Source of the DNA: Perkinsus chesapeaki
Lineage: Eukaryota; Perkinsozoa; Perkinsida; Perkinsidae
Assembly (NCBI GenBank): GCA_013115145.1
Contig: JAAPAO010000248.1
Span: 1-47,302 of the forward strand
Length of the DNA: 47,302 bases
Reading direction: 5' to 3'
The notes below the pieces were generated by a model. It worked only from the letters and a program-made list of their open reading frames with translations, had not been told where the DNA came from and searched no databases. Each line of letters begins with the position of its first letter. Position 1 is the stretch's first letter. A program made the translations under genes and the position numbers. This document shows positions 1 through 47,302 of this stretch, one piece after another.

Positions 1-1075
1 GCCGATCTACCGCCACTTCTTTGACGTCTTGTCGAAGAGAACTGAGCAAGGCAGCAATTAAGCGGCCACTATCTAGAGCAACGCCATGAGATGAGAGGTC
101 AGCTACAGTTGTTTCAAAACGATCCAGAAACGATCCCGTAGATTCTGACTTCGTCTGCCGTATGGCGAGCAGGTCCTGCTCAGACTTCCAGGAGCCTGTA
201 TCTCCATCGACTCCGGCCGTAAGCATACCCAACTCATTCATCAATCGCTCGTACTCAACCTTCCACTTCTTCATCGGCGCAGTAGAAGGCGGTGCTGTTG
301 GCTTCAATCGCAGTTGAACGTTGTCGGCAAGGTTCCTGGTCAAAGCATAATACTTTAGTACATAATCATTATAACCACGAGAGTCGCATAGCGCAAGAAA
401 CTTCCGGCGCCAAGAGGGAAAACTTCGAGAATCAGTAAAACCAGAGTAAGGGGTACCATCAATAATCTTAACGGACTCTACCTCCTTTCGGGATTCTCGC
501 ACTGTCTTGGCGTCTGTTTCACCATCCAAATCAATAACATCATTATCAGTATCAGCACCATCATTACCAGCAGAGTCGACCATGACTGTATCTTCAGTCT
601 TAACACCTGCAATGCGGGCACCATAATCCAAAGTAGGGAATTCAAACTTCACAGGATCAACTGAAGGTCGATTTTTAACATCCTCGGCCTTCAATTTAGT
701 CATAAATTCAGTGTCTAGGCGTTTCTGTAAGGAGCCATGACCATGAAAGAAAGGAGAGTACCAATCAGAGAGCAGAGCCTTACGCGCTGGACTCGTCTCC
801 TTCCTCGTAGCTCCCGCACGGAAAGCCAAGATCTCCAAGAACACTGCCCGAAGCCGAACTTCTTCGGGACCCAGGACCAGGTCAAGAGCCATAGTAAAGG
901 CCTGGTCCGGCGACACGCCCTCGTCTCCTTCAGAGAGTGGACATATCGCATTAAACAACCGCTCCAACTCTACGTCCAAATCCAAGTCGTCTGCAGTAAA
1001 CCAATTTGAGATCACTTTGCTCCATGAGGTCCCGGTATCGGAGCCAATCTGTTGTGACCCCATGGAACTAGACAT
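1..1075 (-). CDS. Retrotransposon gag-like polyprotein, N-terminal part, cut by window edge
   Basis: One uninterrupted frame runs from ATG at 1075 to the window edge, about 358 codons with no intron, unlike its multi-exon neighbours. The protein starts MSSSMGSQQIG, has an acidic middle (VDSAGNDGADTDNDVIDLDG) and then a helical segment near the edge with SFLDRFETTVADLSSHG and RLIAALLSSLRQDV. That late segment resembles the capsid-like part of LTR-retrotransposon gag proteins (inference from pattern; no zinc knuckle, protease or reverse transcriptase is inside the window). Intronlessness and the abrupt continuation past the edge fit an element inserted downstream of the helicase gene on the same strand. 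It could instead be a host gene of unknown function. Confidence 0.5.
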   Translation of the reverse strand, partial: MSSSMGSQQIGSDTGTSWSKVISNWFTADDLDLDVELERLFNAICPLSEGDEGVSPDQAFTMALDLVLGPEEVRLRAVFLEILAFRAGATRKETSPARKALLSDWYSPFFHGHGSLQKRLDTEFMTKLKAEDVKNRPSVDPVKFEFPTLDYGARIAGVKTEDTVMVDSAGNDGADTDNDVIDLDGETDAKTVRESRKEVESVKIIDGTPYSGFTDSRSFPSWRRKFLALCDSRGYNDYVLKYYALTRNLADNVQLRLKPTAPPSTAPMKKWKVEYERLMNELGMLTAGVDGDTGSWKSEQDLLAIRQTKSESTGSFLDRFETTVADLSSHGVALDSGRLIAALLSSLRQDVKEVAVDR

Positions 1076-1560
1076 TTGGAAGATAAAGTTGAAACAATTT
1101 ATTTAGTTATAAGTAATCGTAACACTACTAGGTATCTAGCATAGCGTAACACAAGCTAAAGATACCGGAGGGAAAGATCACACAAAAGGAGACACAACAT
1201 AAGTTTTCAGTGGGGATGAGTTTCAGGTGCGGTTGGGTTTCAACTTTAACGCCGATATCTTATTCCGCTACTCTGCATCATTCATGTTCTCGCCGCCATG
1301 AACTTAACTCTCTCAAGACACTAATGCCCGCCGGCAGAGGGATGTATGCAGTCGTGTACGGACAGAAGTACCCCACTCCCAACACAAAGAGAAGGAGTTG
1401 ATGATCCTCATGAAACTGCTATTGTTGTTGATCTACATGAAATGAGATGCCGCACAGGGTGTAGTGCATGGCAGATGATGTGCTGTTGATCTATGGGATA
1501 GAAAAGTGGAGACGGAAACGGTTAGTTACAGCGGAAACTAGAGATAGTCAACAGCACAAC
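1076..1560. other. Spacer between gag-like frame and helicase gene; possible LTR/leader
   Basis: No convincing coding exon on either strand. Read on the minus strand it lies just 5' of the gag-like ATG, so it is where an LTR and leader would be. A TGTTGACTATC string near 1550 could be an LTR start, but no second LTR copy or primer-binding site is visible here, so this is only a possibility. Confidence 0.3.
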
Positions 1561-4149
<2,589 letters not shown>

Positions 4150-4243
4150 GGAGCTGTTGGACTTGGGAAAATCTACGTACAACGACAGTATTAAGAGCCT
4201 ACTGAAACCAAAGAAGAACATGTCAGAAATATCGCATAAGTTA

Positions 4244-6076
4244 CTAATCTGGAGCAGGCCTTTGATCACAATCAATAACAACCTTGGTACCAGTCTCAGG
4301 GCACTCGACAGGTACACCGAGCCTGAACTCCAATAGGTCCTGTAAAGCCTTCATCCTTTTATATTCTGAATGAACCAAAACAACCTTCTTAGACGGTCGT
4401 AAGCCAGCCACCAGTTGAGATACCCCGTAGGAGTCTGTATGGTACGTCATCGGCACATAATAAGGCTTGCACCGAATGGCCAGTTTTCGTCCATCACCAT
4501 AGTTCACAGTAGGGGACCATTTAGGCCGCTTTCGAGGAGGGTGCTGTGTCTCATCCACCTTCCGCCTCTTATCAGCTTGAGACGCTATACTGATGAGCTC
4601 GTTGCCGACGGTACCGTTTCTGCAGTACCCTGTCAGAACAAACTGCGCGTCGGGATTGCCATTCTCACGATTGAAGAACGACAGACTTGCACCACCCTCC
4701 ATCATCGCTGCGCCACAAAATACCACACTAATGCAGTTTGGAGGGAACACGAAGTTGTCGTCGATAAGCTCTACCCTTGCCGCAGTGCTGGCGGCAGCCA
4801 TGGCTCCCATAGGGCCAGTGTCACCCTCGGCTAGGCCTAGACTGAGACGTCTGTAGTACTCATTGCACATATATGTCACCGAGCTAGTAGTGAAAAAACG
4901 AAGGTCGGGTGTGGGAGGCAAGCTAGCACCACCACCGCTGAGTCTTCTAGATTTCGGTCCATTTGGACGACCGAAAGCGCTTCCTGCTGCTGCACCGGCG
5001 GCTTTGATAGGCAAAGAATCCAGCAGGTCCTTGTTGAGGATCTCCCGCTTGTAATACGACAGGAACATCTGAGCCATTTCTGACACTCTACTGGTGGCAA
5101 ACACAGGCATGATAGTGATCAACGGTGGCACGCCCTGAGGCATGCCCAGGTATTCCCTCAGGCGGCTTTTACCGCATATTGTATCGCACAGGCTAGCCTC
5201 CTTCAATCGGCTGCTCAAATGAACCGAGCTGCCAAAGGTAGCCTCGGAGATAACGGCATCAATGACCTTGCCAGTGAGAGGAAGCTGTCTAGTCATCAGA
5301 TTTGCAGGTGGCATGGTGAACTCAGCTTGGGTGCTGAAGTCGCCAGTGTAGAATAGTGTCATGCCACCGTACTCTATCATGAACATAAGGGCCCCTACAA
5401 CATGGCCAGCAGGGTATGCCGTAACCAAGGCGCCACAAGCCAACTTCTTCCGCTCACCAGGGGCCATCACCTTGGCTCTGGTAAAGCAGGCCTCGACATG
5501 GCAAGGGCAATACAAGGCTGGCTTCTGGTCTTTAACGTAGTCTTTAAGCATCATAGGTGCCGTCAGCTTTGTCATCAGCGACATGAATATCTCTGGCTGC
5601 CGTGCCTCGCTTTCCATTAGTATCTCTGTAAGATACGGAAGGGCTCCAGTATGATCCAAATGGAAATGTGTGACCAGGATGGCATCTATCGGTAGCATCC
5701 CCGTCTTCGACTTGGATGAAGGCTGCTGCCCACGCCAGAGGTGGTCCAGTTTAGGCACTTTGTGGTGGTGCTTGGCAATCGATTTCAACACGGTCGTCCT
5801 CAGAGCGTTTCTATCATTCATTTCATCATCGGTCTCCTCGGAACTCTCGTCACTCTGATCTGGTCCAGATTCGTCATGTAAGGGGTCGCCACAGCCCACA
5901 TTAGCTCCGCAGTCCAGCAGTATGCGTACAGGAGGCTTGGACGTGGACCGGCGCGGGGTGAAAGTGGCTAGCACACATGAACGGCCGACACATCTACCAG
6001 CACCAAGGACTTCAAGTTCAATGCGGCCACCAGCTGCTGCTGCTCGACTCGACGATGAAGCGCTGCTCATCATCAT
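4244..6076 (-). CDS. INTS11: Integrator complex subunit 11-like metallo-beta-lactamase/beta-CASP RNA endonuclease
   Basis: Predicted catalytic RNA endonuclease of the Integrator complex (CPSF73 relative), cutting nascent RNAs in the nucleus. It is a single 610-residue exon, close to the roughly 600 residues of animal INTS11. The start LEVLGAGRCVGRSCVL and LLDCGANVG match the INTS11 N terminus. Zinc ligands are visible: HFHLDH (motif 2), AGHVVGA (motif 3) and YTGDFS (motif 4). The beta-CASP cassette opens at ISEATFGSS, and ligands resume at YHTDSYGVSQLV (His of motif B) and VLVHSEYKRM (motif C, usually VHGE). A low-complexity acidic insert (residues about 65-90) and a Ser/Gly/Pro insert (about 350-390) are lineage extras. 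Three consecutive Met codons open the frame, so the exact start is ambiguous by up to two residues. CPSF73 is the alternative, but the GAGRCVGRSC start favours INTS11. Confidence 0.88.
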   Translation of the reverse strand: MMMSSASSSSRAAAAGGRIELEVLGAGRCVGRSCVLATFTPRRSTSKPPVRILLDCGANVGCGDPLHDESGPDQSDESSEETDDEMNDRNALRTTVLKSIAKHHHKVPKLDHLWRGQQPSSKSKTGMLPIDAILVTHFHLDHTGALPYLTEILMESEARQPEIFMSLMTKLTAPMMLKDYVKDQKPALYCPCHVEACFTRAKVMAPGERKKLACGALVTAYPAGHVVGALMFMIEYGGMTLFYTGDFSTQAEFTMPPANLMTRQLPLTGKVIDAVISEATFGSSVHLSSRLKEASLCDTICGKSRLREYLGMPQGVPPLITIMPVFATSRVSEMAQMFLSYYKREILNKDLLDSLPIKAAGAAAGSAFGRPNGPKSRRLSGGGASLPPTPDLRFFTTSSVTYMCNEYYRRLSLGLAEGDTGPMGAMAAASTAARVELIDDNFVFPPNCISVVFCGAAMMEGGASLSFFNRENGNPDAQFVLTGYCRNGTVGNELISIASQADKRRKVDETQHPPRKRPKWSPTVNYGDGRKLAIRCKPYYVPMTYHTDSYGVSQLVAGLRPSKKVVLVHSEYKRMKALQDLLEFRLGVPVECPETGTKVVIDCDQRPAPD

Positions 6077-6248
6077 CGGCCTCCCTGGCCATTAAAGGAA
6101 GGCCTATACAACGCATGTAGAGGGGGGAGCGGACAACGCAAGAAACAGGGGAGGCGGGCAAAAAGGAGCAAGTGTACGAATATGGCATGGAACAGAAAGG
6201 CAATTTTATATAGGGATAAATCGAATAATCATGCACTTATATGTTCAC

Positions 6249-8926
6249 CTAACGACTGGTGATGCCACGACTCGGCCGTCTAGTATCGGTGACAGCGTGG
6301 GGCTCCGACTCAGAGCCTGGTAGAGCACGCATGGCCTGACGAATGGAGTCTACGAGAAGACCCGCAGAGACGGTTTGAGTGTTGCGGTCGAGCCCAAACA
6401 TCAAAACAGAGATTGGAGACCCAAATGGCACACAGGGAGAGCTTTCGCTGAATGAACCTCTTCGGCTAGTCGCCGGTTCGATCCCCGCCAGCGGAATTTC
6501 TCCCGCTGAATAATCACTCTCGCAGTAACCATCAGACCAATAGCCATTGTCACCATCCTCTGTCTCAACAGACGTGCTTGCCTCTGCAACTGCCTCGACC
6601 TCAGGCCAATCCAAATCAGCCGCGTTGGTCACAGCCTCCTCGACATACCCACAACAAGGGCAAGGCGAGGAGCCGGCGGCCGAGGCCGAGGAGCTCGATA
6701 CCGGGGAGCTAGGCGTAGATGAGACCACCGAAGGATCAGCCCATACACCACGAAGGCTCGGTAAGGGATCCTTGAGACACTCAGACATCTCACGGCTTTC
6801 GTCGCAAAGCTTATCAGCTGCCTGTTGTAGCCAATCAGGATGACCGCGCCAATACGGATCCGACCACAACAGAGTGTTAGCAGTGGAGCCGCACAGGATG
6901 ATGCTGTACAGGGAGGGAGGGGAAGTGCTGCGGTGGTGGTCTACACCTGAGAGAAGCGACACTAGAGACACTGATCGACATGATGTTAGCTGCTGCCGAC
7001 CTTCAGCTAGGTCCTCTTCCTCACCACCACTCAACTCTCCTGGGAGATCGACCTTGTTGCCATACTGATCCTCAATCACCATCTGGAGCTCATCACCGCC
7101 CTCTATTCCCTGAAGATTGTGTCGAGGGGAAGCGGAGCTGAGGTGATAGGCTGTTCGGCTGTTGGCAGTAGTCGCAGCTCCACCAAAGAACGCATCATCG
7201 ATGACTAAAATGAAAGACTCCGAACTAGCAGCACCGATTGCGAGCTTACCTATGCCGCCGGAGACCTTCGTCCCGGAAGCGTCCGACAACGGCACCGGAG
7301 TCTGAGTCAAATCAGCCGAGCTCGCCCTTGAAACCGACCGGCTGCTGCCTTCTCGAGGCGTTCCCGTGGGCGACTGAGCAACGGGCGCGGCTGCTGCTGC
7401 TGCAGACCATTTCTTCTTCCAATAGGCCGACTTATGTACTTCACCTGACCCCAGCCATCACCATCAACATCGGCGGCCCTATCCACGGCAGTAGCTTACG
7501 CTCCCTGTGCAGTATTATCCTAAGTGTGCCTATACTAGAGCCTAAAGCACATATCTCCCCTACTGGGGAATTGGGAAGGTCTCTAGGCTCAGCTGTGAGC
7601 TAAATAACAACAGCAATGATATCATCTACCCGTCCAAATGAAGGAGGACCCTACCACATGGTGTTCAGGGGTGACCATTGTCACATCATCCTCACCAGAA
7701 CTGGGCTTGTAATGCCACAAGGATACTTGTAACTTCACAACCGGACTACCGCCACCGCCGGTGCTGCTCGTCGGAGCCCTCTCATGCTGCTCGCCTGTGG
7801 CAGCCTCTCCTGTCACCAAATGCCGATGTCGTGGGCAGTCCCTCTGCTGCATTTCAGGGCGGCGAGGTGTACTAGCCCCACTACGGGGCGTTGTCATGCC
7901 CGCCTCCTTGAAGTAGGTGAAGGCCGGAAGTATACGAGTAAGCGGATAAAGCGAACCTGCAGTAGGTTTCAACTGCTGCACGCCTAGTAACCAGCTCACG
8001 AAGAGCCACAGCCATCCGTCTCAATATGGTCTCATCCTTGCTCCTCAACGACTCAGGCCGGCGGTCATCGGGAGGCTCGTCATCTATTGGAGTGAAATGG
8101 AAGTACCTGTAGTAGTAAAATGGTATCTTCGCACTGTGTAGATTTTCCATCATGACCATCTCTCCATGATAGAGCTTCGCTGCCTCCTCTTTGATGGCGT
8201 GGCCGCCGCCTTCTTGGTATCATTTCCACCCGAGGGGTCTTCAACAACTCTCTTAACTTCTAATGTATAAGATATCTTATTCTTAAATAGTTGGTCCGAT
8301 GCATTTAGATATGATCTGCAACCAAACTTCTCGGGTACCTGCAGACACCCAAGTGGTCCTGGAATAACGACTAAGACCAAACAAAGAAAGCTTAAAGTTC
8401 AAATACGGCCAACGCCGCCGCCGTACATCGATTTGAACTAGAATGCATCTTCAGAGCTTGGCATCAGTCACTTTTCGAAAATGACTCACCAGCGGCAATT
8501 GAAAAATAGACTAAGATAGACCTATTCGACGCCCGCTGATCCCCATTTAGAAGCCCACACCGTTCCTCGGCTCCCCCCTAAGATGCTAGGGGAAGCCCTT
8601 CGATAACCTACTAATAAGGCAAACTTCCGACATGGCACTGGCTCGCCCATGAGGTCCCTTGTCCTCGACTGTGCTATTATCTCACACGCCTTCACAGTGA
8701 ATTCATGATACCTTAACAACACCAGCAACTACTACTAGGTACCTATCACCGATACCACTGTAACCTACGCGGCAAAGAGGTCCTCAGTAGTAAGTCTAGG
8801 CGGCCCACCGGCGGCAACACCGACGATGGCTTGCTGTCTGGCAGGCGCTCCCGGCGAGGGGCGTGGTGGGAACGTTGGGGACTTGCCTCCGCCGTGGTCC
8901 ATGGCCAAGGCTGACACAGACGTCAT
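6249..8926 (-). CDS. ATG13: ATG13-like HORMA-domain protein (autophagy initiation), divergent
   Basis: Candidate scaffold of the ATG1/ULK autophagy-initiation complex. Joining exons by frame gives a start at 8926 (MTSVSALAMDHGGG), then a helix FTVKACEIIAQSRTRDLM that resembles the first helix of the ATG13 HORMA domain (FFALKTVQVIVQAR type). Next come a LEVKRVVED strand, YHGEMVMMENLHS, and RRMAVALRSLYPLTRILPAF, which matches the family signature LRSL(x)3(T/V)R(x)(T/L)PA(Y/F) well. This last match needs a 43-nt intron with a GTGAGC donor and CTGCAG acceptor. A later exon, SPVGEICALGSSIGTLRIIL, fits the terminal beta strands. The long tail to 6249 is Ser/Pro/acidic and disordered-looking, as in ATG13. 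There are roughly eight short introns; some edges are uncertain. The overall assignment is an inference from several weak matches in the right order. Confidence 0.6.
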
Positions 8927-9065
8927 AGGAAGGCGCTATATAACAGAACAATGACGAAGTTGTTGAAACATGTACTGATAAAAGGTCAGATGGTGGGAAT
9001 GTAAAAAATGTGTTATAAAGGGACAAGGCTTAAGGTGGCTTCCGAATCGGAATTTCGATATCCAC

Positions 9066-9699
9066 TCAACCGCCGCCGGTCTCCTCGATGATTATCTAAA
9101 ACACGTATCACCACCCATCAGTTAGCCACGAGCCCATCACTCACCTCCGTGTCACCATTACTATCAACAACTATAACCTCTCCGTTACCAGCAGTGCCTT
9201 CTAGTAGTACCCCTGGATCAGAGGCAGTCTCATCGTTGGACATCTAAGGTTAGCAATACCAAAACACATCGTGAGCTATACCTCTACCACTGCCCCACGG
9301 CTATCTAAAACCACGACCTCCTGCCTCTCTCCAGCAGCAGCACTGGTATGCCGCCGCCGCCGCTCATCCGCATCAACAACAACAACATCTGGGCTACCGA
9401 GAGTTGTGACGCGTGGTCGGTGGTCCTCTGTTATTATAACTTTGTCTACCACCGAGCTAGGCTCCTCAGTTACTCTTTTTAGCACCTACTAGCCAGTCCT
9501 TCAACACTAGCTAGTAGATGGCCTGTACTTACCTCAACGTCACCAAAGTCATCTTCAACAATTATGTCATCCACCACTGTTCGTGGCTCAGCCTCGACGA
9601 CCTCCTCTATGATCTAAAGATGGGACTGTCTAGGCAAAGGGAAGGGTTAAAGTAGCAGTATACCTCCACAGAGTCACCATTACCCAGTATAATGGTCAT
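9066..9699 (-). CDS. Small acidic protein of Val/Ile-Glu exon modules (paralogue-like neighbour of 9976-10529)
   Basis: Not a recognised family. Five exons can be joined from ATG 9699 (MTIILGNGDSVE) to TGA 9066 (IIIEETGGG), all separated by short introns in phase 0, and each of the first four exons ends on a Glu codon before GT. Internal modules include IIEEVVEAEPRTVVDDIIV, VLKRVTEEPSSVVDKVIITE and GNGEVIVVDSNGDTE. The product, about 150 residues, is strongly acidic apart from a short Arg run (ERRRRH) and has no signal peptide or membrane segment. The same module style and phase-0 pattern occur in the gene immediately upstream, which suggests a local duplication. Function unknown. Confidence 0.55.
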
Positions 9700-9975
9700 T
9701 ATAGCAGCAAGTGTATAAATCGAAAACTAATAACAAAATCCCATAAGACTACCACTAAATAGTAATACACTATATCCATTAGACTACTACTATAATAATA
9801 ATACACTATATCCATTAGACTACCACCACTACCAACTTTAATAACAGTACCGTCGAATGCATTATAACTCAAGATAGACCCAATTAAGGTCTCAATAGAA
9901 ACGGTGTTGTTATAATGAAAGCAGGATCAAATACAAAATGATTCTAAACACACTTGTACGCACACACTAGGTTTA

Positions 9976-10529
9976 TCACTCAATGATGGTAGTCTCTTCA
10001 ATAACCACATCATCATCGCCAGGGACAACTCCCTCGACAACCTGAAAACAACTGTCAACTGTCTAACAGACGGCAATCTGTGGGAGGAGCGGTAATGCGA
10101 GATGTTTTGTACGATCTTATCATTTTATACGTCCAATGAGTTCTGCTCGTCGATTGACTAATGCATACCATCTGAGACTAGCGGATAAGTACCTGTGAGG
10201 ATGGTCCATAACCATCATCAATAACAACAGTTTCATCCTCAACAGTAGTTGTCTCCGGCACACTATTAACAATTTCAACCACCTGAAAGCATGCATCTCT
10301 ATGTCACTTCTCTATCCCCGTCACCTACCTGTCCTGGCATACCATCATCAATTACAGTAGTGTCTTCTATAATAACATCATCCGGGCTATAGGTCTCATC
10401 AGTAACGGTAGTTTCCTCAACTACCTCCGGATCTTCATCCACTACCACCTGCCAAAGCCATTACCCCACCTCAGACCGTATCTGGAAGCTCACCTGTGTT
10501 TGGTAGGGTTGTTGGATATAATACGACAT
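9976..10529 (-). CDS. Small acidic repeat protein; each exon is one repeat module
   Basis: Not a recognised family. Exons join from ATG 10529 (MSYYIQQPYQTQ) to TGA 9976. Every later exon starts VV(D/E), and each exon but the last ends on a Gln codon: VVVDEDPEVVEETTVTDET through IIEDTTVIDDGMPGQ; VVEIVNSVPETTTVEDET through VVIDDGYGPSSQ; VVEGVVPGDDDVVIEE through TTIIE. All introns are phase 0, one about 130 nt and the others 40-70 nt. The product is about 103 residues, very acidic and Thr/Val/Asp-rich, and probably unfolded or beta-rich. The alternating hydrophobic-acidic pattern recalls alveolin repeats, but lacks their Lys/Pro signature. It lies in a same-strand run between the Q-rich gene and its acidic relative. 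Confidence 0.55.
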
Positions 10530-10726
10530 TTCTTATTAACGATTAAAAACGATGTGTAATACTGTATTATGAGAACTAGCCAGTGGGAGACAGCCGTTGC
10601 ACAAACAACGCCGGTTTCCATTGATTCGCCACAACAGATGTAGTTTGAGAAACAGTAGCTTTACAAAATGCACAAAGATATAGCCAATCGTTATATTAGT
10701 ATTTTCTGACACCTCTAGCCATACAC

Positions 10727-12030
10727 TCAAGGCCTATAGATGTTATGAGCATACTGCGCACCTGCTGGTCCCCCTTGATAAGGCTGGTACTGCTGCTGTT
10801 GCTGCTGCTGCCCATACACCGGTTGAGCATACACCGGTTGCCCGCCGTATTGGGGATTGCCATACTGCGGCGTAGCTTGGACTGGTTGGGCATACACCGT
10901 CTGAGGTTGGTAGGGTTGAGCATATCCTTGAACAGGTTGAGCATATCCTTGCGGCACCGCTTGGGCATACACTGGTTGAGCAGCCGGATAACCCTGTTGA
11001 GGCCCTGGTGGCGGAGCTCCATATACAGGTTGGGCATAGACAGGCTGTGCCATAGAGGCGTATTGGGAGGGCTGTGGCTGACCATAAGCTTGCTGGGGCT
11101 GTTGTTGACCGTAAACTGGCTGTTGTTGACCGTAAACTGGCTGTTGTTGACCGTAAACTGGCTGTTGTTGACCACAAGCTGGTTGTTGTTGACCGTAAAC
11201 TGGCTGTTGTTGACCATAAGCTGGTTGTTGTTGGGTATAAGAAGGCTGGTAACTTTGTGTCATTGGCGGCTGACCTTGTATAACCTGTCCACGCATCGGC
11301 TGTTGCCCCATCACACCTTGTTGCTGATACATAGGAGTTACCGATTGTAATAGAGGTGGCGCAGACGGTGCATACGCTTGCTGCTGCTGTTGCTGCTGAT
11401 CGCTGGCAAAGCCCTGAGGTGGTGCTGGCCGGTTAGGTGCTGCCATACCCTCCTGCCCATCGCTAACAGGTGGTGGGGGCGCAGATGCAACAGCAGCAGT
11501 CGCCTGCCCCGACACGGCGGGGTCAGCGGATCCCTGACAACTAGGCTGTACTTGGACCCCCGGCGAACTGGCCACTGTATGTGGGGGGTTCATCGGGGCT
11601 GGTGCTACTGATTGGCCTTGGACCTGCTGCTGGGAAGCCACCAATGGCGCTGCGGCTGCAGACCCCGAAACCGCCGTCACCTCGGCAAGAGGTTGCTGGT
11701 GTTGCTGGGAAGCCGTACTCCCTGCAGTGGTCGATGGGCCACCAGTCGTGACCACTACAAACGGCGGTGAAGTGCCCTGAGGGGGATTCGAGCCCGCGTT
11801 CATCGAGTTGACTTGTTCGGTGGCTGCTGCTGGTGCAGAAGGGGCTGACGTGACCGTCACTAAAGGTGCTGATGTATCGGAGGAAGTAGGTCGGGCGGAT
11901 ACCTTGACGACCGGTAACCATCAGCATGACCTGCCCATACTACTACCTGTGGTTGATATACATACGAGGGAGGGGCCTGTGGGGGAGGGACACTTCCTAA
12001 GGGATAACTAGACTGATTAGTCTGTTCCAT
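10727..12030 (-). CDS. Gln/Pro/Tyr-rich low-complexity (prion-like) protein
   Basis: No catalytic domain is recognisable. The start at 12030 gives MEQTNQSSYPLGSVPPPQAP followed by a short intron near 11860-11945, then one large exon ending with AHNIYRP and a stop at 10727. The composition is Gln/Pro/Ala/Val in the N-terminal half and Gln/Tyr/Pro/Gly in the C-terminal half, with tandem YGQQQPV heptads (residues encoded at 11098-11223), a run of seven Gln and many (P)VYAQPV repeats. Such sequences commonly scaffold RNA-protein condensates or cover vesicle-coat adaptors (inference by composition only). The short N-terminal PPSYVYQPQ motif resembles the opening exon of the adjacent acidic gene in being Gln/Tyr-rich and ending before a phase-0 intron. 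Confidence 0.75.
11098..11223 (-). repeat. Tandem 21-bp coding repeat, six copies
   Basis: Six head-to-tail 21-bp units, plus-strand consensus GCTGTTGTTGACCGTAAACTG, with copies 4 and 6 slightly diverged (CCACAAG and CCATAAG). They encode YGQQQP(V/A) heptads on the minus strand. Near-identity of copies 1-3 indicates recent expansion, so copy number is likely polymorphic. Confidence 0.95.
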
Positions 12031-12980
12031 AATAAAACAACTAAACATGGTAAGTAGATGAAGCCCCATGAAGCCAAGCCCACGAAGAAGCTCTCAATAC
12101 AACCAACTGATGAGATGAAAGAACGCCAATCTCAAAGGCACCCTACTGAGCAATATGGCATATAATAGCTGACCCAACAAGACCAATTAGCGCCTAGGTG
12201 GCTCCTGTTATACCAAGCTTGATACGAACCGATATTGCCGAAAAGTCCAGTAGGATATTACATCACTTCAAAGCTCCAGCATTATTATTAAACGGTTTGA
12301 TGAATGATGATAAATATAAGCAAGAAATGCTAAGATCATAAATTAAACGATCGACTTTAACATTTCATAATCGAAAACCAATTAACACAATACCGACTGA
12401 TAATGTATATTTTGCACCCACTGAAAGCGATTATCGATAAGAATGCGAAGGAGGAGTTATATAGGAGGTGAAGTGCTCCGGCCTAGGCCTGCAATTATTG
12501 CTGTTCCCTTCGGGCCCGATAAGAGCCAGGATACCTCCTACGCACAAGTCCGCCGAAGACTGCCGTCTCCTCCAAGAGCATCACTAATTCTACCAGCATA
12601 TCTTCCCTTTGATGATGAATAACAGGCAAAAGCAGTAACCCACTAATAGGGAGGAGAGTAAGGTAAGAAGATTCCCGAAACGCGCGTTCATTTCTTAATT
12701 TTGTGGCGCAGTGACGCTGAAGTTGTGGCAGTCAGCGTACGGTACTGCTGCGCTGATGTAGACCCGTTTGTCATAGAAGTGGTTCTAGAACCTGTTTTCA
12801 CTTCCAAAACTACTACAGTAGTCTATTAAGCGACCCGGGTAAGTCATTCGCAAAATTTAAAGCCGATGAAAACGTCTAAACGCCAAAACAAGTATCAGTC
12901 TTGGTCGACGTAAGCCAAAGAAGGCCTTTAGATCCTTTTAAGTTGCCCATGGTAGCATTGTTGTCATCCATGCTTCGACT
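12031..12980. other. Intergenic region between divergent genes
   Basis: No exon could be supported on either strand. The stretch separates the start of the minus-strand Q-rich gene from the start of a plus-strand gene, so it may hold two promoters. It is AT-richer around 12240-12420. No recognisable repeat or RNA gene was seen. Confidence 0.5.
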
Positions 12981-13370
12981 ATGAGCAAAGGGCACCGGCA
13001 ATGGATACCAACGATGCCGGCCTCATCCCAACGGCGTGCGGTTATGGCTTTCCTGAGTATGACATTTCTATTATCAATATATTGGCAATCGAGACATATA
13101 AGCCTGACGGTAGATAAGCCGACAGTTGCTGTGGCGAAGGAGGAAATTTATAATAGTAACATCAGACAGGCTTTGGCATCAATAACGGAACCGCGTTTAG
13201 TTGAGACCCCGATTAGCTCAGCATGCCCAAAGAGTTGCCCATCACGTTACTTGAGTGGCAATAAATATGTGTGTTGTAATGAAGGTAGATGTAGCAGAGC
13301 AATTGCTGATTGTCCACCACCTTACGGAATATGTCAACAACAATGTAATCAACATCATCAATCAATCTAA
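12981..13370 (+). CDS. Small signal-anchored, Cys-rich protein
   Basis: A 129-residue single-exon frame. A basic N terminus (residues 1-19, including SQRRAV) precedes a hydrophobic stretch AVMAFLSMTFLLSIYW, which fits a signal peptide or type II signal anchor. The C-terminal 45 residues carry eight cysteines in the pattern C-x3-C-x11-CC-x4-C-x6-C-x6-C-x3-C (CPKSC, YVCCNEGRC, ADC, GICQQQC), suggesting a compact disulfide-bonded domain outside the cytoplasm. No family recognised. Short Cys-rich secreted proteins are common among parasite surface or effector proteins, but nothing here proves such a role. There is no obvious partner gene; the region downstream is unresolved. Confidence 0.55.
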   Translation: MSKGHRQWIPTMPASSQRRAVMAFLSMTFLLSIYWQSRHISLTVDKPTVAVAKEEIYNSNIRQALASITEPRLVETPISSACPKSCPSRYLSGNKYVCCNEGRCSRAIADCPPPYGICQQQCNQHHQSI

Positions 13371-14970
13371 ACAATACCATCAGGCTCAGTGAAGGTCCTC
13401 GTAATTAACGAAAGTGCACCAGAACCGGTATCACCCGTGCCCCTATGTCTCGCATTATCCCTGAATTCAGAAGCCCATGGCCGATCAAGCCTGTAGAATG
13501 CCCACTACTGCTAGAGTTGGTGGATCCTCGAACATAGGCAACGATATGAGCGCATATTGGCATGTATGTCTCGCAACCCCTCACCGTGATGACGTGCATG
13601 AGTTGTAGGCCTTGGGGGTGGCTGCTGTGACAGGGCAGTCATTCAGCGCACAAGCTGGTATGGGTGGCTCGACCTTCACCGGCTACTTGCCAACTCAGTG
13701 GCATCCTCCCGCTGACTGGCATGGTGATGCCGAGTAGTGGATAGCACTTCTGCTGTGTCCTTCTTTGCTCGTACCAGGAGAGGCAGAGAAGCATGCGAAT
13801 GCAAACGGCCCGAGTTCCCTCACGAGTGCATCGGGGCTTGGACCGAGGTCCGCGGGCTTATACGAGACTTTGTACTTGGATGTTATTTGGTCCATCTAGT
13901 CCACGATTAGGTTCATGATTCTCTCACCCGAGCTGGCCTAACTCAGCAAGTGAAGGACGATATTCTTCCTGATGAAGTATTTGTACATCAACGCTGCGCC
14001 TGGGAGACACTCCTTCTACATGGTCGGATCTAGGCAGCAGCTTCCGTGATTCTAGTAGTACTTCAGGTATGTATGGTCCAATGTCATTCTCGGTATTTGG
14101 CCAAGCGATGAGGGCGACAACAACTAGGGTAACATTTATCGAAGGAAAGGCTGGAGATCCTTGGCTCTGTGTCAAAGTCACATCATGCATCTTATTAATT
14201 GTATTATCCCTGAGTTAACCTTAGATACGCGAGAGTATCCAAGACTATATCAGAAAGGATCATCCAAACGTATCTTTTAGAGTTCTTCTTGGTGACACCA
14301 ACCCCCAATCAATCTCACTTGACTTTGCCAGGCTGGTGCAGTGATCATCCCTCGAATGCTTATCATTATTTCCCTATCCCGTAGGTTTATGCTCCAATAT
14401 TAGTTCGCGGCCCATCATCGTTTAATTTATGGGCAGCACTTGCCAATCGTGGTCAGGTAACCGTTCACTGTCTCCCCTCCAGCCCTCATCTCTAAATTCA
14501 ACTTCACTTTTATTAGCAGTTGGTATCTCCTTGCCATAGAGTAGCACATCACCACCTCGTCGAGTTATACGGCTTCTCGGCCCATTCCCGCTTTTCTCAG
14601 GTCTATTCGCCTCCTAATCCTGAGTCATGGGGATGGTCTACTGTTGAGTTGGGCAGTGATTGGCATTGGGTTACTACGGCCAGAGTGCTTACTAGGAATA
14701 TCGCCAAAGAAGAGGTTGGTTACTGCGGTTGCGGTATCAAATGCTTTCATAGCTCAAACTGAAGCGTCCAATAGAGAAAAAGCCACGTAAGGATGGTGAG
14801 CCAGCATGGACAGATATCTTCCTCGAGAGGGCTCTTCCTTGGCTGCAGGAGGATCCACGTTGGTTCAAGCATGTTAATAACTGACAATAGCTGCTTATTT
14901 CTTCACCACATCATTAGTAATTGTGTTTATCATCAGTACCATATAGCCTTCATCAGTCTGACCAGTTACC
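13371..14970. other. Unresolved region with broken protein-like stretches
   Basis: No complete gene could be assembled. Plus-strand reading shows protein-like pieces in shifting frames, for example SFSAQAGMGGSTFTGYLPTQ near 13640, QQVKDDILPDEVFVHQRCAW near 13950 and PNPESWGWSTVELGSDWHW near 14610, separated by stops that simple short introns do not all remove. This could be a multi-exon gene with unusual introns or a decaying gene or transposon. A minus-strand frame at 13924-14190 is also open but looks like a shadow. Confidence 0.35.
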
Positions 14971-16335
<1,365 letters not shown>

Positions 16336-17636
16336 TGTCTGCTACTGGTCTTACTGTGGATTGATGATTTATGCTTGAAATTGTTTCTCACTGAGAGCTG
16401 CGGATTTGCGTTGTAAGTGGCCGTCATTCATCGATCGACGAATATCTTTGGGAATCGCTTAATAAAGAGTTGTAGCCCAAATACAGTGGGTTTCCCTATT
16501 AAGGCTATTCCTGTGCATTCGGATCCTTAACCATCCATCAGCTCCCCAGTAGGTCTCCCAGCTATTCTGCAGTGCATGTATAAAGATCGGATATAAACAT
16601 AAGGATATAAATATGTATAAAGATAAGGATATAAACATCGGGTCTTACGAGTACGGAGAAGTATCATGTTTCAGTGAAACTTAAATCTGTAAACGCTCAG
16701 TGTCCTAGAAGTTCTAGGCTAGAGCGCATTGTTGGACGCATGCCGAGATCCTAACGCTGCCGCAGAGGCTTCCCACCGTACACGAAGCTTCGACGAGGCC
16801 GACAAGCGCCGACCATTCTATATCGGCTAAGCCCATGCGTCTCTTCAACAACTGACAGAATCGTGCAAGACTGCTGCGAAAACAGTTTTAAACTGTGCCT
16901 CGAACACCGTCGACCACCGTATGGGGTTCACGATCTTCGGACAGTTTTTTTAAGAGGTTATCGTGCTCCGTTGGGTGCTGATGCCGCTGTTGATTGGTGA
17001 CTCTGCCGTCGATGGGCGGGTTGATTGAGATTACTTACAAACACCCGTGAGGCATACCACCGGCACTGTCAGAGTGAATAGCAGTAGTTTCGTCATCAAT
17101 GAGGCAACTATCAAGTTTGTTCAACATTGTACAAGCCTCGATCGAGACCGTCTATGTACTCTAGCAACGAGACTTTCAACACTGTACAAGTGACAACGCA
17201 AGCTGCAAACCGAAGAGAAAGTCCGAGGAGAGTCATAAGGCAATAGTAAGGGTATTTTACAATGGGATCGTTCAGCTTCGTTCACGACCGCCTTCGCCAC
17301 AGGGCTAGAATGGTATTCTTGTTTTTCATAGCCTAACAAAGCATACACTGACACATTACCGCAACCACAGAGCTCACCATAGCTGTTATCGGGGCCACTA
17401 CAAACACCAACATTATGAGGGCTCCAGTGAGATATGAAAGAAATGAATAATCCAAGTCTGCCGCCGCCGGTGCCGCTATACTATTATCAGCTGCTCCCAT
17501 TTGTATATGTTATCAAAACCTGCTAAAACTGATCACTGTACTGTACTGAACGCAAAACACTATTCCACACCGGGAGCAACAACAGCAACAGTTCATGCTT
17601 CATTGGCCTCATCTTGCACATTGTCCTCCTCATTAC
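16336..17636. other. Intergenic region with short AT-rich direct repeats
   Basis: No gene supported. Around 16575-16640 a motif like TATAAAGAT(AA)GGATATAAACAT is repeated about three times, forming a small AT-rich repeat cluster. The rest (16640-17600) has no long open frame or recognisable element. It lies between convergent genes (TPI plus, ankyrin minus). Confidence 0.5.
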
Positions 17637-18432
17637 CTACACAACAGATACGCTGCCCGCACGCCCCAGCCTACCCTCAAGGGTTTCACCATCCTCTGTA
17701 GGCTGCTGATCATCATCAGTGCTCTCCTCCTTGGAAGCCTCCTCCAACACTTCACCTTCCTCGACAGCATACCTGTAAATAGCGTTGATACGCTTTACTG
17801 CAGCTCTCTTGGACCTATTCTTCCATGCGCCCTTGTAGAAGAGCCAATCCGCCATCTGCGGTTCCCCTGCAAATGCCGCCAGATGTTGCACAGTCATCCC
17901 TGCTGAATCCGTGCTGTTCATTCTGAAGCAGACTTCTTCCACTTTCACCAGCCAGGATCTCTCACATAGCTCCCTTCGACACCAGCAACGCCACCGCATC
18001 ATGCTTTCGGGCGCAGACGGCTTGGAATAAAGCTGACTCACCGGCACTGAAGATGAGGCGAGAATGCGCAGAGGGCTCATTGACCACGACTTAGTCGTGA
18101 CGACTACCCACCCATCTAGAGTGTTAATATCTGCACTGCTCTCCAAGAGTAGCTCCACTAATGCTGTATGGCCATATCTAGCGGCTTCATGCAATGGAGT
18201 GCTGATAACATAATAAGATATTAACACGTTGAACAAGTAACTAACCGCCCATCTCGATCCTTGAAGTTAACATCAGCACGCTTGTCGATGAGATATCTCA
18301 CTGCGGGCTCATTGTTCTTCCAGGTAGCCTCCCAAAGAGCGCTAAGGTAAGGCACCACCACTGCGGAGCTAGATAATAACGTAGATTATACATACCTTCT
18401 AAAGTACGGTTTTTCACTGTAGTTGAGGCCAT
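17637..18432 (-). CDS. Ankyrin-repeat protein
   Basis: Protein-interaction protein built of about four ankyrin repeats. Start at 18432 (MASTTVKNRTLE). Spliced exons read ALWEATWKNNEPAVRYLIDK, then DGRTPLHEAARYGHTALVEL with LLESSADINTLDG, then ESALFQAVCARKHDAVALLV, then MTVQHLAAFAGEPQMADWLF with YKGAWKNR. The TPLHEAARYGH block is a textbook ankyrin core. Introns are short, with GTATGT, GTTAGT, GTAGTC and GTGAGA donors. The tail after residue about 150 is acidic (EEGEVLEEASKEESTDDD) and probably disordered; it ends at 17637. No catalytic domain is fused. The specific partner cannot be inferred. It converges on TPI and lies upstream of the two zinc transporters on the other side. Confidence 0.8.
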
Positions 18433-18760
18433 CTTGGCCTTGTATTCGGACTACTTCGCTGGCCAGGAATCTTACACCTTTCTCGCCGTCCATCATACCA
18501 AGTCGCGCTTGTTTCATCAACTCTTTATTGTTCTCCAACGCCATTACTATTGCTTATCTTCACACTATGACAACAACTCCTATACTTCCCATCAACACAG
18601 CAACCAAACTGAATGAATACAAAATTCTGAATGTAAGCCATTCAGCACCACCAAGATGAAGCTAATGGGCAATAAGCCTGTGTGGTGGTGGCATGAGAGA
18701 AAAAGTATCAAACAGAGTTTGCCAAACCTTCACTGTATCATACAAAAGTCGGCAATGCAC

Positions 18761-20462
18761 TCAAACTGGGCTTCTGATATCATCATCCTCATCATCACCG
18801 ATCGACTCCCTATCGACTTCAGAGGTGTTACCATCGCAGGTAGACTCTCCAGTGTAGCAAGAATCTCTGTGGCAGCAAGCATCCTGAAACATGCACGCTA
18901 CATAACGATGAAAGGCACAACAGAATTCACCTTCCTTTCATCGGAATTAAGATCCTCCGGAGAGCTTGCCTCCAACTGGAAGGTAGAGTGTGTTATGCCC
19001 AACTCCTGCGCAACTTTTTTAGCTTCCGCCAACACCGCACCTAAAGCGCCTGCATTTTAGTAAATAACACAGCAGCTCAACACAATCTACCGCAATTGTG
19101 GCATCCTTCCAGAGCAAGATGGGCTGTACAGATCGGGTTGGCAGATCCAACGTTCCAAACATGCACATCATGAACCTGGTTACGGTAACCGTAAGATACT
19201 TCAGAGGTTGGAAAGAGCTTACACATTGTACATGCTGAATATTCTTAAGTTGTTTGGCAAACCTAGTGACATCAACGTCCTCTGGGGCCTTTTGCATAAG
19301 AGCACTCAAAGACCGTCTCAGAGTACCTGCACAACAGTGAGCAGCAGCATGGGACAAGGTGAGACGGTAAGTATTACGGTAGGTTGTAAGAAGGACCAGT
19401 ATTGAGAATATTATAGTACAAATGGGATCAAAGTAACTAATAAAAGTGTTAGATAGGGAAGGATAGTAATAATAATAATGATGACACTACTTCCAATGAG
19501 AGATACCATCACTAGTGTAGCCAATGTCAAATGGCTTCCACCATATCAGTACAGCAGCAACAATAACTCCAATAGACTGAACCTGTGAACGTACTAATAG
19601 CATACCACCGCCAGCCTCATCATCATCAACAAGCCGAGCTACTACTTACCAGATCCCCAAGTATATGAATGAAAGCAGCATCCAGCGCAAGGTTGCGTAT
19701 ACGACGACTTGGAGGAGGAGAAGTACGATGGGCAGATTCATGACCGTCATTACCTGTATTTATAGACTACAAGGCTGCTGCTGTCTTTTACTATAATACA
19801 TTTATTACCTTCCTCATCGACGTGCTCTGAATCATTATGGCCATCAATGTGACCGTGACCATGACTATGCCCATGACTATGCCCATGACTGTGATTGTGA
19901 CCAAGCACAAGCATCATGATAATATTCACAACAAGGCCAGCAACCTGATGTATCGTTAACCAAGAAGCTAGGGAGCGAGTAGCATACTGCTAAGGAGAAC
20001 ATCACTGTGCCATTGACATCTTCAGGAGTAATAAACCTCTTAATAGCCTCGACAAATAGTATGATAGTCGTTGCCCAAATAATCATTATCGATATCAACG
20101 CTCCAACAACCTCAGACTGCCAAAACCCATATCTGCCAGTACTTCACTAAAGCACAACCAACAACAACTACTACGTGTAATATGAGTTGGCCTTGCGACT
20201 GCTTAGCTTTATAGCAATCAAAGATACTATAAACCCAGATATATCTGATAGAATATGAGCAGCGTCAGCTACCTAAAAGAAGCCAGCTGTGTCGGATGCA
20301 TACAGGGAGCTAGTTTACTATGGCGAGCGATCTTGCGATGATGCCTCCTACAACCTCTGCGATCATAAAAATTGTCGCTATAGCTATAACAGCCAAGAGC
20401 CTTCGCTTTATACGCTTTAGTTCATGTTCACGACTATTACGACCCATAGCTGCTGCACTCAT
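18761..20462 (-). CDS. Cation diffusion facilitator (ZnT-type zinc transporter), copy A
   Basis: Proton-coupled Zn efflux or organelle-loading transporter. Start 20462: [18 protein letters not shown], then TM1 with [17 protein letters not shown]2 [14 protein letters not shown] (HxxxD), TM3-4 [20 protein letters not shown] and [15 protein letters not shown], a cytosolic His-rich loop ([18 protein letters not shown]), TM5 [13 protein letters not shown] (HxxxD) and TM6 [19 protein letters not shown]. Paired HxxxD sites are the zinc-selective form. The C-terminal domain shows [20 protein letters not shown] and [13 protein letters not shown] last exon adds [19 protein letters not shown] and an acidic end at 18761. 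Introns are short; the frame of the final exon is supported by the matching Cys motif in copy B, about 115 nt upstream on the same strand. Confidence 0.88.
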
Positions 20463-20576
20463 TCAAGGTGAAAGAAAAAGAGTTGACCCTGCCATGTGAT
20501 ACATTGATGAGAACACAACAAGCTGCAAGACTGTACTCGGTGGGAAATGCGACGAGTTAAAACCCACTACTATAGT

Positions 20577-22745
20577 TCAGATATAATACGGTGATGCCGA
20601 TAGCGTCTGGAAGGCATCGGTGACGCTTATGGTGGATGGAAAAGTGACACAAGGCACAGCAGACTCCTCAACGGCGATGACTTTTCCTGGCTCTTGTGAT
20701 TAAAGCAATATATTCTACATCATCAGTGTTGTGGCTGAAAATGGGACAATCTCCAGGACCCATATTAGATATTATAGTTTACCTTAAGCAATGGCGACGA
20801 GCCCTTCGGTGAGACTATAACAACTGGTGCTGATATGGCCTCTGATGGAGCACCACATGTATCATCTCCTTTATTACATGCTTGATTATGACAACATGAA
20901 TTCTACAAAGTGGAAATAAACCCATGTGCTATCAAACTTATCTACGCCTACTACGGAGAATACCATAACCCATCTAAAAGTGTGATATTATACCGTGCAT
21001 AATAATATATAAGCCATTCCAAACAATAAAGTCTATTGTGCCCTGGTTATTATACGGTCTCCCTCTAGAATCCTTTAGTACCTGTAGCCTGTCCACATCG
21101 ACATCTTCAGCTCTTGCCTCTAGCTGAAAGGTGGTATGGCTTATACCCATATCGTTAGCTACCTTGGTAGCTTCATCTAGTACTTGACCTAAGCCATCAT
21201 ATTATACTACCCATTATCCAGTACTGCTACTACTTACTGCAGTTAGAGCAGCCTGATACAACTATATGAGCGGTACATATAGCACTACTAGAGCCTATGC
21301 TCCATACATGGACATCGTGTACCTAAGTTGATAGTAACCAAGACTATCCTTTACTGCTACTACCCCCTTACACATTGGACATGCTCCACATGCCTTAGCT
21401 TAGTCTGTAGTAAATCCACATCTACGTCATCCGGTACTCTTTGCATCAGGATATGCACTGATTGCTTTACAGTCTCTAAAAAGAAGGAGTATACAGGTGA
21501 ATGATAGTGGTGAATGCAGAGGAGGAAGACTGCCTACTGAAGGTGGTGAACATAACCAGGATCGAGAATAGTACGGTACAAGCCGGATCTGCGTAGCTGA
21601 TCAAAAAGCCGGTGCAGTACAAACACTACGTAAGCGATACCTACTTCCATTTTGAAACACCGTCAGCATAGCCGACATTAAAAGGCTTCCAATAGATGAG
21701 CACGGCAGCTAGCAGCACTCCAAGGGATTGTATCTTAGAAAGGTTTATGGCAATACTGTGGTGGTGGCGTTGGGATACTTACTATATCTCCAAGGACATG
21801 TACCACTGCTGCATCTAGGGCAAGATTGTGGCTTTCTGAAGGGAAGGCTTGAATAAGCTATAGAGTATGTATCTTACCGTGGGAGTGACTGTGACTATGA
21901 CTGTGTCCCTCTTCAACGTCGGAAGCCTGCTGCTTCCCATGGGAATGGCCATGAGAGGCTCCACCATGGGTGTGGTTATGGCCAAGGGTTGCCATAAGGC
22001 AAAAGTTAACAAGCAAACCAATCAACTGGAAATGGCACAGTACTGACTGGTACCAAGTTGAGCGCTACTTACCGCCATAATGCTCATAAGGCCACCATTG
22101 ACCTCCTCCAGCTTGATGAACCTCTGTATGGCCTCCCATAGTAGGACACCTGTCATGAACCATACTATCATAACAGAGAACAAGGCCCCTAGGATCTCAG
22201 CCTGTCGGTAGCCGTATCTGCGGGAAGATGTGGGGGAAAGTTGGTAGAAAAGGAACTGTTACGTGTATTGGGATGTAGGGGCTTTGGCTGCCAGAACAAC
22301 AGCGAAGAGAGATACAGCAAATCCTGATACATCAGACATAATATGGGCAGCATCAGTAACCTGATCAGAAGAAAGAGTGGTATGAGATAATATACCAAGT
22401 GCCTTACAATAGCAAGGGAATGTGCTAATATACCACCAACGATCTCGAGTATCATGAAGAACACAGACAGGCATATAGCCCTTCGAAGCCTCCGCTGAAC
22501 CTATTTGATCAACCTTACTATAGTAATAGTTATTAACCTCCTACATCCCTGGCCTGTTCCATCTCCTCAGTAGTCTGAGCTCTACCTCTATTAGGGGCTG
22601 GTACTATCCTTTCCTTAGGTATTGCTACTGCTGTTAGACTTGTATTAGTTATACTATTCCTTCCCTTAATAGCAGCAGGATGAGTATGATCTGATGGCCC
22701 CTGTGCATCGAGTAAAGGGGATTTCAATTCAGAAGGGGATGTCAT
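20577..22745 (-). CDS. Cation diffusion facilitator (ZnT-type zinc transporter), copy B
   Basis: Tandem paralogue of copy A with the same exon plan. Start 22745 (MTSPSELKSPLLDAQGPSD) with a longer cytosolic N tail than copy A. TM1 LEIVGGILAHSLAI; TM2 VTDAAHIMSDVSGFAVSLFA; then AEILGALFSVMIVWFMTGVL, LIGLLVNFCLMATLGHNHTH, a His-rich loop (HGHSHGKQQASDVEEGHSHS), TM5 ALDAAVVHVLGDI and TM6 SLGVLLAAVLIYWKPFNVGY. The cytosolic domain carries MQRVPDDVDVDLLQTKLRHV and MGISHTTFQLEARAEDVD, followed by a Cys exon NSCCHNQACNKGDDTCGAP. The 3' end is uncertain: a last short exon may run to 20577. The differing His loop lengths and N tails suggest different regulation or membranes, but location cannot be read from sequence. 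Confidence 0.85.
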
Positions 22746-22986
22746 AATTAATAACTAACTGACACCCATTACTGTCTTTCCCATTATACTACCCATCGGG
22801 CTAGAAGTCAGCAAGTCACAACGGCACCTCTCTTCCCACCACTATTCTGCTAAGTATTTAGCGCTCGCCCTGTGGCCTTTCGCCCTTCACCGTGAGTCTT
22901 CTTCTTCTCCTTCCCGTCCTATATTAGCGATATTATTCTATGCAGTTCATTCAAGTGGCATTCGGCCACTTCGATATTTGTTACCA

Positions 22987-24198
22987 ATGAGATTTTTTGA
23001 ACGTACCCACACATTTCCATACGACTGGGAAACATGTAAGTTAGTAGCGGGCGGCAGCGTGATGCGTTCCTGTTGAGCTCGGTTTAAGTATATCCATGGA
23101 TTCCGGGGGTGTATTATACACCATTGCTTTCATTAGTAATAGGAAAGATACTCGACGAGGTTGACCATGCAAGATGCATGATATGTCGAGAATTGTTATT
23201 TTGACATCTTCCAAATGAGAGTGAAACATCAGGTACATCGGCTTGGTGGACCAAGTATCCTAATCCCGAGCAGGCTCATGTGAAGGAGGTTGACACCCTT
23301 TGCCGAGAAGTGGATAAGGACTCAGGGGTACCATCTCACCCCTTCATGCAGTGTAGAGGTTTTCTATAGAAACTGCGAGTCCGACGATTGTTCTATCTCG
23401 AGTACGATCTCCCAAGTTGGGTTAAAGTGATGTACAAAAGGAATATGGAGGTAGTGACCAGCAGTGTGCTAGTGCCGCATTATCGATATAGGGATATGCT
23501 ATTGAGGACGTCGAATGTGATGTTAAGAAGAAGGTCCTCGTGGCAAAGGGATCCAACTACACCTTCAGTAGGCCTCCGCTTCCTCCTCGATAGCCTTATT
23601 GAACATATCTGCAGGCAGCTTTTTCCGCATGCAGGAGACCATCACTTACGAGCGCCATCCAGAGAACCCAGAGTAGGTCACCAATCACTCTTGGCCGCCT
23701 AACATTCGCCTGTCAGGTGGACCCTTTACCACCAACGTATGAATTTTACCGTATCTGGCTTAGGGGTACTCTGCGGTAGACTAGAGCAGGCAGCCCGAGA
23801 CAGCTCGGCTCAGAAGGCCCATAATGGTAATAGATGGAGGTGGCGTGGGAATGACGGCTTTGTAGGAGTCACTGTCATGCACAAATTAATAGAACGTTTA
23901 CATCTTACTAACTGGAAAGCCGACTTGGATTCCTGGAGGCAAGAGGTAGTAGCTGGGAATAGAACCCAGGACCGCCTGGATGAGAGTACGGATGCTTAAC
24001 CAGGTCTCCAAGATGACTGATGATGCCTTGGAGAAGGGCCGCATTACCGCAGGAGAGGCGGCCGAACGTCTGAGACGGTTCCAATCGGAAGCGAAGGGTC
24101 GCATCCAACGGGTGGAGACCTCCTTCATCAACCGAGTTGCCAGAGCTGCAGTAGTACCCATGCCTTTCACTCTGACCAGAGAAGCTGCTGCTCTTTAG
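22987..24198 (+). CDS. PRELI/MSF1 (Ups) domain lipid-transfer protein
   Basis: Likely shuttles phosphatidic acid or phosphatidylserine across the mitochondrial intermembrane space, as known for PRELI/Ups proteins. Eight exons (22987-23035, 23233-23327, 23370-23450, 23507-23567, 23615-23672, 23717-23826, 23866-23945, 24004-24198) sum to exactly 243 codons including the stop, so every phase fits. The N terminus MRFFERTHTFPYDWETC plus WWTKYPNPEQAHVKEVDTL is diagnostic; next come EVDKDSGKLRVRRLFYLEYD with LPSWVK, NYTFSSFFRMQETITYERHP with ENPEWTLYHQR, and NFTVSGLGVLCGRLEQA, matching the family start to end. The first intron is unusually long (about 197 nt) against 39-58 nt for the others. A C-terminal helical extension (MTDDALEKGRITAGEAAERL) goes beyond the core. 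PRELI works with a small TRIAP1/Mdm35 partner, not found here. Confidence 0.87.
23946..24003 (-). other. Intron of the PRELI gene containing a tRNA T-arm-like hairpin
   Basis: The 58-nt intron holds a perfect 5-bp stem with a 7-nt loop at 23953-23969. On the minus strand it reads CTGGGTTCTATTCCCAG, the shape of a tRNA T arm with a near-consensus internal promoter B box (GGTTCTATTCC). Upstream minus-strand sequence TGGTTAAGCATCCGT loosely resembles a D arm. No matching acceptor stem was found, so it is not an intact tRNA. Confidence 0.4.
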
Positions 24199-24541
24199 GT
24201 TCACTGTGATGCCGGGGAGGTTGCCTCAACTCTAATAGACCATAACGATTTCCCCCCTTCACCGTCGCCCGAGTCCACTTCGGACTAGGGCATTAGGTGG
24301 CCGTATTAGGGATCATGCTTGCTCTATTATTACTAATACTATCGATGCCTATGTAATTTACTTTTTCCAGCCATCATACACCCCGGCACTATATCATGTT
24401 TCGTGTGCCCAGGCGTATCTTAGGTCGGGTTTGACCCTCTGCATCATTTAAGCCTTACCATTATAGTGGATGATGATTTATTTATGTGTTGAGTTCAAGT
24501 TGATCTATAGAGTGTCTTTAGTACATCCCCTTCTGTAGTCC

Positions 24542-27500
24542 ATGTTTGGAGGGGGAGGAGGCCTATTCGGGCAGCAGCAACAACAGAGTTCACAAGGTGG
24601 AGGCCTCTTTGGAGGAGGAGGAGGCATGTTTGGCCAGCAACAGGTAATACTATATCCTGCTCACATTCATACCACTCCTTTCCCAGAACACTGGAGGAGG
24701 GCTCTTTGGTAGCAGCCCACAGTCGGCTCAGGGCGGCGGTCTTTTTGGAGGTGGCAGCACTTTCGGCCAGCCGCAACAACAGCAACAACGCCCAGGAGGT
24801 CTCTTCGGAGGTGGAGGAGCATTTGGTCAGCAGGTAACCCCTTCGTCTCCTATCCAGCTCTTTACTACCTTTGTCAGTCCTCTGGCGGTGGCCTTTTTGG
24901 TGGCGGAGGAGGAGGAGCATTTGGCCAACAACAGAATACAGGCGGAGGGCTATTTGGCCAGCCGGCAGCAGCAGCAGGAGGAGGAGGAGGCATGTTCGGC
25001 CAGCAACAAGTAAGCCTTCAACTCGTTCAACACCAAATGGCTACCTCTTTTTAGAGTAGCGGAGGAGGCCTATTCGGAGGCGGTGGTGCCTTCGGTGGTG
25101 GAGGAGGGGCGTTCGGAGGAGGTGCGCAAAATGCAGGAACAGCGCAAGTGAAGTATCAACAGGTTATCGACCATGATTCACGCCTCAAAGTAGTCACCTG
25201 GTGGGCGGCGCTATTATTGGACCCTTTCTGCCACTCAGCTCGTTTCTATTACTGCTATGGATGCTTACAAGGGCAAGTCATTCGAAGAGCTACGGTATGA
25301 GGACTATGCTCAGGGTAGAGGGCCAGCGGGGGCGGCCGGGGCTACCGGAATGCAGCAACCTCAACAGCAACAGCAAGCTGGTAAGCATTCCGTCCCCTCT
25401 GCTCTCCACACTCCAGCATCAGGCGGCCTGTTCGGCGGTCAGCAGCAACAACAGTCTGGTGGAAGCGGGCTCTTTGGAGGTGGAGCATTTGGTCAGCCTC
25501 AACAACAGAGTGGTACTAACTGGGGAGCATATATGATTATATGCTTTATCAGGTGGAGGCCTATTTGGCGGAGGTATGCAGCAAAACACCGGCGGAGGTC
25601 TATTCGGCCAACAACAGAACACAGGTGGCGGCCTCTTTGGCCAGCAGCAAAATACTGGCGGTGGACTCTTCGGTGGAGGGGGAGGTGGAGGGATGTTCGG
25701 TCAGCAAAGCTCAAGTCAAGGTGGTCTATTTGGAGGGGGAGGTGGTGGAGGTGGCCTGTTTGGTCAACAGCAGTCTTCCTCACAAGGAGGTCTCTTTGGT
25801 GGAGGTGGCGGCGGCGGTCTCTTCGGCAGTCAGCCTCAGAGCAGCCAAGGAGGATTATTCGGCGGTGGAGGCGGTGGTGGACTATTTGGTCAGCAGCAGT
25901 CCTCGCAAGGAGGGGGTCTATTTGGTCAACAACAATCAAGTCAAGGAGGTGGCCTCTTTGGTGGTGGCCAGAACACTGGGGGCGGACTATTTGGAGGAGG
26001 CCAGGCAAGCGGTGGCGGTCTTTTCGGGTCGACGCCCAACACTGGTGGTGGTCTATTTGGTAATCAGCAGTCCTCCGGCGGTGGCCTCTTCGGAGGTGGG
26101 CAACAGTCTTCTGGTGGTGGACTATTTGGTGGTGGGCAGGCTGGTGGCGGAGGACTCTTTGGCAACACCCAGAGCAGTAGTGGAGGTGGCCTCTTCGGGG
26201 GTGGCGGCGGCGGTCTATTCGGAGGTGGTCAATCCTCCGGCGGTGGCCTCTTTGGTGGTCAGCAGTCGTCATCTGGCGGAGGCCTATTTGGCGGTGGCGG
26301 AGGAGGAGGTGGCCTGTTTGGCAACCAACAGAGCAGCAGCGGTGGCGGTCTATTCGGCGGTGGAGGAGGCGGAGGTCTCTTTGGCAACAAGCCTTCGACA
26401 GGCGGTGGCCTCTTCGGTAACACAGCGTCATCCGGTGGTGGCCTGTTTGGTCAGTCCTCCAGTGGTGGTAGCCTCTTTGGAGGTGGAGGTGGCGGAGGTG
26501 GTCTGTTTGGCAACTCGACATCCTCGTCTGGTGGTGGACTGTTTGGTGGTGGCGGAGGAGGCGGCGGCGGGCTCTTCGGTGGTAACAAGGCCACCGGAGG
26601 CGGCCTATTCGGCTCATCCCAGCCCCAAGGAGGAGGCCTATTTGGTGGTGGCAATCAGCAACAACAGCAAAGTGTGCAACTCGCCACACCAGCGTCATTG
26701 CCTGCTCCCCCACGACCAAGTGGATTGCTCCTTCCTAAGGAGGTTGATAAAAGTTTAGCATCATACCTCTGGAAGGAGGAGCCCAAGAGCCACGCTGCAC
26801 CTGCGCCCTCCACCAGTGGTAGTAGCCCTCAGACCCCACCACCATCCAGTAGGTCACCAGGCCTTTCACCACGCAGTGACAGGTAGTAAGGAGGGTTGCA
26901 TTCCCCAGCGCCATCATCACCGAGCTCGTCGTCTTTTTCAGGCTGTCTCTTCCTGGACCAGCACTCGGCGGTGCTCCACCATCACCTGTTAATCCATCAT
27001 CTATGCGGCACCTCTATCTTCGAGGTAACCCATCCTCACCAGGAGCATCAGCAGACCACGTACTCACTCCACGGAGCGCTATGACACCTAGAGCCACAGG
27101 CCGAGCCAGCACCATTAGCGGTAGTCTCGGCGGGGTGGGTTAACCCTATTTCATTGTCAGGTGGTGGCAGCACTAACCTATTGCTCGATGATGGCACCCT
27201 TCCTTTGCGGAACCCCGATGCTATCGGAAGCTCAGCCTTTGTCGCCCTAGCCGAGTAAGGTTACCCCCTACGGTTTCGCCATACCACCATTTCTTTAGGC
27301 ATCACCCTCATCACTCCAGCCCGGGACCAAGCAGCTTCGAGTATGGTTCGATGACGTCCCCGAGGAGATCACCACCAGCGATGACCAGCGATTACTTGGC
27401 AACTTCTTCCCTTGTGGACCACGAGCCTGATGTTATTATCACTCGACCGGGAATCATGTAACCTTTCTCACCCCGAACCCGCTTAATCAATGCTAGTTAC

Positions 27501-28248
27501 TCCTCATGTGATCGGCGCCGCTCACTGTCCGCAGACCGTCGACGGTCATCGTCATCGAGTGCAGGATCGTTGAGGCACCGCGAGCCAGCACCAAAGAGTA
27601 TGGTGCCCAAGCTGAAGGACCCAAACATGTGGTAGGTTACCAAAACACCATCAACAACCTTAGGGACCATTGTAGGATACGGCCATCGATTGATGCCTTA
27701 TCTCTGATGAGTGAGTCCGAGCTAGCACGCGTGGACAACTTGGCCATTGGACACTATTCCTATGGGAAGATCACTTGGCCTGGTAAGAATGCCATCCTCC
27801 CAATAATGTAATAGGTTAGACCTCTTAATAGGTTTGACCGATGTCCGCTATTTGTCGGTGGATGATACTGTGCAGTTCACATCCGCCAATGTGACCGTCT
27901 TTCTTGACGAGTCGGGTACGCGTTCCCCGTACCGTTTGGACCTAATATCTTGTGTATTTCAGTCCGTCCACCTATCGGTAAAGGCCTTAATAAGCCCGCA
28001 GTAGTTGAACTGTATGTGAAGCCAAAGAACATGAAAAAGGCCCGACAACAGGCAGAGAAGGTAAGCCTTCTTCTTCTCCTCCTCTTCACTAGCTGTTAGT
28101 GTTCCTCTTGTAGTACATTACGCGAATGCGTCAATTGACTGAGGAAATGGATGCAACGTTCTTATCGTATGATTTGGAGACTTGGCGGTTCAAGGTCGAT
28201 AACTTCGGCAGAGGGCCGGAAGCCGGTTCCCCTCCTCCTCTTCGGTAA
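24542..28248 (+). CDS. NUP98: GLFG nucleoporin NUP98 homologue with GLEBS motif and C-terminal NUP98 domain, no NUP96
   Basis: Nuclear pore barrier and mRNA-export protein. It opens [15 protein letters not shown] and contains dozens of GLFG repeats in Gly/Gln/Ser spacers, split by several short introns at the 5' end and one long FG exon (about 25557-26884). Between FG blocks lies a GLEBS-type RAE1-binding motif, [18 protein letters not shown] then [10 protein letters not shown], as in vertebrate NUP98 (ITAMKEYENKSLEELRLEDY). After a Pro/Ser linker come autoproteolytic-domain features: [73 protein letters not shown] and [13 protein letters not shown]. The usual cleavage motif HFS is NFG here, and the frame stops 12 codons after that Gly, so no NUP96 is fused. 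It converges with the FEN1-like gene 93 nt away. Confidence 0.93.
25557..26660 (+). repeat. GLFG repeat array of NUP98
   Basis: A continuous array of roughly 35-45 GGGLFG units at irregular spacing, alternating with Gln/Ser spacers (QQQ, QSS, NTGG) and Gly runs of up to about eight. The DNA is GGN/TTT-rich and quasi-periodic, which produces long open frames in most other frames and on the opposite strand; those are composition artefacts. Confidence 0.95.
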
Positions 28249-28341
28249 CGCCTCCTACTCGTGATGACATCTACGTACATTTATCTCGCTGATTGATACT
28301 GTTGAGTTTTAACACAATATTAAAATAAACATGCAAGAATA

Positions 28342-30018
28342 CTATATTATGAATGACGTACTGTACGGACCATCCTCGGGAGATGAAGGCAATTCTACTA
28401 TCTCAATCATGGAGCAGCTACTGGAAGGGGCAGCAGTGGAGGGGGTGCCAGCAAAGCTCCCTTTGAGTCTCTTTGGCAGAGGCGTGCAAAACTCCAATAG
28501 GGAGGATTGCCTTTTCCCGCCCGACTTCACCCCGCCAGCAGCAGGAGCATCACCGTTGATCTGCTTTATTCTGTTACGAATGGTCTCAACACGTTTGGGA
28601 TTGTAATTGAGTCGATTAATGAGAAGGTCTGAGAGACCTTCTATATTCACTGCGGGCTTGGGAGATAAATCGTTGATAGTTGATGGCTTTAGGAAAAGCT
28701 CCTTGGCCTCTTGGTAGGCCCAGCCAATTGGAGCTTTATAGGACTTGGACCCTTCCAAGGCCGACACTATAGCCGAGATACTGCCGTGCTTTAGGAGGAG
28801 ACCATGAGCTCTATGTGGGCCTATCTTGGGGATGCTAGGACAGTAGTCACAGCCGCATAGTATTGCAAGCTCTGCTAGGGCCTCCGAGGTCAGCCCGAGG
28901 CTATCAAGGACAGCTGAGCGGGAGATCTCCCTCACGTAATTGCCATCGTCACCCGTATTGGACCCTGAAGAATGAGATGGCGGCTGCTGGACTGCGGTGG
29001 TGTTACCTTTATTAAGCTCGAGACGATGCAATGTGTTGGAGAGGTTCTTCAGTACCACCTCGGCCCCAAAGACGATCGCATCGATATCCTCCGTTGAAAC
29101 TGCATCAGCCTTGCCAGCAGCACACAAAGAGGCACAGGTGGCCTCGGCCTGATCGTGAAATGTGATAGGTAAGATAGACAGTGTGGGTACTTCAGCGGGA
29201 GCTATGACATATTGACAACCAAGGCACTTAACAACTTCCACAATGTACTCCTCTTCGTTGCTCAACTGCCGAGGGAAGCCTGTGGGCGGTGGGAGCAGTA
29301 GCAATGGTGGTGATGGAGATGTAGCTGATGGAGGCGATGACCTGCTAAGAGCTAGACTGAATGGGACACGTCCCTACCTACGCATCGTCTATGCCTTTGG
29401 CATTATGGACCTCACCGAAGTCAAGCCTTCTTGCTACACCAGGAAGTGGGGGAAATTTACTGGAGGCCCCTCTTGGTTCGCACCTGAAGAGAGTTCCTCG
29501 AAAATGCAATAGCGCGGGTGGTGCTCCTCAACTGATATTCGGAACTGGCCGCGCTCTGTGGGGGTGGGGAATGTCGATTCTCACTGCTCCGATTTTGCTT
29601 GGCTGCGTTGATCCTCCGCTGCCTGAGACACTCGTACTTCATCGCGGGTGGATGACCATCAAACACAAATATCGGTTGTATGCCTGAAATGGTGATATGC
29701 TACCAGCCCAACGTCTGCGGCGTCTACCAAGCTCGAGCATTTTTATAGTCCTATGGAGGAATCCATGTACTCCAGAGGTGCATTCTCCCTGATGGTTAGT
29801 TAGCATCCTATCTTCATACCGTATTTTGTTCTTAAACTGAAACCAAGTCTGCATGTTGGACGGGAGGCAGAGGAGAAGGTCATCATCATCATCACCTGGT
29901 ACATCCAAATGGACGCATCGATCGCTAGCCTCTTCCCTGCGAACTCTTCCGGTCGGCATTCCCTGATCGCCGATGGTGCTTGAACTCTGAGGAACTCATA
30001 GAGCCCTTTAATCCCCAT
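28342..30018 (-). CDS. FEN1: FEN1/XPG-family structure-specific nuclease with altered active-site Glu
   Basis: Flap-endonuclease relative, nuclear DNA replication/repair. Start 30018: MGIKGLYEFLRVQAPSAIRE with DASIWMYQ (first catalytic Asp); exon 2 TSGVHGFLHRTIKMLELG; exon 3 IQPIFVFDGHPPAMKYECLR (second Asp). After a poorly conserved, Ser/Pro-rich linker come HDQAEATCASLCAAGKADAV, STEDIDAIVFG, LAILCGCDYCPSIPKIGPHR and the H3TH region. In FEN1 the acidic pair before ATCA is E-A-E; here the first Glu is Gln (codon 29149-29151) while the second is kept. Near the C terminus QSSLLEFC resembles a PCNA-binding box with the last aromatic replaced by Cys. The frame ends at 28342. The linker is longer than in canonical FEN1, so another Rad2-family member (EXO1 or GEN1-like) is possible, but the MGIKGL start and total size favour FEN1. 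Confidence 0.8.
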
Positions 30019-30228
30019 TGATATAACAATGATTTAAAGGAAGAGTGGTATATCAACACAAGAGGAAGGGGAGATAAATAATTCATAATATTGTTGTGAT
30101 GATGTTAGTATGCAAAGGTCAACTGCTGTTAAAAATAGTTCAATTGAAATGCTTCAGACGATACTGGGTAAATGGCGAACTTGTTGAGCCAGGATTGCCC
30201 TCGGAGACCAGCCACCTGAAGCCAGTTC

Positions 30229-31049
30229 TCAAGCTCTTAGAGGGACGACGAGCTCGACCTCACCTGAAGGGCTACGATGACGCGCTGAGGAGTCCTCGGT
30301 AATCTTATTAGATATTTCAAAGTCATAACAACTACGGCTGCCAGCCACACCAGGCTTAGGGAGCTGTAGACGGCTTGATTTCAACATACGTTGGCATACA
30401 TACCACACCACACCAGTCGCTGCTTCACCGCTCCTTATTGCCGACTTCACCTCCCTTGACATGCCCTGACTGGGATGATGACTAGAAGAGGCAACTACGT
30501 GGATTGGTATGGTCCATTGCTCAAACATCTCACGGTTATCGGATACACCGGAGAGGAAGTCAGCGATGACATTGAAGGTCCAAGAGCTAGCAGCTGCTGC
30601 TGTTGCAGCTGCGCCCCCGGTGATGGGTGTGCGGTGCTTTGGCACGAAGAAAGAGAGGACGATCGAGGCCTTCCGCTCAGGGCGGCGCTCAAGGAATCGG
30701 CAGAAATCTTGCAAGGCAGTCTTCACGGTCTTATCCACGTGGGGGTCATCCGACTTGGACTGAGAATGAAGAAATAGCTACGAGACGGTATGAGTTAAAT
30801 ACATAGTGAACATCAATAACATCGCTTGACACAGTAATGGGCTCTACACAGCTTTGGCCACCTATGCTTCGACCCAACAGAATTGTGTGGAGTATCTGAA
30901 GGAGGAGGCTATCCTCAAGCCTGGTGATCGTGACTGTAAGCACTCACCGCAGCCAGGGCTTCTTTTACATGGCCCATCGGCAATTGAATCTCCGGGCATA
31001 TGTGATACTCTACAGCAGAAGCCCTCCGAATCGCACTACCAGATGACAT
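30229..31049 (-). CDS. ATG101: ATG101 homologue (HORMA protein of the autophagy-initiation complex)
   Basis: HORMA partner that stabilises ATG13 in the ATG1/ULK complex. Three exons: start 31049 (MSSGSAIRRASAVEYHI through GHVKEALAA), a 52-nt intron with acceptor CTCCTTCAG, then ILHTILLGRSIGGQSCVEPI with TVSSDVIDVHY, a 43-nt intron, then SKSDDPHVDKTVKTALQDFC to the stop at 30229. The exon 1/2 join reproduces the human motif VEEAMLAVLHTVLLHRS almost residue for residue (VKEALAA/ILHTILLGRS). Later, SSWTFNVIADF (codons 30574-30582 encode WTF) matches the WF-finger Trp-Pro-Phe, and FEQWTIPIHVVASS matches WEVWTVKVHVVAL. Total about 241 residues against 218 in human. A last-exon alternative (donor after SPSG, 30249) would change the final few residues. 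It lies directly downstream of an AP2-domain gene on the same strand. Confidence 0.82.
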
Positions 31050-31277
31050 TTGTGATGATGCCACAGATAACCGTACCGTTATAACCAACGCAACGAATAT
31101 CAACAATAAAAGAAATATAACGGTCGATAGAATCATTTCTTTGAGCTAAGACTTCAAATGGTATCGGGCTTGTCAACAAAAGGGGGCGGCGATGCATCAC
31201 CTTCATACACTTGTACATAACCACTGTGCTGCTGCTGCTGCTGCTGTCGCCAATACTCAAGTTGTCAACAGAAGCCA

Positions 31278-32474
31278 TCAGAAATGGGAGCAGAAGCCCT
31301 CCGGAATGGTGCTGTTGCCCCACGTCGTTGTTGCAGTGGGTGTAGAGTTTGATGCTCGAGTGGTACTACGGAAATTGTTATCGTCTAAAGACGGCTGTGG
31401 CGTAAGCCAGGGGGTTGATCCTGATGATCTATCCATAAGAGGAGAAGATGAGTGGAGGATATTACCAAAGAGGGAGGATTCGACAGCGGAAGGAGGACAG
31501 GGTATACCAGCAAATAGGTCAGCGGTATCAACGGCATGCCAGAGCTCACGGCAATTACCATCGTCATTATTAAGTCGCCTGCTGCCGATGCTGCGATCAT
31601 GCCCACCACTTCCTAGAAGAGGATCTGTAAGCATCATCGCGTCAAGGCTTTGTTGGTGTTGTTGATGCTGCTGCTGGCCAGAAGAATCAGTAGTGCTGGT
31701 AGTAAAGTGACTGCCGTTCGCAGGGGACCGTTTGAACAAGGACTCTCCACTGGCTCCTCCCCCAATGTATAGGCTATCATCAACATGCCCCCCAGAAGAT
31801 GGGTTATCAGGTTTAGATCGGGACACTCTCATCGCAGAAATCATGTCTCGAACTTGGGCTTCAGTTGCCTTGTTGTTCTTCGCGGCAATCAACCGTTCTC
31901 TGTCTCTTGCGGCCTCCTCCATAGTTCGTCGTAGAGGTCCATAAATTCTCTTCTTGTCAACATATACTGTTGAGACGTACCCACCAGCATTCTTCCATAC
32001 ACCCGGCGGAGCCGTATAACTTTTCCTTCTACCAACGCTCCTGTTCATCTTAACGTTACCACTGAGAGATCGTTGGCTGTCAGCTCTGATCGGGCCAGAA
32101 CTAACCGAGTTGTTAGTGGGCCAATACCCTGGAATGGACTCCAAGGGGTATGCGGCCAGAGCTGCCATCAGAGAAGAGCGGCTGTTCTCCTGACCAGATC
32201 GCGGCGGCAGCAGCTGGCCTGTCGGCAAAACACCGAAAACCGACGGTTGTTGATAAGCGAAGCGATTCACTTGGAATGGCCCATGTTGGGGTAGAGCACA
32301 ATTAGGAGCAGTATATGGATGAACGGAAGTGAAATGGAAGAAGTCAGCTGCCGCTCGACCAGACCCATCTCGACGCTCCAGCTTTTGAAGAGCTTGTGGT
32401 ACGTGTGGCTCCGTTAACGACCAAGGAGAATCCATCAACATGCTGAAAGCAGCATTACACCTTTCCTTCCCCAT
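31278..32474 (-). CDS. AP2/ERF-domain protein (ApiAP2-type candidate transcription factor)
   Basis: Intronless frame of about 398 residues starting at ATG 32474 (MGKERCNAAFSMLMDSP). A single AP2-like DNA-binding domain lies near residues 150-200: PPGVWKNAGGYVSTVYVDKK, RIYGPLRRTMEEAARDRERL, IAAKN, with the three-strand then helix pattern. A basic patch (MNRSVGRRKSYTA) precedes it. The remainder is Ser/Gln/Pro-rich, including HQQHQQ and SSSP stretches, as usual for activation or linker regions. ApiAP2 factors are the main sequence-specific regulators of apicomplexans and occur in perkinsids; a role here is inferred from the domain only. A GTG codon three residues upstream is in frame but not needed. 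Confidence 0.8.
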   Translation of the reverse strand: MGKERCNAAFSMLMDSPWSLTEPHVPQALQKLERRDGSGRAAADFFHFTSVHPYTAPNCALPQHGPFQVNRFAYQQPSVFGVLPTGQLLPPRSGQENSRSSLMAALAAYPLESIPGYWPTNNSVSSGPIRADSQRSLSGNVKMNRSVGRRKSYTAPPGVWKNAGGYVSTVYVDKKRIYGPLRRTMEEAARDRERLIAAKNNKATEAQVRDMISAMRVSRSKPDNPSSGGHVDDSLYIGGGASGESLFKRSPANGSHFTTSTTDSSGQQQHQQHQQSLDAMMLTDPLLGSGGHDRSIGSRRLNNDDGNCRELWHAVDTADLFAGIPCPPSAVESSLFGNILHSSSPLMDRSSGSTPWLTPQPSLDDNNFRSTTRASNSTPTATTTWGNSTIPEGFCSHF

Positions 32475-32552
32475 CAACAACACTCATTATTATCATGATA
32501 CATGATGGTGAATTTAACATGAACACACAACCTATCAAACTGGACCATCAGC

Positions 32553-34541
32553 CTACCACTTCTCACCGAGTACGAGTTGTCCCATTATAGGGAGATGATC
32601 GAATGTCCTGGCTCCAGGCTCATTAGTATCCAAGAACAGTGCTTCTTCAAAACAGCAAGCAGCCACATTCCGAAGCTTGAGGTCGAACTCGCGGTTAGAG
32701 GCAGGATTGATAACCGCCAATCTATCAATTAGCTTGTCACGATTGCCTTTAAATCTGTGCCGCTTGTAGGAATATTCTGCCACAGTTAAACCAGGTAGAG
32801 CACAGTCTAGGTCTGGGTTCCCATCCAGTAGGTCAACGATGTCACAGTTGAAGTCACCGCCCACCAGCACCGGCATCCTCGTCGCATTGCTGAGTTCCTG
32901 AAGGAAGAGTAGGACCGCCGAGCTACAGGCATTTGCTTGGTGTCGAGTTGCATGAAACGAGCAGGCAAAGAACCTGCTGCGCATCTTCTCGTGTTCAAGC
33001 TCAATAAGGCAGATCCTTCCCAGGGCCGCAGCCAGTTGGCCCTGCGGTATGGCGCCGTAGTGGGCTCTAATCAGCCTCTCCTGGATAGTCACCAAAAGTT
33101 GTTCTGGAACCGGCCTGGCGACGGAGAACTTCTCAGAATTAACCAGGATGCCTGTGTCATGCACTTGACTTTTATAACCGGTTAGGTACTCATATCGCCT
33201 TAGATGTGACTGGAAGTAGCAGACCTGAGCTCGATGAGCTGATAGGTTGGATTCTTGCACCATAAGGACATCAGGCCACCCGTCCTCGTGGAGACCACAG
33301 ACGAAGTTCCGAACTTCCTCCTGTCTGTTGTGGGACTCCATACCGCTCTTCTTGCTGAACCAGACGTTCCACGTACCCACTCGAAGACCGTGGTGCTCCT
33401 CAGCCTTGCCCATCGCCAGCTCCTTCTCTTCTCCCTCGTTTAGGACGACTTCGCAGGCATCAAACCATTCTATATCAGGTACCACAGACTCCTCACCAAT
33501 AGTGTGTCGATGGTCCCCTCTAGCGGTAAACAGAGGTACCATAGGATCATCATCACCACCACTATCATCATCGTCATCGGTTTCCTCCTCCTCCTCTTCC
33601 TCTATGTCGCTCGGCATCATCGTCACAGATTTCCACAGTCGGCTCACAAGTGGAGGGACAGTCGAGACCTGTGATGCCTCCAAGACCTGAGAGCTTGTTG
33701 GCAACAACTGAGAGGTAGCACTCTGCAGCTCAGTCATATCGAATGCGTCGTCCTCAACACAAATACCATCAGCATCACCACCGCCGCATCCGCCATCATC
33801 CTCATCGGAGGCCCCCTCAGCGTCCCAGGTCTCCTCCGGCGCTGACCTAGCACTCTTGGCCGACTCTGGGCTAACGTCCTTCAACTGGCGGGGGCAACTG
33901 CTGTTGGTTGTAGTGTTACTGGTCTTCTCCTCTTCCTCTTCATCCTCTTGACCACTTGTAGTCTGGCTGTTGGTAACAGCCTCGGAGCTACCGGAGGTAT
34001 CCAGAGTAGGGCTGGAGATACCAGATGTTGAGGGGGAACTGACTTCTGCTGTCGCTGTTGCTGCTGACTGCCGTTGTTGTTGTTGTTGTTCTCCTATGAG
34101 AGCGTCTCGAGTGGACTTGGGTAAACTGGGCCATCTGCTCAAGTAGTATCGCTGACCGTCATAGTCATGGGACAGAGCTTCAAGTTCCTTTAGGATCACT
34201 TTAACCTTCCGTCTCATCTCCGTCGGTGAGCGGTTGGCCAAGGCTGGGTTCTGAGAGTAGGGGCGTTTCTAAGCAAAGGCCTGGGCTGGCTGCAGTGGGC
34301 TCACACTATCGACCAGATCCGACCAAGACAGACCAAGCTTACGGAACTCAGAAAGTTGCGAACGATCGCATACTCGATCACTGGCAGCTTCAACGAAAGC
34401 TGTAAGGGCTTCCACCACCTGACCAAGGGACCGAAGGCTGCGGTGGAGATGGGACGACGATGTGGGTCGAAGCACCTCTATCTCGGTCCAGTTGCGACGG
34501 GCCCTGACAGGCGGTGGTGAAGCGGCGGCGGCGACTGTCAT
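32553..34541 (-). CDS. Endonuclease/exonuclease/phosphatase (EEP) superfamily protein with long acidic N region
   Basis: Metal-dependent phosphodiesterase or nuclease of the EEP/DNase I-like superfamily; the substrate cannot be named. Exon 1 starts at 34541 (MTVAAAASPPPVRARR) and joins through a 36-nt intron (GTGAGCCC...GCTTAG) to a large exon ending EKW at 32553. The first half (to about residue 330) is Ser/Thr/Asp/Glu-rich, with Gln and Glu runs. The EEP core follows: LRVGTWNVWFSKKSG (Asn), VLMVQESNLSAH (Glu), FFACSFHATRHQANAC (His), VLVGGDFNCDIVDLL (Asp, Asn), RDKLIDRLAVI and ARTFDHLPIMGQL (Asp-His). All catalytic positions appear intact. TDP2-like enzymes have a similar core, but the TWNVDG and SDHW signatures are not matched, so only superfamily level is given. 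Confidence 0.82.
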
Positions 34542-34684
34542 CTTGGTAAACTACGATGCTAGCAAAGAACGGTGCAGAACACGAGGAGCTCGAATGGCAG
34601 AGAAATTGATATTAATTTATACCGCAGCTGCATCATCTCGAACATGATTCTTCTTCTGGATGATTATCAAGTCTCGAGCTGACT

Positions 34685-35658
34685 TTACCAACTCGTGCAG
34701 GTTAGGACCATCACATAGGGGTTTGGACCACCAATTCCTACGCCGTGGCAGACCTTCGAATAAATGCACGACAAGGGCCTGATGATGTAAAACCGAGGAG
34801 AAAGGAGGAGGGCACTCTGGAGCACCTTCTCATCCTCGGGGCCTTCAACTACAAGCTCCTCTGTTTCACGGCGGTACACCAGTCGTAGGTCACTGCTGTC
34901 AGACAGAGACACAGAGATTCCGGTCTCTTCCTCTACCCCTGATGGCTACTGTATAAAGCTCTTTAACGGCGTGGAGCCCTACCTGCATCGAGAGGGGCTG
35001 GCAGCAGCTGATGTAACTCATCATTAGGCATGTTGATCTCAGCCTCCTCCATCTCAGTGAACACCCTCGATGCCTCCTCATTAAGCCGTCTGATCTCATC
35101 CTCCAACTTCTCAGCTGATCATAGCAGTAATGTGGCGCCGGGTAGTAAGCTGATGGCTACCCTTGGCCGCATCCCTCATGGCCTGATCACAGACATGCTT
35201 CATTTTCTCGGCCTGTGTGAAGACACCACGGGCCTCCTCGGAGATCTCAATGGCTTGGGGGCTGCCCCCATCACCACACGCACCAGCTGCTGCTGCTGTT
35301 GGTGATGCTCCGGGACGCTTCCGTAGAAGGGGAGAAAGCGACGCTGGCAAATGAGGCTGCTCTGAACGGGATCGTCATCATCACAACAGGGGAGCAAGAA
35401 GCTACTTACCGTGCGAGAGGGCAGAGAGCGGCGACTCGTTAGAATGAAATAGGGCAAAGGCGGGCTTGACGGAGGCCCTCTTGGAGGGATCTATCCACGG
35501 TGAACAAGGTAACTTCTCGAGGACACGAATCTTTGTGTTGAGTAACTGATGATGACGATGCCTGTGGATGATGCGTAACATCTCCAAGGCATGCTCACGG
35601 CTTCTGCCTCCCTCAGCTCCATTAAGGCATCCTTGAGCTCCAATAGGGATACTGTCAT
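34685..35658 (-). CDS. Coiled-coil protein of unknown function
   Basis: Not recognised. Exons join from ATG 35658 (MTVSLLELKDALMELREAEA) through a 51-nt intron (GTGAGC...CATCAG) to LLNTKIRVLEKLPCSPWIDP, then to HEQPHLPASLSPLLRKRPG, SPQAIEISEEARGVFTQAEK, AKAEKLEDEIRRLNEEASRV, INMPNDELHQLLPAPLDAG and VSLSDSSDLRLVYRRETEEL, ending at 34685. Heptad-like segments lie in EEARGVFTQAEKMKHVCDQA and KLEDEIRRLNEEASRVFTEM. There is no membrane segment or signal. The final 30 residues (after SALLLSPRFYI) have poor coding character and may be replaced by another exon. The start sits only about 110 nt downstream of the EF-hand gene's stop on the same strand. Confidence 0.55.
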
Positions 35659-35768
35659 GAAGGCTACTGACAACAGTATTATCAACACGCGGAGGAGGCC
35701 AACAAAGCACAGCTGAAGGAAGAAGAGGCCCGTGGACAACTAAAATGCTAAGGGCACAAATGCATGCT

Positions 35769-36682
35769 TCACTTTCCCGTTGCAGCGTTTGAGGGTTGCC
35801 CTGTAGCCTAGACAAGGGAAAAGGCAACGATAGAGCCGTCGCTCGCAAGAGATACCTTCTTAATGACTGCTGCTGTGCTGCGCTGAGAGAGGGGAGATGG
35901 GTCCAACTTGCCACGGGAAGACCGGAGAGCTCGAAGTCGATTATTGGATCTGGTCTGAAAGTCGGTAAAGGTGATGGTCGCCTCCTCGCCGGTGTCAATC
36001 CTTGCACTGGAGGCAGCACCAAAGATCTCCCGGATCTCATCATCCAACCTGGGAAGGATGGTGATACTGGGCTGACAGTGACAAGGCGGACATACCTTTC
36101 TCTACCGTAACGAACAAAGAGGATCTGCAAGGTGTTCTCGACGGATATCTTCCCCTTGAAATCCTTGTCGAATCTAATGGACACTTCTATGACACAGGCA
36201 TGACCACTCGTGGCCTACAGCAGGAACTGCACTAGTGTGAAGAGCCCTCTTGGTTCCAGACCAGTAGTATCAAATATACACCGTTGGTACATAACTAAAT
36301 ACTCATCCCATGATATAGTGCCATCCAGGTCATCATCGACCTCCCTACACCATATAAAGAGGAGATACAGCACCACCACCATCACCAGCAGCAACAACAG
36401 CATGGCAGCTCACCAGATGTACTGCTCCACGTCGAGTTTAGGCGCCTTGTAGCCAAGGCGATGAAAGGCTGTGTGGACCTCTTCAAGATCTAATACACCG
36501 TCCTTCTTGGTATCGATCCAGTCGAACACTCTTTTTAATCGTTCAAGTTCAACCTATAGCTACCAATTGAATACCCATAGCCTTTTTCTTCTTCTTCTCA
36601 CCGGTGTGACCTCTTTAGAGCCCCCCGAGGAGGGCACTGTTGCCTTCTGCTCACCGCCGCTTACCCCCACTGGATGAACCAT
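35769..36682 (-). CDS. EF-hand protein, probable axonemal/flagellar type
   Basis: Calcium-binding protein with paired EF-hands. Start 36682 (MVHPVGVSGGEQKATVPSSG), short intron, then LERLKRVFDWIDTKKDGVLD with LEEVHTAFHRLGYKAPK, DVEQYIWEVDDDLDGTISWD with EYLVMYQRC, FDTTGLEPRGLFTLVQFLL, VSIRFDKDFKGKISVENTLQ with ILFVRYG, LDDEIREIFGAA and ATITFTDFQTR. DTKKDGVLDLEE and DDDLDGTISWDE are good calcium loops; DKDFKGKISVEN is a degenerate third. The block TTGLEPRGLFTLVQF followed by a YGRE-type motif is, from memory, conserved in flagellate EF-hand proteins of cilia, so a motility role is inferred. The C-terminal exon after KVIKK-like sequence near 35865 (ATGQPSNAATGK) is less certain. Confidence 0.75.
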
Positions 36683-37143
36683 CGATATAAATACAATGCT
36701 AATAGCTCACTCTTGTGCTATAACTAAGACCGCTGAGCGAACGAGCTAATACAGACCGGGGGCTAGAATGAGCTAATATCACCAAGTCGAACAAATAGCC
36801 GGGAGAAAGGCCCGAGCGCTATGTTATGGCAGACCATTGCCCTCGAAGTATCCTCTAAGTCCATCTAGCATCATAATGCTATTGTCACAGTGACATAGTA
36901 GTACACCGTTAGCCTTACGATGCAGAACAGCAGGGCCGACAGGCAGCTAATGCGCATGCGTACAATGCTAATGGCTGCTGGGTGCACGCATGCGCAGACC
37001 TCCCTAGAGATGTCGCTGGTGAGCTAATGAGGAAAGGCGTTAACACGAAGGCAATCGAACCATGGGAAATAAATGTGACAATGTTACAGTTATGGTTAGA
37101 ACAGCAGAAGGAGCGAGAATTGTACATGCACACATCCAGAGCA
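36683..37143. other. Intergenic region
   Basis: No gene firmly supported. A plus-strand frame from 36920 (MQNSRADRQLMRMRTMLMAA, continuing after a putative 32-nt intron as AIEPWEINVTMLQLWLEQQK) is protein-like but runs into the better-supported minus-strand gene, so it is not annotated as a gene. Confidence 0.4.
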
Positions 37144-37936
37144 TCAGGCAGCGGAGGGCTCCAAGGTGCGAGGGCACGTCACGCCGCCTTCTTTAGTGCT
37201 CTTTGGGAGCGAACGGCCTTTTGCTTGCGGCAGATGCGACATCGGTGGTGCCGAAGGTTGAGGGTATATCATCTCAATCGGGGAAGAACCTCCCCCATGA
37301 TCACAGTGGAGTCCTTCACAATTGCCCTAAGAGAGAGACGCCGTAGCACACCGCACAGAAGCGCACGCGTGCAGCATAATGGACAGCCGAGTTGATGTAC
37401 ATATCCTCTTTAGCATGACAAGCTTACCTCTGCTCGAACTGTTCGCGGCAAATGCGAGAGAGCTTCAACGCATACCTCCGCGAAGGTACTTTCATTAGAA
37501 TCGGCCACACTGTGGACGTTACCATCGACCAGAGACTCCAATACGGGAGTGCTAAAGGGAGACGCCACTTGAATGTGACGGCGGCAAGCAATGGTTACCC
37601 CCACCTTTTAAGGATGTAATACAATGGTCCAAGAGTAACTAAGCTACCAACAAGGGAGCCTAGACATATAAAGGACCATGAGCGAATGTCAATGGTGGTG
37701 TGGAACCTTATCCATCCAGAGATCAGTTCTCCCATGGTAACGTGTGCAACCTACAAGGTTTGACGAACACTAGTAGCCACGGGGCAGTGGCTAGTTACCA
37801 TGAGGACTGCAAAGCAAGCTACGTATCCGATAAGGAAGCATGCCACCAATCGCCGAGGCCACTTCCGACCACCACACCTACATCGAGTAGATGCGCCCCG
37901 AGATATGAGAGATGAAGAGGAAGTGGATGGAGGCAT
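37144..37936 (-). CDS. Predicted two-pass membrane protein, unidentified
   Basis: Exons join in phase from ATG 37936: MPPSTSSSSLISRGASTRC, basic RKWPRR, TM1 LVACFLIGYVACFAVLM, a 47-nt intron (GTAACT...TTGTAG), VAHVTMGELISGWIRFHTTI, TM2 SFICLGSLVGSLVTLGPLYY with ILKRWG, a 45-nt intron, TPVLESLVDGNVHSVADSNE, VCVEALSHLPRTVRAE, an intron of about 100 nt, then NCEGLHCDHGGGSSPIEMIY and a Pro/Ser/Lys tail to TGA 37144. The W-x-x-R...GxLxxxxTLGPLYYxxKRW pattern loosely recalls Mpv17/PXMP2 channels, but the rest of that family's motifs are missing. The N terminus could be a mitochondrial leader or a signal anchor. Confidence 0.5.
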
Positions 37937-38129
37937 GGGGAGGAGGAGGGTCAGCTAACCCTGATCATAACTGAAACCGACAGCATGGCGAACCCTGAAC
38001 ACAAAGCTATAAAGCGTGGATGTATTTGCATGCTAATTTAATGCGTTGATGATGGTGACGATATTATTCGTCCCACACTAGTGGATGATGAATTTATACT
38101 AACTGAACATCATCATCATCATCATCACC

Positions 38130-39710
38130 CTACCCTTCTTCATATACATAACCTTGAGACGTTCCTGCCTGGAAGGTGGAGTCTATTTTCCCTCCTGATG
38201 GACAGTAATTCAAAGACGATATACACAACAATCTCACCCGACACGGCGCCCCACACCCTAGCCTGGACTCTAGTGCGCTGGTCTGATGCTGCTGTTGTTC
38301 TGGAGACAGGACCCGCTGCCGGGAAGGATGATTGATGCTGACTGGTGATTGACTGGAAGCGTGGTCCAAGGGGTGGCTTGTTGGACACGTTGAGTGATGT
38401 CGTTACCACAGTACCACCGGCTTCAATCCTCGTCGAGGCAGTGGCTGCGGTCAATGATGAAGCTCTAAAGCAACACATTCCAAGTCCCGCTCCATGGCCG
38501 CTCCTGTACCTTGGTCCGGACAGGCTAGTGGTTACGGACCTAGTAACCGCAGCAGGGCCTTGTGGAGTTTTCTGAGGGCCACCATCACTGGAAGTTCTAA
38601 GCAAAGTGACATGCAGTGGTATCGCTTATGATGCTTACAAATCCTCTATAGACTTCACTGTACCATCGATACCAATTCTTATCCTCCTCACCACTCGACC
38701 TTGTATCTCATTACTGAACAAGGCGGGCACACCTCCTGCCAGCCCAATACCACCCAGCTGTTGTTGTTGTTGCTGGAAGGGAGGGGAGGCGCCGTAGTTA
38801 CCATTATATCTCGTCGCCATAGGTGTACCGAATAGCTGAGATAGAGCAACACACATTACTCTGCGATCCCGCGGCGGCACGGTTTCCACTGGCGGCGTCA
38901 CCTGTCTCCCTCCTCCTCCTGCTGGTGGCGCGGTGAATTCCCGTGCGGCACCACTGTTAGTCACAGAATGCATGGGGCAGCCAACTGTCGTGGTTATTGT
39001 CGAAGCTCCCAGGGCATCCTTGTTAGGATCGGCGGCGAAGATAGGCGGCCAGCGATAGGTTCGGGTGCCCGCTTGGGGTGTTGGGGGCATCGAAGGTTGC
39101 TGGGGACTTGGGACAATTTGCCTCGGTCGTGGTGGCTGAGGGGACTACACCAAGCCCTGCTGTAGGGCAAAGCTAGCTGGCACTTACGAAGAACATCGGG
39201 GTGAAATCTCTAGCGGGACGAGGAGTGTTTTGTAGGGATGACGCAGGGATTACCGGTGGCCTAGTTGCCTGTTGAGGGCTTCGTCTCTGGCACTAAAATG
39301 GATTCGCTCAACGAAGCCTACGGTGCGCCTCACCACTGGAGCCTCAGTGGCACGCCGGATGACTGGAGCAGCAGCAGTGCCCAGTGTCGGTTGGAACTGC
39401 GGTATAACAGATGGGGGCACACTGTCACCAAAGGCAGCACTAGAGAAGGGAGGAGGAGAAGGAGGAGGCATACCGTTGCCGGACTAAATGGAAGAGTGGA
39501 GTTGAAACACAGATGATGCCCTGCCTTCAGCATAGCCGACCAGGGACATCTCGAATCTGCTTGAACATTGTAGTGGTGGTGGTGATTCATATTAACACTT
39601 GTCCAGCGATGTGGTGACACGGCAATATGCGGAGCACCCTGCATGGGCATTGGACTGCTGCCTAATTGATCTAAAGGGACTGGTCCGGGTTGATGACCCG
39701 CAGCAGACAT
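38130..39710 (-). CDS. Pro/Ser/Gln-rich protein of unknown function
   Basis: Not recognised. A model from ATG 39710 (MSAAGHQPGPVPLDQLGSS) to TAG 38130 (STFQAGTSQGYVYEEG) uses six or so short introns, all GT-AG and frame-consistent. Pieces in order: PHRWTSVNMNHHHHYN, GIICVSTPLFHLVRQRAAFG, SVIPQFQPTLGTAAAPVIRR, RPPVIPASSLQNTPRPARDF, QIVPSPQQPSMPPTPQAGTR, VMCVALSQLFGTPMATRYNG, QGRVVRRIRIGIDGTVKSIE, and a Ser/Thr-rich tail with SVTTSLSGPRYRSGHGAG. The only compact-looking segment is around VVRRIRIGIDGTVKSIEDL. No signal, membrane segment or catalytic motif was seen; most of it is probably disordered, as in regulatory or RNA-granule scaffolds. Confidence 0.5.
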
Positions 39711-39881
39711 TATAAACAGGAGGACAGCTGCGAATGGTGGTAATGATACGGCTGATGAGATACAAGTACTTCTATGCGTAGCATCAAGCACGCAGGTGGA
39801 GCACGCACCGTTACCTTATCTGCACTTAATTGATCGAACAAGCAACAAAAGGGAGAGAAGTAATAAGAAACTGAGTCTGAG

Positions 39882-40629
39882 TCAACTGGTATGCGTTGAC
39901 ATCAATACACGAGCAGCTTCCTCCTTAACACTCTTATCGAAGCCAACTAATGCCCTCTTCACCACAACCGGCAGATCCTCCTTACATCGCTCCAGGAGGG
40001 AACACATAAGGGATCTTAGGCTCTAAAGGCAGCAGCAACAGGCAACAACAGGCAACAACAACAATACCAAAGTACTATAGCTTACCTCATCGGCTCCGGG
40101 TTGATAGTTTTTAGACGGTATAAAATTAACCTTAGTGTCTGCAAAATCATCCTCTGCATCAACCGAATCGATCTAAGGAGGAGCAGGCATCTTTATAGAG
40201 CGTGAACTGTGACCAGGTACAGCGTACCGACGGTATGCTGATCTCTCCCTTGGCCTCACATAGGGACTTGCCATAGTCAATAGGTATAGTAACCTACAAG
40301 GAGGTACGTGACCCTAGCCAGGGACTCTGGTGATGGCACCTTAACATCAATTGTCATTCGTATCTCATATATAGCGGTGATGCCCTTCTTCCCCATCGTT
40401 GCTGTTGCATCACACTCTCTGACATGTACCTTCATTACCCTAACACATTTGAGGAAGTTACGGTATAAGGCCGGGTATCCTACTTCATAGTAGGATAAGT
40501 ATCGCCAACTGCTTGTGGCAGCTCCACTGGTCGCCAATTAGTCAAATCATTAAGGTATGTATTAGCCCATTTTGTGAGGTTAACTTCAGTCCAAGGAGAT
40601 GATGACGCTGAAGCAGCAGCAGCAGCCAT
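39882..40629 (-). CDS. AHSA1: AHA1-type activator of Hsp90 ATPase (N-terminal domain protein)
   Basis: Hsp90 co-chaperone that binds the middle domain and stimulates ATP turnover. Start 40629: MAAAAASASSSPWTEVNLTK then WANTYLN matches the AHA1 opening (NWHWTEK...W). The central strand block KCVRVMKVHVRECDATATM, GKKGITAIYEIRMTIDV corresponds to the conserved KIEGDA...RKGKxIxxYE region. Then come VTIPIDYGKSLCEAKGEISI, IDSVDAEDDFADTKVNFIPS and a final exon SLRSLMCSLLERCKEDLPVV through KEEAARVLMSTHTS to TGA 39882, consistent with the C-terminal helix. Joins near 40300-40500 are not fully settled. The C-terminal second domain of animal AHSA1 appears absent, so the protein resembles the short Hch1-type form. 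Confidence 0.68.
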
Positions 40630-41057
40630 TGTACATTCTATAAAACAACTATACGAGAATCCTTACTCGAGAAGGGGCATTTATAACACAAAAGGAGACA
40701 ATAAGTATATTAGGAAAATACAGTCTTGTAGTGTCAGTGTGGCAGCGGTATCATCATCAATGGCTCCTTTAGATAATAGCAACATTACCAATGGCCACAC
40801 TGAGGTCATCAGAGAGTAATAGTAAATAACGACGTTCAGCTGTACTACCGACTACTGGCAGCGACCAACATGACAAGTATCATCATCACAAACCAATTTC
40901 GTGGCGCAGTGACTATTCTCAGAACCCACGTAGTTTCTGCTGCTGTTGTTGTTGTTAAATGATCAAGTCCATCTCAGTCCGCCAATATCGGTTGTTGTAT
41001 CTGAGCCACAGAGACATTCAAACACTCCAGCAGCAACAGCAGCAGCAGCTCAGTGTC

Positions 41058-44000
41058 CTACGGTCCCAACTTGGGTACTTCTGGATGGTCCTGCTCCTCC
41101 TCCTGACCATCCCATGTCAGAGGTATTCGAGGGTAGAAGGCAACCTAGAAGGAAGATAGGAGCTGATAGAGGGAGGGTATCTTACCAAGGCATCTTCAGC
41201 ACCGATGTACAGGGAGTTATACACGCGCCAGTAGCATTCACGCACCCGTCGAGCTGGATGCCAGAGACCTTGGACGACGTATCTTAGCGAGGCACAAAAT
41301 GCACGCATCAAGCTGCCAATTATAACAGGCTTACTGTAGAACTCGGGATGGACCAATACTGACACGCATACCATCCATGGCATCGAAAAAGGCCTGAAAA
41401 AGAGGCGGAGCGATGCACTCGAGGAACACCAATAATAGCGCCTACCTGAATCATATGGGGCGCTGTCTCAAATATATTAGGGAAGATGTAGTTCATAAGA
41501 TGCTCCAAACACTCCTCTTGACCGAGAGCGTGAACACCTAATAAGGTTATTGATCCGAAGCACTGCTATACTGCAGGGTGCCCCCCTACCGAGTGCCATA
41601 TGCTTTATTGCCCATGTTGCAGTCTGACGATGCACAAGATTACGATCAATAAGAGCATCCTCGAATAGAGGTGTCACAGCATGTACATAATCCTTACCCA
41701 TCTCACCAATGTACCTAATAAACACCATTACACTTATAATATTATAAGATTTGTGTAAAAGGAGGAGTGGTTAGGCCATCACAAAAGGGGCATTATTCTT
41801 GAACCGATAACATACGTTAGTGTTATGTCTTACTCAAACATAAATGATAAACTCTTTAAGATACCATGCTGCACGTTCATCTCAGGAACCTTGTACTCGT
41901 TCATGATAGCAGGCAATACTGTGAAGGGACCACAGGTCTCCGCGACAATACCAATAGCAACCGTTGCTGACAACAATAACAACATTACCGCGCGCCATTA
42001 AATTGCCGTGCTGTAGTACTGCAAACCCTCAATTGACGTTCCAGCACTTTAAGATTGTTTAGCAGTGTGGCAATTACGTCATGTGGTCCAATGGCCTTTG
42101 CAATATACCTACAATGGAGGGATAGGATGCAAATTAACAGGAGCCAACTATACAAGCAGCGTACAAGTATGTAAGCACAATGTAGTTCTAAGTTCTATGT
42201 ACACTCAAAGGGGTTAGGGGGACTCTGGGGGAGAAGGGGTTTCGAATAAAAGTATAAATATCAACAATCCATCCGCATACTATGCAAGGTTTTGGCGATG
42301 AAAATCTGCAAGCACTTTGACCAGAAGATTGGGCGGCGCCAACTTCTTAGAATTGAATAAAGAGCTTTACTTACCCAAAGGTGTTAACTGCTGCTCGACG
42401 GATACCCTTCTTTTGTGCCTTCAATAACTCCAATAGATCAAAGCATATCCTATTCCACTCCCGAGGGGGTGCCAGATCCGCACCACGATCAGCTATACGA
42501 CCAATCAAATCGATACCTAATAAAATAAAATACTGCTCGCAGCAAGGGTAGTGGTAGGCTCACAGTTCTCCTCAACCTTCTCATGGCGATTCTTTAGAAT
42601 AGGGGTGAGGCGGGGCAAGAGATCCTTGATTGGAGGCGCCATTTTGGTCATACCGATGACGTTGACGATAGCCTTCAATGCACCCAGGATCGATCCCAGC
42701 ACCTGACACATCCATCGTCCCCCCTCCATCCACCTTTACCCCCCTTCCAACCTCAGGATACTCTTCACCAAGATACTCATAAAGGAACAAACCGAAGTGT
42801 CCAAGCATCTGCTCCTCTCCACACAGCTTCATAACACCAGCTATTCGGGCAATCAGATCCGCTGCTTGCTGTCGGACCTGGCAACACATAATGGGAGCTT
42901 CAATCGACCAACAGCAAGTGTCAGCTCACCCTAGCACTTGGGGTGTTCAACCTCCAACGTATGATACCAGCGATTTGAGGCAGGTAAGGCTTGATGCGAA
43001 CCTGAGGACGGCGAAGGTCGAGCTACCTGCCACGCGGGGCGATATTACCCCCAGGCAGTTAACTATGGTACCGAAACCATTAAGCATAGTCTGGGTATCA
43101 TCCGATGACTGCTCCTGGAATGCATATAACATACCATCGACAATCTGATAGAAACACCGTAGTCCAGCTTCGTCCTCGACTTAACACTAACCTGTTCTTC
43201 CAGACGAGAATCAACATCCTGCACACCCATTTCATCCACAATCTTCTCTATGGTCTCCATAACCATCCTTCGGTACCTGCCGCCATCCCAATCCCCCACC
43301 AAGCCCCCTCCCCCACCATCACTACGCTTCATTATTATCCTTAAGGTCCTCAGCTATCCTCTGTACTATCTCAGCACCGCCCACTTTACGTGCCAACTCC
43401 ACTGTGGTATCGACCAACTGCTTGTAGTTCCCTACAGTAACACACTAAACCCTAATCCTAACCCTAACAATGCCTACTTCGATCAGCAGCCATACGCACC
43501 ACCCAGAAGTTCCGGAAGAACGGTGGCAGTATATCCTCACGGACGTACGCCGGCTCCACACCTTCAGTGGCAACACACTGCTTCACAACCTTCAATACCT
43601 AAACCACAACGTTAGGAGTAAGGGACAGCAGCAGCAGACTTACGATCTTCTTCATTTCCTCATCTGGTGTTGAGAACTCCCTCACCAATATAATCATAAC
43701 CTCTCTCGTATAGTAGTTAGCATGCTCTGCGTCCATCAGCGGTATAATATATCTAAGTTAATCATACTGATAATCCACCCACCACCTGATTAATTGCTGC
43801 TGCTGGTGCTCACCCAATAGCCTTTAGGAATGCTGCCAGTCCCTTACCACGATGCTCACAGATACCCTACAAACAAGAACTACTGACAAGTTCCACTATT
43901 AACCCTTACCCGCCATAAAGGCCTAAGGACACTATCAAAGCATTCAATACCATACGGGAAGGATGCCTCAGCGAGAGCAGCCAATGCCAAGGCTGTAATA

Positions 44001-46949
44001 GTACGGACCTAACTTCAATAATAACAGTTACAGCGGCGGCGGCTTGTGCTGCCCTTCACGCCTTCTTACCTTCTGTTGTTCATCTCCCAAGCCGAACTGC
44101 ACTATATCAACTAATTGCTTAAGATACGGCAATACACCACACCCCATCAATAAGGCTATCTGTTGTACCTACCCCAATCCCTATCCCATACCCCCCCGCA
44201 CTTTATAAGATATTACAATCTTAATTCCAGTATGCCTGGCCTGCCAGCTCTTCTTACTCTGGCATACCGCCTTCAGGAACAGCATAATCTGTGGCACTCC
44301 CAACGCACTGGCCACCACCGCAAAGGCTCGTGCTGTAGTGTTACGGACGTATCTACATGTATCAACACGCTAAATGCCACCACTGGATCCTCGAGCACAA
44401 CCTACTCATCTGGATGGTCGATATCAGGCCTCATAGTAGCAATCATCGTGGCCAAGCCCGCTGCCTGAGAACGGAGCTGCCATGCAAAGAGATGGAGGCC
44501 ATGGGCATTACCTTTGATAGATTTGATATGATTTCACGCCCCTCAACTCTAGCAAAGTAGTCCTCATCGATAAGCAGTGGCTCAATGACGACTAGGATCT
44601 TATGGACATAAGGCCGAACCATATCATCCAACTTGTGGAGGACACGATCGATAACCTAACCCCCCGGCAGCAGTAACCATCAGCCTATTAGACCATCGAC
44701 TCTACCTTCACCAAAAGATGCCTTTCCTGGTCCTCTAGAGTAGTGCTCATAAGCAAAGGCAGTATCTGGTTGAATAGGGCATCTGGACCAAACTGCCTCG
44801 CTCGTTCTGTGATCTCCCTCATAGCCATCTTCCTCATTTGTGGTGTACCTGTCATCATCATCATCCACCCCCCCCCCCACCACCATAGGCCCTATACGTA
44901 CCATTCTTAACCTTGAGCAACAAGGCCATAACCTTCCTTTCCTTAGCCTCCTCTGGGCTCAGATTATCATCTGTCTCACCACCCTACAAAATAAGCAAAG
45001 ATACTCCCAGATCTATTAGCCCAGCTTGAGCCGATGACTCGATATTATTAAAGACAAATGGGTATGAAGCTTCATGGCACATGCTACTGCTGTTACGTAG
45101 CTACACAAGTAACAGAAATCCACCGATACGCACGACCCGAGGCCCTTCCATGTGGGATACAACGTGGCTCACCTGAATAAGGGCCGAGAAGTGTTGTACA
45201 TCCTCTGGCCTAAGGTCAGGTAGATCGCCAGCTCCACCATATCTAATCAACAACCGTTCAACCGGTTAATACTAGCACCTACTTAGGATGTACTAAACCA
45301 GTACCAGAGTCACTAAGGCCTGCTGTAGAGGCATCACCAAGACCGGCCATCATAGCTGGTGTGGCACCACCGGAGGGCACTGAGAAACAATGTGCGGTAG
45401 AGTACAACATCATTAATAATATAATAGCTCACAACCCCGCCAAGCTTACTGGAAAATCCCGAAGTCTCCCCCAAAGGTGTTGCTGCCTGGTTAACGCTGA
45501 TGCGATGAGCCTGCTGTTGGGCCGCATACCTGCCATACCGTAACTTCCCCAATGCTCGTTTAAAATAGAGTACCCTTCAGGCGGTCGGACAATCTCGTAG
45601 CCGGTAACCGGCAGCAATGCATCAATTTCGTCATCGGTGAGATATCTGAATCACCATAAGCATTATAACCTCGCCTTCCCCTCTTCCCCTCACCTATTCC
45701 TCTCATCCAGCTCCCTATCAATCTTCGTCATACCATACCTGCCAACAACAACATCATCAACCTAACCGCCCTAGCTCAGTAGCCTTCCATTGCTTCCTAC
45801 CCAGCTGCCTGAAACTGTGGCGTAAGGCCCATTGGCGTCTCCATACCAGGTTGGAATAGCGGTGTCGTGCCAGGGGTGACTCCAACCAAAGGTGTAGCGC
45901 CCGGCGTTGCACCAGCCCCGCCGCCTAACACGTGACATCCCCCCTTGCCCGACCATCCTACTACTTGGTGTCCGCCCAACTGCATCATCCCATCTGCTCC
46001 TGGTAGTGGGTGTCTCCCCCATACTGCCATCAGGGGTTTCCCCTCCACCTCCTAGCGGGGTCTCAGGAGGGGCGTCCGAGAACCGTGAGACGCCTAATTG
46101 AAACCATCTCCCACCCTCCTTTACACAAGCTATTACGCTTCTTCTTCGGTTCGGGTTCACCTCCACCGAATGCTCCCACTGCCGGAGTCTCGCCCCATTC
46201 TCCTGAGCCCGCCACTGGTGTTTCCCAACGGTCCTCTGGCTCCTTAATGTCAAAACCTGCCACCAGTCTGCTACGTACTACGCTTAGACAGTGTTACGGC
46301 TTCGGCGTTTTTTAACTTCTTCCTTTTTAGTTCCCTCATCTTTACCCTCATCCTTCCGTTTTATACCATTCTCTCCTTCCTTCTTTTGGTCCCGTATTTG
46401 CCTTAACACCTAAGTTGCATACACCCCTACAGCCACCGCCCCCTCAATCTATGCCATCACCCCACTGTGTATCAGACAACACAGTATGATAACCACAGTA
46501 CTGCAATAAGTGCTATATATTAACAAGTGAAAAATTCCTAGTAAGTGTTTCACTCTGCCACCAACTACATAGCCTAACACCTACCCTTCAACACTATTGG
46601 CGTATTATGCCACTACCATCTGACACCCCCCATGCTCTGTTGCCTAGTACTACTACTACCTCAGCCCTCTCCTTCTGTAGTGTAACCTGCTGTGCTACAT
46701 CCGAATAAGTAGTAAGTTCCGCAGCTGGTGTCTGGGATGAGAAGGGATCTGCTCTTTGTGGTGATAGCACCTAATAGCCCTGGTACATGGTTATAAGGCT
46801 ATCAACAGTAATACTCTATGCAGGGCTTTCTCCCTATACTCCCCCTGACGTTGATAGACCCCTTTTTGACGTTCATGTTGTGTTAACTCATCCTCCTCTT
46901 CTAAATCATCATCTACTCTCTTATCGGGTTTAGTTGGGGGCGGTGCCAT
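41058..46949 (-). CDS. SF3B1: Splicing factor 3B subunit 1 (SF3b155), HEAT-repeat scaffold of U2 snRNP
   Basis: Binds the branch-site region during spliceosome assembly. Start 46949 ([20 protein letters not shown]). Many short introns; exons follow human order: [22 protein letters not shown]-rich region ([37 protein letters not shown]), U2AF-ligand-like RW segments ([11 protein letters not shown]), [214 protein letters not shown] 41-nt intron (41145-41185) precedes the last exon VAFYPRIPL to TAG 41058. The Lys of DEQQK equals human K700 and sits at an exon edge. The tail differs from the human one. Confidence 0.96.
43432..43477 (-). repeat. 46-nt SF3B1 intron carrying telomere-like repeats
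   Basis: The intron between the exons encoding RMAADR and RNYKQLV contains CCCTAATCCTAACCCTAA on the plus strand (43450-43467), that is three near-perfect TTAGGG-type units on the transcribed strand, preceded by TTTA. Donor GTAGGC and acceptor CTGTAG are intact, so about half the intron is telomere-like. Confidence 0.85.
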
Positions 46950-47302
46950 AGTGATATTGGAGGAGTGATGTGCAACAGCAGCAGCTCCCAACTGAATGCA
47001 AATCATGACAATGCAACAACAACAACAACGTAATAATGATGGACAACAACACCAACTGTCGATCACCAGGGCGCGCGCTACTCACATCGGTCCAACTTCG
47101 GGTGTTACAGGTTTCGCCAACCGTGATTACGCCAAAATGTAACCAAACGGATTTATAGACAACAGGACAAGTACAATAGGCAATTCAAGTTGGACCGCAG
47201 GTTTGAACGATGTGGCGATATTTGGCTGATTCGAACAAAGTTGGCCGATGTATTGGCCAAGTACACAAATCACACCAAAGTTATTGATATATGTCATATG
47301 TT
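46950..47302. other. Upstream region of SF3B1 to window edge
   Basis: No gene supported. The minus-strand frame continues upstream of the chosen SF3B1 Met as a Cys-rich run (CCCPSLLRCCCCC), which looks like translated CAA/CAG-rich leader and not protein. The last 200 nt show nothing recognisable. Confidence 0.4.

What the first reader, a model, noticed from the sequence alone, without database searches (positions are those of the whole stretch)
6249..8926. Divergent ATG13 candidate sharing the window with ATG101
The spliced exons show FTVKACEIIAQSRTRDL, a LEVKRVVED strand, and VALRSLYPLTRILPAF, in the order of the ATG13 HORMA domain, followed by a disordered tail. ATG13 and ATG101 form a HORMA heterodimer in animals and fission yeast. 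Finding both within 25 kb suggests a retained, possibly ATG101-dependent, autophagy-initiation complex.
Basis: inference. Interest (0 to 1): 0.75.

Follow-up and report, generated by a model that had tools for sequence, protein, structure and literature searches.

The report
Perkinsus autophagy-initiation proteins ATG13 and ATG101
This stretch of a shellfish-parasite-like genome carries intact, intron-split genes for two partner proteins that start cellular self-digestion, in a group of organisms where several published surveys reported that parts of this starter machinery are missing.

Summary
Confirmed. The minus-strand gene at 6249-8926 has seven exons and encodes 714 residues. Its HORMA half passes Pfam's ATG13 cut-off (PF10033, 40.0 bits, E 4.7e-10). 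A Perkinsus olseni protein, already auto-labelled ATG13, matches it, and 6 of 6 exon joins agree, so the organism is a Perkinsus or close perkinsozoan (Alveolata). The 30 kb gene is ATG101 (PF07855, 66.5 bits); its model needed a 43-nt second intron and a fourth exon ending at 30154. The same assembly has an ATG17/FIP200-like scaffold just over its cut-off (43.2 against 43 bits), weak ATG9 pieces in profile order on one contig and two ATG8 loci. An ATG1 kinase was not settled. The 'disordered tail' contains six conserved blocks. The 21 kb linkage is probably coincidence. The families are known and the orthologue already carries an automatic label, so this is a new member of a known kind. Its value is evolutionary: a ciliate survey found these proteins absent, and a review leaves open whether the complex was lost or never present in many protists.

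The parts
8769..8926 (-). ATG13 exon 1 (start codon at 8926)
   Evidence: junction agrees with P. olseni
8612..8711 (-). ATG13 exon 2, YHEFTVKACEIIAQSRTRDL, read as the first HORMA helix
8157..8338 (-). ATG13 exon 3, KISYTLEVKRVVED to IMERW
   Evidence: the PF10033 match begins here
8000..8106 (-). ATG13 exon 4, YFHFTPIDDEPP to RRMAVAL
7655..7956 (-). ATG13 exon 5, RSLYPLTRILPAFTYFKEAG and KLQVSLWHY
7500..7599 (-). ATG13 exon 6, GSSIGTLRIILHRE, read as the end of the HORMA domain
6249..7444 (-). ATG13 exon 7, long tail with six conserved blocks, stop codon at 6249
30948..31049 (-). ATG101 exon 1
30803..30895 (-). ATG101 exon 2 (preferred 43-nt following intron; raises the Pfam score from 58.5 to 66.5 bits over the 22-nt alternative)
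30264..30759 (-). ATG101 exon 3, with SWTF (candidate WF finger) and EQWTIPIHVV
   Evidence: conserved in P0002
30154..30215 (-). ATG101 exon 4, GWSPRAILAQQVRHLPSIV and stop
   Evidence: same residues in P0002

Best explanation
The gene at 8926-6249 is a true, intact, single-locus ATG13 of a Perkinsus-type alveolate. Its N-terminal HORMA domain most likely pairs with the HORMA protein ATG101 encoded 21 kb away. Together they would recruit ATG9 vesicles, while the long tail, through short conserved blocks, would tie the pair to an ATG17/FIP200-like scaffold and to a kinase. Shown here: family membership of ATG13, ATG101 and (narrowly) the scaffold by profile, conservation of the ATG13 exon joins, presence of ATG8 and probable presence of ATG9. 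Inferred from the human and yeast systems: the pairing, the tail's binding role and starvation control.
For: PF10033 40.0 bits, E 4.7e-10, cut-off 25, on the first 336 residues of the corrected model (the first full-length model gave 37.6 bits; the full 714-aa model was not scanned). The P. olseni orthologue gives 37.8 bits. 6 of 6 exon joins agree with P. olseni. ATG101 PF07855 66.5 bits, E 3.1e-18, cut-off 26.5; in the PDB search with the earlier 248-aa model the best 4 of 6 hits were ATG101 chains, E 0.011-0.015. Reversed ATG13, ATG101 (248-aa model) and scaffold matched none of these families. Scaffold PF04108 43.2 bits, E 4.7e-11, cut-off 43, profile 11-353 of 355. ATG9: three pieces in profile order on contig C593, 18-20 bits each, cut-off 27. 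ATG8: two loci over the cut-off. ATG13: 7 of 7 genome matches lie at this locus.
Against: The PDB sequence search with ATG13 found no ATG13 chain, only one unrelated chain at E 0.49; the scaffold found no chain at all at E up to 10. Protein database searches found only the P. olseni ATG13 (1 hit among 7989 scored candidates; 1 among 1312) and only P0002 for ATG101 (1 among 3483). The window's ATG13 match covers only profile positions 84-158 of 233. No ATG9 piece reaches the cut-off, the N-terminal and C-terminal matches span 3 and 1 in-frame TAG, and 6 of 8 further ORFs of that region that I scanned matched nothing (2 of 5 matched, 0 of 3). The fold of P0001 alone has mean pLDDT 38.4 and that of ATG101 exon 3 has 43.9; their helix-strand orders are merely compatible with HORMA. 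Neither ATG1 C-terminal model nor the ATG11 C-terminal model matched the assembly, although the same kind of search also missed ATG13 itself. No transcripts were available.
Confidence: 0.88

Rival explanations
1. The domain is another HORMA protein (Mad2, Rev7, Hop1 or p31comet type) or an unrelated protein that looks like ATG13 by a few motifs.
For: Only one close relative is known, so the profile evidence rests on a stretch of about 75 profile positions.
Against: No other Pfam family matched the HORMA half at E up to 10 (HMMER's filters drop most weak matches), and two proteins 57% identical both match ATG13 above the curated cut-off. A HORMA domain followed by a long tail is the ATG13 layout (passages of PMC9931213). 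ATG101 and an ATG17-like scaffold occur in the same assembly.
Confidence: 0.04
2. ATG13 and ATG101 are kept, but the complex works without a canonical ATG1: the kinase is lost or replaced by a kinase of another family.
For: Models of the ATG1 C-terminal MIT domains found nothing. The best ULK1-like kinase (C240) has a long C-terminal part without a recognised MIT domain, and its lead over CaM kinase 1D is about 10 bits.
Against: The genome search reads exon by exon and missed ATG13 itself, so absence is weak evidence. The 7 best of 29 PDB sequences for the C240 kinase were ULK1.
Confidence: 0.2
3. The 21 kb linkage of ATG13 and ATG101 is a functional cluster rather than coincidence.
For: Both genes lie on the same strand of one 47 kb contig.
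Against: At least three unrelated genes lie between them, one on the other strand. No second genome could be compared, and the pair was picked after the fact.
Confidence: 0.05

Closest known systems
Perkinsus olseni FOZ60_014661, UniRef label beginning 'Autophagy-related protein 13 N-term' (P0001)
   Same: Orthologue: 396 of 691 aligned positions identical, HORMA core 136 of 162, 6 of 6 exon joins the same, PF10033 match
   Different: Tail shorter and diverged (169 of 307 aligned residues identical); NCBI lists it as a hypothetical protein
Human ATG13:ATG101 HORMA pair
   Same: Both partners are encoded; the ATG101 candidate has a W-x-F (SWTF, placed by eye against the human WF finger, whose sequence I recall); HORMA domain then a long tail
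   Different: The ATG13 HORMA has a low-complexity insert (residues 203-258); the tail blocks have no counterpart that I could identify; binding not tested
Human FIP200 N-terminal domain / yeast Atg17
   Same: The C53 gene has a nearly full-length ATG17-like domain (43.2 bits) behind an N-terminal part that I read by eye as ubiquitin-like
   Different: It seems to end beside tRNA genes with no ATG11 C-terminal domain found, though its stop overlaps a donor-like GTGAGT, so further exons are not excluded

Membership tests
ATG13 | HORMA domain matching the ATG13 profile PF10033 above its cut-off | tested here: met
   40.0 bits against 25; orthologue 37.8 bits; reversed control no match
ATG13 | Long tail with FIP200/ATG17- and ATG1-binding motifs | tested here: inconclusive
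   Tail present with six conserved blocks; binding motifs not identified
ATG13 | HORMA fold in a confident structure | tested here: inconclusive
   Orthologue folded without relatives, mean pLDDT 38.4
ATG101 | ATG101 profile PF07855 above its cut-off | tested here: met
   66.5 bits against 26.5
ATG101 | WF finger | tested here: inconclusive
   W-T-F present and conserved in P0002; its placement was judged by eye
ULK1/ATG1 complex | ATG17/FIP200-type scaffold | tested here: met
   PF04108 43.2 bits, only just over the cut-off of 43; reversed control no match; no PDB match
ULK1/ATG1 complex | ATG1/ULK kinase with C-terminal MIT domains | tested here: inconclusive
   No MIT match; ULK1-like kinase domain; the genome search is exon-blind
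ULK1/ATG1 complex | ATG13 binds ATG101 and the scaffold | not testable with these tools
   No two-chain folding or binding data available

The most novel reading that the evidence does not exclude
Perkinsozoa keep an animal-like ATG13:ATG101 HORMA pair on a pared-down, stand-alone FIP200-N-terminal-like scaffold without a claw, run by a kinase that is not a canonical MIT-bearing ATG1. The common ancestor of myzozoans would then have had the whole initiation complex, and apicomplexans would have lost ATG13, ATG101 and the scaffold.
Probability: 0.25. Interest if true: 0.62.

Novelty: new member of a known kind. Interest (0 to 1): 0.45.

Why it matters
[quoted passage not shown] A ciliate survey reported Atg1, Atg13, Atg17 and Atg101 absent (PMC5244887, passages). 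A 2024 algal review says photosynthetic alveolates were left out of the surveys, apart from several ATG genes reported in one dinoflagellate (PMC11449223, passages). ATG13, ATG101 and an ATG17-like scaffold in one parasitic-type alveolate genome favour ancient presence and later loss. Published results already lean that way and limit the surprise: ATG1, ATG13 and ATG101 occur in most algal lineages, the HORMA families are thought to have split before the last eukaryotic common ancestor (PMC5579357, passages), an ATG13 was reported in the parasite Trichomonas (PMC7539657, passages), and ATG1 and ATG9 matches were reported in Toxoplasma and chromerids (PMC8128441, passages). PMC12467227 (passages) reports that Perkinsus keeps TORC1 and TORC2, so the usual upstream regulator of ATG13 may be there too.

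Tried and rejected
Tried without use: the PDB sequence searches with ATG13 and with the scaffold (no match); folding P0001 alone (pLDDT 38.4) and ATG101 exon 3 with P0002 (43.9), so no structure search was run on either. The exon-3 stretch that was folded (30229-30759) runs past the final model's exon end at 30264, so its last residues are intron under that model. Aligning separate exons to P0001 misplaced several fragments. Domain searches of the assembly for PF10033, PF12063, PF21127 and PF10377 were empty and are weak as negatives, because PF10033 missed the known gene. I entered a wrong accession (PF12033); its empty answer means nothing. One search's PF04108 search also rang in 8 of 14 control genomes, so I relied instead on the joined protein and its reversed control. 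Two shuffled scaffold sequences were printed but never scanned.

Rejected: the 22-nt ATG101 intron, in favour of a 43-nt one; the first 698-aa ATG13 model, replaced by the 714-aa one; the C240 kinase as a proven ATG1.

Full report
What was checked. The finding names a spliced minus-strand gene at 6249-8926. Reading that strand, I joined seven exons by GT-AG introns into a protein (698 aa). A database search found one relative, P. olseni FOZ60_014661 (1 hit among 7989 scored candidates), and its alignment showed that my exon 5 ended early and my exon 6 began late, 16 residues in all. The corrected model has 714 residues, introns of 57, 273, 50, 43, 55 and 55 nt, ATG at 8926 and the stop at 6249. 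6 of 6 joins then agree with the P. olseni protein. That protein is itself a gene prediction, so the agreement is evidence of conserved coding sequence across the joins, not of transcripts.

What it is. Pfam's ATG13 model matches the first 336 residues at 40.0 bits, E 4.7e-10, cut-off 25, and the P. olseni protein at 37.8 bits; the reversed 336 residues match nothing. The match covers profile positions 84-158 of 233. The PDB sequence search found no ATG13, and no relative other than the P. olseni protein turned up, so the protein is strongly diverged. In the window's assembly (35.4 Mb, 884 contigs, the window being the whole of contig C166) 7 of 7 matches of the protein lie at this one locus.

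Organism. The only named relative is from Perkinsus (Perkinsozoa, Alveolata). At 57% overall identity I take this to be another Perkinsus species or a close perkinsozoan; the species was not identified.

The tail. Identity to P. olseni is 136 of 162 residues in the HORMA core, 29 of 48 in an insert, 69 of 72 in the HORMA's C-terminal part and 169 of 307 in the tail. Six tail blocks (windows of 12 with at least 9 identities, merged; 13-28 residues long, 73-80% identical) stand out; they include VIDDAFFGG, ELQMVIEDQYGNKVDLPGEL, DPYWRGHPDWLQQA and CLKDPLPSLRGVWA. In the human complex the ATG13 tail holds the FIP200 and ULK1 binding segments (passages of PMC12187132 and PMC9931213). That these blocks do the same is inference.

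The partner. The gene at 30 kb is ATG101. My first model scored 58.6 bits. The only database relative was P0002, an unnamed 166-aa protein covering 54% of the query. It carries GWSPRAILAQQVRHLPSIV, which the window encodes as a fourth exon at 30154-30215. Replacing a 22-nt intron by a 43-nt one in the same phase raised the score from 58.5 to 66.5 bits. The final protein has 250 residues. It holds W-T-F in a region that I align by eye with the human WF finger; P0002 keeps it. A plant study calls the WF finger strictly conserved among ATG101 proteins (passages of PMC9127664).

The rest of the machinery. Contig C53 has an ATG17-like match (the same search also rang in 8 of 14 control genomes). 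Joined across a 50-nt intron, with a start codon that I chose, the 569-aa protein scores 43.2 bits against a cut-off of 43, over profile positions 11-353 of 355; its reverse matches nothing, and no PDB chain matches it. The gene appears to end beside a tRNA-Ala gene and no ATG11 C-terminal domain was found, but its stop overlaps a donor-like GTGAGT. ATG9 shows three weak pieces in profile order on contig C593: profile 5-70 (19.6 bits, spanning 3 TAG), 262-304 (18.2 bits) and 319-368 (18.9 bits, spanning 1 TAG); none reaches the cut-off of 27. Of 8 ORFs of that region that I scanned, 2 matched ATG9 (2 of 5, 0 of 3). ATG8 has two loci over the cut-off. The kinase is open: the best ULK1-like kinase domain, on C240 (the best of 17 matches), hits ULK1 as the top 7 of 29 PDB sequences but only about 10 bits above CaM kinase 1D, and its C-terminal part has no recognised MIT domain. 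Negative domain searches are weak, because the search reads exon by exon and missed ATG13 itself.

How it most likely works. As in animals (passages of PMC9931213), the ATG13 and ATG101 HORMA domains would form a pair that binds ATG9, and the ATG13 tail would connect it to the scaffold and the kinase. Only the presence of the parts is shown here. The 21 kb proximity is probably chance: at least three unrelated genes lie between (ankyrin, FG-nucleoporin and XPG-like ORFs), one on the other strand, and no second genome could be compared.

Literature. Searches for ATG13/ATG101 with alveolate, dinoflagellate, ciliate, Perkinsus, Perkinsozoa and chromerid terms (lists capped at 12-25 rows, showing 15 of 4,807) listed no paper that I recognised as reporting ATG13 or ATG101 in Perkinsus. 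I saw passages of 13 papers and read one short section of one of them; no whole text was read, and most subscription papers are not in this library. A survey of 67 protists that included PF10033 and PF07855 (passages of PMC7539657) does not name Perkinsus in its main text; its figures and supplements were not seen. It does report an ATG13 in Trichomonas. PMC5579357 (passages) holds that the HORMA families, ATG13 and ATG101 among them, likely descend from a protein that duplicated before the last eukaryotic common ancestor, and PMC8128441 (passages) reports ATG1 and ATG9 matches in Toxoplasma and chromerids. The P. olseni protein carries an automatic ATG13 label in UniRef, so the identity itself is not new.

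Noticed in passing
L003 (G000:C501) and L005 (G000:C245): Two ATG8 loci; by eye one reading ends ...YSAENTLGN and the other ...YSSENTLG with the terminal glycine exposed (that last ORF had no Pfam match), as I recall for apicomplexan ATG8. Exons not joined.
   Followed up: partly
L033 (G000:C240) and L034 (G000:C248): Two kinases that look related by eye, best PDB match ULK1 for the first, each with a long C-terminal part of no recognised family.
   Followed up: partly
L032:5832-7591: FIP200/ATG17-like scaffold gene (minus strand) that seems to stop beside tRNA genes, with no ATG11 C-terminal domain found.
   Followed up: partly
25537-26886 +: GLFG-repeat nucleoporin (PF13634).
   Followed up: no
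4244-6091 -: Beta-CASP metallo-beta-lactamase RNA nuclease-like ORF, directly downstream of ATG13.
   Followed up: no
31278-32483 -: ORF with an AP2-like stretch (YTAPPGVWKNAGGYVSTVYVDKKRIYGPL) by eye; no Pfam match at E up to 1.
   Followed up: no
9118-10460 -: Several short ORFs repeating acidic VVDD/IEDTTVIDD-like motifs upstream of ATG13.
   Followed up: no
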